Shown here one piece after another: positions 1-48,816 of a stretch of DNA of 48,816 bases. The notes beneath the pieces are model-generated. The model was not told the origin of the DNA. It searched no databases and was given only the letters and a program-made list of their open reading frames with translations. The translations under genes were made by a program, and so were the position numbers. The number at the start of each line of letters is the position of its first letter. Positions within the stretch are counted from its first letter, which is position 1. The DNA comes from Deltaproteobacteria bacterium (lineage in GTDB: Bacteria > Desulfobacterota > Binatia > Binatales > Binataceae). The stretch spans positions 1 to 48,816 of the forward strand of contig JAJYYI010000002.1 of assembly GCA_021801125.1 (NCBI GenBank), given 5' to 3'.

Positions 1-288
1 GCGCACCTGAGCAATGCCGGCGTTTGCGATCATCACGTGCAACCCGCCGCATTCCTTGACCACCCGTTCGACCGCCTCGAAGACGTTCGCCCGTTCACTA
101 ACGTCACAGGCAACGGCCAGTGCGGCACGGCCGGGCGCCGAGCATTCCTTGGCCATCGACGCCGCCTTGGTAGCGTCGATATCAAGCACCGCCACGCGCG
201 CCCCCGCTTCGAACACACGTCTGGCTATCGCCGCGCCGATTCCCTGAGCTCCGCCGGTGATCGCAACTATTTTGCCCTCAAGCTTCAT
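1..288 (-). CDS. Short-chain dehydrogenase/reductase (SDR), N-terminal part
   Basis: The gene starts at 288 and runs off the left edge, so only the first 96 residues are visible. They form the NAD-binding half of a classical SDR: the glycine motif TGGAQGIG at residues 11-18, an acidic residue at the end of the second strand (D36, suggesting NAD rather than NADP), and the NAG motif at 89-91. The catalytic Ser-Tyr-Lys lies outside the window, so the substrate cannot be inferred. A purine-rich AAAGGGG ribosome site precedes the ATG. The family is certain and the specific reaction unknown. Confidence 0.9.
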   Translation of the reverse strand, partial: MKLEGKIVAITGGAQGIGAAIARRVFEAGARVAVLDIDATKAASMAKECSAPGRAALAVACDVSERANVFEAVERVVKECGGLHVMIANAGIAQVR

Positions 289-401
289 CGTGATTCCCCT
301 TTCGTCGCTGCCGCCCTCGAGCAACGCGGCGGTCATGATCGCGTCGCAGCCTCATCGCAGGACAGCCAAAGCATGCCGGCACCTGAACGCGTTAGCGATG
401 G

Positions 402-917
402 TTAGTGGTTGGATTCATTCTGCGCGGGTGCGCCGGCCCGTGTTACATCCTTCGTCTTGCCGGCGCTTCGCGCCTCTTCGAAAAGAGCGCGTTCCTGCGC
501 GCGCAGACTTTGCCATTTAGTCCACAGAGCGGACGCTTTGCCAAGCTGTTCGGTAGACATAACCTTGCGCGCCTGGAGGGCGAGCTTGATGCGCTCGTCA
601 AGGAGTTCTTCCTGAGCCTGCTTGAGCTTCGCGACCTCATTCGTCACGTTGACCGTTTTTTCCGGTGATAGCAACTTAGTGATCAACGCCTGACGGGCCT
701 CGCGTAGCCGGGCATCGAGTAAGTCCAGCCGGGCGCGATCTCCCATAACAATCGCGTGCACCTGCTTTCGCTGCTCCGGTTCGAGCACCGACAACAGCGG
801 CGCCATTCCCATGTGGCTATGTTCCGCTGGTTCACCGGGCCCCGCGTAGGCGGCGAACGAGGTGAGCCCTACCGCGACGCAAACCGCCGTGGCGACACCC
901 AAGTTAACACGCTTCAT
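402..917 (-). CDS. Spy/CpxP-like periplasmic protein (heavy-metal/envelope stress type)
   Basis: This is a 171-residue exported protein. It has a basic start, a hydrophobic stretch and an AYA-G signal peptidase site near residue 25, followed by a mostly helical, charged domain. The layout (His-rich GPGEPAEHSHMG start, long helices, an 'MSTEQLGKASALW' segment resembling the LTxxQ motif) matches the Spy/CpxP/ZraP group of periplasmic chaperones and metal sensors. AAGGAG lies 8 nt before the ATG at 917; the GTG one codon earlier is less well spaced. It lies downstream of and co-directional with the ECF sigma/anti-sigma pair, so it may be a target or part of that envelope-stress unit. The family is likely; the metal specificity is not visible. 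Confidence 0.75.
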   Translation of the reverse strand: MKRVNLGVATAVCVAVGLTSFAAYAGPGEPAEHSHMGMAPLLSVLEPEQRKQVHAIVMGDRARLDLLDARLREARQALITKLLSPEKTVNVTNEVAKLKQAQEELLDERIKLALQARKVMSTEQLGKASALWTKWQSLRAQERALFEEARSAGKTKDVTRAGAPAQNESNH

Positions 918-1055
918 CACGATCGCTCCTTGACAACTCTCCCTTTGAGACTGCTATTGCCTCCCGGCCGAAAAATACTACCTATCGCGGACGGCGGTCT
1001 CGGACGCCCGCATGCTCATCGCGACCGTTCGGGCTCGGACACTTCCGCTCAGACC

Positions 1056-1565
1056 CTAGCGATTCTCGGTAAGCCAGGTTCCCGAACAAGCCGGATTGAA
1101 CGAATGGTCTTGGCTTGAGCATGGGTCGTCCTGTTCAAAACTATCCCGCAAAAAGGTCACATAGGATGCCGAAAGCGGCTCTGCTTCGTCCGCGCGCGGC
1201 ACGTTCTCCCGCGCCGCCATGGTCCATGAAGTATTCGCCGCTGCCGAGCTGGCGGGCGCGCTTACCGAAGCCAATTCGGTATGGGAGGGTAGGAATCGTT
1301 CACCAAACCAGAATCCGGCGACAAAAACCGCGAGCGCGGTGGCAAACGCGGGCGCCACCGCCCGAATCCAAGGCATCATTCTGAGGCCAACGGAGACCGG
1401 AGGCGGCATCGCGGTGAGCGCGGTCTCGATAAGCTTCATTTGCTGCGTCAGGTTTCTGTAGCGATGGCCGCAGGCGGCGCAAGACTTAACGTGGGTCTGC
1501 TCCTCGGTAGCACTCTCTCCCATCAGCAGATTTATCAATGCTTCTTCAGTCAGGCATCCGGTCAC
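1056..1565 (-). CDS. Anti-sigma factor with zinc-finger domain, membrane-anchored
   Basis: This protein has 169 residues. The N-terminal ZAS-type motif HxxxCxxC (H25, C29, C32) is followed by one hydrophobic segment at about residues 68-88 and a C-terminal domain of about 80 residues that should lie in the periplasm. This is the usual build of an anti-sigma factor that holds its ECF sigma at the membrane until an envelope signal releases it. The GTG start overlaps the end of the upstream sigma gene by 20 nt, so the two are translationally coupled and almost surely partners. The periplasmic part has no domain I recognise, so the signal is unknown. Confidence 0.85.
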   Translation of the reverse strand: MTGCLTEEALINLLMGESATEEQTHVKSCAACGHRYRNLTQQMKLIETALTAMPPPVSVGLRMMPWIRAVAPAFATALAVFVAGFWFGERFLPSHTELASVSAPASSAAANTSWTMAARENVPRADEAEPLSASYVTFLRDSFEQDDPCSSQDHSFNPACSGTWLTENR

Positions 1566-2085
1566 GGCTAACCACCAACGATTTGCGTAGATTTTGGATC
1601 GCGCGCGAGAGATGTCGCTTGACGCTGCCCGCGGTCAGGCCCAGCGCGCGGCCCGTATCCTCGGTTGACCATCCTTCGAAATAGCGCAGCGCAAAAACCT
1701 CCTGCTGGCGGCGCGATAGCTTGCGGAAGCGTTGCCAGATCCGTGCGTATTGTTCGTGCTTGATGGCTTCCTGCTCGAGCATCGGGCGGTCATCAGCATA
1801 CTCGCTTTCGTCGAATTCTTCCGGCGACCTCGAGCGCCTCCGCCACCACCCCGAGCGCCTCCGGTCGCGACAGATGTTTACCGCCACGCGCGTTAGCCAA
1901 CGCGACCATGACTCCGGCGCTCCGTGCTCGCCCCAGTAGCCGAGCGCCCTGACGAAGACTTCCTGCGCAGCGTCCTCAGCGTCGTCAGGATGGAGCAACA
2001 GAAGTCGGCACAGGCGCAACACGCGGCCGTGGTGCTCACGGTACAGTTGGCCGTAATCCGGACGTTCGAGCGGCAACTGCTTCAA
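1546..2085 (-). CDS. ECF-type RNA polymerase sigma factor
   Basis: The protein has 179 residues. Region 2 lies at about residues 10-80, with the core-binding DDAEDAAQEVF segment and a basic stretch at its end. Region 4 lies at about 115-172, with the helix-turn-helix 'STEDTGRALGLTAGSVKRHL' that should read the -35 element. There is no sigma-3 domain, as usual for ECF factors. The start appears to be TTG at 2085 behind an AGAGGCG sequence; no in-frame ATG lies near the conserved N-terminus. It overlaps the anti-sigma gene downstream. I could not recognise a convincing autoregulatory GGAAC-type promoter upstream, so its regulon is open. Confidence 0.9.
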   Translation of the reverse strand: MKQLPLERPDYGQLYREHHGRVLRLCRLLLLHPDDAEDAAQEVFVRALGYWGEHGAPESWSRWLTRVAVNICRDRRRSGWWRRRSRSPEEFDESEYADDRPMLEQEAIKHEQYARIWQRFRKLSRRQQEVFALRYFEGWSTEDTGRALGLTAGSVKRHLSRAIQNLRKSLVVSRDRMPD

Positions 2086-2403
2086 GCTGCGCCTCTTGTT
2101 ACTTGTGACGACAGTATAACGGTTTTGGATGACGTGCTCATTTTTTCGCGCGGGGCCGCCCGCGGCCCTAAAAGTGCGGTGGCGATGCGCGACGTCCTTG
2201 CGGGCTGTGGCTTCATTTTAAGGCCCATCCCGATTGCGACCGCCGTCCTTCGCTTGTAGGTCGTGGTTGGGTCGTCCACTTTTGCGTGCGCAGATTATTT
2301 CATTACGGTTTATTTTCGCCCTAACGAGCGGGAACGTAGCAGGCCTACCTTGTGAATGTTAGTTTAGCCGTAGAGGCTGACAATGGGAGGTGACCGGATA
2401 GCC
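2086..2403. other. Divergent intergenic region between sigma factor and LLM oxidoreductase
   Basis: The 318 bp separates two divergent genes and must carry promoters for both. A TATACT-like -10 element on the minus strand (around 2113-2119) is visible, but no matching -35 element stands out. A 65-codon open frame on the minus strand (2082-2279) has no recognisable protein features. The ribosome site GGGAGGTGA for the plus-strand gene lies at its right end. Confidence 0.4.
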
Positions 2404-3243
2404 ATGAAGTTCGGCGTAGCTATTTTCCCAACTCATTACACTATCCGCCCGGCGCAGGTTGCGCGCGCAGCCGAGGAAAGAGGGTTCGAGTCGCTGTTCT
2501 TTCCCGAGCATACCCATATTCCAGTTTCGCGGCGTTCGCCCTATCCAGGCGGGGGTCAATTGCCGCGCGAATATATTCATACGCTGGATCTTTTTGTCGC
2601 GCTGACGAGTGCGGCGATGACGACCAAGAAGATCAGACTGGCGACCGGAATTTGCCTGCTGGTCGAGCGTGATCCAATAACCGTGGCCAAGGAGGTCGCG
2701 AGCCTAGACGTAATTTCCGAGGGCCGAGTGATCTTCGGCATCGGCGGTGGCTGGAACGCCGAGGAAATGGAAAATCACGGCACTTCGTATAAGGCGCGCT
2801 GGAAGGTGCTCCACGAGCGAGTAGAAGCAATCAAGGAAATTTGGACCAAAGACGAAGCTCAGTACCACGGTGAGTTCGTCAAGTTCGATCCGCTGTGGTC
2901 TTTTCCGAAGCCGATGCAGAAGCCGCATCCGCCGATCATTTTGGGCAACAACGGACCAGGCGCCGTAAAGCGAGTGGCGAAGTATTGCGACGGGTGGTTG
3001 CCGCACGCCGCCAGGATGGGAGATTTGGCCCGACGTCTGGAGGATCTGCGGCGCGAGGCTGAGCGCAACGGACGCGATCCGAAATCAATATCGGTGAGCG
3101 TATTCGCTGCGCCCGCTGATAAGGGCAAAGTAGAGGAATTCGCCAAACTCGGCGTAGAGCGTGTAGTGTTCTATTTGCCCTCCGAAAACACCGATACAGT
3201 TCTTTCAATATTGGATAAATACGCCGCGATCATACACGCCTGA
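2404..3243 (+). CDS. LLM class F420-dependent oxidoreductase
   Basis: This 279-residue protein belongs to the luciferase-like monooxygenase fold. It begins 'MKFGVAIFPTHY', has the FFPEHTHIP segment near residue 40, an 'IRLATGICLL' strand, and 'GRVIFGIGGGW', which is characteristic of the F420-binding branch. It should reduce or oxidise an organic substrate with F420. The F420 link is supported by cofC in the same window. An ATG 21 nt upstream (2383) is possible, but the strong GGGAGG ribosome site lies between the two and is correctly spaced only for 2404. The substrate cannot be told from sequence. The gene appears to be transcribed alone. Confidence 0.9.
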   Translation: MKFGVAIFPTHYTIRPAQVARAAEERGFESLFFPEHTHIPVSRRSPYPGGGQLPREYIHTLDLFVALTSAAMTTKKIRLATGICLLVERDPITVAKEVASLDVISEGRVIFGIGGGWNAEEMENHGTSYKARWKVLHERVEAIKEIWTKDEAQYHGEFVKFDPLWSFPKPMQKPHPPIILGNNGPGAVKRVAKYCDGWLPHAARMGDLARRLEDLRREAERNGRDPKSISVSVFAAPADKGKVEEFAKLGVERVVFYLPSENTDTVLSILDKYAAIIHA

Positions 3244-3386
3244 GAAAGTCCGTGCCTTCTCTGGAGCTGAAGGCCGCAGCGCTCGACTGAGTGCATCCGC
3301 GGCGACGCTGGCTAGCAATGCGTTAACGCGGCGTCGCGGCGTTCGGAAAACCGCAAAGGCGTAAATCTAGGAGGTTGCTGGATCCC

Positions 3387-4289
3387 ATGTTTGGCTTTAT
3401 TGGATTGGGGCAAATGGGTCTGCCGATCGCGCTCAATCTGCTTGAGTCGGGCCGAGGTCCGGTGCGCGTACACAATCGGACCGCTTCAAAGGCTGCAAAA
3501 CTGATCGAAAAAGGAGCGACCCTGGCCGCGAGCCCAGCCGAGGTGGCTGCGCCTGGCGGAATCGTTTTCACCATGTTGTCCGACGATCGGGCGGTGGAGG
3601 ATGTCGTTCTCGGAGAAGATGGGATTCTTCAGCGGTTGGGCCCCGAGGGTGTTCATGTGTCGATGAGCACGATCGGGCCAGCGACCGCGCGACGGTTAGC
3701 GGAACTGCACGAGCAGCGCGCATGCGCTTACCTTGCGGCTCCGGTATTTGGCCGGCCGGACGCGGCCGCGGCCCGCAAGCTCTGGATTTGCCTTTCCGGC
3801 GCGCCTGGCGCCAAAGCCCGGGTTGAGCCGATCCTCCGCCATCTGGGCCAGGGCGTGTTCGACTTCGGCGAGGATGCGGGCGCGGCTCATGTCGCGAAGC
3901 TGGCCGGAAATTTCCTGATCGGGGCGGCGATGGAGGCTATCGCCGAGGCGGTGGTGTTGGTGGAAAAAAGCGGCGTCGACCGCGTCAAAGTGATCGACAT
4001 GTTGGCGGATACGCTGTTCAATTGCCCGGTCTACCGGAACTACGGCAAGGCTATCGCGGCCGATCGGGCCGCGCCGGTCGGATTTAAGCTCGCCCTGGGA
4101 CGTAAAGACCTGGAGTTGGTTCTGCAAGCCGCAGGCGCGGTCCAGACGCCGATGCCTTTAGCGGACCTAGTGCGCGACCGATTGCTAGCCGGCCTGGCAA
4201 AAGGGCGCGCAGAGATGGACTGGTCGATGCTGTCGCTGGGCGCCGCGGAAGACGCAGGGCTCAAGCCGGCTGCCGCGCGCCGCGAATAG
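3387..4289 (+). CDS. NAD(P)-dependent beta-hydroxyacid dehydrogenase family protein
   Basis: This protein has 300 residues. The N-terminal Rossmann domain opens with GFIGLGQMG, and NRT at the end of the second strand suggests NADP. The helical C-terminal half carries the conserved lysine in 'AKLAGNFL', the catalytic residue of 3-hydroxyisobutyrate dehydrogenase relatives. The substrate loop reads 'AAPVFGRPDAA' rather than DAPVSGG, which points to the subgroup with glyoxylate reductase-like and imine reductase-like members rather than true 3-hydroxyisobutyrate dehydrogenase. AGGAGG at 3369-3374 precedes the chosen ATG; the TTG directly after it is too close to serve. It follows the LLM gene by 143 bp. 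Confidence 0.85.
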   Translation: MFGFIGLGQMGLPIALNLLESGRGPVRVHNRTASKAAKLIEKGATLAASPAEVAAPGGIVFTMLSDDRAVEDVVLGEDGILQRLGPEGVHVSMSTIGPATARRLAELHEQRACAYLAAPVFGRPDAAAARKLWICLSGAPGAKARVEPILRHLGQGVFDFGEDAGAAHVAKLAGNFLIGAAMEAIAEAVVLVEKSGVDRVKVIDMLADTLFNCPVYRNYGKAIAADRAAPVGFKLALGRKDLELVLQAAGAVQTPMPLADLVRDRLLAGLAKGRAEMDWSMLSLGAAEDAGLKPAAARRE

Positions 4290-4482
4290 AGATCGCGCGA
4301 GGCCGCGGAGCTTCGCGCCGGGCGCAAGCGTAGAAGATTGCTGCAAAGAGCGCCGCGCGATAGGCTGCGAATAGAGCGGACTACGCAGCCTCTCGGAAAT
4401 CGAAGCCCTATCGCGCCAAGCGGGAAAGCCGCTCGAATTGGCGGGCTGGCGTTGCGTGGTCCTGTTGTGAGCTATACAGACG

Positions 4483-4935
4483 ATGCTCAAGCATGGAGAC
4501 ATAGCACCTGATTTTAGCGTCCGGACCGACAAAGGCGACGTGCTGACGCTTTCCGCCCTCCGCGGCAAGAAAGTCTTGTTGTGGTTTTACCCGAAGGCCG
4601 ACACGCCTGGTTGAGCCTTGGAAGCTCGCGGGTTCCGCGACCAGATTAGTTATTTTGAGGACCTCGACGTGGCCGTGCTCGGGATAAGCTTCGACGAGGT
4701 CGAGGATAACGCCGCGTTCAGCGCAAAATTGGACCTTCCGTTTCCTCTGCTCTGCGACACGAATCGAACGGTCGGAATGCTGTATCAGGCGTGCGACGAA
4801 GTGAAGGCGCGCTACGCGAAACGCATCAGCTACCTAATCGACGAAGAGGGGAAAATCGAGCGGGTCTATCCGCAGGTTGATCCGCGTGACCATGCGGCGC
4901 AAGTGCTCGCTGACCTGACCGACGAGCAGCAGTAA
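4483..4935 (+). CDS. Peroxiredoxin (Bcp/AhpE-like) with in-frame UGA, probable selenoprotein
   Basis: Read through the TGA at 4612-4614, this frame gives one 150-residue peroxiredoxin. The N-terminal part (MLKHGDIAPDFSV, then WFYPKADTPG at 34-43) and the part after the TGA (EARGFRDQ, VLGISFDEVEDN, FPLLCDTNRTVG) join in the same frame with no gap. The TGA falls exactly where the family has its peroxidatic cysteine (TPGCT), so residue 44 is probably selenocysteine. It would reduce hydroperoxides. There is no cysteine 5 residues later; C88 and C99 remain as possible resolving residues. A SECIS-like hairpin follows at 4626-4640. No clear ribosome site precedes the ATG. The alternative is a TGC/TGT-to-TGA mutation or sequencing error, but the hairpin and intact downstream frame argue against it. 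Confidence 0.8.
4612..4641 (+). promoter_or_regulatory. UGA codon with SECIS-like stem-loop
   Basis: The TGA at 4612-4614 is followed by a perfect 6-bp stem (4626-4631 with 4635-4640, TCGCGG/CCGCGA) closed by a GTT triloop. The first loop base (4632) lies 17 nt after the UGA. Bacterial SECIS elements lie inside the coding region just after the UGA and carry a G at the start of the loop, with GU contacted by SelB in E. coli fdhF; both features are seen here. The stem also encodes conserved residues (ARGFRD), so chance pairing in GC-rich codons cannot be excluded. Confidence 0.65.
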
Positions 4936-5027
4936 GCCCGCTCGGATTTTCGCTCGACCGTCGCAATGGATGAGAGCGGCTGGTTTTTCCGCGCCTGCAC
5001 TTTGAAGACGGAGAACAGGAAGACCGA

Positions 5028-5825
5028 ATGGCGGGTATAGCGCTGACAATCGCCGGCTCCGACTCGAGTGGTGGAGCAGGAATTCAGGCGGACCTGAAGA
5101 CCTTCTGCGCGTTCGGCGTGTACGGGGCAAGCGTAATTACCGCGTTGACCGCGCAGAACACTCAAGGCGTCAGTGGGATAGTCGAACTGCCTCCGGAATT
5201 CGTTGGCGCTCAGTACGACGCTGTCGTCAGCGATCTCGACGTCGGTGCGGCTAAAACGGGCATGCTCGCGGAATCGGCTATCATTGACGTAGTGGCGCAG
5301 AGATTGCGCGCGCACCCGCTGCCGTGGGTGATCGTTGATCCGGTGATGGTGGCCACAAGCGGTGACGTTCTGTTACATCGAGCGGCCGTCGATTCGATGC
5401 GCGCCACCATACTGCCGCTGGCATCGCTGGTGACGCCTAACATGCGAGAAGCGGAAGTTTTGACCGGCAACTCGGTCCGCAATCCCGCGCAGATGCGCGA
5501 GGCGGCGCAAGCGCTGGTCGCGATGGGCGCTCACGCGGCGCTCGTCAAAGGAGGCCATCTCGAAGGCGACGAAGCGCTGGACATTTTTTACGACGGTCGC
5601 GCGGTACGGGAGTTTCGCGCGCCGCGTGTATCCCGCGCCGCAATCCACGGGGCTGGCTGTACGCTTTCGGCCGCGATCGCTGCATGCCTGGCGCGAGGCG
5701 ACGAACTGTTCGAAGCGATCGGCGCGGCCAAGCGATTCGTCACTCGCGCGATAGAAAGCGCGCCGCCTCTCGGACATGGCGCAACACCGTTGAACCATCT
5801 GCTGCGTGAAACGCCGTCCAACTGA
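5028..5825 (+). CDS. thiD: Bifunctional hydroxymethylpyrimidine kinase/phosphomethylpyrimidine kinase
   Basis: This 265-residue ribokinase-fold enzyme phosphorylates HMP and then HMP-P to give the pyrimidine half of thiamine. The substrate motif GSDSSGGAG lies at residues 10-18. 'DPVMVATSG' lies in the middle, and the anion-hole motif 'GAGCTLSAAIA' near residue 208 includes C211. The length is normal for the family. It lies 6 nt ahead of tenA, so the two form a salvage operon. The upstream spacer of about 90 bp shows none of the conserved TPP-riboswitch boxes. The start is the ATG at 5028, after a GAAGACC-rich leader. Confidence 0.95.
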   Translation: MAGIALTIAGSDSSGGAGIQADLKTFCAFGVYGASVITALTAQNTQGVSGIVELPPEFVGAQYDAVVSDLDVGAAKTGMLAESAIIDVVAQRLRAHPLPWVIVDPVMVATSGDVLLHRAAVDSMRATILPLASLVTPNMREAEVLTGNSVRNPAQMREAAQALVAMGAHAALVKGGHLEGDEALDIFYDGRAVREFRAPRVSRAAIHGAGCTLSAAIAACLARGDELFEAIGAAKRFVTRAIESAPPLGHGATPLNHLLRETPSN

Positions 5826-5831
5826 CGCAAA

Positions 5832-6524
5832 ATGAGTGGCAATGAAGCGAGCGCCGAAGGCTTTTCGGCCCAATTGCGCACGCTGGCAGAGCCGATCTGG
5901 CAGCGTGAACTGGAACATCCGTTCGTTCGGGGTCTGGGTGACGGCACACTTGCGGTGGAGTCGTTTGCCTACTACCTCCAGCAAGATTATGTCTTTCTAA
6001 TCGAATACTGTCGCGTTTTCGCACTAGCCAGCGCGAAGGCCGCCGACCTCGGTACGATGCAAAGCTTCGCCAAGCTTCTGGGCGGCACGTTGGAAGTTGA
6101 GATGGCGCTTCATCGCGACTATTGCTCGCGTTTCGGCCTTACGCCGGAGATGCTGGAGCGGACTATCCCGTCGGCGATTACGCTGGGATATACGAACCAT
6201 CTATTAGCGGTGGCGTATGGCGGCTCGCTTGCCGATATAGTGGCAGCAATTCTTCCGTGTCAATGGGGTTACGCGGAGATCGGCTCCGTGTTGGCGCGTC
6301 AAGCAAACAGGGGCGCCGAGACGCGCTATCGCGAGTGGATCAAGATGTATTCCTCGCCGGAATTTATCGCCGGTGCCCAGGCTCTGCGCGGTCTACTCGA
6401 CCGGATGACACGTGGATGGCCGCCGAGCGCAACCGAGCCGCTCAAGCGTCACTTTCTTACCAGCAGCAGGTTTGAATACTTGTTCTGGGATATGGCGTAC
6501 ACTCGGGAATCATGGCCGTTGTAA
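5832..6524 (+). CDS. tenA: TenA family aminopyrimidine aminohydrolase/thiaminase II
   Basis: This 230-residue all-helical enzyme hydrolyses aminopyrimidines from degraded thiamine to HMP, which ThiD then phosphorylates. Active-site positions of the family are present: D52 in QQDYVFL, C143 in LPCQWGY (the nucleophile), and E215 in FEYLFWDMAY. It follows thiD by 6 nt, which makes a pyrimidine-salvage role likely. A terminator-like hairpin follows at 6553-6585. No thiE, thiC or thiM is nearby, so the rest of thiamine synthesis is elsewhere or absent. Confidence 0.93.
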   Translation: MSGNEASAEGFSAQLRTLAEPIWQRELEHPFVRGLGDGTLAVESFAYYLQQDYVFLIEYCRVFALASAKAADLGTMQSFAKLLGGTLEVEMALHRDYCSRFGLTPEMLERTIPSAITLGYTNHLLAVAYGGSLADIVAAILPCQWGYAEIGSVLARQANRGAETRYREWIKMYSSPEFIAGAQALRGLLDRMTRGWPPSATEPLKRHFLTSSRFEYLFWDMAYTRESWPL

Positions 6525-6552
6525 TAGGCGTCCCGAGAAACCCGCTGACCGA

Positions 6553-6585
6553 GCCATATTAGGCGTAGAGCAATATGGCGCTTTT
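6553..6585 (+). terminator. Rho-independent terminator candidate after tenA
   Basis: A perfect 8-bp stem GCCATATT/AATATGGC (6553-6560 with 6572-6579) with an 11-nt loop is followed by GCTTTTCCC. The stem is AT-rich and the T run is only 4, so termination may be partial. It fits the end of the thiD-tenA unit. Confidence 0.5.
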
Positions 6586-6703
6586 CCCTAGGACCAGGCA
6601 AAGTCGGGGCGTCTTAGCACAACGATCCGCGTAGAATATCTTAGCGAGGTGATCGTATCAGCGACGATCGCGTCGAAAGCTTTAGCAAGGAGCCTAACGA
6701 ACG

Positions 6704-7243
6704 ATGGAACGGGTTGAACTCAGCCGAGGATGCGAGGCGATTCAAATTCCCGCTGGACATGTTGTCACACTTCCCGAGGGTCTGGAGGTCTTTATCACCC
6801 AAGCGTTGGGCGGGTCGTTCACCGTAGAAGCGCCGGCGTACGGCGGTCTCTTCAGGATCGCCGGCAAGGATGCCGACGCGCTTGGCAAGGAGCCGCCGGC
6901 AGCACCGGAGACTTTGAGCGCGGAGAACCAGGAGCTCGACCAACTCGTGTGGGAGACCTTGAAGACCTGCTACGACCCCGAGATTCCGGTCAACATCGTG
7001 GACCTTGGCCTAATCTACGATATGAGAATCGCGCCGCAGCCAGACGGAAATAACTGGATCGAAGTGAAGATGACTCTCACTGCGCAGGGCTGCGGGATGG
7101 GGTTTTCGTTGGCTGCCGAAGCGCGCCAAAAGTTGCTTGATCTGCCCGGCGTGAGCAACGCTAACGTTGAGCTCGTTTGGGATCCGCCCTGGAATCCGCA
7201 AATGATCTCGCCCGAGGGCAGGCAGCGCCTCGGACTGGATTAG
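6704..7243 (+). CDS. sufT: Putative Fe-S cluster assembly protein SufT (MIP18/DUF59 family)
   Basis: This 179-residue protein has two parts. Residues 1-65 form the SufT-specific N-terminal segment (LSRGCEAIQIPAG). Residues 80-179 form the MIP18-like domain with 'DPEIPVNIVDLGLIY' and 'TLTAQGCGMG', whose cysteine is the conserved one of the family. SufT-type proteins help mature Fe-S proteins, notably lipoyl synthase and aconitase, so this gene links functionally to lipA in the window. AAGGAG lies 11 nt before the ATG. No sufBCDSU genes are adjacent, so it stands alone here. Confidence 0.88.
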   Translation: MERVELSRGCEAIQIPAGHVVTLPEGLEVFITQALGGSFTVEAPAYGGLFRIAGKDADALGKEPPAAPETLSAENQELDQLVWETLKTCYDPEIPVNIVDLGLIYDMRIAPQPDGNNWIEVKMTLTAQGCGMGFSLAAEARQKLLDLPGVSNANVELVWDPPWNPQMISPEGRQRLGLD

Positions 7244-7478
7244 CACGCGACGAATTGCGGCGAGCCGCGGCGGAGGTGGCCTCAGCGAGTCGACTTAAGG
7301 TGCGCCACCGGCACCGTTCGCCTCTCCGAGCGATCCTCCCAGCGCAACTCGATCTCGGGGACGAGCGGCGAGCGCAGCGCTCTGACGCTTGAAACGGCGG
7401 CCGGCCCGCCTGGCGCGCCCTTTCGGACGCCTTTGTCGTCACATCGGCTCACGATATACGGCAAGCTCTTGCTCGATC

Positions 7479-8021
7479 CTATGACGGGCCGGCTTTGGCA
7501 CTCTTGCTCTTCATAGTTTCGAAGACTCGCGTGAACTCATTGAGCGCCTGAAGATCGAAAAGGACGATCCGAACCTGCTCCGGCTTAAGGTTGACCTGCA
7601 AGTGGTCCCGTATTTCGGCAAGCATCACTTCGGCGCATCGCCCGAGCGGAAAGCCGGCGATACCCGTGCCGATTGCCGGAAAGGCGATCGAATTGAGCCC
7701 GCGCTGAGCGGCAATCCTGAGCGTGTTTCTGGTGGAATTGCGCAGACCGTCTTCATCCGTGCGCCCGCCAAGGCGCATGCTCGCCGCATGGATCACAAAA
7801 CGCGCTTTGAGGCGCCCCGCCGTCGTAATTGCCGCTTCGCCGACTTCGATCGGTCCGATACGGTCGCATTCTTGCTGTATCTGCGGGCCGCCTTTGGCGC
7901 GGATCGCCCCCGCCACGCCGGCGCCGAGCAGCAGATCGTTGTTCGCGGCGTTAACGATTGCGTCGGTGGGCGCTTCGCTGATATCCCCTTGCTCGAGAGT
8001 GACGCGCGCATGCCATTCCAT
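7479..8021 (-). CDS. Macro domain protein (ADP-ribose / O-acetyl-ADP-ribose hydrolase-like)
   Basis: This is a 180-residue stand-alone macrodomain. It has the ADP-ribose-binding strand 'DAIVNAANNDLLLGAGVAGAI', with the Asn and Asp seen in MacroD-type hydrolases, and the loop 'FPAIGTGIAGFPLG', which binds the diphosphate. It probably removes ADP-ribose from proteins or deacetylates O-acetyl-ADP-ribose. A longer start at 8033 would place its ATG directly on the AAGGAG, so I chose the ATG at 8021. It is divergent from the ABC transporter genes with about 66 bp between them. No ADP-ribosyltransferase or toxin partner is visible beside it. Confidence 0.9.
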   Translation of the reverse strand: MEWHARVTLEQGDISEAPTDAIVNAANNDLLLGAGVAGAIRAKGGPQIQQECDRIGPIEVGEAAITTAGRLKARFVIHAASMRLGGRTDEDGLRNSTRNTLRIAAQRGLNSIAFPAIGTGIAGFPLGRCAEVMLAEIRDHLQVNLKPEQVRIVLFDLQALNEFTRVFETMKSKSAKAGPS

Positions 8022-8087
8022 ATTCGGTAGCATCTCCTTTTCGCACGCTTGAATCGAGCGGTTTTTGTTATTATCGCATGGGGCTGG

Positions 8088-9695
8088 ATGAAGCCAAGGT
8101 CTTGCGCCAGAAGGAGGCGCTCGCCTGATGCAGGCGGGTCGCGCTACGTTTTCGCCGCGCTGCTGCTGGCCGGCAGCTGCCTGATTTTGACTGCGTGCGG
8201 GCGAGCGCGAGAGAACGCGCCGCCGGCGGATTGGCTACGCGTCGAGATCGAAACGTCGCCTTCCACGCTTGATCCTCGCTACGCGACCGACGTTATCTCC
8301 TCGCGAATCGGAGAGTTGATATACGAGTCTCTAGTCAAAGCGGACTCGCGGGGCGGGTTCGAGGGGGATCTCGCGCAAAGCGTTGAGCGGTCCGGTCCCA
8401 CCCGCTGGATATTTCACTTGCGACGCGACCGGCGCTTCAGCAACGGCGCGGCGGTGACCGCGCGAGACGTCAAGTACACTTACGATTCGGTGATGGCGCC
8501 CGCGTCGCTCTCGCTCAAGCGCGGCAGTCTAGCTGCCTTGGCGCAGGTCGAAGCGCTCGATGACGCAACGGTTTGCTTCACGACCAAGCGCCCGCTCGCG
8601 GCAACCCTGGAACTCGCCACACTAGGGATCATACCCGCCGGCACACCCGCAGCCGGACCGCGCGGTTTGCCCCCAGCGGGGTCGGGACCGTTCAGGCTTG
8701 CGCGTTTCGTGCGCGATCAGGAGGTGGCGCTCGATCGTAATCCGTGGTGGACAGGTTCGGCGTCGCCGGTGGCCGGGATCGCGTTCAAAGTGACACCAGA
8801 CGCGATTGTTCGCGCGCTCGAACTAATCAAGGGCGTCGGCGATTTCGGCGAAAATAATATTCCGCCGCAAATGTTGAGTTACTTGCAGGTACACGCCTCG
8901 CTTCGCGTCTCGCGCTTTGCTGGCGTCGGCTATCAGTACCTTATCTTTAACTTTCGCGACCCTCGTCTTCGCGACCTGCGCGTAAGACGCGCGATCGCGA
9001 TGGCTATCGACCGGCAGGCGATTGTCAATTCCATCCTGGCGCGGACCGCGCGCGTAGCGACAGGGATGCTTGCGCCGGAGAACCAGGCGTACGAGCCTGA
9101 CGTAATGACATATCCCTATGACCCAGGCGCCGCGGAGCGGTTGCTCGACGAAGCCGGATTCAAAAGGTCCGCCGGTGACCGTGCCGGAATCCGATTTACG
9201 CTCGTCTACAAAACCACCGGCGACGAGGAGCGTAGGAATCTGGCGCAAGCATTCCAGGCGATGTTAGCGAAAGTGGGTATCCGGCTCGACGTGCGCACCA
9301 ACGAGTGGGCAACCTTTTACAGCGACATCCAACACGGAGACTTCGATATCGCCTCGCTCGCTTGGGTAGGAATCAACGATCCTCATCACTATTACACCGT
9401 GTTCGACTCCAAGATGACCCCGCCTCGCGGCTCAAACCGCGGCTATTATTCCAACGCCAAGATGGATGAATTACTCGAGCGGGCCGAGGTCGAAATGGAC
9501 CCACAAGCGCGTCGGCTAATCTACGGTCAGGTTCAGAAACTCGCCGCTTCGGACTTGCCCTACGTCTCGCTATGGTGGCAAGACAACGTAACGGTAATGA
9601 ATCAGCGCGTGCGCGGCTTCGTGCCCTATCCGAACGGTAGTTGGCGCTCATTCGCGACTATCAGCGTTGACGGCGAACCCGAGGCGTCTAGATAA
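8088..9695 (+). CDS. ABC transporter substrate-binding lipoprotein, family 5 (peptide/nickel type)
   Basis: This 535-residue solute-binding protein of the DppA/OppA family has a lipoprotein signal (LILTAC-G). The mature part contains 'PSTLDPRYATDVISSRIGELIYESL', 'RWIFHLRRDRRFSNG' and 'AIAMAIDRQAIVN', all typical of the family. The ligand could be a peptide, nickel complex or other small molecule. The start is uncertain: the ATG at 8088 gives a long arginine-rich n-region, while the good ribosome site AAGGAGG (8111-8117) points to an ATG at 8128 in a different frame that stops after 18 codons. One missing base between 8131 and 8144 would join them. Two permease genes follow directly. Confidence 0.9.
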   Translation: MKPRSCARRRRSPDAGGSRYVFAALLLAGSCLILTACGRARENAPPADWLRVEIETSPSTLDPRYATDVISSRIGELIYESLVKADSRGGFEGDLAQSVERSGPTRWIFHLRRDRRFSNGAAVTARDVKYTYDSVMAPASLSLKRGSLAALAQVEALDDATVCFTTKRPLAATLELATLGIIPAGTPAAGPRGLPPAGSGPFRLARFVRDQEVALDRNPWWTGSASPVAGIAFKVTPDAIVRALELIKGVGDFGENNIPPQMLSYLQVHASLRVSRFAGVGYQYLIFNFRDPRLRDLRVRRAIAMAIDRQAIVNSILARTARVATGMLAPENQAYEPDVMTYPYDPGAAERLLDEAGFKRSAGDRAGIRFTLVYKTTGDEERRNLAQAFQAMLAKVGIRLDVRTNEWATFYSDIQHGDFDIASLAWVGINDPHHYYTVFDSKMTPPRGSNRGYYSNAKMDELLERAEVEMDPQARRLIYGQVQKLAASDLPYVSLWWQDNVTVMNQRVRGFVPYPNGSWRSFATISVDGEPEASR

Positions 9696-10616
9696 ATGGG
9701 CAGTTATATCGCGCGGCGGATCTTAGCGCTGTTGCCGGTATCCCTTGGTGTGGTGACCCTGACCTTTGCCGTGATACATCTCACGCCCGGCGATCCGGTG
9801 GTGGCGATGCTCGGGGAAAACGCGGCACCTGCGGACGTCGAGGAAATGCGCCACGCCATGGGTCTCGACCAGTCGTTGCCGCACCAATATTTGACCTTTA
9901 TCACTCGTCTCGCACGCGGCGATCTGGGCAAATCGATCACCTCGGGCGCGTCGGTGACAAACCTTATTATCGAACGGTTCCCCGCTACGCTCGAACTCGC
10001 GGGCGCCGCGCTCGCGGTCGCCGTTTTGCTGGCGGGATCGCTGGGCTTTGTCGCCAGTCTGCGTCCAGGAAGCGGACTCGACTTGGGCGCGATGGGCTTC
10101 GCCGTGCTCGGCGTTTCGGTTCCCCATCTATGTCTGGGACCGTTGTTGATGATCGCCTTCTCGCTGCGACTAGGGTGGTTGCCGCTTAGCGGGAGAGGTG
10201 GTCTCTCCCATCTGGTGCTGCCCGCCGTGACCCTTGGGGCAGGGATGGCGGCGATTGTGGCGCGAATCCTGCGCCAGAGCCTGGTTGAAACCAAAGCGAG
10301 AGATTATATGCGCACGGCGCGCGGCAAGGGATTGAGCGACCACGCGGCGCTGCTGCGCCACGGAGTTCGCAACGCCGCAACTCCGGTAATCACGATGCTC
10401 GGATTGGAGGTGGGCGGCTTGCTCACCGGCTCTATCGTGATCGAACAGATATTTTCGTGGCCCGGGTTGGGACGGCTGATGCTCCAGGCGATCGGCTCGC
10501 GGGATTATCCGCTGGTTGAAGGTTGTGTGCTGGTTTTTTCGCTTTCCTACGTGCTGGTGAATCTGGTCACCGATATGCTCTATGCGCTGGTAGACCCGCG
10601 GGTGAGATTGGGATGA
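9696..10616 (+). CDS. ABC transporter permease, DppB/OppB type
   Basis: The protein has 306 residues and about six membrane segments. It starts 'MGSYIARRILALLPVSLGVVTLTF', the usual first helix of DppB-like permeases, and carries 'HLTPGDPV' and the EAA loop near residue 200 ('DYMRTARGKGLS') that docks on an ATPase. It starts only 1 nt after the substrate-binding gene and overlaps the next permease, so the three are one operon. It would form half of the inner-membrane channel. Confidence 0.95.
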   Translation: MGSYIARRILALLPVSLGVVTLTFAVIHLTPGDPVVAMLGENAAPADVEEMRHAMGLDQSLPHQYLTFITRLARGDLGKSITSGASVTNLIIERFPATLELAGAALAVAVLLAGSLGFVASLRPGSGLDLGAMGFAVLGVSVPHLCLGPLLMIAFSLRLGWLPLSGRGGLSHLVLPAVTLGAGMAAIVARILRQSLVETKARDYMRTARGKGLSDHAALLRHGVRNAATPVITMLGLEVGGLLTGSIVIEQIFSWPGLGRLMLQAIGSRDYPLVEGCVLVFSLSYVLVNLVTDMLYALVDPRVRLG

Positions 10617-11425
10617 GTCGCGCCTGGCGAAATCCGTCGCTGATGATGGGGGGCGTAATCGTTTGCCTCCTTGCGTCACTGGCGTTGCTGGGGCCCTGGC
10701 TGATCGGCGGCGACCCTGTGACAATTAACTTGAACCAGACATTCGCCCCGGCGACCTGGGCGCACCCGCTGGGGTGTGACGCGCTGGGCAGGGACGTGTT
10801 GGTGCGGCTGCTCTGGGGAGCGCGAATTTCCCTTTGCGTCTCAGCCGTTGTAGTAGCGGTCTCGCTGGCTTTCGGCAGCATAATCGGCGGTACCGCCGCT
10901 CTCGCGGGTGGCGTGTTCGACGAGCTGGTAATGCGGCTGATTGACGTGCTGCTTGCGTTTCCGGGGATTCTCTTCGCTTTGGCGCTCGCCGCGATACTCG
11001 GCCCGGGCTTGATTGATCTGACGATAGCGCTGTGCGCTATAGGCTGGACGGGCTACGCGCGATTGGTTCGCGGCGAAGTGCTCTCGCTGCGCGAACGCGA
11101 CTACGTAATCGCGGCGCGGGCGCTGGGCAGTTCCGCCGGCCGTTTGCTCTTGCGCCATCTGCTGCCCGCCCTGGCCGGGCCGCTGATTGTTCGCACGAGC
11201 TTCGGCATCGCAGCGATAATCGTTGCTGAGGCGGCGCTCTCATTTTTGGGCTTGGGCGCGCGGCTGCCTACGCCCACCTGGGGCAATATGCTGGACGAGG
11301 GACGAGCTTTCATGCTGGTTGCGCCGAGTTTAACGGCGGCTCCCGGCGCCGCGATCGGGCTTGCCGTGCTCGGCTTCAATCTGTTCGGAGACGGGTTGGC
11401 TCGCGCGTTAGGCGAGCAGAAATAG
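10613..11425 (+). CDS. ABC transporter permease, DppC/OppC type
   Basis: This protein has 270 residues. It has a hydrophobic N-terminal helix, 'HPLGCDALGRDVLVRLLWGARISL' (the conserved DppC segment before helix 2), an EAA loop 'DYVIAARALGSSAGRL', and 'FLGLGARLPTPTWG' near the C-terminus. The ATG at 10613 overlaps the stop of the upstream permease (ATGA), so I prefer it to an upstream frame start at 10523. No ATPase subunit follows: the next gene is mtnA on the other strand. The importer must borrow ATPases encoded elsewhere, or the operon has lost them. Confidence 0.95.
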   Translation: MSRAWRNPSLMMGGVIVCLLASLALLGPWLIGGDPVTINLNQTFAPATWAHPLGCDALGRDVLVRLLWGARISLCVSAVVVAVSLAFGSIIGGTAALAGGVFDELVMRLIDVLLAFPGILFALALAAILGPGLIDLTIALCAIGWTGYARLVRGEVLSLRERDYVIAARALGSSAGRLLLRHLLPALAGPLIVRTSFGIAAIIVAEAALSFLGLGARLPTPTWGNMLDEGRAFMLVAPSLTAAPGAAIGLAVLGFNLFGDGLARALGEQK

Positions 11426-11466
11426 CTCTGCTCCGCGCAGTCAAGGCAAAAACGGAGCGACGTATC

Positions 11467-12522
11467 TTATGTTTCGGCTTTGCGCTTGGTTAACGCGCTT
11501 TTGAGCGAGGCTAAACCGCGGACTAGTGGTGGACGAATTATTCCGCGCTCGGTAATTATCGCTGTAATCAAATCCGCTGGGGTGACGTCGAACGCAAAAT
11601 TGCGCGCCTTTACCCCGGCCGGCGCAACTCGCTGTCCGTCGATCACTACCAATTCGTCGCTGGCTCGCTCTTCTATAGGAATGTAGTCGCCAGTTGGGCA
11701 ACTGAAATCGATCGAAGATAGCGGCGCGGCGACGTAGAATGGTATATCATGACGGCGGGCTAAGACGGCTAGCGGATAGGTCCCGATCTTGTTGGCGACG
11801 TCGCCGTTGGCCGCCACGCGGTCAGTGCCGACGATCACGCAGTCGGCTCCTCCACGAGCGAGGACCAGACCGGCCATGCTGTCGGCGATTACCGTCACCG
11901 GTATGCGGTCCTTGCGCAGCTCCCATGCCGTCAGTCGCGATCCTTGAAAAAACGGCCTTGTTTCATCGGCGATAACGCTAACTTTCTTGCCGGCTTCACG
12001 TGCGGCTCGAATCACGCCCAGTGCGGTGCCGTAACCAGCCGTCGCCAGGGCTCCGGCGTTGCAGTGCGTGAGTACCACGGAAGGGTCGCCGACCAATTGG
12101 GCGCCGAAGCGGCCAAGCGCGCGATTCGCGGCGATGTCCTCGCGCTGAATGGTGAGCGCTTCGTCGCGAAGGCGCTCGAACAACTCGCGCGGCGGCAAAT
12201 CCAAGCCGGCTTGAAGCGCGCGTTCCATCCGCGCCAGAGCCCAGCTCAGATTCACCGCCGTCGGGCGAGTGGCTTTAAGCTCGCGCGCCACGGCCGCGAA
12301 ACGGCGCAAGGCGCGCGAGCCGTGCGTGCCCTTGAGCCCCAGAACCACTCCCATCGCAGCGGCAACACCGATCGCCGGCGCCCCGCGAATGATCATGTGA
12401 GAGATCGCACGCGCGACGCCGTGATGATCGTGAAAGACTCTAAAGACCTCGCGGCCCGGCAGCAGGCGTTGATCGATCATACGAACGCGATCATTACGCC
12501 ATTCGATGGTGGTTACTGCCAT
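11467..12522 (-). CDS. mtnA: S-methyl-5-thioribose-1-phosphate isomerase
   Basis: This 351-residue enzyme converts methylthioribose-1-phosphate to the ribulose form in methionine salvage. The active-site cysteine (C154, in 'LTHCNAGALATAGYGTALG') and aspartate (D234, in 'GTDRVAANGDVANKIGTY') are both present, along with 'RGAPAIGVAAAMG'. The family start 'MAVTTIEW' fits the ATG at 12522; the open frame extends 37 codons further upstream without family similarity. No other methionine salvage gene is adjacent. It converges on the ABC transporter operon. Confidence 0.95.
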   Translation of the reverse strand: MAVTTIEWRNDRVRMIDQRLLPGREVFRVFHDHHGVARAISHMIIRGAPAIGVAAAMGVVLGLKGTHGSRALRRFAAVARELKATRPTAVNLSWALARMERALQAGLDLPPRELFERLRDEALTIQREDIAANRALGRFGAQLVGDPSVVLTHCNAGALATAGYGTALGVIRAAREAGKKVSVIADETRPFFQGSRLTAWELRKDRIPVTVIADSMAGLVLARGGADCVIVGTDRVAANGDVANKIGTYPLAVLARRHDIPFYVAAPLSSIDFSCPTGDYIPIEERASDELVVIDGQRVAPAGVKARNFAFDVTPADLITAIITERGIIRPPLVRGLASLKSALTKRKAET

Positions 12523-12751
12523 GATCCGCGAGTCAAGGTCAGAAGCGCAACGGAAGTGACTAGAAGCTTTGGATTTCGATCCGCGAGCGTGAGATGAAGG
12601 GCTTGCGAAATAAAGTCCCGGCGAATGATTCATAGCTGCTACTCAAAGATGAGCGTGCAGCCGTAATGCCGCGCTTTCGATTGCTAGAGCGTCGCCATTC
12701 GCCTCTCTTGTTCACGGTCCTTCCAAGAACGAACTCCCGCACGGGTCGCGT

Positions 12752-13129
12752 TCACCCGACGCGTTCGTAGACTCCCCGCGACTTGCGCTTCACAGCTCCG
12801 GCTTCAATCCATCGCGTGATTGCCGCAAATACTTCAGAGGGCCGCTTGTTCTGCAAACCGCGTACAGCCCGAATGTTCGAGGCCTTGAACTGTTTTGGCA
12901 ACTGCGCCAGAACCGCACGCCAATCGGTGCGTCCGCTTTCCTCTTTGAGCTCACGTGTGCTGGCGGTTTGACCAGTCAGCATGCCTAATCTCTGGGCTTC
13001 CCCACGAAGCTGCTCGATCTCGTTCTCCTTCGTCTTTATCTGCTTCAGCACCTGACTAAGCAGCACCCGTGCCTGTTGTTGCATCTGCTTAATGGCCGAA
13101 GATACTTCAGGACCTGCTCGACGTGGCAT
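12752..13129 (-). CDS. Hypothetical protein with coiled coil and winged-helix-like C-terminus
   Basis: I do not recognise this 125-residue protein. Residues 10-50 are strongly helical with heptad-like spacing (AIKQMQQQARVLLSQVLKQI, then KENEIEQLRGEAQRL) and should form a coiled coil. Residues 68-125 (DWRAVLAQLPKQFKASNIRAV, ending in basic VKRKSRGVYERVG) look like a small winged-helix or DNA-binding fold with a lysine/arginine wing. AAGGAG lies 8 nt before the ATG, so expression is likely. It lies upstream of mtnA on the same strand, 229 bp away. A nucleic-acid-binding role is an inference from charge and shape only. Confidence 0.7.
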   Translation of the reverse strand: MPRRAGPEVSSAIKQMQQQARVLLSQVLKQIKTKENEIEQLRGEAQRLGMLTGQTASTRELKEESGRTDWRAVLAQLPKQFKASNIRAVRGLQNKRPSEVFAAITRWIEAGAVKRKSRGVYERVG

Positions 13130-14055
13130 CTGCTAAACTCCTTAAAAAAAGAAGATGCTGAGAGTTATAATCGTAGAGAAATATACCCATACTTATATGC
13201 TGACACAAGCCCATTTCACCTTTTAGCGCTACCGAGCAAGTGGGGATTGTCGAGCGCCAGCGCAATTCAGGCTAGGCAAAAAAACAGACCCCCAAATGTC
13301 AATCACTCAACGCAGCCGAACCTTCTCTCTGTTGCAAGGTAAAGCTACGGAGTTGGCATGGTTGAACTAATGCTGAGTGGTTTGCGGCTGCTAACCGCAA
13401 AGTCGCTAATCACGCGATGTCGTAAACGTCAAGCTCCGCGCCCGTCGGGCCGCAGCAGCAAGTTGTTCGTTGCGTTCGTTCGCGAAGCAAGCTCTGACGC
13501 GGCGAAAGTCATCGCGCGGTCGCGATAGATTTTCCTTGCGCCAACAGGCGAGCTGAAGGCTTTCGCTGGACCGCTGCGCGGGCTAGTTCCTCCAAACCGG
13601 GTTGGGCGCGGGAACTTGTTCGCAAGGAATATCATGGACAGTATATTGCCGGTTCCTGGATTGAGATGAAGCGACGTAATGGGAGCTAGGCCGCGCGCAA
13701 TGCAAAGCCCCGTGGTAGCCGGCGCTGTCGGCTCGCTTATACGGTGGCAAAGGGAAAGCCGAAGCTTAATGAACGCGCCGGGGCCGGCCCCGTTACCTCG
13801 CGTCAGTCGCTGAACCTGACAGAGGTTGACGGTCAGCCTCCCGAAAAGGTCATCGTCAGAATCGTGTTGCAGGCGACAGATAACATTTGCATTTGCCGTG
13901 CGCTTGTATGCTAAGATTATTGCGTTTATAGGCGCACGAAGGCTCGCTCGTTATGGCTGACGCCGAACCCGCGGATTTTTAAGGATAGCGCGCGTACGCG
14001 CGCGCAGGCTGAGACGCACTTGCCGGCGTGGTGCTTTAGACCGAAGGAGCAATGC
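13130..14055. other. Long non-coding region before the RRM gene
   Basis: About 925 bp holds no open frame with recognisable protein character. Visible elements are a 7-bp hairpin TTTGCGG/CCGCAAA at 13381-13401 and a 16-bp perfect palindrome at 13988-14003. A TATGCTAAGAT-like -10 region lies near 13907-13917, probably part of the promoter of the downstream RNA-binding protein gene. The 13429-13635 minus-strand frame (68 codons) has no ribosome site or family features. A non-coding RNA or eroded gene is possible. Confidence 0.5.
13988..14003. repeat. 16-bp perfect alternating purine-pyrimidine palindrome
   Basis: The sequence reads GCGCGCGTACGCGCGC, is fully self-complementary and strictly alternates purine and pyrimidine. 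It lies 52 nt upstream of the start of the RRM gene, probably in its 5' leader. It could form a hairpin in RNA or an unusual DNA conformation, or be a protein-binding site. Confidence 0.8.
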
Positions 14056-14364
14056 ATGTCTCGTAGATTGTATGTCGGTAACCTTGCCTGGGGCGTTAGC
14101 GACCAGGACCTGAAGGATCTTTTTTCGGAGGCGGGTAAAGTCAAAAGTTCACAGGTGATCGTTGACCGAGAAACTAAAAGATCGCGGGGGTTCGGGTTCG
14201 TTGAAATGGAGACCGACGAGGCTGCCGACGCGGCAATAAAAAAGTTCAACGGAAAAGACCTCAAAGGCAGAGCCATTCGCGTCAACGAAGCCCAAAGTCG
14301 AAGCCCTGGTGATGGGTCAGGGGCCGGGTCTCGCCGCGGCGCTGGCGTTCGCGATCGCGGCTGA
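14056..14364 (+). CDS. RRM-type RNA-binding protein
   Basis: This 102-residue protein consists of one RNA recognition motif and a short basic glycine/serine-rich tail. RNP2 is LYVGNL (residues 5-10) and RNP1 is RGFGFVEM (44-51), each with the aromatic residues that stack on RNA. The build is that of the bacterial cold-inducible RRM proteins related to cyanobacterial Rbp proteins. GAAGGAGC lies 6 nt before the ATG at 14056; an in-frame start 12 codons earlier lacks a ribosome site. The long leader with a palindrome may hold post-transcriptional control, a known feature of cold-induced genes, but this is inference. Confidence 0.93.
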   Translation: MSRRLYVGNLAWGVSDQDLKDLFSEAGKVKSSQVIVDRETKRSRGFGFVEMETDEAADAAIKKFNGKDLKGRAIRVNEAQSRSPGDGSGAGSRRGAGVRDRG

Positions 14365-14974
14365 TTGTGGGGTAGGTCGCGAAATGACACCAGGGTTGCG
14401 ATCGTTGCTGCAGGCCTGAGCGGCGTTCAGCAGTCGGTCGAACATAATTCTAGCCTGTCCGACGAGACTGTTATTTATGAACCGCGTCGAAGGGCGGCTG
14501 CCGTCCAAATCCGCGCACGAGAACGTGGACGCAGTCAAAGCCCTGGTTGGGCGCTGTTGAGCCTCCCTAGTGCGCGAAATCGAGTGTGTAACCGAGGAGC
14601 GTGACTATCGAGGCGCCTGCCGCGCGATTTCCTTACACTTCGCTATCGGGTCAGCCGTTGCCCCCGGCATGACCCCGCAGCACCGGACGCTCATTAGTTA
14701 AGAGACAAACGTCCGCTGTCGCCATGCGCCGCGCGTGGGAGCGTTTAATTGTAACCTGGCGACGGTCGCTTACCGGCGGTGGAATCTTTGACCGCGACCA
14801 GATAGGTTTTGCAAGGACGCACGTCAACTAGGGTTTTTGGCGATGCGATCCGCTATCGACCCGCTTGGGCTACTGACGGTTCATCCATGCGTGACAACGC
14901 TACCGTAATGAGAAGCACCACCTTCATTGGTCGTGTGGCAGGCGACAAGGGGTGGTGCGCTGCAACGGTGCGTC
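14365..14974. other. Non-coding region between RRM gene and RNB nuclease gene
   Basis: About 610 bp with only short open frames lacking protein family features. No T-rich terminator hairpin or consensus promoter stands out by eye. The downstream RNB frame opens as far back as 14927, so the right end may be coding if the TTG there is used. Confidence 0.35.
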
Positions 14975-16984
14975 ATGATTGCATCCGCGTGGATTGGATT
15001 TACGGCGGGCAAAGTGGGTATTAATTCGAACCAACGTCTGGCTGGAACCCTAATCGAGTATCTCGATCAGGGTAAGTTGCGCTGCGCGCTGGCCCTGCGC
15101 GAACAGAGCGGTGTGGTGACCGTGCTCGACCAGGGTGGACGGCAAAGGCAGATCAAGCGGGAACTGGTTTTCATCGTTCACGGAGAGCGCAAGGTCGAGC
15201 CGCAGGGCGTGGGCGCAGCTCTAGCAGCGCTGAGCGCCGCACGCGCCGAGTTCGCGTCCGAACTGGATCTTAACCTTCTTTGGGAGGTCACGCGGGAGCA
15301 GAATCGGGGCTTTAGCGCCGGCGAGTTGGCCGAACTGTACTTCGGGCGGCGGTCAACGGTCGCTGAAGCTGTCGTTCTGGAAGCGCTGCTGGGTGACCAA
15401 ATCTACTTTAAGCGGCGCTATTTTGAGTTTCTTCCCCAGGACGCCGAGAGGGTCGAAAGAACCCTGTTGCAACAGCAACGCAACCGCCTGCGCAGCGAGG
15501 CTAACCAGCGTCTGCAGGGTGCAATCCGCCAGCTTTTGGCGGGCGAACCCCTGAGTGAGCATGACGCTCGCGACTCATTAAAGGGCGAGCTTAGTCGGTT
15601 TCTTGAGAACCCGTCCACACGCAGTCGGGAGCTTAGCGCCATGCTGACGCAGGCGCTGGCGGACGTAGACCCCGTCGAGACCGCATTCGAACTGCTTGAG
15701 CGACTCGACGCCAAGCCGGCAGCGCCGCGCTTCGTGGCGGTCGGCGGTCTGCCGCTTGAATTCAGCGCAGGAATCCTGACTGCGGCCAGCCAGAGCAAGG
15801 CGACCGAGCGGCCGCCAGTCGCTAACGGAGTCGTGGTCGCGATCGACGACGAGGAAACGCAGGAAGTCGACGACGCGCTCAGTTGTGAACTGCTGCCGGA
15901 TGGCTCTTATCGGGTCCGCGTGTTCATCGCGCTGGTGGCCGATTGGGTAGAGAAGGGCGGCGTGCTCGATCGCGAGGCCGCTCAGCGCGGTGCTACCGTG
16001 TATCTGCCGGAGGCGACAATTCGGATGCTGCCCGATGAGATTTCGTGTAATCGGGCAAGTCTACTAGCCGGAGTGCCAAGAGCAACGCTGGTGACCGAAG
16101 CGCACCTTGACCCCGCCGGTGAATTGCTTGACGCGTCGCTTTATCCCGCAGCGGCTGTTGTCACCAAGCGGTTGACCTACGACGAGGCTGACCTGATTCT
16201 GGCCGCCGACGAAAGACAGGCCGGCGGCGACGAAGCGCTCGCCACAATGCTGCGCCAGCTAAACGCGCTGGCTTTGCAGCTTCGTGAACGTCGTCGGCGC
16301 GCCGGCGCAGTGCTGGTTCAGCGGCGCGAACTCAAGGTAAAGGTGCGCGATGGCACTATCGATGTGCGCGGGGTTGACGCTGGTGCGCCGGCTCGCCAGA
16401 TGGTCGCCGAGTTTATGCTTTTGAGTAACTTTGTGGCGGCACGCTTTGCCGCCGACCGTCACCTCGCAATTATCTATCGAGTCCAGCCGAACTTTGGTTC
16501 CGAACTTGTTGCTCAGCGTCCGCGTTTATCACTCTATCCCGACCTTCATGTCGGGGTCGGCCTTAAAGTATATGCGCAATTGAGTTCTCCGATCCGCCGG
16601 TACGCCGACCTCGCGCTGCAACGGCAACTGATCGCTGCCCTTGCTTTCGAGGGCGGCGCCGCCTATCGCAGCGACGAGCTGATGGAGGTGCTCGCTAACG
16701 CCGAAAGCGCGGAGTTGGGCGCCAAGGAACTGGAGCGGCGCGCCAAGCGCTACTGGGCTTTGCGATTTCTTGAGGAGAGCCGAGCCGATCAACCGCTGTT
16801 GGCGCGAGCGCTGCGCGCTGGCACTGGCGCCGAGCTGTCGGAGTTTCCGCTTCGGGGCTCGCTGCGTGGGGCTCCGCCGTCGATTGGCGAAATCCCGATA
16901 CTAGTTGCGGTCGCTAAAATCGATCCCCTGCGCGGACATCTCGCGTTTGACTACCTTGGCCCTGCCGCATCTCCAGATCGCTAA
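14975..16984 (+). CDS. RNB-domain ribonuclease (RNase II/R superfamily)
   Basis: This protein has about 669 residues. The RNB exonuclease domain holds the metal-binding aspartate cluster 'AIDDEETQEVDDALS' and the 'SSPIRRYADLALQRQ' signature with its catalytic-site arginines. It should degrade single-stranded RNA 3' to 5'. The N-terminal part, beginning 'LAGTLIEYLDQGKLRCALAL', resembles the small beta-barrel of the short RNB proteins in cyanobacteria and deltaproteobacteria rather than the cold-shock domains of E. coli RNase R, and a C-terminal S1 domain is reduced. The start is unsettled: ATG 14975, GTG 15014 and TTG 14927 are all in frame and none has a good ribosome site. Confidence 0.9.
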   Translation: MIASAWIGFTAGKVGINSNQRLAGTLIEYLDQGKLRCALALREQSGVVTVLDQGGRQRQIKRELVFIVHGERKVEPQGVGAALAALSAARAEFASELDLNLLWEVTREQNRGFSAGELAELYFGRRSTVAEAVVLEALLGDQIYFKRRYFEFLPQDAERVERTLLQQQRNRLRSEANQRLQGAIRQLLAGEPLSEHDARDSLKGELSRFLENPSTRSRELSAMLTQALADVDPVETAFELLERLDAKPAAPRFVAVGGLPLEFSAGILTAASQSKATERPPVANGVVVAIDDEETQEVDDALSCELLPDGSYRVRVFIALVADWVEKGGVLDREAAQRGATVYLPEATIRMLPDEISCNRASLLAGVPRATLVTEAHLDPAGELLDASLYPAAAVVTKRLTYDEADLILAADERQAGGDEALATMLRQLNALALQLRERRRRAGAVLVQRRELKVKVRDGTIDVRGVDAGAPARQMVAEFMLLSNFVAARFAADRHLAIIYRVQPNFGSELVAQRPRLSLYPDLHVGVGLKVYAQLSSPIRRYADLALQRQLIAALAFEGGAAYRSDELMEVLANAESAELGAKELERRAKRYWALRFLEESRADQPLLARALRAGTGAELSEFPLRGSLRGAPPSIGEIPILVAVAKIDPLRGHLAFDYLGPAASPDR

Positions 16985-17024
16985 TCTCCAATGCGTCTGT
17001 GTTGGCGCGCCGCCTCGCCCAAGG

Positions 17025-17210
17025 TCACGCAGGGCTGTCCTGCTCGAGGCGCCAGCGGTCGATTGATTCGACATTAAAGCGCCAATCGCTTCCTACTTTG
17101 AATGCCGGCAGCCGCCCGCGCTTGAGCTGTCGATATATAGTCGAGGGGTGCACCTTCAGATAGATCGAAAGCTCCTTGACCGTCATGACCTTGCTCGCGT
17201 CCGAATCCAT
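17025..17210 (-). CDS. Excisionase-family helix-turn-helix DNA-binding protein
   Basis: This 61-residue protein is almost entirely one MerR/excisionase-type winged helix-turn-helix: 'TVKELSIYLKVHPSTIYRQLKRGRLPAFKVGSDWRF', followed by 'ESIDRW'. These mini-proteins bind DNA; some direct excision of mobile elements and many are orphan regulators. GGGAGG lies about 11 nt before the ATG. No integrase, attachment repeat or phage gene is near, so a regulator is more likely than a true excisionase. It converges on the RNB nuclease gene. Confidence 0.88.
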   Translation of the reverse strand: MDSDASKVMTVKELSIYLKVHPSTIYRQLKRGRLPAFKVGSDWRFNVESIDRWRLEQDSPA

Positions 17211-17591
17211 CGCTGTTTAGGCCTCCCTTAATTATTTGCGCTTTGCCCATGAAGCGCCTTTTTGGGTTTTTACCTAGAACAAATAGCGTGCCACCTTTGG
17301 CCACATAGATTTCATTGGATTTCACTTAGAATTGGTTCGGCTAGAGATTGGTTATTGGCGGCGAACTTTTGACACAGTGACACATTGTCGTCGCTGTATC
17401 GGACTTCTTGTGGCCCAGATTTGCAACATTCCGGAATACTCCGCTTCGTGCTCTACTGGCCGTCTGAATCTGGCGTCGCTAGTCAAATCTGGGTCCTTGA
17501 GGCGACGGCGAAACTGCCTCTTTCCTTAAGGCCACGGCGGTTTGGCCAAAGCGCTTCAGTCGCAGGTTTCCCATCTGCATAATGGAGCGTT
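17211..17591. other. Divergent intergenic region between the helix-turn-helix gene and rnhB
   Basis: About 380 bp without a convincing gene. A minus-strand frame (17074-17325) begins with plausible residues but overlaps the helix-turn-helix gene out of frame and ends in low-quality sequence. The stretch is more AT-rich than its neighbours, as expected for two promoters. Confidence 0.4.
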
Positions 17592-18293
17592 ATGGCCGTG
17601 CGTGCGCGAAATAAAGCTGGAGGCGGGCGGGTATTGGCAAATTCTCGTCGCCTAGGCAAAACGATGCCTAGTCTGGGTCACGAAGAGCGCCTATGGCGCC
17701 AACGAATCTTGGTCGTGGCCGGTGTTGATGAGGCCGGGGTTGGGCCGCTGGCAGGACCGGTGGTTGCGGGCGCAGTGATTTTTCGGCCCGAAGAGGCACA
17801 CGTCGGGGTTCGCGACTCAAAGGAACTCAGCGCGAACCAACGAGGGCAACTCTACGAGTTAATTACCGAACGTGCACTTGCCACCGGTGTGGGTCTGGCC
17901 GAGGTGGAGGAGATCGACCGGCTCAACATATATCAAGCGACGCTGTTGGCGATGCGCCGCGCGGTCGAGGCTTTAGCTGTGAGGCCGCACCATTTGTTGG
18001 TGGACGGGCGCGGCCCTTCGCCGGTGGCTGAGATTGGTTGCACACGGTTGGTTGGAGGCGACCGCACGAGCGTGTCGATAGCCGCGGCGTCGATCCTGGC
18101 GAAGGTGACGCGCGACAGGATCCTGTGCGAGTACGAGGCGCGATACCCCGGCTACGGCTTTGCTCGTCATAAGGGATACGCGACAGCGCAACATCTGGAG
18201 GCGCTGCGGCGTTTGGGGGCCTCGCCCGTACATCGGACATCTTTCGTCCCAGTGGCCACGTTGAAGCTCGGCGGTCTGTTCACCAAGCCCTAG
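17592..18293 (+). CDS. rnhB: Ribonuclease HII
   Basis: This 233-residue enzyme removes ribonucleotides from DNA and RNA primers in RNA-DNA hybrids. The catalytic acids are visible: D46 and E47 in 'GVDEAG', D138 in 'LLVDGRG' and D175 in 'ILAKVTRD'; the 'ARHKGY' tyrosine segment is also present. The normally near-invariant GRG motif after DEA reads GVG here (V50), losing the arginine that contacts the ribonucleotide in structurally studied homologues. The N-terminus is about 30 residues longer than usual; the ATG at residue 25 is an alternative start. Confidence 0.93.
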   Translation: MAVRARNKAGGGRVLANSRRLGKTMPSLGHEERLWRQRILVVAGVDEAGVGPLAGPVVAGAVIFRPEEAHVGVRDSKELSANQRGQLYELITERALATGVGLAEVEEIDRLNIYQATLLAMRRAVEALAVRPHHLLVDGRGPSPVAEIGCTRLVGGDRTSVSIAAASILAKVTRDRILCEYEARYPGYGFARHKGYATAQHLEALRRLGASPVHRTSFVPVATLKLGGLFTKP

Positions 18294-18456
18294 TGGCTGC
18301 GGTGTTACCAATGCGGCACCCATTGCTGAGGCGCCCTTTGGGAGCGGCGGGCCGACTGATACGGCATTGCGCCGTGATCAGCTGAGCCGCAAACCTGGCG
18401 GTGATAGGTTTCGCACCCGACATCTGTAATTTTCTCTTAAAGCAAGGCCGGGCAAA

Positions 18457-18486
18457 TTGAGTTGCGCTTAGCGTTGGGTCTAAGAT
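18457..18486 (+). promoter_or_regulatory. Sigma-70-like promoter candidate for the pdh operon
   Basis: TTGAGT (18457-18462) and TAAGAT (18481-18486) are separated by 18 bp, 56 bp upstream of pdhA. Each box matches the consensus at 4 of 6 positions or better. Confidence 0.4.
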
Positions 18487-18541
18487 AGCGGTTGAGTCGT
18501 AGGCGCGGACGTTTGTTGCGACCGGCGGAGGTACCCAGTCG

Positions 18542-19543
18542 ATGGCTCTCGAACGTGAAAAACATTTGGCCGAGCGCAGCCTTCTCACACTCTCTGAAGG
18601 CGAGCTGCTCGAATTGTATCGCTTGATGAGCCTGATTCGGCGTTTCGAGGATCGCGTCGCCGAGATGTACACCCGCGGAAAGATTACCGGCTTTTGCCAT
18701 CTTTACGCGGGCGAGGAGGCAGTTGCGGTGGGTGCTATTCACGCGCTCTATGACAAAGACTATGTAATTTCCACTTATCGCGAGCATGGCCACTGCCTGG
18801 CCAAAGGCGCGTCACCCGATAAAGTGATGGCCGAGCTTTTCGGCAAGGCCACCGGCGTTTCCCATGGACGCGGCGGATCGATGCATCTGTTCGAGGGCGA
18901 ACGGCGCTTCATGGGCGGTTACGCTATCGTTGGTGGCGGTCTGCCACTGGCGGCGGGCCTGGGGCTCTCGATTCATTACAAGGAAGAGCCGGAGATTGTC
19001 TGTTGTTTCTTCGGCGACGGCGCTCTGCCCCAAGGGGCTTTTCACGAGACCCTCAATCTGTGCTCGTTATGGAAATTGCCGGTGGTCTTTATCTGTGAAA
19101 ACAACTTCTACGGCATGGGCACGTTGACCCAAAGAGCGATCTGCCGTCCCGAGCTTTACCGTTTCGCGGAACCCTACAATATGCCAGGGGTCAGAGTGGA
19201 CGGCATGGAGGTGCTTGAGGTTTACTCGGCGGTGGTCGAGGCCGCGGCTCGGGCGCGAGAAGGTCACGGCCCTTCGCTTATCGAAGCGGTGACATATCGA
19301 TTTCGTGGCCACTCGATGTCCGATCCCGGCGAGTATCGCTCCAAGCGAGAGGAGCGACTGTGGCAGGAACGCGATCCGATAAAGCGGTTTCGGCGTCGGC
19401 TGGGCGAGCGCAAAATCAGCAGCGCGGTTTTAGACCGTATCGACCGCGACGTTGACGCGATGGTGGATGACGCGGTGCGATTCGCCGACGAAAGTCCCGA
19501 GCCGCCGCTCAGCGATCTTGCTAAACACGTATACGTCGACTAA
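18542..19543 (+). CDS. pdhA: Pyruvate dehydrogenase E1 component, alpha subunit
   Basis: This 333-residue thiamine diphosphate enzyme subunit decarboxylates pyruvate, or a related 2-oxoacid, and passes the acetyl group to lipoyl-E2. The thiamine diphosphate motif runs from GDG (158-160) to NN (187-188). 'FCHLYAGEEAVAVGA', 'TYREHGHCLAKG' and the flexible loop 'YRFRGHSMSDPGEYRS' are those of PDH E1 alpha; acetoin dehydrogenase is very close and cannot be excluded. GGAGG at about 18525-18530 precedes the ATG. It heads pdhA-pdhB-pdhC-lpdA-lipB-lipA, all on the same strand. Confidence 0.92.
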   Translation: MALEREKHLAERSLLTLSEGELLELYRLMSLIRRFEDRVAEMYTRGKITGFCHLYAGEEAVAVGAIHALYDKDYVISTYREHGHCLAKGASPDKVMAELFGKATGVSHGRGGSMHLFEGERRFMGGYAIVGGGLPLAAGLGLSIHYKEEPEIVCCFFGDGALPQGAFHETLNLCSLWKLPVVFICENNFYGMGTLTQRAICRPELYRFAEPYNMPGVRVDGMEVLEVYSAVVEAAARAREGHGPSLIEAVTYRFRGHSMSDPGEYRSKREERLWQERDPIKRFRRRLGERKISSAVLDRIDRDVDAMVDDAVRFADESPEPPLSDLAKHVYVD

Positions 19544-19557
19544 CCAGAGTTAGGCAT

Positions 19558-20529
19558 ATGGCACAAATTTCGTACCGCGAGGCGCTTAATCAGGCGCTAA
19601 AAGAAGAGATGGACCGCGACGAGCGGGTCTTCATCATGGGCGAGGAGGTCGCCTACTTTGGCGGGGCCTTTAAAGTCACCGATGGCCTGCTCGCGATTTT
19701 TGGCGAGAAGCGAGTGCGTGACACGCCCATATCGGAACTGACTATAGTCGGCGCCGGCGTCGGAGCGGCGATGGGTGGTATAAGGCCGATTGTCGAACTG
19801 ATGACGATCAACTTCGGGTTGCTCGCAATGGACCAGATCGTCAATCATGCGGCGAAGATTCACTACATGTTCGGCGGTCAAGCTAAGGTGCCGATGGTAA
19901 TCCGCGCGCCCCAGGGCGGCGGCCATCAACTCGGAGCGCAACATAGCCAGAGTCTGGAGGCTTACTTCGTCCACTGCCCCGGAGTCAGAGTGGTGGTTCC
20001 GGCCACGCCCGCCGACGCCAAGGGGCTGCTCAAGACGGCGGTGCGCGACGATAATCCCGTGATTTTCCTCGAACATGAATCGCTTTACTCGGTAAAAGGG
20101 GAAGTGCCCGAAGAGGAGTTTCTAGTTCCCTTTGGTAAAGCGAACGTCGCGCGCAGCGGCTCGGACGTCACCATCGTGAGCTACTCGAAGTGCGTGTATG
20201 ATGCGCTTAGAGCTGCCGAGGCGTTGGAGGAACAAGGCATCGACGCTGAAGTGATCGACCTGCGCACGCTCAATCCGCTCGATCTCGACACGGTGGTGGA
20301 ATCGGTCAAAAAGACCGGCGCGGCGATAGTGGTTTATGAGGGCTGGCGCACCGGAGGGGCAGGCGCAGAGATTGCGTCGCAAATTTACGAGGCGGCCTTC
20401 GACAGCCTTGACGCGCCGGTTCAGCGCGTCGCCAGCATCGACATCCCGATGCCTTACAATCGACACTTGGAAGCGGCGGCTTTACCGCGCGTCGAAGACA
20501 TACTTCGCGCTGTGGAGCACGTCGTATGA
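19558..20529 (+). CDS. pdhB: Pyruvate dehydrogenase E1 component, beta subunit
   Basis: This 323-residue subunit completes the heterotetrameric E1. Family markers are 'YREALNQALKEEMDRDERVFIMGEEVAYFGGAFKVT', with the glutamate that activates thiamine diphosphate, 'FGEKRVRDTPISE' and 'QGGGHQLGAQHSQSLEA', whose histidine takes part in acyl transfer. The C-terminal transketolase domain starts near residue 200 and ends 'PYNRHLEAAALP'. It lies 14 nt after pdhA. The length and motifs are normal. Confidence 0.95.
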   Translation: MAQISYREALNQALKEEMDRDERVFIMGEEVAYFGGAFKVTDGLLAIFGEKRVRDTPISELTIVGAGVGAAMGGIRPIVELMTINFGLLAMDQIVNHAAKIHYMFGGQAKVPMVIRAPQGGGHQLGAQHSQSLEAYFVHCPGVRVVVPATPADAKGLLKTAVRDDNPVIFLEHESLYSVKGEVPEEEFLVPFGKANVARSGSDVTIVSYSKCVYDALRAAEALEEQGIDAEVIDLRTLNPLDLDTVVESVKKTGAAIVVYEGWRTGGAGAEIASQIYEAAFDSLDAPVQRVASIDIPMPYNRHLEAAALPRVEDILRAVEHVV

Positions 20530-20702
20530 AAGGCGCCGCTTGAGCCGCGCCAAGCGCGGCGGAGGACAATCGGTGGACCAGCGAGGTTCGCGCTTCCCAT
20601 TGGCAGGGGACGGCGCTGTGGGCGGCGGAAAAACGAGGTGGCGAATTCAGCGTCCCGCTGCACGCGAGCAGTTTGTATAAAGTCAATCGAGAGGGGCCGA
20701 AT

Positions 20703-22196
20703 ATGGCTGGCGAGATTACGATGCCCAAGCTCTCTGACACAATGGAGGAGGGCAAGATTCTTCATTGGCTCAAGCGTCCGGGGGATGTCGTGCATCGTGG
20801 CGACGCTCTGGCTGAAGTCGAAACCGACAAGGCCGACATGGTGCTCGAATCGTTCGAAGACGGCGTAATCACCGAGATAAAGCTTCAAGAAGGGGAAAGT
20901 GCTGCGGTCGGCACGGTAATCGCCTTGTTGGCCCCTGTCGGACAGACCGTAGAAAAGGCGACCCAGCCGTCGGCTCCCGCCGAAGAGGCCGCGGAGGCTC
21001 CTTTAAGGAGGGAAAGGCTCTCTCTCGTAGAGCCTGCGCGAGTCGCTCGCGAACCGAGCGAGCGGGGCGAGCAAGAGGCGGTGAACGGCGGGGCAATGAC
21101 GAAGCCCATCGCTGGCGGTGAGTTTCCGGCCGACTACGAGCCCGAGGCGGAGGCCGCGATCGAATCCGAGCATGAGCCGGAAGAAGAAAGGGTTCGTGTA
21201 CATGCGGCGTTGGGCGCGCGGCCGTCCGCGATGCCCAGCGTAATTATCGCGCCGCCACCGGAGCAGGAAGAAACGTCGGCGCCGAAAGCACGTATAGAGC
21301 CGACGGAGGAAAAAGCCGAGGCCAAGCCAGCACATCGGTATAAGGCGTCGCCGCTTGCGCGCCGCGCCGCCGAAGAGGCCGGAATTGACCTTGCCCACGT
21401 GCGGCCCACCGGCCCGGACGGACGTATCACCAAGCGGGACGTAGACAAGTTCCTGCGCGAGCAGCAGCTGTTTCGCCAACGCCGCCTCGTGGCCCCGCGC
21501 GAGGGTACGTTTGGCAGCCACGAAGAAATGTCCAAGATGCGCCAGACGATCGCGCAGCGGATGGCTGCTTCCAAGCGTGAGATTCCGCACTTCTATGTAA
21601 CTGCGGAAATCGACATGGAAGAGGCCGTGCGGCTTAAGGAGTCGCTCGAAGCGGCCGAGCTTTTCGACGAGGATATAACGTACAACGATATCGTGGTTAA
21701 GGCTTGCGCGCTGGCACTGCTGCGCTATCCGCGCCTGAACGCCAGCTATGAGAACAGCGGTCTCACCATTCACCCGGACGTCAATATCGGTATCGCGGTG
21801 GCGATTGAAGATGGCTTGGTGGTGCCGGTGCTAAGGGAATGTCAACGGCTGTCGCTGCCGGAAATAGCGCGCGCCGCCCATCGGCTTGTCGCTAAAGCGT
21901 CCCAGGGCGGCTTCACCACCGCTGAGCTTTCCGGCGGCACGTTCACGATTTCGAACATGGGAATGCTCGGCGTCGAGCATTTTGCAGCTGTCATCAATCC
22001 ACCACAGGCCGCGATTTTAGCTGTAAGCGCGATCAAAGAGCGTCCGCTGGTGCGAAAAGGCCAAATCGTGATCGGCAAAACCATGATGGTTACAATCTCG
22101 TGCGACCATCGTATTGTGGATGGTGTCGTTGCCGGGCGCTTTCTCCAGGAACTTAAGCGGTTTCTCGAAAATCCGGCCAGCTTACTGTTGCAATAA
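20703..22196 (+). CDS. pdhC: Dihydrolipoamide acetyltransferase (E2) of pyruvate dehydrogenase
   Basis: This protein has 497 residues. One N-terminal lipoyl domain (1-80) carries the lipoylated lysine K43 in ETDKADMV. A long acidic Ala/Pro/Glu-rich linker (about 85-205) follows. The E1/E3-binding domain lies at about 210-250 ('ASPLARRAAEEAGIDL', 'GPDGRITKRDV'). The catalytic domain ends with 'SCDHRIVDG' (H469 and D473). It forms the core of the complex and transfers acetyl to CoA. The ATG at 20703 follows GAGGGG; the frame is open 10 codons further upstream. A 173-bp gap to pdhB contains no gene. Confidence 0.95.
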   Translation: MAGEITMPKLSDTMEEGKILHWLKRPGDVVHRGDALAEVETDKADMVLESFEDGVITEIKLQEGESAAVGTVIALLAPVGQTVEKATQPSAPAEEAAEAPLRRERLSLVEPARVAREPSERGEQEAVNGGAMTKPIAGGEFPADYEPEAEAAIESEHEPEEERVRVHAALGARPSAMPSVIIAPPPEQEETSAPKARIEPTEEKAEAKPAHRYKASPLARRAAEEAGIDLAHVRPTGPDGRITKRDVDKFLREQQLFRQRRLVAPREGTFGSHEEMSKMRQTIAQRMAASKREIPHFYVTAEIDMEEAVRLKESLEAAELFDEDITYNDIVVKACALALLRYPRLNASYENSGLTIHPDVNIGIAVAIEDGLVVPVLRECQRLSLPEIARAAHRLVAKASQGGFTTAELSGGTFTISNMGMLGVEHFAAVINPPQAAILAVSAIKERPLVRKGQIVIGKTMMVTISCDHRIVDGVVAGRFLQELKRFLENPASLLLQ

Positions 22197-22491
22197 AATC
22201 ACGCGTTCCGGTGCGCGGCGTCCTGATAGGACACTGAAACCCTCGAAGGCAGGCTTCAGTCGCGCCGCAACTGGTCTCGCCGACAGGTTGAAACAGGCTG
22301 GCCCGCGCGGTAAAGCCCGGTCTGCAGCAAGGGGCTGGCGCCTCGGTCGTGGACGGCACGCATGGACCTCAGGCGCGCACGAGTTCGTGCGATTTCAACT
22401 GATCGGCGCGACGCCAAGCGCGCGCTTGGGCGCTCCGGCGCGCCCGACGAGAAACCGGGGCGCTACGAATGTCGACAAGGAGGACCAGCAA

Positions 22492-23901
22492 TTGTCTGCT
22501 CCCCGATATGACCTTGTTGTTGTCGGGTCCGGCATCGGCGGCTACGTGGCGGCGATACGCGCCAGCCAGCTCAAGATGAAGGTTGCCGTCGTGGAGCGCG
22601 ACCGGATCGGCGGCGTTTGTCTCAACTGGGGCTGTATACCTTCAAAAGCTCTGCTCGATTCCGCCAAAGCGGTCGAGACAATTCGCACGGCTCCGAAGGA
22701 GCACGGAATCGAAGTGGGCGAGATTCGCGCCAATTTTTCCCGCGTCATCGCGCGCAGCCGCGAGGCGGCGGACAAGCTATCGCGCGGCGTGCGTTACTTG
22801 CTGAAAAAGAACAACGTGGACTTGATCGAAGCCAGCGCCCGCTTGACCGGACCCAACACCGTGGCGCTGAGCCGCTCCGACGGCAAACCTGCCGCCGTCG
22901 AAGTGCTTGAGGCGAAGTATATTCTTGTCGCGACCGGATCCACCGAGAAGCTTTTCGCGGGAATGAAGCTTGGCGACGGAATGGTGACAAGCCGCGAAGC
23001 TCTGGTCTTGGATCGCCTGCCGCGCAGTATCGTGATTATAGGCGCGGGTGCGGTCGGTCTCGAGTTCGGGTTCTTCTATCAAGCCTTCGGCACCCAGGTA
23101 ACCGTCGTCGAGATGGTTAATCAGCTGCTGCCCGGTTTCGACGCCGAGGTGGCTGACGAACTGCGTCGCGCGTTTGCCAAGCGCGGCGTGCGGATGTTGT
23201 TGGGACACGCTTACCACTCGGCCGCGCGCGAGGGCGACGTTTGGAGCGTGACGGTCGAGGGAGAGGGCGAACGCACGACGCTGCAGGCGGACACCGTGCT
23301 GATCGCCGTGGGCCGCACGCCGCTCAGCGCGAATCTTGGCCTCGAGAAAGCGGGCGTCGAGATCGGCCAGGGCGGCTTTATCAAAATTGACGAGACGTTC
23401 CGAACGACCTGTCCCAGCATTTTCGCGATCGGCGACGTCGCCCGCCCGCCTCTGCTGGCGCATAAAGCGTCGGCTGAAGGCGTCGCCGCCGTCGAAATCA
23501 TGGCTGGAGTGCGCAAGACGGGCGTTGATCTCACCTCGGTGCCTGCCTGCGTTTACTGCGATCCCGAGGTTGCTACCGTCGGGTTAACCGAAGCCCAGGC
23601 ACGGGCTGCCGGGATGGACGTCACGTTAGGAAAATTTCCGTTCCGCGCCAACGGCAGATCTGTAGCGACCAACCAGACCGAGGGCTTCGTCAAGATGGTT
23701 GTGAGCAATCCGTACAAGGAAATCGTAGGATGCCAGATCATCGGACATGGTGCGACGGAACTTATTGCCGAAGTGACGCTGGGCAAGACGCTCGAAGCCA
23801 CGGCTGTTGAATTCGGTAAAACCGTCCATCCGCATCCGACGGCATCTGAGTCCATCATGGAGGCCGCGCTGGCAGCCGAAGGCGAGGGAATAAATTTCTA
23901 G
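22492..23901 (+). CDS. lpdA: Dihydrolipoyl dehydrogenase (E3)
   Basis: This 469-residue flavoprotein reoxidises dihydrolipoamide with NAD. The FAD-binding motif GSGIGG is at 12-17 and the redox disulfide CLNWGC at 43-48. A second nucleotide motif is 'IGAGAVGLEFG', and the C-terminal active site has 'HPHPTASE', with the His-Glu pair from the partner subunit. The start is a TTG at 22492 with AAGGAGG 8 nt upstream. The frame stays open 126 codons further back, into pdhC, but that region shows no domain and is not needed. It serves the PDH complex of this operon and perhaps other lipoyl complexes. Confidence 0.95.
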   Translation: MSAPRYDLVVVGSGIGGYVAAIRASQLKMKVAVVERDRIGGVCLNWGCIPSKALLDSAKAVETIRTAPKEHGIEVGEIRANFSRVIARSREAADKLSRGVRYLLKKNNVDLIEASARLTGPNTVALSRSDGKPAAVEVLEAKYILVATGSTEKLFAGMKLGDGMVTSREALVLDRLPRSIVIIGAGAVGLEFGFFYQAFGTQVTVVEMVNQLLPGFDAEVADELRRAFAKRGVRMLLGHAYHSAAREGDVWSVTVEGEGERTTLQADTVLIAVGRTPLSANLGLEKAGVEIGQGGFIKIDETFRTTCPSIFAIGDVARPPLLAHKASAEGVAAVEIMAGVRKTGVDLTSVPACVYCDPEVATVGLTEAQARAAGMDVTLGKFPFRANGRSVATNQTEGFVKMVVSNPYKEIVGCQIIGHGATELIAEVTLGKTLEATAVEFGKTVHPHPTASESIMEAALAAEGEGINF

Positions 23902-23929
23902 CATGACGTCCTCGCACTCTAGGTTTCCG

Positions 23930-23982
23930 ACCGACGGTTAGGTTTGCGGGACGCTGGCAATGGCCAGGAAGCCGTCGGTTTT
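23930..23982 (+). terminator. Branched terminator-like structure after lpdA
   Basis: An 8-bp perfect outer stem ACCGACGG/CCGTCGGT (23930-23937 with 23972-23979) encloses an inner 5-bp stem CTGGC/GCCAG (23954-23958 with 23963-23967). A TTTT ends it. This could separate the pdh genes from lipBA or be an mRNA-stabilising structure. Confidence 0.45.
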
Positions 23983-24144
23983 CGAGAGGCGGTTGATGAG
24001 TCATACTGGTATTAGGAGGCCCGCGTCAGGCGTGGTGAAAAACCGACCCACGCGAAGGTTGCCGGATGAAGTGGGTCTGAAGTGGCGCAGAGCGATGGTT
24101 TTGTAGCTGGCGAGTAAAGCGACGTCGCGCGCGCCCTGCCGGTG

Positions 24145-24915
24145 ATGACCTCTATGGTATTGAGCGCGGGCTTTGTTGGCCTCGTTGATTATCCCGTTGC
24201 GTTGGCGCTGCAGGAGCGCTTGCTGGACCTGCGGTTTGCCGACGCTGTGAGCGATACGCTGTTACTGCTCGAGCATCCCCACGTCTTCACTCTGGGGCGA
24301 GGAGCATCTGAGGACGGTATCCTGGAGGTTTTGCCCGGCGTGTCGGTCTATCGAGTCTCGCGCGGCGGTCAAGCCACCTACCACGGCCCGGGACAACTCA
24401 TCGGTTACCCGATAATCAAGTTGGAAGGCCAGGCGCGGGATGTCCACGCTTATCTGCGCTCCTTGGAGCGCGTGATAATCGGTGCGCTCCAGGATCACTC
24501 TGTGCAAGCCCAGCGCCGTGCCGGGTTGACGGGAGTGTGGGTGGGCGAGCGCAAGATCGCGTCGATCGGCGTAGGTATCCGCCGCTGGATTACAATGCAC
24601 GGTTTTGCGGTTAACGTGAGCAACGACCTGCGCTTTTTTTCGTCGATTGTTCCGTGCGGAATATCAGGATGTCCGATGACGTCTGTAGCTGCGGAGGGCG
24701 GACGCGCGGCGCTGACGGAACCATTCAGCCTCACTGTCAGCGCGCACTTCGCGCGAGCGTTCGGCTACGACGCTGTCGGACCGCTGGACGCAACGGTACG
24801 GCGGCTCTTGGAAGAAGAATCATCGCGCGCCTGGCAGGCGACGGCCGCGATGCCGCCCGGCGCCTCTTCGACCCGGGCAGCCGCTGACCCGAAAGGCATG
24901 GCAAGGCGGCCATGA
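24145..24915 (+). CDS. lipB: Lipoyl(octanoyl) transferase
   Basis: This enzyme of about 256 residues moves octanoyl from acyl carrier protein onto lipoyl-domain lysines. Signature segments are 'LLLEHPHVFTLGRG', 'RGGQATYHGPGQLIGYPI', 'GVWVGERKIASIGVGIRRW' (active-site lysine) and 'SIVPCGI' (active-site cysteine). The C-terminus has about 30 extra low-complexity Ala/Arg residues. The start may be ATG 24145 or 24157; neither has a strong ribosome site. Its last 4 nt overlap lipA, so the pair is co-translated. Confidence 0.95.
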   Translation: MTSMVLSAGFVGLVDYPVALALQERLLDLRFADAVSDTLLLLEHPHVFTLGRGASEDGILEVLPGVSVYRVSRGGQATYHGPGQLIGYPIIKLEGQARDVHAYLRSLERVIIGALQDHSVQAQRRAGLTGVWVGERKIASIGVGIRRWITMHGFAVNVSNDLRFFSSIVPCGISGCPMTSVAAEGGRAALTEPFSLTVSAHFARAFGYDAVGPLDATVRRLLEEESSRAWQATAAMPPGASSTRAAADPKGMARRP

Positions 24916-25778
24916 TTGCGCGCAAACATCCCGAGTGGATCAAGGTGCGAGCGCCTGGTTCGCCGGAATACCTGCGCACCAAGGACTTAGTGCGCGAGTT
25001 GAATCTTCACACGGTGTGCGAAGAGGCGCGATGCCCGAATATCGGCGAATGCTTTTCGCATCGCACGGCGACGATAATGCTAATGGGCGACGTATGCACG
25101 CGCAATTGCCCGTATTGCGCGGTGGCGCACGGCAAGGTCAAACCGCTGGATCCGGCCGAGCCGTTGCGCGTAGCAGCCGCGGTAAAACGGCTGGGCCTAT
25201 CCCATCTCGTGGTGACCTCGGTTGACCGGGACGATCTGGAAGACGGCGGCGCATCCCACTTCGCGGCAACCGCGCGCGCGGTAAAGGCATTAATGCCGAC
25301 CACGCGGGTGGAAGTTCTGACGCCTGATTTCAAGGGCGTTCAGGAGAGTATCGAGATTGTAGTTAAAGCGCCTATAGACGTCTTTAATCACAATACCGAG
25401 ACTGTACCGCGGCTCTATCGGACCGCGCGACCAGGAGGCAAGTACGACCGCGCGCTCGCCGTTCTGGAGCACGCCAAGCGCACCGCACGCGTCTATCGCG
25501 ATGACGAAGTGCTCACGAAAAGCGGGCTGATGCTGGGTTTGGGAGAGTCGTTCGAGGAGCTGCTCGCCGTGCTGCAAGACCTGCGCGCGGTTGAATGCGA
25601 TATCCTGACCCTCGGCCAATACTTGCGGCCCTCAGCCAACCATCTACCAGTCGCGCGCTACGTGACGCCCCAGGAGTTCACCGAACTCCGGCAAAGAGGA
25701 CTGGAGATGGGCTTTCGCCACGTGGAGTCCGGGCCCCTGGTCAGAAGTTCGTATCATGCGTGGGAGCATGTAAGCTAG
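24912..25778 (+). CDS. lipA: Lipoyl synthase (radical SAM)
   Basis: This 288-residue enzyme inserts two sulfurs into the octanoyl group on lipoyl domains. Both [4Fe-4S] clusters are represented: the auxiliary motif CEEARCPNIGEC near residues 37-48 and the radical SAM motif CTRNCPYC near 60. The conserved C-terminal serine is in 'VRSSYHAWE'. The start ATG overlaps the lipB stop (ATGA). With pdhABC and lpdA upstream this completes a self-sufficient lipoylated-complex locus. Its 3' end overlaps the convergent mlaA gene by 38 nt. Confidence 0.97.
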   Translation: MIARKHPEWIKVRAPGSPEYLRTKDLVRELNLHTVCEEARCPNIGECFSHRTATIMLMGDVCTRNCPYCAVAHGKVKPLDPAEPLRVAAAVKRLGLSHLVVTSVDRDDLEDGGASHFAATARAVKALMPTTRVEVLTPDFKGVQESIEIVVKAPIDVFNHNTETVPRLYRTARPGGKYDRALAVLEHAKRTARVYRDDEVLTKSGLMLGLGESFEELLAVLQDLRAVECDILTLGQYLRPSANHLPVARYVTPQEFTELRQRGLEMGFRHVESGPLVRSSYHAWEHVS

Positions 25779-26703
25779 AGCCATTCTGAGCGCTGGTTTT
25801 CGAGTCTTGCGAAGCGGGAGCCAGCTGCTGGTTTTCGTCGTGACGAAGTTCGGGGTGCAGCGCCTCGCGCAGCAGGCGTTCGCGATGCTGTAGGTACGCG
25901 TCCTGCACCGCTCCGTAGAGGTCAACGGAGTAGCGGTCGGCGTCTTCGAAAAGGTCCAGATGCAACGATTCGTAGTTCACCGACCGGACGGCGATAACGC
26001 CGCTGAAGACATAAACCACCTGCACGATGCTTAGAAAGTAATCAATCGGATTCATCGCGCCGTCGACCACGTATCCAAAGCCATCTCTCAGGTCAAAGGG
26101 ACCGAAAATGGGCACCATTAAATACGGTCCCATGCCGACACCGTAATATCCCAAAGTCAAGCCGAAGTCCTGCGGATGCTCCTTGAGTCCAAACCATGCG
26201 TCGGCAGGATCAAAGAAGCCAGCGACGCCGACGGTGGTGTTAATCAGGAAACGCGCGGCCTCCTCGCTTGCAAAGAGAAGCTTGAGCTGGAACAGGTTGT
26301 TGGCGAAACGCGGAATAACGTTAACGTTGTCGAAAAAGCGGGCCAGCGCCTTTCGTACGGGCGTCGGAGCGACCCGATTCCATCCGGTTGCTATGGGACG
26401 GGTGACCCAGCGATCTAACGCCATGTTGAATTTGAAAAACTCCTCGTTCATCGGGGCAAGAGGGTCGCGGTAGGCCATGCTGGCCTCTTGCTCGCTGATG
26501 TCCTTTGGCGCCAAAGACAGGCCGCCTGAGGTTTGAGCCGCAACCCGCGCCGGCGCCATAACGGCTGCGAGCAAACAGGCCAACGGCAGGAGCGCCCCGA
26601 GGCCCGCAGTGGTGCGTCGCCGGCGGCGCGAAATAACCTCGCGCGGTTGGTTCACGCCCGCGCGTCCGTGTATTAGGAACTCGTCTAGCTGGGAAGGCTG
26701 CAC
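25741..26703 (-). CDS. mlaA: MlaA/VacJ family outer-membrane lipid transport protein
   Basis: This protein has 320 residues. The MlaA domain (about 78-260) starts 'YRDPLAPMNEEFFKFNMALDRW' and contains 'NNVNVIPRFANN'-like and 'FGPFDLRDGFG' segments typical of VacJ. In E. coli MlaA is an outer-membrane lipoprotein that removes surface phospholipid. Here the signal region is Arg-rich (ISRRRRRTTAG), then hydrophobic, and ends near ARVAAQ without a good lipobox, so lipid anchoring is doubtful. A Gln/Ser-rich tail of about 40 residues follows. It is the last gene of the mla operon and overlaps lipA tail to tail. Confidence 0.92.
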   Translation of the reverse strand: MQPSQLDEFLIHGRAGVNQPREVISRRRRRTTAGLGALLPLACLLAAVMAPARVAAQTSGGLSLAPKDISEQEASMAYRDPLAPMNEEFFKFNMALDRWVTRPIATGWNRVAPTPVRKALARFFDNVNVIPRFANNLFQLKLLFASEEAARFLINTTVGVAGFFDPADAWFGLKEHPQDFGLTLGYYGVGMGPYLMVPIFGPFDLRDGFGYVVDGAMNPIDYFLSIVQVVYVFSGVIAVRSVNYESLHLDLFEDADRYSVDLYGAVQDAYLQHRERLLREALHPELRHDENQQLAPASQDSKTSAQNGSSLHAPTHDTNF

Positions 26704-26748
26704 GCTTTAAACATCCGCTTGAAGAGATTTTTGTTGGCGTCTGGCCGA

Positions 26749-27471
26749 TTACTTGCCGGCCTGGAGTGAATCAAGCTGTTCGACCTTATTCTTGATCATC
26801 TCCACGAGTTTTGGGTAGCCGTCGCGGTTGATAACGCGGTTAAATTGGGTGCGGTAATTGGAAATCAAGCTGATGCCGTCGACCAGGACGTCATATACTT
26901 TCCAATCACCGTCTTGAAGCTGCAGCCGGTAGTTCACGCTTATGGGATCGTGGCCTGCCTGCATTAGCCTGGTGTTAACCTGGGCGTACCCGGGACCGTC
27001 CTGGAAACTACGGACATATTCGACCGTCTCGCCCGAATAGCTTGCGGCTTTGCCGATGTAGGTATCTTCCATCAGTCTGGTGAAAAGTGTAACGAATTGA
27101 GTTTGTTCCGCCGCCGGTAGCGACCGCCAGTGCACGCCTAGGGCCGAACGGGCCATCGCGCGGAAATCCAGGTGACTTTCGACTACCGTACGCAGACGGG
27201 CACGTAGTTCCCTGGGCGAATTCCTATAAGCTGGATTGCGCAATACCTGTAATACTTGGTCGATGGTGGCCTTCACCTCAGCCATCGGGTCGGGAACAGC
27301 TCGGGCCGGCTGCGGTGTGGCAAGGCCTAGCAGAGCAAGCAATGCCAAAAAGGCGGCTGACGCGCTTGCGATTCGTCGAGGCGATACCGCGCGCCGGCGC
27401 CACGGCGAAACGTCGTCGCTCCCACGCATGGCGACTCGAGCGGGGGAAAAAATACTCGCGAAGTACTCCAT
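26749..27471 (-). CDS. mlaC: MlaC-like periplasmic phospholipid-binding protein
   Basis: This protein of about 240 residues has a signal peptide (hydrophobic 'AFLALLALLGLATPQPARA', cut after ARA). The mature MlaC domain includes 'DFRAMARSALGVHWR', 'FTRLMEDTYIGKAASYSGE' and 'WKVYDVLVDGISLISNYRTQF', the standard family motifs. It should shuttle phospholipids between the MlaA and MlaD complexes. The start is uncertain: ATG 27471 has GGAG 11 nt upstream, but a later methionine (MRGSDD) would give a more typical signal length. A gap of about 245 bp to mlaD is unusual inside an operon. Confidence 0.92.
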   Translation of the reverse strand: MEYFASIFSPARVAMRGSDDVSPWRRRAVSPRRIASASAAFLALLALLGLATPQPARAVPDPMAEVKATIDQVLQVLRNPAYRNSPRELRARLRTVVESHLDFRAMARSALGVHWRSLPAAEQTQFVTLFTRLMEDTYIGKAASYSGETVEYVRSFQDGPGYAQVNTRLMQAGHDPISVNYRLQLQDGDWKVYDVLVDGISLISNYRTQFNRVINRDGYPKLVEMIKNKVEQLDSLQAGK

Positions 27472-27715
27472 AGTTAGCTTTTCTCCGAACCACACCCGCG
27501 GCAACGGCTGCGAATCGCGTCCGGCACAAAGGTCTGGCGAATAAGCTCTGGTCTAGCGTTCTTTGAGCGTCTAGTCTACGGTGCTGGCGACGGTCAGCCT
27601 TAAATTCGCGCTAGGCAAACGTCGTGACATCATCGAGGCGCACTCCCGTGCGACAGCCTTTGGCGAACGCGTTTTTTTCAGGTTGTTGGCGAGCGTCTAC
27701 TTTCGCGTTTGCTGT

Positions 27716-28183
27716 CTACTCCTTGGCCTTGCTACCGCTCGAGCCGATATTGTTGATTAGCTGGCCTATAGCGTCTTCCAAGACAAACGACGACTCCGTT
27801 TGTCTAATCGTGTCTCCGTTAGACAGGAGCTTATCACTGGGGCCTAGCGAGATCGCCACGTATTTGTCGCCGATAATACCACGGCTCCTCACTGACGCCA
27901 CAGCATCGCGGTCCACCTTGGTTCCGTCTCTAAGCCACATTGTGACTCTGGCGCGTCCGTTAACCAATGATAAATTGGTCACGCGGCCAACGTCGACGCC
28001 CGCGATCTCAACCGCGTCGCCGCTCTTAACTCCGCTTATATTGTCGAAGTCGGCGTAAAGCCGGTATCCAGACGGGGAAAATATTTGCACGTTGCCCAAG
28101 CTTACGGAAAGGTAAACCAAGGCGATGATCCCAACCAGAACGAACGATCCGACGATGAATTGCGTTGTGCGGTTAACGTACAT
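27716..28183 (-). CDS. mlaD: MlaD-like MCE-domain protein of the lipid ABC transporter
   Basis: This 155-residue protein has one N-terminal membrane helix (residues 9-29, 'FIVGSFVLVGIIALVYLSV') and one MCE domain (about 38-115), with 'GYRLYADFDNISGVKSGDAVEIAGVDVGRV'. MlaD forms a hexameric ring on the MlaFE transporter and contacts MlaC. The tail is short and serine-rich. It starts 6 nt after mlaF, showing coupling. The length is typical of MlaD rather than the longer multi-MCE proteins. Confidence 0.95.
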   Translation of the reverse strand: MYVNRTTQFIVGSFVLVGIIALVYLSVSLGNVQIFSPSGYRLYADFDNISGVKSGDAVEIAGVDVGRVTNLSLVNGRARVTMWLRDGTKVDRDAVASVRSRGIIGDKYVAISLGPSDKLLSNGDTIRQTESSFVLEDAIGQLINNIGSSGSKAKE

Positions 28184-28189
28184 AACTGC

Positions 28190-28993
28190 TCACATAGCGA
28201 GCGCGTTAGAGCCCGCTTGAAGTCCTTCCTCGTCGATTTCCTCCCCGGCCAGGAAACTCTTGAACACCGGATCATTGGCGGAAAGTATTTCCTGAACTGT
28301 GCCGAAAAGCCTCGTCCGACCCTTGTAAAGAAAGGCGACACGGTCGGAGATCTCGAAAACTTGCGGCACGTCATGACTCACCAAAACGGCGCTCAGGCCG
28401 AAACGCTGTTGCGTCCGCCGTATCAAATGATGGATTGCTCCGGCGCGGGTTGGGTCTAGTCCGGTAGTCGGTTCGTCCAGAAGCAGTATCTCCGGCTCGC
28501 GGATCAACGCCCGCGCCAGGGCGGCACGCTTTTGCATCCCACCGCTTATTTCCGATGGAAATTTATTTCCCGCGCCCTCCAGCCCCACGGCTGCCAGCTT
28601 TTCCTGAACCCGTTGGGCTATCTCTTGCCTGCTTAAGTTGGTTTTCTCCACCAAGGGAAAGGCCACGTTCTCGGCTACGGTCATGGAGTCAAAGAGCGCA
28701 CCAGCCTGGAAGAGCATCCCGAATTTGTCGCGGACACGGTTGAGTTCGCTACTCCCCATTTGCGTCACGTCTTCGCCGTCGACAATAATAGCTCCGCAAT
28801 TCGGGCGCAGAAGAAAATTCAGATGCTTTAGGAGCACTGTCTTGCCGCATCCGCTAGGTCCCACGACCGTCGTGATTTTTCCGTGCGGGCACGCAAAACT
28901 AACGTGATCGAGCACGATTTGCGCGCCGAAACGGCGCGTTAAATCGCGAATCTCGATAGCAACCGCCGAACCGTCTTGCGCTGGGCTAGTCAT
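28190..28993 (-). CDS. mlaF: MlaF-like ABC transporter ATP-binding protein
   Basis: This 267-residue ATPase has Walker A 'GPSGCGKTVLLKHL', the Q-loop 'FQAGALFDSMTV' (the phenylalanine-rich segment seen in MlaF), the signature 'EISGGMQKRAALARAL', Walker B 'ILLLDEPTTGLDP' and the switch histidine in 'LVSHD'. It drives phospholipid transport with MlaE and MlaD. The ATG at 28993 places the ABC domain a normal distance from the start; in-frame starts at 29041 and 29065 would add residues without similarity. It lies between mlaE and mlaD as in other bacteria. Confidence 0.95.
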   Translation of the reverse strand: MTSPAQDGSAVAIEIRDLTRRFGAQIVLDHVSFACPHGKITTVVGPSGCGKTVLLKHLNFLLRPNCGAIIVDGEDVTQMGSSELNRVRDKFGMLFQAGALFDSMTVAENVAFPLVEKTNLSRQEIAQRVQEKLAAVGLEGAGNKFPSEISGGMQKRAALARALIREPEILLLDEPTTGLDPTRAGAIHHLIRRTQQRFGLSAVLVSHDVPQVFEISDRVAFLYKGRTRLFGTVQEILSANDPVFKSFLAGEEIDEEGLQAGSNALAM

Positions 28994-29112
28994 AATTCTC
29001 GCGAAATTCTCTTCGCCGGCTATACTAATTTTGCTTGCCATCCAACCTGGAACGCTTGTGACCACTCGCTTCTACAGTTGCACGCTCCGGCCGGTGACGG
29101 CTGCTTGCGATC

Positions 29113-29922
29113 TCACAGCAGGACCGAAGTCAGGAAATAGTCCCACAGCAAAACCAGCACGCTCGACAGCACGACGGCCTCGGTCGTCGCTCGGCTGATT
29201 CCAGTGGCCATGCGCTCCGCATGATAACCCTTGTAGCAGCATACCCAGGTGACGGCGAGACCGAATACCAGGGCCTTGTAAAAGCCGCTCGCCACATCAT
29301 GCGGCGTGAGGTTGTCGACGATTCCGCGGAAATAGCTTCCTGGCGGTACCCCCATCAAACCAACCCCGATCGCATACCCCCCGAAAATCCCTACCACGTC
29401 GAAAATCGCCGTAAGTAATGGAAAACTAATCAAGCCCGCGAGGATACGCGGCGACACGAGGTATTGCACCGGGTCAATCGCCATTACGCTTAGCGCGTCG
29501 ACCTGCTCGGTCACCTGCATCGAGCCCAGTTCCGCAGCCATTGCGGAGCCGGCACGAGCCGTGATCATCAGCGCCGACAGCACCGGTCCCAACTCGCGCA
29601 CCAGCACCAGCGCGACGACCGTCCCGAGCGCGGTCTCGGACCCGAACCGATGCAACGTATTATAGCCTTGCAGGCCGAGCACCATCCCAGTTGCCCAGCC
29701 AATAAGTGTGATGAGAAAGATCGAATCCGCACCAATCAGCCGAAGTTGGCGCACCACCAACCTCGGTTTGTAAGGCGGGGAGAGGGCATTGAACAGCGCG
29801 CTAATGAAAAAGAGACCGAAACGGCCCAATGCAGCCACGTTTTCGATCGCTTGTGCGCCAAGCCATCGGACCGGCTCCGTTATCCAGTACATAAGGAGTT
29901 TTAGGCTGGGCGACCCCCGCAT
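29113..29922 (-). CDS. mlaE: MlaE-like ABC transporter permease
   Basis: This permease has about 269 residues and five to six hydrophobic segments. Family marks include 'LIGADSIFLITLIGWATGMVLGLQGY', 'LVRELGPVLSALMITARAGSAMAAELGSM', with the conserved glutamate and arginine of the MlaE coupling region, and 'VTEQVDALSVMAIDPVQYLVSPR'. It is the membrane part of the phospholipid transporter encoded downstream (mlaF, mlaD, mlaC, mlaA). The frame is open up to 30048, but that extension is low-complexity. ATG 29922 or 29892 is the likely start. Confidence 0.95.
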   Translation of the reverse strand: MRGSPSLKLLMYWITEPVRWLGAQAIENVAALGRFGLFFISALFNALSPPYKPRLVVRQLRLIGADSIFLITLIGWATGMVLGLQGYNTLHRFGSETALGTVVALVLVRELGPVLSALMITARAGSAMAAELGSMQVTEQVDALSVMAIDPVQYLVSPRILAGLISFPLLTAIFDVVGIFGGYAIGVGLMGVPPGSYFRGIVDNLTPHDVASGFYKALVFGLAVTWVCCYKGYHAERMATGISRATTEAVVLSSVLVLLWDYFLTSVLL

Positions 29923-30157
29923 GCCACTAGGATTGTTCAGGTTCGAATTGGCCTCGTTGCGAGGGGGAACTGACCATGTCCGTCCACGCAAGCTGCACAG
30001 GGCCTTATGCCCGTGCCGCCGACCTTCACCACCACCGGCCCCGGCCACCCCGGCTATTCTCGACTTAAAACATCTCCCACTGTAGTTAGAGATCGCAGAC
30101 TTGCGCCTAACTGACGGATGGCCGCCTCAACAACTTAGCCCTCGAGACCAGCTCGAT

Positions 30158-30808
30158 TCAAGCACGAGTCAGGCCCAGTCTAGCAAGTTCACGGAAAGTG
30201 TGCGTATCACTAGCAACTTCGGCGAAGGCTACGACATCATGAAAGAAGTCCAGGTCCAGCGCCGGGCGCATCAGGTGCAGAACCCGCTCGCGAACGCCCG
30301 ATAGACGGCATTCGTCAAGATGGCGCGCCATGCTGCGCGGACCGAAGCGGGTCGGGATGATTGCCCCAGGTTGGCGCAGAATGACGTTGGTGCCGACGCG
30401 CTCGTGCGAGGGGACCAGGATTACGGCCGGCTGGCCGTCGTTGGGCGCCGCGTCAAATACGGCATCGATATCCTCCGGGCGCGTCAATGGAATGTCGGAC
30501 AGCACGGTGCAGATCGTGACGGCGCCGGCCGCCGTCAGGTGGGACGTAGCAAATCTGACGGCCGCATTAAGGCCATGCGGGAAACGTTCGTCAACGACAA
30601 TCGCACCGGCATCCTTGGCCAGACCCAACAGCTGACGGTCGGAGGAAACGACCGCAACCCTGTCGGCGCGACTCGCCGCCGTGGCTGCCGCGAGGACATC
30701 CAGGAACATCGCACGCGCCAATTGCTGACGATGCTCCGCGGAAAAGCCGGGGCTAAGACGCTTCTTAGCCAGGACAACTTCTTTTGCTGGAATCAGGACG
30801 ACGCGCAC
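30158..30808 (-). CDS. cofC: 2-phospho-L-lactate guanylyltransferase (coenzyme F420 synthesis)
   Basis: This 216-residue nucleotidyltransferase activates 2-phospholactate or phosphoenolpyruvate with GTP in F420 assembly. It begins 'VRVVLIPAKEVVLAKKRLSPGF' (nucleotide-binding loop of the CofC/MobA-like fold) and contains 'VVSSDRQLLGLAKDAGA', 'VLSDIPLTRPEDI' and 'TNVILRQPGAIIPTRFGPRSMARH'. The GTG at 30808 matches the usual family start; a TTG at 30844 would add 12 residues. No cofD or cofE is in the window. The gene supports F420 use by the LLM enzyme. It lies upstream of the mla operon on the same strand. Confidence 0.92.
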   Translation of the reverse strand: MRVVLIPAKEVVLAKKRLSPGFSAEHRQQLARAMFLDVLAAATAASRADRVAVVSSDRQLLGLAKDAGAIVVDERFPHGLNAAVRFATSHLTAAGAVTICTVLSDIPLTRPEDIDAVFDAAPNDGQPAVILVPSHERVGTNVILRQPGAIIPTRFGPRSMARHLDECRLSGVRERVLHLMRPALDLDFFHDVVAFAEVASDTHTFRELARLGLTRA

Positions 30809-30981
30809 CAGACCTGTTATAGCCCAGTCTGGCGGCGCGACCAATGGCGCCGGACGGAATCTTTAACGCTAGTCTGGCAGAAGAGAGCGCGGTCGTGTAG
30901 CCTTCGGCGAACGCGTCTCCGTAAATTACCGGCGTTGGCGGCGCCGGTGAGACTTGACTTTCGCGCGCCGGGCCAGACGAT

Positions 30982-31010
30982 AAAAACTAGAGGGCGAGAA
31001 GCCTCGCCTT
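30982..31010 (-). terminator. Rho-independent terminator-like hairpin on the minus strand
   Basis: On the minus strand, the stem GGCGAG/CTCGCC (31003-31008 with 30993-30998) with a GCTT loop, extendable by two pairs, is followed a few bases later by TTTTT (30982-30986). No minus-strand gene lies upstream for several kilobases, and cofC starts about 175 bp downstream. It could be a leader attenuator or end an antisense RNA. Confidence 0.45.
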
Positions 31011-31120
31011 CGGGTTCAGGTGGCACCCACGGGCCGTTCGCTCGTTTGGAGCTGTTTGGTTTGCTGCAGTAGGAGCGCGCGATAGATTTTGGCCAAAGGC
31101 CGAGGGCGCATCGAATTATC

Positions 31121-31474
31121 GTGCTTAGCGGTTGCTTTAACGGCTTGCGCCCCGCGGTGAAGTTGCTCGTCTTTTTTGCCACGGTCTTTGCAACGGTGGA
31201 GGCCAGCGCCGCATTGGCCCGACGCGCGTCGCTCCGCCGCGCGCTACAATCGCGTTGCGAGGCGAACGCACAGTGTCTCGAAATTGCTCAAGCGCTTGCG
31301 CCACCTCCGTTGCCGACTGCGATGCCGCAGAATCGGCAAGCTCCGCAGGCGCAGGAGCCGGCGCCCGCAGATACACCGCCGGCGATGGGAAATCCGTACC
31401 GATGGTACGCGGCGCCGCGAGTGACGCCGTTGCAGCCGCTCACGCCCGTACCGATGATAACGCCGCGCTTCTGA
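31121..31474 (+). CDS. Hypothetical secreted proline-rich protein
   Basis: This is a 117-codon frame starting with GTG. Residues 12-30 (AVKLLVFFATVFATVEASA) look like a signal peptide with an ASA cleavage site. The rest is rich in proline, alanine and glutamine (for example 'PPPLPTAMPQNRQAPQAQEP'). I recognise no domain. The ribosome site is poor (GAGGG too far upstream), and other frames are also open across this GC-rich stretch, so it may not be a gene. Confidence 0.35.
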   Translation: MLSGCFNGLRPAVKLLVFFATVFATVEASAALARRASLRRALQSRCEANAQCLEIAQALAPPPLPTAMPQNRQAPQAQEPAPADTPPAMGNPYRWYAAPRVTPLQPLTPVPMITPRF

Positions 31475-31751
31475 CGCCGGCTTGCGGTCGCGGCGTGAGC
31501 GACGCCAGCGGTGATGGCGCGCAACGGCCGTTGGATCGTTGTGTGTGACTTCCGCGAAGAGCTACGCTCGTACGGGCTCGGCCGTCGCAGCCGTCAGCGT
31601 ATGTCATAAAGCTTGACTGGAATCGCGGTCACGTCCAAAGTTTGAAAAGAACCGCATTGATAGGCGCACCGTCAACTCCGCGCGCCGAGCGTCAGCGAGA
31701 ATAGCTTGGTAGGTTTGTGTTGCAGAGGCGCAATCGTACCGAGGAATAAAG

Positions 31752-32663
31752 ATGAGGCAGAAAAGTTTAGCAGGGAAGATTCTACCGCTTAGCAGAATTG
31801 CGGGGGCGCTGGCGGCGGCGATAATCATGGGGTTTGCGGGTGGATGCCGGCGAAATAGCGTGGAAAGCTATCTGGAAGCCGGACGAACGGCGTTGCAGCA
31901 CGACCACCTAACCCAGGCGGAACAGGACTTCGTGGCCGCGCAAAAGCTGTCGCCCTCCGACGCGCGGGTTCATCTTGCGCTCGGCGATCTGTACCTGCTC
32001 AAGCATAACACTGACGGCGCGCGCCAAGAGTTCCTTCGCGCGATTGAACTCGAACCGAAAAATCTTCCGGCGCGGCTCAAGCTCGGGCGCCTGTTGGCTC
32101 AAATGTCGCGTCCGGGGCTGGCGCAAGAGCAATATCTAGCCGTGCTCGCTTTCGACCCGGCAAATGTGGAAGCGCATTTCGGGCTCGCCGAAAGCTACCG
32201 CAGCCAAGGCCTGAACGGCACAGCAGAGCGAGAGTTGCGCACGGTGATTGGTTTGGCCCCCAAAGACGCGCGCGCGCACTACGCTCTGGCTACGCTGCTC
32301 GCCAGGGAACCCGGACGTCAGCCGGAGGCGCAGGCCGAGTTTGCCGCGGTACGCGCGCTTGACCCGAATCTACTGCCGCCCACCGCGGTCGTGACGGAAG
32401 CGCCCGCGGCTCCCGCTGCGGCCAGCACGCCAGCGCTGGCGAAGGTCGCAAGCGTCGCTGAAGAGGTGAAAGGCGTCAAGCCGCGGCGATTTTTGCTCTC
32501 CCATGATTCACCGGTCTATCACGAAGCTAAATCCGGCAGTCAGGTCGTCGCCCAAGTTCATCGCGGCAAGTACGTGATGGTCACCGGGATCGGCGACAAA
32601 TGGTTGCGGATTAGGATGCGCAGCGGCCTGGTTGGCTTTATTCCGACTACTGCGGTCGAGTGA
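31752..32663 (+). CDS. TPR-repeat lipoprotein with C-terminal SH3-like domain
   Basis: This protein has 303 residues. The signal peptide ends in a lipobox GFAGGC, so C32 should be lipidated. Residues 38-205 hold four to five tetratricopeptide repeats, for example 'ARVHLALGDLYLLKHNTDGARQEFLRAIELEP'. An Ala/Pro linker leads to a bacterial SH3 domain (about 245-303, 'RFLLSHDSPVYHEAKSGSQVV' to 'LVGFIPTTAVE'). TPRs bind protein partners and SH3b domains often bind cell wall, so a scaffold role at the envelope is plausible. GAGG lies 8 nt before the ATG. No defined partner is nearby. Confidence 0.88.
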   Translation: MRQKSLAGKILPLSRIAGALAAAIIMGFAGGCRRNSVESYLEAGRTALQHDHLTQAEQDFVAAQKLSPSDARVHLALGDLYLLKHNTDGARQEFLRAIELEPKNLPARLKLGRLLAQMSRPGLAQEQYLAVLAFDPANVEAHFGLAESYRSQGLNGTAERELRTVIGLAPKDARAHYALATLLAREPGRQPEAQAEFAAVRALDPNLLPPTAVVTEAPAAPAAASTPALAKVASVAEEVKGVKPRRFLLSHDSPVYHEAKSGSQVVAQVHRGKYVMVTGIGDKWLRIRMRSGLVGFIPTTAVE

Positions 32664-32833
32664 CTTCCCGCCGCGACCTCCTGAGTCACGACGGCCGGGA
32701 CCCGTCTTGCCGCGCTCTTATACCGAAGTTTCGGGCTTCCGAATGGCCGCCGCTCTCTGAGAGAGGCATGCGGCGCGTGGTGAGCGGAGTGTCTCAAACT
32801 AATCGTTCGGTACGGGCGCTATAAGCTCGCTAA

Positions 32834-32860
32834 TTGACAGGGCGGGTTGCGTGCTATAAT
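32834..32860 (+). promoter_or_regulatory. Strong sigma-70-type promoter of rplU-rpmA
   Basis: A perfect TTGACA (32834-32839) and a perfect TATAAT (32855-32860), with a TGC extension before the -10, are separated by 15 bp. That spacing is shorter than optimal and may be compensated by the extended -10. Transcription would start near 32867, leaving a leader of only about 14 nt before rplU. Confidence 0.8.
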
Positions 32861-32880
32861 TTCTCCCAGTCAATAAGGTC

Positions 32881-33198
32881 ATGTTTGCAATTGTAAAGAC
32901 AGGTGGCAAACAGTATCGCGTTGCAGTCGGCTCGCAGGTTACCGTCGAGCGGATCGCTGCGGACGTTGGCGCCGAGGTGTCGTTGGACGAAGTCTTGGCG
33001 ATCGACGAGGACGGTCAGAGTCAGCTCGGCAAGCCGACCATCGCTGGGGCCGAAGTGCGGGCCAAGGTCGTGGCTCAGCCGAGAGGCGCTAAAGTTATCG
33101 TCTTCAAAAAGAAGCGTCGCAAGAACTACCGGCGCAAGCGCGGCCATCGCCAGGAGCTAACGGTTCTAAAAATTACGGAGATTCGCTGTGGCGCATAA
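32881..33198 (+). CDS. rplU: 50S ribosomal protein L21
   Basis: This 105-residue protein is L21 from start to end: '[25 protein letters not shown]' and the basic '[21 protein letters not shown]' near the C-terminus. It binds 23S rRNA and lies next to L20. It starts about 20 nt after a consensus promoter and overlaps rpmA by 11 nt. The rplU-rpmA-obgE order is widely conserved. Confidence 0.99.
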
Positions 33199-33472
33199 AA
33201 AAGGACAGGGTTCAACGCGCAACGGGCGCGACAGCGCTGGCCAGCGGCGTGGAATTAAGCGCTACGGCGGTCAAGTCGTCAAGGCCGGAAATATTTTGGT
33301 TCGTCAGCTTGGGACCAAAATTCGCCCCGGCGAAAACGTCGGCATGGGTCGGGATTTCACTTTGTATGCCCTGGTCTCAGGCGTCGTAAACTATCGAAAC
33401 CGTGGCGGCGGGCGCAAGGAGGCCTACGTCGAGGCAATCCCTGAGCCATCTGACGGCGCGACTCTGGGCTAG
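33188..33472 (+). CDS. rpmA: 50S ribosomal protein L27
   Basis: This 94-residue protein begins '[22 protein letters not shown]', whose N-terminal tail reaches the peptidyl transferase centre. There is no Firmicute-type cleaved extension. The body '[33 protein letters not shown]' is standard. It overlaps the rplU 3' end, so the two are co-translated. Confidence 0.99.
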
Positions 33473-33633
33473 CGCCGCAACCGGGCGCATCTCGACTTTT
33501 CCAGCAATATCGTCACAGCACGCCCTTGCCGGCTTGCTGCCCTCTTTCGCCACCTCTCCTTGTTGCCGACCATAGGCGGACGCCGTGGGTCTCGCGGCAC
33601 CCACCCGGTGTTGAAGGCACCGGCTGGCTCAAT

Positions 33634-33642
33634 TGTTATAAT
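33634..33642 (+). promoter_or_regulatory. Extended -10 promoter candidate for obgE
   Basis: The sequence TGTTATAAT (33634-33642) is a consensus -10 with a TGn extension. A TTGAAG at 33611-33616 lies 20 bp upstream, too far for a standard -35. Transcription would start near 33649, about 11 nt before the obgE ATG, leaving almost no leader. Confidence 0.55.
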
Positions 33643-33659
33643 ACAACTGGTCATTTTGT

Positions 33660-34676
33660 ATGCGCTTCGTGGACGAAGCCGAGGTTTTCGTGCACGCCGG
33701 ACGCGGCGGAGATGGCGCGATCGCCTTTTTGCGTGAAAAGTATCGTCCCTTTGGTGGTCCGGCGGGAGGCGATGGCGGACGAGGCGGCGACGTTATCTTT
33801 GAGGCTGACGAGAGCTGTGCAACACTGCTTGATTTTTTGCGCCGGCCTCGACTTGCGGCTAAGAACGGCACAAGCGGTCGCGGCAAGGACCAGAACGGAA
33901 GAGCGGGTGATGACCTCGTGGTCAAAGTGCCCGTAGGCACAGTCGTTACCGACGCGGAGAGCGGAACGGTTGTCGCAGACCTCACGGTGGCTGGAGAGCG
34001 CGTGGTGGTTGCGCGGGGAGGACGTGGCGGCTTGGGCAACTGCCATTTCGTGTCTTCCACGTCACGGGCGCCGCGTATCGCCACCCCGGGCGTCGCGGGT
34101 GAGCAGAAACAGCTGCGGCTTGAACTCAGGCTCATCGCGCAAGTCGGGCTCGCCGGGATGCCCAATGCCGGCAAGTCAACTCTTCTCGGTGCGCTCACCG
34201 GTGCGCGACCCAAGGTCGCGCCTTACCCCTTCACCACTGTGGTGCCAAACCTTGGCTGCGTACGGTCGGCCGATGACGTGAATTTTGCTATCGCGGATGT
34301 TCCCGGATTGATTCATGGCGCTCATCTTGGGCATGGGCTCGGGATCAGATTTCTGCGCCACCTGCGGCGCACTCGGCTTTTGGTGTTCGTGATCGACCTG
34401 AGCGGGGATGTGATACGCGATCTGGGGGTTTTAAGAGACGAGATTGAGGCGTTTGATCCGGAACTCCTCTCGCGACCGTTGATTATTGCTCTCAACAAGA
34501 TGGACCTGCTTTCGGAGCAGGCTTTGGCGGCAAGGGTCAAACAGGTGAGTCTTCATACTCAAGCTCAAACGTACGCAATCTCGGCCCGCAACGGGCAAGG
34601 TCTTGAGCCGCTGCTGGCGGCAATTTTGCGCGAACTGCGCCGAGCGTCGAGCAACGATGTCGCAGTTAGCGCATAA
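33660..34676 (+). CDS. obgE: GTPase Obg/CgtA
   Basis: This 338-residue GTPase acts in 50S ribosome assembly and stress signalling. The Obg glycine-rich domain (1-158) reads 'FVDEAEVFVHAGRGGDGAIAFLREKY' and 'GGPAGGDGGRGGDV'. The G domain has G1 'GMPNAGKST', G2 'PFTTVVPNLG', G3 'DVPGLIHGA', G4 'NKMD' and G5 'ISARNGQG'. The third motif has His where GLIEGA is usual. No C-terminal OCT domain is present. proB starts inside its last 20 nt, so this gene and proB are coupled. Confidence 0.97.
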   Translation: MRFVDEAEVFVHAGRGGDGAIAFLREKYRPFGGPAGGDGGRGGDVIFEADESCATLLDFLRRPRLAAKNGTSGRGKDQNGRAGDDLVVKVPVGTVVTDAESGTVVADLTVAGERVVVARGGRGGLGNCHFVSSTSRAPRIATPGVAGEQKQLRLELRLIAQVGLAGMPNAGKSTLLGALTGARPKVAPYPFTTVVPNLGCVRSADDVNFAIADVPGLIHGAHLGHGLGIRFLRHLRRTRLLVFVIDLSGDVIRDLGVLRDEIEAFDPELLSRPLIIALNKMDLLSEQALAARVKQVSLHTQAQTYAISARNGQGLEPLLAAILRELRRASSNDVAVSA

Positions 34677-35799
34677 GGCAAGGCTTTTTCCTCATCTGCG
34701 GCGGTTCGTGTTGAAGGTAGGCAGCGGCGTCCTCGCCGGCAACGGCGAATTGCGGCGCGAGGTGATCACGCGGATCGCCGAGCAAGCCAACGCGCAGGCG
34801 GCCCTTGGCAGAGCGGCGATCGTGGTGACGTCCGGGGCGGTGGCCGCGGGACGGCTTCGCCTGCGTAATTGGGCGGACAAGTCCATCGCAGCGCGCCAGG
34901 CGGCCGCCGCGGTAGGCCAGATCGAGCTGATGCGGATTTACGTCGAGGAGTTCGCTCGTTTCGGGCTCCCGGTCGCGCAACTTTTGCTCACCCATCAGGA
35001 TTTGGCCGAGACGCGCCGGCGCGAGAACGCGCGCCATACCCTCAACACACTGCTTAAGCGCGGCGTCGTTCCTATCATCAATGAAAACGACACCGTCGCG
35101 GTCGACGAAATCCGCTTCGGCGACAACGATCATCTTTCTGCCCTTGTTACGGTGCTGGCCCAGGCCAATCTGCTGGTCATGCTCAGCGACGTCCCGGGAG
35201 TGCTCACTGGAGACCCGCGTCGCCGGCGCGACACGCGGCGGATTCCGTTGATCACCGACGGGTATGGCGAGATCAAGGGGGTGGTAGCCGACGGCGCGGG
35301 CCCCATGGGCAGCGGTGGGATGGCGTCCAAGCTCAAGGCGGCGCGCGAGGTCACACGGGCCGGCGCGGCCGTGATAATTACCTCAGGGATCGAGCCCGAA
35401 AGTTTGGCGGACGCGCTCGACCCAGGCCGCGAAACCGGCACATTGTTTATGCCTACGGATGCGCGGCTTCGGGCGCGCAAACATTGGATTGCTTACGCGC
35501 TCAAGCCCGCCGGTTGGCTGCGGCTCGACCAGGGAGCGGCGCAAGCGGTACGCGCGAACGGAAAGAGCCTGCTTCCGTCGGGAATCAAGGAGGTGCGCGG
35601 CGAGTTTTCAAGCGGCGATTGCGTGACCTTGGCTGACGAGGACGGGGTTGAAATCGGCCGCGGTTTGGTCAACTATCCCTCGGCGCATGTTCTCAAGCTT
35701 AAGGGTCGGCGCTCAAGCGAAATTTTGCGGCTTCTCGGCTACAAGGTTTCCGACGAAGTCGTCCATCGCGATAACATGGCATTGCTCAAGAACCCTTAA
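34657..35799 (+). CDS. proB: Glutamate 5-kinase with PUA domain
   Basis: This 380-residue enzyme performs the first step of proline synthesis. The amino-acid kinase domain runs to about residue 265 ('VLKVGSGVLAGNGELR', 'VVTSGAVAAGRLRL', 'NENDTVAVDEIRFGDNDHLSALVT', 'GSGGMASKLKAAREVTRAG'). The C-terminal PUA domain (about 285-365) ends 'GLVNYPSAHVLKLKGRRSSEI'. The ATG at 34657 starts within obgE; a longer frame to 34603 lacks similarity. It is 12 nt upstream of proA. Confidence 0.97.
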   Translation: MSQLAHKARLFPHLRRFVLKVGSGVLAGNGELRREVITRIAEQANAQAALGRAAIVVTSGAVAAGRLRLRNWADKSIAARQAAAAVGQIELMRIYVEEFARFGLPVAQLLLTHQDLAETRRRENARHTLNTLLKRGVVPIINENDTVAVDEIRFGDNDHLSALVTVLAQANLLVMLSDVPGVLTGDPRRRRDTRRIPLITDGYGEIKGVVADGAGPMGSGGMASKLKAAREVTRAGAAVIITSGIEPESLADALDPGRETGTLFMPTDARLRARKHWIAYALKPAGWLRLDQGAAQAVRANGKSLLPSGIKEVRGEFSSGDCVTLADEDGVEIGRGLVNYPSAHVLKLKGRRSSEILRLLGYKVSDEVVHRDNMALLKNP

Positions 35800-35811
35800 C
35801 GGGCCGGAAGA

Positions 35812-37071
35812 ATGGGGATAGGGCTGGAAAACGAACTGGAAAAGCTGCTGCGCGGCGCGCGGCAGGCGGCACGGACCCTCGCCCGATCGCGCAGCGCGGA
35901 AAAAAATCGGGCCCTGCGTCTGTTGGCCGATGCCTTACGGGACAACGCCGACGAAATCCTCGCTGCAAACCGGAATGACTACGAGGGCGCCGCCATGCGC
36001 GGTCGAAGCGACGCCTTTCTCGACCGGCTCAAGCTCGATTTGGCGCGCGTTGAAAAGATCGCGGTGAGCGTGGAGCAGATTGAAGCACTGCCCGACCCGG
36101 TGAGTGAGGTGATCGCCGGATGGCGGCGGCCAAACGGCCTTGAGATCACTCAGGTTCGCGTGCCGATCGGTGTTATCGCCGTCATTTACGAGTCGCGACC
36201 GAACGTAACCATTGAGGCGGCCTGCTTGGGCTTCAAGGCCGGCAATGCGGTCGTACTGCGCGGCGGAAGCGACGCTCTACAGACGAACCGCGTGTTGGCG
36301 GGATTGGTCGCCCGGTCTCTGGCTGGGGCGGGTCTCCCGCCCCAGGCGGCGGTCTTCGTTGACCAGGGCGATCATGATGCGATTCAGGTTTTGAAGCGGC
36401 GCACGGATCTGCTGGACTTGATTGTCCCGCGCGGCGGCGGCGAGTTGAAGCGAGCGCTCGATGGCTCGGCAGTGCCGGTTCTACCCCATTTCGAAGGCAT
36501 TTGCCACGTCTATGTCGACCGCGCCGCCGACCTGCAAATGGGGCAGGAAATATGCGTCAACGCAAAGTGCAGTCGGCCGGGCGTCTGCAACGCAATGGAA
36601 AACCTGCTGGTGCATAGCGAGGTGGCGCCACGCTTTCTCGGTCCGCTAGCTAAGCAATTGACCACTCGAGGTGTGGAAATTCGCGGATGCGAGCGCACTT
36701 GCCGCTTGCTTCCCGAGGCCGTTGCCGCCGTTGATCAAGACTGGGATACGGAATATCTCGACCTTATACTCGCGGTTAAGGTGGTTGACGATCTAGAGGA
36801 GGCGTTAGCATTCATTGCACGCCATGGTTCAGGGCTGGCCGACGCGATCGTCACTAGCGACCTGGTTGCCGCCAGGCGCTTTACCGAGGAGGTTGACTCC
36901 GCGACCGTGTACGTCAATGCTTCGACGCGATTTACCGACGGCTTCGAATTCGGCTTCGGGGCTGAGACGGGTATCTCGACCAATCGCTTGCACGCGAGAG
37001 GACCGATGGGATTGCGCGAATTAACGACGTACAAGTACGTCATATTCGGCGACGGCCAGGTACGCGAGTGA
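35812..37071 (+). CDS. proA: Gamma-glutamyl phosphate reductase
   Basis: This 419-residue NADPH-dependent aldehyde-dehydrogenase-fold enzyme converts glutamyl phosphate, the ProB product, to the semialdehyde. The catalytic cysteine is C259 in 'KCSRPGVCNAMENLLVH'. 'IGVIAVIYESRPNVTIEAACLGFKAGNAVVLRGG' and 'FTDGFEFGFGAETGIST' are family signatures. It directly follows proB. proC is not in the window. Confidence 0.98.
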   Translation: MGIGLENELEKLLRGARQAARTLARSRSAEKNRALRLLADALRDNADEILAANRNDYEGAAMRGRSDAFLDRLKLDLARVEKIAVSVEQIEALPDPVSEVIAGWRRPNGLEITQVRVPIGVIAVIYESRPNVTIEAACLGFKAGNAVVLRGGSDALQTNRVLAGLVARSLAGAGLPPQAAVFVDQGDHDAIQVLKRRTDLLDLIVPRGGGELKRALDGSAVPVLPHFEGICHVYVDRAADLQMGQEICVNAKCSRPGVCNAMENLLVHSEVAPRFLGPLAKQLTTRGVEIRGCERTCRLLPEAVAAVDQDWDTEYLDLILAVKVVDDLEEALAFIARHGSGLADAIVTSDLVAARRFTEEVDSATVYVNASTRFTDGFEFGFGAETGISTNRLHARGPMGLRELTTYKYVIFGDGQVRE

Positions 37072-37093
37072 CCTCGCGGGCGGCCCTCAATCG

Positions 37094-37771
37094 GTGAAGC
37101 CGATGAGAATAGGCTTATACGGAGGAACGTTCAACCCGATTCATATGGGGCACTTACGGGCGGCCGAAGAGGTGCGCGAGGCCATGGGCCTGGACCTTGT
37201 GTACTTCATTCCGGCGGGGACCCCGCCGCATAAGGTCGATGGTGAGCTCGCTCTAGCTGAGCACCGCCTCGAGATGGTCCGGCTTGCCACGAAAAATAAC
37301 CCATATTTCATGATTTCCGACTTCGAGGTAAGGCGCGCGGAGCGTAGCTATACGATAGACACCCTGCGGTTTTTTCTGTCGAGCCTGCGCCAACGTACTG
37401 AATGGTTCCTGATGATGGGGATCGACGCGTTCGCCGAGTTGGATACGTGGAAGGCGGCTGATGAATTGACGACCCTATGCAACCTGGTGGTTCACACCCG
37501 TGACAGCGGGGACAACCTCGGAGTGTCGGAGAATGCGTTGGGCAGTATAAAGCGCTTTCAATATACAAAGGCGGACGACCATTACACCAACCCGAATGGG
37601 CGCGAGCTGTATCTGGTCAAAACGACCTACATCCCGGTTTCGGCAACGGCGATTCGCCGGGCAGCGCGACTGGGAAGGTCTATTCGCTACCTTGTACCGC
37701 TGGAGGTGGCCGACTATATCTCGCGCCAGCGTTTATATCGTAGGGAGGTGACCGATCGAGACCAGCGGTGA
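37094..37771 (+). CDS. nadD: Nicotinate-nucleotide adenylyltransferase
   Basis: This enzyme of 222-225 residues forms deamido-NAD from nicotinate mononucleotide and ATP. The nucleotidyl-transfer motif 'GGTFNPIHMGHL' lies at the start and 'VSATAIRRAARLG' is the C-terminal SxTxIR motif. 'FIPAGTPPHK' is also conserved. The start may be GTG 37094 or ATG 37103; the second matches the family better. It overlaps rsfS by 4 nt; nadD-rsfS is a common pair. Confidence 0.96.
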   Translation: MKPMRIGLYGGTFNPIHMGHLRAAEEVREAMGLDLVYFIPAGTPPHKVDGELALAEHRLEMVRLATKNNPYFMISDFEVRRAERSYTIDTLRFFLSSLRQRTEWFLMMGIDAFAELDTWKAADELTTLCNLVVHTRDSGDNLGVSENALGSIKRFQYTKADDHYTNPNGRELYLVKTTYIPVSATAIRRAARLGRSIRYLVPLEVADYISRQRLYRREVTDRDQR

Positions 37772-38157
37772 ATGCCCTTGACAAAACACTGGCGATCGTC
37801 GAGGCGGCGCTAGAGAAGAAATCCTACGACCTGGTTGTCCTGCGAATTGAACATTTGGCCACGATCGCTGATTATTTCGTGATCATGAGCGGTCGCTCAG
37901 CCGTTCAAGTCGCAGCGATCGCGCAGGGAATCGAAGATCGCTTGCGCAACATGGGTGTCGCCCCCCTGTCGGTCGAGGGCTTGGGACCGGCGCGCTGGGT
38001 AGTGCTCGATTACGGTGACGTGGTGCTCCACATTTTCTACGAACCCGTGCGGGAGTTGTACCGCTTGGAGAGCATCTGGAGCGACGCCGCCAACGTCACT
38101 TTGCCAGAGCCGCTGCGCTCGCAAGCGGCCCAGTTGCGCTTGCGCGAACATTCGTAA
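37768..38157 (+). CDS. rsfS: Ribosomal silencing factor RsfS
   Basis: This 129-residue protein binds L14 on the 50S subunit and blocks subunit joining when nutrients are low. Family segments are 'DLVVLRIEHLATIADYFVIMSGRSAVQVAAIAQGIEDRL' and 'WVVLDYGDVVLHIFYEPVRELYRLESIWSDA'. The GTG start overlaps the nadD stop. It is the last gene of the plus-strand block that begins with rplU. Confidence 0.97.
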   Translation: MNALDKTLAIVEAALEKKSYDLVVLRIEHLATIADYFVIMSGRSAVQVAAIAQGIEDRLRNMGVAPLSVEGLGPARWVVLDYGDVVLHIFYEPVRELYRLESIWSDAANVTLPEPLRSQAAQLRLREHS

Positions 38158-38203
38158 GGACCCGATCCGTCCGGCACCGGTCGCGTTGCCGCGTGTCGGA
38201 CAG

Positions 38204-39397
38204 CTAGCGCTCGCGAAACGGTGATTCGCCCCCTAACGCGGCACGGGGGTGCAACACGTAGACGCCGGCTCGCGCTCCCAGGATATGTACGGGAAAGCTG
38301 CGGAGCCGCCTGAATTTCATCCTATCGATCAGCCGCGCCATGAGACGGGTCTCGCCGGTGAGGATCACGAGCAGGCCGTCAGGCTTGACCACTCGCGCGA
38401 ATTCGGCAAATAACCGCGGATAAAGCGCCCTGTTTTGCTCGCGGTCGCCAAGTTTTTTACCCCAGGGCAGGTTAGTAATCAGCTTGTCGACGCAATGGTC
38501 ACGCAGGGGCAGGGCGCCCGCGTCCCATTGGACCAGTTGCCACGGTTTATGGCGCGAGCCCAGGTTTGTCCGCGTCGCATCAACAGCGTGGGCGCTGATA
38601 TCCGCGCCGAGCAAAAGCTTGTGCGGTGCGAGATGTGCGCGTTCGACCAGGATCGTGCCGGTGCCGCAAAGCGGATCCATCACGATATCGTGCGGCCGCG
38701 GTTGCGAGAGCCAGGCGAGGGCCGCGGCGACCGAGGGGCGCAGCGACGCAGGTCGATGGCTCAACTGGTACTCGCGATGACGCTGATAGCGGTCGCTCAA
38801 GCGCAGGGCAAGGAATAGTTCCTGGTCGATAAGCGTCGCCCAGATTTCGACCGCGTCCCCTTGCTCGTCGGCGAGGCGCCAGCGATGGTCCGCACGTTCT
38901 AGAACGCCTCGTTCAACGGCGCGTCCCAGCTCGCTGCGCCGAAAGGGATGCTCCCCCGCAACCCGCGTGACGACGCGGAAATCGAGGGTGCGCTTGCCTT
39001 TCGACGCACGCTGTAGAAGGGCACGCTCTCTCAAGGCGTCGGCCATCAATGGCGTCAGCCGCGCCGCGGCACGCGTCTGGTCCAGCGTCTGGCGCGGGTC
39101 ACGGACGCGACGGTAGGCGACCAGCGAGAAAACGTCCTCGGCCGTGCGCAGGCGGCTCCAGTGAGGGGACTCGGTTGCGGCGAATAGGATAACGCTGTTG
39201 CGCCCGGGGACCGTGCGCCGCCCGAGCAGGCGAAGTCCTTGCGCGACCGCCGAAAGCTCGCGCTCGGCGACTGCCTCCAGGCCGGGCTGGGTATGGAGGA
39301 GAAACGTACCCGGGGTCGCGTGTATCGCCTCGCCGCGCTCAACGTCAGCCCGAGACCTTTTGCCCTCGAGGTCGCGAGGCCTATTCTGACGCGGCAT
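38204..39397 (-). CDS. THUMP-domain class I SAM-dependent RNA methyltransferase (Trm14/RlmL-like)
   Basis: This protein has about 397 residues. The N-terminal part (about 30-180) resembles the NFLD/THUMP RNA-binding region ('FLLHTQPGLEAVAERELSAV', then 'LDFRVVTRVAGEHPFRRSELGRAV'). The C-terminal methyltransferase has the SAM motif 'DPLCGTGTILVE' and the amine-methylation motif 'TNLPWGKKLG', which corresponds to N-[LP]-P-[WY]-G of guanine-N2 methyltransferases. It probably makes m2G in tRNA (as TrmN/Trm14) or 23S rRNA. ATG 39397 and TTG 39418 are both possible starts. Confidence 0.88.
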   Translation of the reverse strand: MPRQNRPRDLEGKRSRADVERGEAIHATPGTFLLHTQPGLEAVAERELSAVAQGLRLLGRRTVPGRNSVILFAATESPHWSRLRTAEDVFSLVAYRRVRDPRQTLDQTRAAARLTPLMADALRERALLQRASKGKRTLDFRVVTRVAGEHPFRRSELGRAVERGVLERADHRWRLADEQGDAVEIWATLIDQELFLALRLSDRYQRHREYQLSHRPASLRPSVAAALAWLSQPRPHDIVMDPLCGTGTILVERAHLAPHKLLLGADISAHAVDATRTNLGSRHKPWQLVQWDAGALPLRDHCVDKLITNLPWGKKLGDREQNRALYPRLFAEFARVVKPDGLLVILTGETRLMARLIDRMKFRRLRSFPVHILGARAGVYVLHPRAALGGESPFRER

Positions 39398-39519
39398 CGC
39401 GCCGCCACGGATGCTCAAGTGCTTTCCCGAACCCGCAGGCGCCCTACACCTGCGGGCTCATCTGGACCGACGGCTTTGTGCGCCGCCCGCCGAATCTGTG
39501 GAGAGCGGGCCGGCTAAAA

Positions 39520-40083
39520 TCACTTGGCGCGGGCCAGATACTCGCGCGTTTCGGTGTTGATGGTGATGAGTTCGCCCTCGGTAATGAAATGCGGAACTTG
39601 CACCACTAAACCGGTCTCCATCGTAGCCGGCTTGAGCGTGTTGGTCGCTGAGGCGGACTTAAGCCCGGGAGCGGTGTCAACGACCTTGAGATTAACGGTC
39701 TTGGGCAGCGTTACGCTAATCGGGTTGTTGTCGTGAAATTCAACCTCGACCTTGAGGTTCGGAGCTAGAAACGGCGCGGCGTCACCTACCAGTTCACCGG
39801 GGATTGTGACTTGGTCATAGGTCTCGGTGTTCATAAAATGGAAATTGTCCCCTTCTTGATAAAGGAATTCCATCTCAGCCTGGTCGAGAATTACCCGCTC
39901 GACGCGATCTTCCGAACGAAAGCGCGTTTCAGTCTGGGAACCGGTGCGAAGATTGCGCAGCTTAGTCTGGACCATGCCGCGCCAGTTGCCCGGGGTGATA
40001 TGAAGTACCGTCATCACCCGCCAAAGCTCGTTGTTGTTTTCGATTACGATCCCCGGTCGAAGTTGCGTTGCTTGAATCAGCAT
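39520..40083 (-). CDS. efp: Translation elongation factor P
   Basis: This 187-residue protein has the three beta-barrel domains of EF-P, ending 'VVQVPHFITEGELITINTETREYLARAK'. It relieves ribosome stalling at consecutive prolines. The domain I loop reads PGNWRG (residues 31-36), so the position of the modified lysine of E. coli (K34 in PGKGQ) is an asparagine and an arginine lies two residues later. Known EpmA lysylation or EarP rhamnosylation therefore does not fit simply. No modification genes are adjacent. Confidence 0.97.
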   Translation of the reverse strand: MLIQATQLRPGIVIENNNELWRVMTVLHITPGNWRGMVQTKLRNLRTGSQTETRFRSEDRVERVILDQAEMEFLYQEGDNFHFMNTETYDQVTIPGELVGDAAPFLAPNLKVEVEFHDNNPISVTLPKTVNLKVVDTAPGLKSASATNTLKPATMETGLVVQVPHFITEGELITINTETREYLARAK

Positions 40084-40510
40084 CTTTGGTCACTCAGTCT
40101 CGAGAATTTCTCCATGAATTCGGACCCGTCGCCGTTCGGCCAGGATCGCCCCCGTGCCGGCAACTCTGCACTGGGCGCATCAGCATCCGCGCCCTGACGA
40201 GCAGTGCTGTACGCGATCCGTATTACCGGTTGATTTTACCACAGGAGGTGCCGAGCGCCGAACACGCGGAAGCTTTGAGAGCCGCAGCCCGGTGACGGAA
40301 CCTTCGTCACTTCGCGGAAAAAAGGGGCATCACACCTGGGCGCCGAGCTCGCCGTGGAGGGAGAACGCGATAATAAGGGAACCGCGATCTACGCCTTCCT
40401 TCCAAAGCGTTGCGATAGCGAATTTCGTCACGGGAAGGCGCGCTCGCACAAGAGCGAGCGCCCACTTTGCGCGGGGTAGCTTCAGTCGCAATCCGCCATA
40501 CCGGCCGAAC
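40084..40510. other. Intergenic region upstream of efp
   Basis: About 425 bp without a supported gene. An 8-bp perfect stem GCGCTCGC/GCGAGCGC with an ACAAGA loop lies at 40440-40461; it could mark the end of the small membrane protein gene but lacks a T run on either strand. The plus-strand open frame 40154-40567 has no protein family features. Confidence 0.45.
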
Positions 40511-40654
40511 CTATTGAGCGCGTTGTTGCTTGTACCGCTCAGTTACAGCCTTGATCTGACGAGATAGTTTGAGGAAAATTTCGCCCTCGTCGTAAATGAA
40601 CAGCAAGAGCGCGCCGGCCGCCCCGATCACCAATCCCACTATAAAGGCACCCAT
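40511..40654 (-). CDS. Small single-pass membrane protein
   Basis: This 47-residue protein is too short for many gene finders. It has one membrane helix (residues 3-20, 'AFIVGLVIGAAGALLLFI') and a charged helical tail 'EIFLKLSRQIKAVTERYKQQ'. GGAGG lies 8 nt before the ATG, which supports real translation. The helix contains a GxxxG-like pattern (GLVIGAAGA) that could allow oligomerisation. The function is unknown. It is divergent from ygfZ. Confidence 0.65.
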   Translation of the reverse strand: MGAFIVGLVIGAAGALLLFIYDEGEIFLKLSRQIKAVTERYKQQRAQ

Positions 40655-40770
40655 AGGTGTCAGCCTCCGACTGCTATATGTTCCGTATAGCACAGCCAGC
40701 CGGACGCCCATAGACCCTGAAGCTCAGTGACGGTCCATTTGTGTTTGCGAACCGTCAGCGAGTTGAGGGG

Positions 40771-40799
40771 TTGGTGTCGCCGGAATAAGATAAAATAAT
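40771..40799 (+). promoter_or_regulatory. Promoter candidate for ygfZ
   Basis: TTGGTG (40771-40776) and AATAAT (40794-40799) are separated by 17 bp, 41 bp upstream of the ygfZ start. Confidence 0.4.
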
Positions 40800-40839
40800 C
40801 TCTCTTCATCGAGCGTCGGGTTTGAGTTCTCAGGTGAGT

Positions 40840-41862
40840 ATGACAGTAGGCTCTGCGGGTGCTGGAATTCCTGCGTCGCCAGCACAAAACCCGTCTATGG
40901 CCGAACAGTACACGGCGGCGATAGGCGGTGTCGCCTTTCGTAGGATGCCCGAACGGCTCCTGGTTAACGTCGTCGGCGACGACCGCGTGGAATTTATGCA
41001 AGGGATGTCGAGCCAGAATATAAAGGCCTTGCAGCCAGGGATGGTCAGCTATGGACTCGTTCTAACCGAACGTGCCCATGTTGTTGCCGACTTTTACGTT
41101 TACGCGCGAGAGCGCGACCTCGTGCTGGAAGTCGACCGCAAACTCTGGCCGAGAGCGAAGCAACAGCTTGAAAAGCTAATTGTCGCGGATGATGTCGAGC
41201 TGCTTGAGGACGAAGAGACGGGCGTCCTCGAGATTCTGGGGCCGTCCGCGGAATTTGCGATTGCGGATGCGCTCTCGGATTTTCTTACGACGCCTCAGCC
41301 GGGCTATTACGTGGCGGCCGAAAAGTTGACGGTAGCCTGCTTTGAGCGGCGAGGATGCCGGAGTTTTACGGCTGTCGGCGGGAGCGCCGCATTGACCAAC
41401 CTTGTCGCCAGGCTGACCCGGGACGGCGCTGCGACGCCGGCGTTCGAGGTGACGGCGGAGGCGCTTGATATCGTGCGGATCGAGAATGGCGTCCCATGTG
41501 TCGGGCTTGACACGGACGTCAAGACGATCGCGCTGGAAGCGCGACTCGAGCCGGGGATTTCGTTTGGCAAAGGCTGTTATTTAGGGCAAGAGACGATCGA
41601 ACGGATAAGCGCGCATGGGCAACTAAAAAAGCGGCTGTTCGGGCTGCGGGTTCAGGCAGACCTAAAGGTCGAACGTGGTGCCGGTGTTTTCCTGGAAGGC
41701 AACGAGGTCGGTCGTGTGACCAGCGCCGCGCTGTCGCCGAGGCTGGGTTCGCTTGCACTTGCGATACTCCACCATAGCTCGTGGACGCCCAATACCGCGG
41801 TTACGGTCGAGGATTCAAGAGGGCGGGTCGCTGCCGTTGTCAGCGATCTGCCGTTTGTTTAG
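40840..41862 (+). CDS. ygfZ: Folate-binding protein YgfZ (Fe-S cluster assembly/repair)
   Basis: This protein of about 340 residues is related to glycine cleavage T-protein. It has the diagnostic motif KGCYLGQE near residue 245, whose cysteine is essential in E. coli YgfZ, and 'GLVLTERAHVVADFYVYARERDLVLEVD' in the N-terminal half. YgfZ helps assemble or protect [4Fe-4S] enzymes with tetrahydrofolate, so it may support LipA and the radical SAM protein here. The first 30 residues are low-complexity; ATG 40840 or 40897 are likely starts. Confidence 0.93.
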   Translation: MTVGSAGAGIPASPAQNPSMAEQYTAAIGGVAFRRMPERLLVNVVGDDRVEFMQGMSSQNIKALQPGMVSYGLVLTERAHVVADFYVYARERDLVLEVDRKLWPRAKQQLEKLIVADDVELLEDEETGVLEILGPSAEFAIADALSDFLTTPQPGYYVAAEKLTVACFERRGCRSFTAVGGSAALTNLVARLTRDGAATPAFEVTAEALDIVRIENGVPCVGLDTDVKTIALEARLEPGISFGKGCYLGQETIERISAHGQLKKRLFGLRVQADLKVERGAGVFLEGNEVGRVTSAALSPRLGSLALAILHHSSWTPNTAVTVEDSRGRVAAVVSDLPFV

Positions 41863-42042
41863 CACGGAGGCAACGGACTGCCCGCAGGGTCGCCAAGCCA
41901 CGTGCGAAAACACGGTCCGCTGCCGAGGCCAGTAGGTTCGCGGGGACGGGCGTATCGCATTGGTCCAGGGCTCGACATCCGTCGGGCAAACCCTTTTTAT
42001 TTTAATAGCGATTTTTGCCAGAGGGCGAGGAGGGACTTCAAA

Positions 42043-42186
42043 ATGGCCAACATGCTTGGGAAACGTTATCAATGCGAGACCTGCGGCACGGAGGTGCTCT
42101 GTAACAAAGCCGGTGAGGGCGCCTTTATCTGTTGCGAGGGTCAGATGAAGGTTAAAGAGGTCAAGCCGCTACCCTCCTCCGACTGA
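42043..42186 (+). CDS. Desulforedoxin-like mini-protein (desulfoferrodoxin N-terminal domain)
   Basis: This 47-residue protein holds one rubredoxin-like iron site: C11-x2-C14 and adjacent C30-C31, as in desulforedoxin and the N-terminal domain of desulfoferrodoxin. It has no superoxide reductase domain. AGGAGGG lies 8 nt before the ATG. It likely acts as a small electron carrier or metal-binding protein. A close paralogue is at 47523-47642 with cysteines at identical positions. It has one extra cysteine (C20) and a longer charged tail. Confidence 0.9.
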   Translation: MANMLGKRYQCETCGTEVLCNKAGEGAFICCEGQMKVKEVKPLPSSD

Positions 42187-42438
42187 GCGCGGTAAGCAAG
42201 CTGATCGACCGCCGGAGCGAGTCCGTCGTTCGGTCGGTTACAAAACGTGGGCTCCGGCGCTTTCGTTCGGCTACCTAACGGCACGTCAGCCGTCGAAAGG
42301 CGCAACCGCCAATGAGGAGCGGCCGAGTTCACTGAGTTGCCAGCGTGTTCGGCCGCTCGTCTCTCTGCTGCGGGCGCGAAGGAGGCTGGCCGACTATCGC
42401 GTTCCGCGGTCTTGTCTGGCGCTGAAACGAACAGGCTA

Positions 42439-44004
42439 ATGGCCGATTGTGGGGCCTCATTGCTGCTCTATCGTGGAACTGTCTTGGGACGTCCCGATTG
42501 CGACTCGGTGGCGATCAAGTCCGGCCGGATCGCGGCGCTCGGCAGATCCGCTGAGCTGCGAAAGCTAACCAGTCCGGAAACCCGGCTGGTGGACCTAAAC
42601 GGCGCCACGGTCGCCCCCGGCTTTATCGATTGCCATCTGCACTTCCTCGAGGCTGCGTCGGTCGCTGCGGGTCTCGACCTAAGCGGTGAAACGAGCCTCG
42701 CTCGCATGCTCGATCTGCTGCGCGACTACGCCTCGGGAGCGCCCCCAGGCGAATGGGTTAAGGCCTTCGGCTGCGACGAGGCCCAGACAGTCGAAGGGCG
42801 CGGACCCAGCCGCGACGAACTCGATCGGGCCGTGCCGCGAAATCCGCTCCGATTACGGCATCAAACCCTGCACGCTTCCTGGTTGAATTCGCGCGGGATT
42901 GAGGCCTTGGGGCTCGCGACCGGTGCGGCGGCACTGCCCGCCGGCGCGCGGGCCTTGCGAGATTTGAACGGGAATCTCAGCGGGCTCGTGGTCGGGATGG
43001 AAGAATGGCTCTCGCGCCGAATCCCGCGAGTTTCTCTGGACGATCTGGAAGCACGAGCTCGTACCTTCAGTTCGGCATTGGCCAGGGCCGGTGTTACCTC
43101 GTTCACGGACGCGGGCGCGGGAAACGGAATGGAAGAGCTGAGACTGTTCGCGGGTCTTGCCCGGGTCGGCGCGATTCGGCAGAGAATCGGCATGATGATC
43201 GGCGCTGAGCATCTCGAAGAGGCCATCCGCGCTGGGTTGTCAACGCGCGAAGAGATGGTCGCCTTGCGAGGCGTTAAGTTCATGCCCGCGCCAATCGTGC
43301 GAGCGCGCTCAGGCAAACAGGCGGACGAGCCGACTCGCGAGCTGTGGATTAGTTGGGCGGAGCGCGCGCAAAGGATGGGGCTGCCTTGCGCCTTTCATGC
43401 TACCGAGGTCGAGGAGCTGGAAACCGCGTTGGGGGTTATCGAGGGAGTTCAAAGCCGGGTCGGAGCGACAACTCTTTCGGGGCCCGATAAAGCGGCTACC
43501 TTGCGGTTTCGCATCGAGCACGCAAGCCTTATTCCGCCGAATTACCTCGAACGACTCTTGGCGTGCGGCGCCTGGGTGGTCAGCAATCCGGGTTTCCTTT
43601 ACTTCCGCGGTCGCAAGTACGCCGCGGAGCCGGGCTTGTTGCCGTACCTGTTTCCGCTGCGCAGTCTTGTCGACGCGGGCGTGCCGGTGGCGGCTGGCAC
43701 CGACGCGCCTGTGACACCCACCCCGCCCCTAGCGGCGATTTGCGCGGCTGCAACCCGGCGTGATATTCGCGGCGAGGAGCTTTGCACGCGGCAAGCCTTG
43801 AGCGTCGAGGAAGCCCTTTCTCTATTCACCACCCGCGCGGCGCAGCTAAGCGGGAGCGGCGGTGGCGAGCTTGCTCAGGGTAAGGCGGCCGATCTGGTTG
43901 TCCTCGATGCAAACCCGCTCGATGTGCAACCGGAAAAGCTGCGTCATCTCCGGGTCCGGATGACGATCGTCGGCGGAGAGGTTATTTACGAGCAACCTCG
44001 GTGA
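42439..44004 (+). CDS. Amidohydrolase family 3 protein (YtcJ-like)
   Basis: This protein of about 521 residues is a metal-dependent hydrolase. The beta-sandwich part comes first, then the barrel with the first metal motif 'GFIDCHLHF', histidines in 'CAFHATEVEELE' and 'FRIEHASLIPPN', and the aspartate in 'VAAGTDAPVTPTPPLAAI'. The C-terminal 'LSVEEALSLFTTRAAQLSG' and 'GKAADLVVLDANPLDV' are typical. The substrate is unknown; related proteins act on N-substituted formamides or cyclic amides. The ATG at 42439 is chosen because upstream residues show no similarity. Confidence 0.9.
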   Translation: MADCGASLLLYRGTVLGRPDCDSVAIKSGRIAALGRSAELRKLTSPETRLVDLNGATVAPGFIDCHLHFLEAASVAAGLDLSGETSLARMLDLLRDYASGAPPGEWVKAFGCDEAQTVEGRGPSRDELDRAVPRNPLRLRHQTLHASWLNSRGIEALGLATGAAALPAGARALRDLNGNLSGLVVGMEEWLSRRIPRVSLDDLEARARTFSSALARAGVTSFTDAGAGNGMEELRLFAGLARVGAIRQRIGMMIGAEHLEEAIRAGLSTREEMVALRGVKFMPAPIVRARSGKQADEPTRELWISWAERAQRMGLPCAFHATEVEELETALGVIEGVQSRVGATTLSGPDKAATLRFRIEHASLIPPNYLERLLACGAWVVSNPGFLYFRGRKYAAEPGLLPYLFPLRSLVDAGVPVAAGTDAPVTPTPPLAAICAAATRRDIRGEELCTRQALSVEEALSLFTTRAAQLSGSGGGELAQGKAADLVVLDANPLDVQPEKLRHLRVRMTIVGGEVIYEQPR

Positions 44005-44113
44005 ATTGACGAGCGGCGCGACGAAGCAGTCTGAAACCCTTGCGGAGCTTTCGCGAAGCCCGACTTCGAGGGTTGCGGTCGGGGGTTGAGCGAGGGTAGA
44101 CCGGACGATTGGG

Positions 44114-44142
44114 TTAGAAAACGGCTGCCATAGTGCGATAAT
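44114..44142 (+). promoter_or_regulatory. Promoter candidate giving a leaderless crotonase transcript
   Basis: TTAGAA (44114-44119) and GATAAT (44137-44142) are exactly 17 bp apart. The expected start of transcription, about 7 nt after the -10, coincides with the ATG at 44151. No ribosome site is present. Confidence 0.45.
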
Positions 44143-44150
44143 TACGGTTG

Positions 44151-44924
44151 ATGAATAGTGCGGCGCATCGCGGTTTCACCACGGTGCGATACGAAAAGCG
44201 TGGCAACGTAGCCTGGATCACGCTCAACCGCCCCGAGCGCCTAAACGCGTACAACATGGCGATGCGGGACGAGCTTTTCGAGATTTTGCTCGCCCTGCAC
44301 GCGGACCCCGAGGTCGGCGCTGTGGTGCTCACCGGCGCGGGACGCGCGTTTTCCACCGGCGGCGACGTTTCTGAGTTCGGCTCGGCGCCGTCGCCGATAA
44401 TAGCGCGCTGGGTTCGGTTCCGGCGGGACGTGTGGGGGCTTTTGCGCGCCCTGGAGATACCGACGCTGGCGGCGGTTCACGGCTTAACCGTGGGCGGGGG
44501 GCTCGAGATGGCAATGTTGTGCGACCTGGCGATCGCGGCCTCGGACACCCGCATCTGCTTGCCCGAGGCCGGGCTCGGCATGATTCCGGGCGTGTGCGGT
44601 ACGCAAACTGTAACGCGCCGCGCTCGCCTAGGAGTCAGCTTGGACCTCTGTCTCACTGGGCGCTGGATTGACGCCCTGGAAGCCCAGCGTATAGGTTTAG
44701 TGGCCGAAGTAGTGCCGAGGGCAACGTTAGACGTGCGCGCCGTGCACTTGGCCGAGCGCTTGGTGCGAATGCCTCGGCTGGCGACGGCTGCGGCGAAGAC
44801 CGCAGTGTGGGAGGGGCTCGACATGCCGCTCGGTCAAGGACTGGAGTTGGAACACCGGCTGGCCGCACGCTTGCGGCGGCGAATGTCCCAAAAGCATGCC
44901 ACAGGTGACCTCGCGCAGAGTTGA
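44151..44924 (+). CDS. Enoyl-CoA hydratase/isomerase family protein
   Basis: This 257-residue crotonase has both catalytic glutamates: E119 in 'TVGGGLEMAMLCD' and E139 in 'CLPEAGLG'. The oxyanion-hole region is 'TGAGRAFSTGGDVSEF'. It should hydrate or isomerise enoyl-CoA. It lies about 100 bp before an acyl-CoA ligase on the same strand, suggesting a degradation pathway for an activated acid. No thiolase or acyl-CoA dehydrogenase is visible nearby, so the pathway is incomplete in this window. Confidence 0.92.
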   Translation: MNSAAHRGFTTVRYEKRGNVAWITLNRPERLNAYNMAMRDELFEILLALHADPEVGAVVLTGAGRAFSTGGDVSEFGSAPSPIIARWVRFRRDVWGLLRALEIPTLAAVHGLTVGGGLEMAMLCDLAIAASDTRICLPEAGLGMIPGVCGTQTVTRRARLGVSLDLCLTGRWIDALEAQRIGLVAEVVPRATLDVRAVHLAERLVRMPRLATAAAKTAVWEGLDMPLGQGLELEHRLAARLRRRMSQKHATGDLAQS

Positions 44925-45026
44925 CGACGCGCGCTTGGGGGGTGGCGACGGTCGCCGACAAATTGAAAACGGGGAAACGACCTTGCGGTCGAATTCGAGC
45001 AATCAAGCAAGGAGGACAGGCGTTCC

Positions 45027-46583
45027 GTGAACACGGCGAATTTCGTCAGCATTCCTGCATCGGTTTTTCCCGACCAGGAAATCGTGGTCTTTGGAGATAA
45101 ACGGTTCACGTACGCACAACTACACGATCGCGTATGCCGCACCGCCACGGTTTACAAGGATTTGGGATTAAAGCGGCGCGACGTCGTCGCCATTATCGAT
45201 ACCAACTCGGACGTGTACGTCGCCGCCTACTACGCGGCAGCTAAGTGCGGCCTGACGTTCTTGCCTCTTAACTACCGGGCTAAAGACCCCGAGCTGGAGT
45301 ACATGATCAATACCGCGGGGGCTAAGGTGCTTCTGGCGGGCGAGCGCTATCATGAGCAGATTCGCCGGATTCGGCCGCGGCTCGAAACGGTCGCCGCGGT
45401 GCTCACGACCGGCGGGCCTGCGGTCGGTTTCCCGAGCCTGCCGGAGCACGTAGAACAGGCCGCGCCTGAGGAGACCGACGCTGAGGTCGAGGACGACGAG
45501 GTTTCCGTCCTGATGTATACCAGCGGAACCACCTCGCTGCCCAAGGGCGTGATGCTCAGCTTTCATGACTTCACCGCTTACGTGACGGCTAACGTTGAGA
45601 TGGCCGATGGTAGCGACCGAGGCACCGCGCTGGTCTGCGTGCCGTTCTACCACATCGCCGGCATGGTCGCGATTATGACCAATATCTGGAGCGGGCGAAG
45701 GATGATTTTGATGCCGCAGTTCGAGGCCCGCGGGTGGCTGAACCTGGTCGGACGCGAGCGCGTCACCCATGCTTTCGTGGTGCCCACCATGATGAAGCAA
45801 CTGCTCGACGAGCCCAACTTCTCCAAAGCCGATTTTTCCTCGCTCACCAACCTTGCCTATGGCGGCGCCGCGATGCCGCTGCCGGTCATTCGGCGCGCAA
45901 TCGCCGCGTTTCCCAAACACGTTGGCTTCGTAAACGCGTACGGGCAAACCGAGACCACATCCTCGCTCACCGTGCTCGGCCCCGAGGACCATCGGCTGGA
46001 AGGAGACGCGGCGCAAGTCGAACTCAAGCTTAAGCGGCTATCCTCGATTGGGCGGCCGCTGCCGGACGTCGAGGTCAAAATCGTCGGCGAGAACGCGGAA
46101 GTTCTGCCGCCCGAGCAGGTGGGCGAGATCTGCATTCGAACGCCACGCGTGATGAAAGGGTATGCCGGCCGCGGCGACGAAGCTATGATGGCCGACGGCT
46201 TTCGCGCGACGGGCGACCTCGGCTGGATCGATCGCGACGGCTATATTTTCTTCGCCGGCCGCAAGGACGACATGATTATCCGCGGGGGCGAGAATATCGC
46301 TCCGGCGGAAATCGAAGCTGTTTTGACCAGTCATCCTGCCGTTGAGGAAGCGGCCATAATCGGTGTTCCGTCGCAGGAATGGGGCGAGACCGTCAAGGCT
46401 TTTATCGTGCTGCAGGAAGGTAAGCAGGCGACCCCCAAAGAGCTGGACGCGTTTTGCCGCGCTCGTTTGGCCAGCTTCAAGTGCCCGGAGACCTACGAAG
46501 TGGTCGAGTCGTTGCCGAAGAATCAGCTAGGCAAGATTCTCCGCAACGAACTACGAGCGCGCCAGACCGCGGCTTCCGCGTAG
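45027..46583 (+). CDS. AMP-forming acyl-CoA synthetase (fatty acid/aryl-CoA ligase type)
   Basis: This 518-residue ANL superfamily enzyme activates a carboxylate with ATP and CoA. It has the P-loop 'YTSGTTSLPKGVM' near residue 163, 'NAYGQTETTS', 'TGDLGWIDRDGYIFFAGRKDDMIIRGGENI' (the hinge), and the C-terminal lysine motif 'LPKNQLGKILR'. The substrate is not evident; similar proteins act on medium- or long-chain fatty acids or aromatic acids. The GTG start has AAGGAGGA about 10 nt upstream. It lies between two crotonase genes. Confidence 0.93.
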   Translation: MNTANFVSIPASVFPDQEIVVFGDKRFTYAQLHDRVCRTATVYKDLGLKRRDVVAIIDTNSDVYVAAYYAAAKCGLTFLPLNYRAKDPELEYMINTAGAKVLLAGERYHEQIRRIRPRLETVAAVLTTGGPAVGFPSLPEHVEQAAPEETDAEVEDDEVSVLMYTSGTTSLPKGVMLSFHDFTAYVTANVEMADGSDRGTALVCVPFYHIAGMVAIMTNIWSGRRMILMPQFEARGWLNLVGRERVTHAFVVPTMMKQLLDEPNFSKADFSSLTNLAYGGAAMPLPVIRRAIAAFPKHVGFVNAYGQTETTSSLTVLGPEDHRLEGDAAQVELKLKRLSSIGRPLPDVEVKIVGENAEVLPPEQVGEICIRTPRVMKGYAGRGDEAMMADGFRATGDLGWIDRDGYIFFAGRKDDMIIRGGENIAPAEIEAVLTSHPAVEEAAIIGVPSQEWGETVKAFIVLQEGKQATPKELDAFCRARLASFKCPETYEVVESLPKNQLGKILRNELRARQTAASA

Positions 46584-46704
46584 GTCATCATTGCGATGTT
46601 CGGAGCGGCGCGGGATCGGCCATCGTGAGCGAAAACTCTAGACGTGCGGCGCCGACTCCCCGTGCCCAGGCTCAACTCCCAGCTATGTCGCTCGCTTTTC
46701 CGCC

Positions 46705-47475
46705 ATGAGAACTAGAAGTGCAAATGGCCTATCCTCGCGCGCAGACGGCCTTGAGGTCGAGCGCGGTTCGGGCGGCATGGTGCTCACGATGCGATGGCCG
46801 GTCCGCAGCGGCGCACGGCTTGACGCCGCGATGGCCATTCAGCTGATGGAACTGGCGCAGGAAGCCGAGGATGACGATGCGGTGCGGCTGATCGCCTTGA
46901 CGGGTTCCGGAGCATGGTTTTGCGCCGGCTTCGAGCCGGATATCGACCCGCGGTTGGTGGAGACCTTTGCGGCACTGTCGAAACCGACGGTGGGGATCAT
47001 CAACGGCGCCGCCGTCGACGAAGGTTTTGAGTTGGCGATGGCGCTGGACATTCGGGTTGCTTCCCCGGCCGCTCGCTTTGCGCTCACCCAGGTCAGCCGA
47101 GGCCTGATTCCGGTCTTTGGCGGAACTCAGCGCCTGCCGCGAATTATCGGCCAGACGGCCGCCTTGAAGGCGATCTTGACGGGCGAGGAGATCGGCGCAC
47201 GCGAGGCCTTGCGCTTGGGTTTGGTCACGCGGCTTGCGCCGCGCGCGCAGGCTCTGGCGAAGACGGCAAGTCAAATGCTAGACGAACTGTCGGCGCGAGG
47301 GCCAATCGCTCTAAAGCTGGCGAAGGAGGCGGTGCTCAAAGGAGCGGATATGACGCTGCCCCAAGGAATCAGACTGGAAGAAGATCTTTACGCTCTGCTG
47401 CAAACCACCGCTGATCGTGCGGAGGGCGTGCGCGCTTTCCTTGAAAAGCGCAAACCGCTTTTCAAGGGTGAATAG
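46705..47475 (+). CDS. Crotonase-fold protein with an altered active site
   Basis: This 256-residue enoyl-CoA hydratase-like protein keeps the fold landmarks 'GSGAWFCAGFEPDI', 'GAAVDEGFELAMALDIRVAS' and 'RGLIPVFGGTQRLPRIIGQ'. E109 corresponds to one catalytic glutamate of crotonase. The second, in the usual PE before the GLIPG segment, is replaced (TQ, Q129). It may therefore be an isomerase, a hydrolase or a non-hydrating member rather than a standard hydratase. It is 121 bp downstream of the acyl-CoA ligase on the same strand, so it probably shares the pathway. Confidence 0.9.
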   Translation: MRTRSANGLSSRADGLEVERGSGGMVLTMRWPVRSGARLDAAMAIQLMELAQEAEDDDAVRLIALTGSGAWFCAGFEPDIDPRLVETFAALSKPTVGIINGAAVDEGFELAMALDIRVASPAARFALTQVSRGLIPVFGGTQRLPRIIGQTAALKAILTGEEIGAREALRLGLVTRLAPRAQALAKTASQMLDELSARGPIALKLAKEAVLKGADMTLPQGIRLEEDLYALLQTTADRAEGVRAFLEKRKPLFKGE

Positions 47476-47522
47476 TCCCGCGTGGACTGAGTAATTGGAA
47501 GGAGGTTCGAGCGATTCGTCTC

Positions 47523-47642
47523 ATGGCTAACCAGTTAGGCAAAGTTTATATCTGCGCCAAGTGCGGCTCTCAGTTGATCGTTACCAAGGCAGGAAGCGGC
47601 ACTCTTAAATGTTGCGGGGCCGTGATGGAGCAAAAGAAATAG
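47523..47642 (+). CDS. Second desulforedoxin-like mini-protein
   Basis: This 39-residue protein is 'MANQLGKVYICAKCG', then 'GSGTLKCCGAVMEQKK', with iron ligands C11, C14, C30 and C31. It is nearly the size of classical desulforedoxin. A strong AAGGAGG at 47499-47505 lies 17 nt before this ATG, which is long; the same frame has an ATT codon at 47514 with ideal spacing, so initiation at a rare start is possible. It is a paralogue of the 42043-42186 protein. Confidence 0.88.
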   Translation: MANQLGKVYICAKCGSQLIVTKAGSGTLKCCGAVMEQKK

Positions 47643-47665
47643 CGTCGTGAGTCACGCCCACGCCT

Positions 47666-48517
47666 TTATGTCATGTTGAAGCCGTCTTTGCCGATCAGCA
47701 CGCGATGGGGGCCCAACCGCGCCCGCATGGCGGCGATCAACGGCGTTTCGGCGCCCGCATTGAGAGCACCGCCGATTCCTAGCTTGCGCCTATAGAGTTC
47801 CTCCATTCCTAATTTTTGTGAACGCTGACCGCCGGCGCCGTCGCCGGCATAGGTGTCCACGACTACGCGATCGGCCGCCTCGGCGGCAAGCCTCGCGAAG
47901 CGCTCTGGGCGATTTGGCAACATCGGCGCGATCGCAAGCTGCACAAACAGACCGGCCTCGCGCAGCCGGCGCGCGGTCAACAGTCGGCGCGCAACCGAAG
48001 GGGAGGTCGGCGTCAACGCGCGTCGTACGCGCTCATCATCGGTCTCGAGTGTCAGCGACACGATCAGACGGTCGCGCAGGGCGCGCAATATATCAGCATC
48101 GCGCTCTACCAGGGGGCTTCGCGTTTGCAACACGAGCCGGCGGGGCGAGCGCCGGACGAACTGCTCGAGCGCCGCGTGCGTAAGCTTAAGCAGGCGTTCA
48201 TAGCCCTGATAAGGGTCGGTTGCGCTCGACATAAAGACAGCAGAGTCTTGAAGCTTACCGCTCGCCTCAAGCGCCTTGAGCTCGACCTCGAGAAGCTGTG
48301 GCAGATTTATTTTGGCGACCACCCAGGTTCCCCATGCCCCAGGCATGGTCTGGGCAACGGGCAGCATGCGGACGTAGCAGAATGGACAGCCGCCGTTATC
48401 GCCGAAGGCGCATCCTATATACGGGTTAAGCGAAAAAGCAAATTTCTCAAGAAAACCGCCGGTCGGCGTCAGCGCGCGTGTGACTTGACGCTCAATATAG
48501 AACCGTGACGGCTTCAT
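47666..48517 (-). CDS. Radical SAM protein, SPL/Rv2578c-like family, with CX7CX2C motif
   Basis: This protein has about 283 residues. The N-terminal part resembles the spore-photoproduct-lyase-like radical SAM group: 'LNPYIGC', then a cluster motif with C36, C44 and C47. Here four residues (DNGG) appear to be inserted, so the motif is CX7CX2C instead of CX3CX2C. 'CYVR', 'SSATDPYQGYE' (SAM region) and 'RLVLQTRSPLVERDADIL' follow the family pattern. The reaction is unknown. The frame is open to 48553, but the ATG at 48517 fits the family start better. Confidence 0.88.
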   Translation of the reverse strand: MKPSRFYIERQVTRALTPTGGFLEKFAFSLNPYIGCAFGDNGGCPFCYVRMLPVAQTMPGAWGTWVVAKINLPQLLEVELKALEASGKLQDSAVFMSSATDPYQGYERLLKLTHAALEQFVRRSPRRLVLQTRSPLVERDADILRALRDRLIVSLTLETDDERVRRALTPTSPSVARRLLTARRLREAGLFVQLAIAPMLPNRPERFARLAAEAADRVVVDTYAGDGAGGQRSQKLGMEELYRRKLGIGGALNAGAETPLIAAMRARLGPHRVLIGKDGFNMT

Positions 48518-48740
48518 CCCTGCATTTTTGGAAACCATATTGCGGTGCGCCACGTAGCTCTCGGCGAGTCGATTGTAGCGCTATTCGAGCAATCCCAGCC
48601 ATGCACCGGATGCGCTGCGCGCACTGTGGCAGAACGGCATGGATAATTGACACTCGCGGCAGAAAAAGTCGTATTTGTATTGCCAGTTATTTCGGTAGTG
48701 TCGGGGAGTTGGTGGAAAAGTGAAAAAGCGTCAAGATCCG

Positions 48741-48761
48741 GCGAGTTGAGCCACAACTCGC
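48741..48761. repeat. 8-bp inverted repeat before the last gene start
   Basis: GCGAGTTG/CAACTCGC with a 5-nt AGCCA loop forms a perfect hairpin 35 nt before the presumed ATG at 48796. No T run follows. It may be a leader structure or a regulator site. Confidence 0.5.
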
Positions 48762-48795
48762 GCCCGCTTGGCGGCGGGTGCCGGAGGATGACGCT

Positions 48796-48816
48796 ATGGA
48801 AAGCGATAGCAGGAAA
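48796..48816 (+). CDS. Start of an unidentified gene running off the right edge
   Basis: An ATG 8 nt after GGAGG (48783-48787) opens a frame MESDSRK that continues past the window. Only seven codons are visible, so nothing can be said of the product. Confidence 0.45.

Follow-up and report, generated by a model that had tools for sequence, protein, structure and literature searches.

Locus and Predicted Product

The window, by which we mean the whole 48,816-nucleotide stretch of DNA analysed, carries a forward-strand frame that opens with an ATG at 4483, closes with a TAA at 4933-4935 and translates into 150 residues if its TGA is taken as selenocysteine (Sec). This is the only in-frame TGA, at codon 44, and the rest of the frame is open (Table 1). 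It occupies the site of the peroxidatic cysteine in the TPGC motif, which becomes T41-P-G-U44 in the predicted protein. A profile search matched the Pfam family AhpC-TSA (PF00578) with 107.7 bits against a cut-off of 26, and since the match covers residues 5-127, the similarity extends across the TGA. The first-pass annotation, which had read this frame as a full peroxiredoxin with a TGA at the catalytic cysteine, similarity on both sides and nothing but a fragment from 4618 left to gene calling, was accurate in each of these respects, the last being borne out by the ordinary list of open reading frames (ORFs), where only a 105-aa fragment starting at TTG 4618 appears. That fragment is devoid of the catalytic residue, and the genes of the 38 relatives with a TGA described below would be truncated likewise. 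Among the 61 candidate sites for other TGA-interrupted frames in the window, the 40 listed included none that, judged by eye, looked like another conserved family.

The protein unites TxxU at the peroxidatic position with an AhpC-TSA domain, the two marks of Sec-containing peroxiredoxins, and its placement in COG1225 rests on PF00578 together with this motif. The closest NCBIfam models are those of the Bcp/PrxQ kind: NF006960, a model for Bcp of the E. coli kind, was matched over nearly its full length with 114.2 bits, under its cut-off of 140. The PrxU model NF040737 scored 44.6 bits, far below its cut-off of 270, and the name PrxU used in the first-pass annotation was therefore a wrong label for a protein of the Bcp/PrxQ kind. 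An AlphaFold model built with 45 aligned sequences (pLDDT 96.7) found its best PDB matches among Bcp, AhpE and PrxQ entries, namely Bcp in the ACKA-BCP model (9a4d), BcpB and AhpE of Mycobacterium tuberculosis, Bcp1 and Bcp4 of Sulfolobus, a Burkholderia enzyme and Xanthomonas PrxQ. Purifying selection acts on both sides of the TGA, as judged from dN/dS values against a same-genus relative (G001) of 0.055 for the 43 codons before it and 0.187 for the 100 codons after it; 32 of the 43 upstream residues are identical in that relative.

In a comparison of the 30 loci of the family that exceed 2 kb in length, with up to 1.5 kb on each side, the dehydrogenase-like gene and thiD adjoin the homologue only in the window, G001 and a second close relative, G015, while tenA lies nearby only in the window and G001. 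Downstream of the peroxiredoxin gene, positions 5028-7243 hold thiD and tenA, both of thiamine salvage, and then a sufT-like gene. No functional link between these neighbours and the peroxiredoxin is evident.

Table 1. Coordinates of the features discussed, in the window unless a homologous locus is named.
Feature	Position	Strand	Remarks
3-Hydroxyisobutyrate/2-hydroxy-3-oxopropionate dehydrogenase-like gene	3375..4289	+	Below NCBIfam cut-offs, Pfam domains above theirs; no part in the Sec mechanism
Predicted Bcp/PrxQ-type selenoperoxiredoxin gene	4483..4935	+	150 aa with Sec44; domain, profile, homologue and fold evidence
UGA codon, predicted Sec at the peroxidatic position (TPG-U)	4612..4614	+	TGA or TGC/TGT in 70/70 genes read
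SECIS-like hairpin	4626..4640	+	6-bp stem 4626-4631/4635-4640; fits the bSECIS model in PMC13188914
Apical loop GUU	4632..4634	+	G at loop position 1, then U; the G is supplied by a GGG Gly codon
thiD (HMP/HMP-P kinase)	5028..5825	+	Over NCBIfam cut-off
tenA (thiaminase II)	5832..6524	+	Over NCBIfam cut-off
Third-type hairpins	L065:663-707, L071:675-719, L075:654-698, L081:832-876, L082:661-705		In Sec homologues
L051/L060 sister regions	L051:1630-1674, L060:826-870		TGT vs TGA, shared SECIS hairpin bases

Selenocysteine Machinery and the Conserved TGA

The host genome (G000; 3.5 Mb in 150 contigs, 96% complete, 4.2% estimated contamination) encodes the machinery expected of a genome with a bacterial selenoprotein gene, and the search for selA, selB, selD and a tRNA-Sec gene that the first-pass annotation had recommended returned all four. 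The selB gene scored 381.9 bits against a cut-off of 242, and selD, adjacent to it on contig C30, scored 381.8 bits, also over its cut-off. The selA gene is present as two complementary pieces at the ends of two contigs, covering profile positions 1-241 and 240-444, the first of them over the cut-off, and the tRNA-Sec has the anticodon TCA. The selD gene (L095, G000:C30:35331-36257) is interrupted by an in-frame TGA within the motif AAGUAGKLG, which makes SelD of this genome a predicted selenoprotein as well. The same genome contains six more peroxiredoxin-like matches, each with Cys at the position in question.

Homologues were searched in 116 genomes, the host included, and 69 loci were read, which with the window gene make 70 rows. 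These comprise all matches down to an E-value of 1.9e-41 and ten sampled from the weaker matches listed. Five of these ten were chosen for a flagged TGA; three of the five proved to be Sec genes, and in L086 and L087 the codon is one for Cys. Three distant Cys paralogues from the host genome (L002-L004) were left out of the counts and kept in the tree, and L005-L007 were left out of the counts as well. A separate pattern scan, whose pattern ended in TPGC and could thus return Cys genes only, gave at least 592 stretches, of which the best 80 were kept.

With the window gene counted, the codon at the site is TGA in 39 of the 70 rows and TGC or TGT in the other 31, so that an in-frame UGA is aligned with Cys throughout; the figure of 31 refers to the Cys rows read and not to all Cys relatives in the 116 genomes. 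The TGA rows come from 39 genomes in eight family groups, 17 of them in the window's own family group, and the other 38 TGA genomes encode proteins with 44-74% identity to that of the window. Close relatives with TGC or TGT had been named in the first-pass annotation as evidence that would speak against selenocysteine; the nearest relatives, G001 and G015, have the same TGA. SelB scored over its cut-off in 94 of the 116 genomes, a set to which every one of the 39 TGA genomes belongs (hypergeometric 3.7e-5, uncorrected for relatedness). By a comparison made by eye, 28 of the 31 Cys rows also come from SelB-bearing genomes.

A SECIS-Like Hairpin Downstream of the UGA

As described in the first-pass annotation, a 6-bp stem (UCGCGG/CCGCGA) with a GUU loop begins 11 nt after the UGA and places its loop 17 nt from it, a geometry close to that of E. 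coli fdhF. An Rfam search of positions 4400-5100 gave no match at E ≤ 5. The bSECIS model, in the passages of a 2026 review that define it (PMC13188914), has a loop of 3-9 nt, a stem of 4-16 bp, a distance of 16-37 nt from the UGA, a minimum free energy (MFE) of -7.5 or lower, and a G within the first two loop positions, often as G followed by G or U. The window hairpin agrees with this model on every point, with a 3-nt loop that starts with G, a 6-bp stem, 17 nt of distance and an MFE of -10.7 over a 36-nt stretch.

For counting hairpins among the rows, we used a rule of at least 5 bp of stem and a loop 14-25 nt away, limits that were set after the rows had been seen, and synonymous recodings of the same peptides served as the null. 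When the window peptide was recoded, 23% of the sequences had a hairpin fitting the rule and about 0.6% had one as good as that observed (p about 0.006). Folding energy did not separate the window hairpin from its synonymous recodings (p = 0.20), since GC-rich codons for the peptide ARGFRD tend to pair. Over all rows, the MFE fell below recodings at p < 0.05 in 10 of 39 Sec rows and in none of the 31 Cys rows; this test is too weak alone, and the SECIS rule of published form with the recoding null was therefore used instead. By that rule, a hairpin follows the codon in 36 of 39 TGA genes (13.4 expected) vs 4 of 31 Cys genes (6.3 expected), and the lack of stem conservation that the first-pass annotation had considered as a counter-argument was not what we found. 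The three Sec rows without a hairpin by the 5-bp rule (L061, L072 and L083) each keep four contiguous pairs in the window register.

The cells of the stem are paired in 84.1% of cases in Sec rows vs 59.7% in Cys rows, with 26-51% in controls in which the partner strand was slid. Covariation in the main stem is modest, with two of eight pairs changed on both sides vs two and three in the slid controls (at -2 and +3, respectively), and this weakness in a fixed register is partly due to the use of other hairpins by some Sec rows. In another family group, three Sec genes (L085, L088 and L089) form a 6-bp stem that differs in sequence, lies one base closer to the UGA and carries a GUA loop, and five further Sec genes (L065, L071, L075, L081 and L082) use a hairpin of a third type, whose 7-nt loop, CGUGAUC or CGGGAUC, is 21 nt from the UGA. 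By manual comparison, L065 departs from the other four members of this third type at two stem pairs, on both sides, with G-C and C-G where the others have A-U and U-A, and these changes look as if they were compensated.

The loop G falls on the third position of a Gly codon, and that codon is GGG in 32 of the 37 Sec rows with Gly there vs 2 of 17 such Cys rows, in which GGC is the commonest choice (11/17). Elsewhere in the Sec-row genes, GGG accounts for 46 of 382 Gly codons. In tree-aware pairs, the association of GGG with Sec was not significant (2.7 pairs the same way and 1.0 the opposite way, median p 0.6).

Reading of the UGA Codon

The sequence itself and comparison among genomes establish the gene, the machinery, the conserved TGA, the hairpin and the predicted fold, and we infer, with a probability of about 0.94, that the window gene is an active selenoprotein gene in which UGA 44 specifies Sec within a full-length peroxiredoxin of Bcp/PrxQ fold. 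A ribosome translating the message would reach the UGA at codon 44, where SelB carrying Sec-tRNA-Sec would recognise the hairpin 11 nt downstream, through the G and U of its apical loop, and insert Sec. The 150-residue product would then use Sec44 to attack peroxide, forming a selenenic acid, which may be reduced by an outside thiol, either thioredoxin or a low-molecular-weight thiol as in AhpE; alternatively, one of the protein's own cysteines, C91 or C104, could resolve it. The first-pass annotation had arrived at the same Sec reading, and the machinery, the conserved TGA and the distribution of the hairpin between TGA and Cys genes all speak for it.

Other explanations of the TGA were weighed and rejected in view of its conservation, the selection on its flanks, the machinery and the Cys homologues. 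The codon is one base away from TGC or TGT and the assembly is fragmented into 150 contigs, both of which would suit an error of sequencing or assembly, or a pseudogene created by a nonsense mutation not long ago; however, an accident of either kind would hardly recur as the same TGA in the 38 further genomes, whose proteins are 44-74% identical to that of the window and which all have SelB, nor would it leave purifying selection on both flanks, and we regard such an origin as very improbable. Equally little credence is due to a UGA that is read as Trp or another residue through a change of the code, or passed at a leaky stop with no Sec. Unspecific read-through is conceivable in principle, but Cys stands at the site in all 31 non-TGA rows, which fits Sec and not Trp, the genome has tRNA-Sec and the rest of the Sec machinery, and TGA acts as an ordinary stop in several homologous genes of the set, such as L027.

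The remaining candidate is the 105-aa ORF from TTG 4618, with the TGA as a genuine stop. It is the entry that the ORF list provides, but its product would be deprived of the peroxidatic residue and, in the predicted fold, of the strands at 12-15, 20-22 and 30-35. The 43 codons upstream of the TGA are conserved, as their identity to G001 (32/43) and their dN/dS of 0.055 indicate; a functional product of this kind is highly unlikely.

Resolving Cysteine

In Bcp proteins with an alpha2 resolving Cys, this residue lies at +5 from the peroxidatic one. The window protein has Arg49 at this position, and the first-pass annotation was right that the second cysteine is missing; the lack is no peculiarity of the lineage, as had been supposed there, but is common to all 39 Sec rows and 24 of the 31 Cys rows. 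Cys at +5 thus occurs in 0 of 39 Sec rows vs 7 of 31 Cys rows (Fisher 0.002). On the tree, where six supported independent pairs were available, the relation of +5 Cys to Sec was not significant (0.9 pairs opposite on average, none the same way). Within one genus group, three genomes, G004 (L030/L056), G018 (L055/L028) and G028 (L057/L032), each hold a Sec copy without Cys at +5 alongside a Cys copy with it.

We considered whether the SECIS stem forbids Cys at +5 and rejected this idea, because a TGC codon still pairs there by U-G wobble, as worked out by hand, and the Cys row L076 has five contiguous pairs in the same register. With the usual +5 Cys missing, reduction would fall to an outside thiol or to another Cys of the protein. 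C104, part of the motif YGAC/YQAC, is shared by 32 of the 39 Sec rows and 22 of the 31 Cys rows; for C91, the corresponding counts are 28 of 39 and 13 of 31. We favour an outside thiol for the resolving step, with C104 as the internal candidate.

Direction of Change Between Sec and Cys

A tree of 73 rows, including L002-L004, was built with the Sec/Cys site masked; its bootstrap search remained unsettled, and the long branches of L003 and L004 meet in it. The Sec/Cys label requires 15 changes on this tree, at least six of which are forced by well-supported branches. A two-rate model gave 1.17 for Sec-to-Cys vs 0.23 for Cys-to-Sec, with a log-likelihood of -35.3 vs -38.1 for equal rates. At the ancestors of four mixed pairs, Sec received 0.89-0.99, rising to 1.0 with another outgroup and standing at 0.91-0.99 when five distant rows were removed.

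The best single case is the pair L051 (TGT, genome G029) and L060 (TGA, genome G020), which belong to one genus group, are identical at 372 of 444 bases and share the same hairpin bases. The pair is likely to represent a recent Sec-to-Cys change that left the SECIS element behind. SelB is present in G029, an assembly with 88% completeness and 8% contamination.

Read at face value, these data would make Sec ancestral in the clade's 1-Cys-like Bcp peroxiredoxin and repeatedly replaced by Cys, mostly in genomes that kept SelB. However, the rows were picked by similarity to a Sec protein, and such sampling favours a Sec-ancestral result; for this reason, and with the root uncertain, we give the Sec-ancestral reading about even odds. 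The trend on the present tree also runs opposite to a 2006 survey, whose Table 1 counts no Sec-to-Cys and five Cys-to-Sec events for peroxiredoxins (PMC1794560). If Sec is indeed ancestral, the replacement of selenium by sulfur may accompany a changed regeneration of the enzyme, as some Cys genes have the +5 Cys and no Sec gene read does. Within single family groups, and even within one genus group, the enzyme exists in matched Sec and Cys forms, often in SelB-bearing genomes; this allows a direct test, by comparing one form with the other and taking the +5 Cys into account, of the old question why Sec is retained or given up.

Comparison with Known Systems

Sec in COG1225 peroxiredoxins with a TxxU motif has been described in the literature from 2005 at the latest. 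As far as the relevant parts of these sources go, 43 such Sec-peroxiredoxin sequences were reported from the Sargasso Sea (PMC1088965) and 253 Sec peroxiredoxins from the GOS data (PMC2398784), TxxU Sec peroxiredoxins appear in two reviews (PMC9312934, PMC13188914), and peroxiredoxin selenoproteins are listed for named Deltaproteobacteria and Clostridia (PMC1794560). The kind is hence already known, and we regard the window gene as a well-supported addition to the Sec-peroxiredoxin family. It shares with the published members, going by the descriptions in those parts, the TPG-U motif, the PF00578 domain, a SECIS element directly downstream and common Cys homologues, and no point tested sets it apart. 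In the same parts of the published accounts, we found no discussion of the absence of the +5 Cys. A literature search confined to sources outside most subscription journals returned no title on a bacterial Sec-Bcp without the +5 Cys or on a Sec-to-Cys pair of peroxiredoxins.

The window protein shares with the Bcp/PrxQ thiol peroxidases of NF006960 its predicted fold (9a4d_B, 5epf, 3drn, 5iiz) and a nearly full-length profile match, and it differs from them in a score below the cut-off, in Sec for Cys and in the missing +5 Cys. In a comparison by eye with L004, a Cys paralogue in the same genome, the segment leading up to the conserved Arg114 is shorter in the window protein.

In the PrxU of Eubacterium acidaminophilum, Sec is the peroxidatic residue. 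This enzyme, cited in PMC9312934, resembles the window protein in being a Sec-containing peroxiredoxin; the window protein belongs to a different subfamily, as its score with NF040737 (44.6 vs 270 bits) indicates.

AhpE of M. tuberculosis works by 1-Cys enzyme chemistry. The predicted fold of the window protein matches its structures 4x0x and 1xxu with TM scores of 0.85-0.89, and the window protein, like this 1-Cys enzyme, has no Cys at +5; it differs from AhpE in having Sec in place of Cys and in possessing Cys 91 and Cys 104, which are common to most Sec rows.
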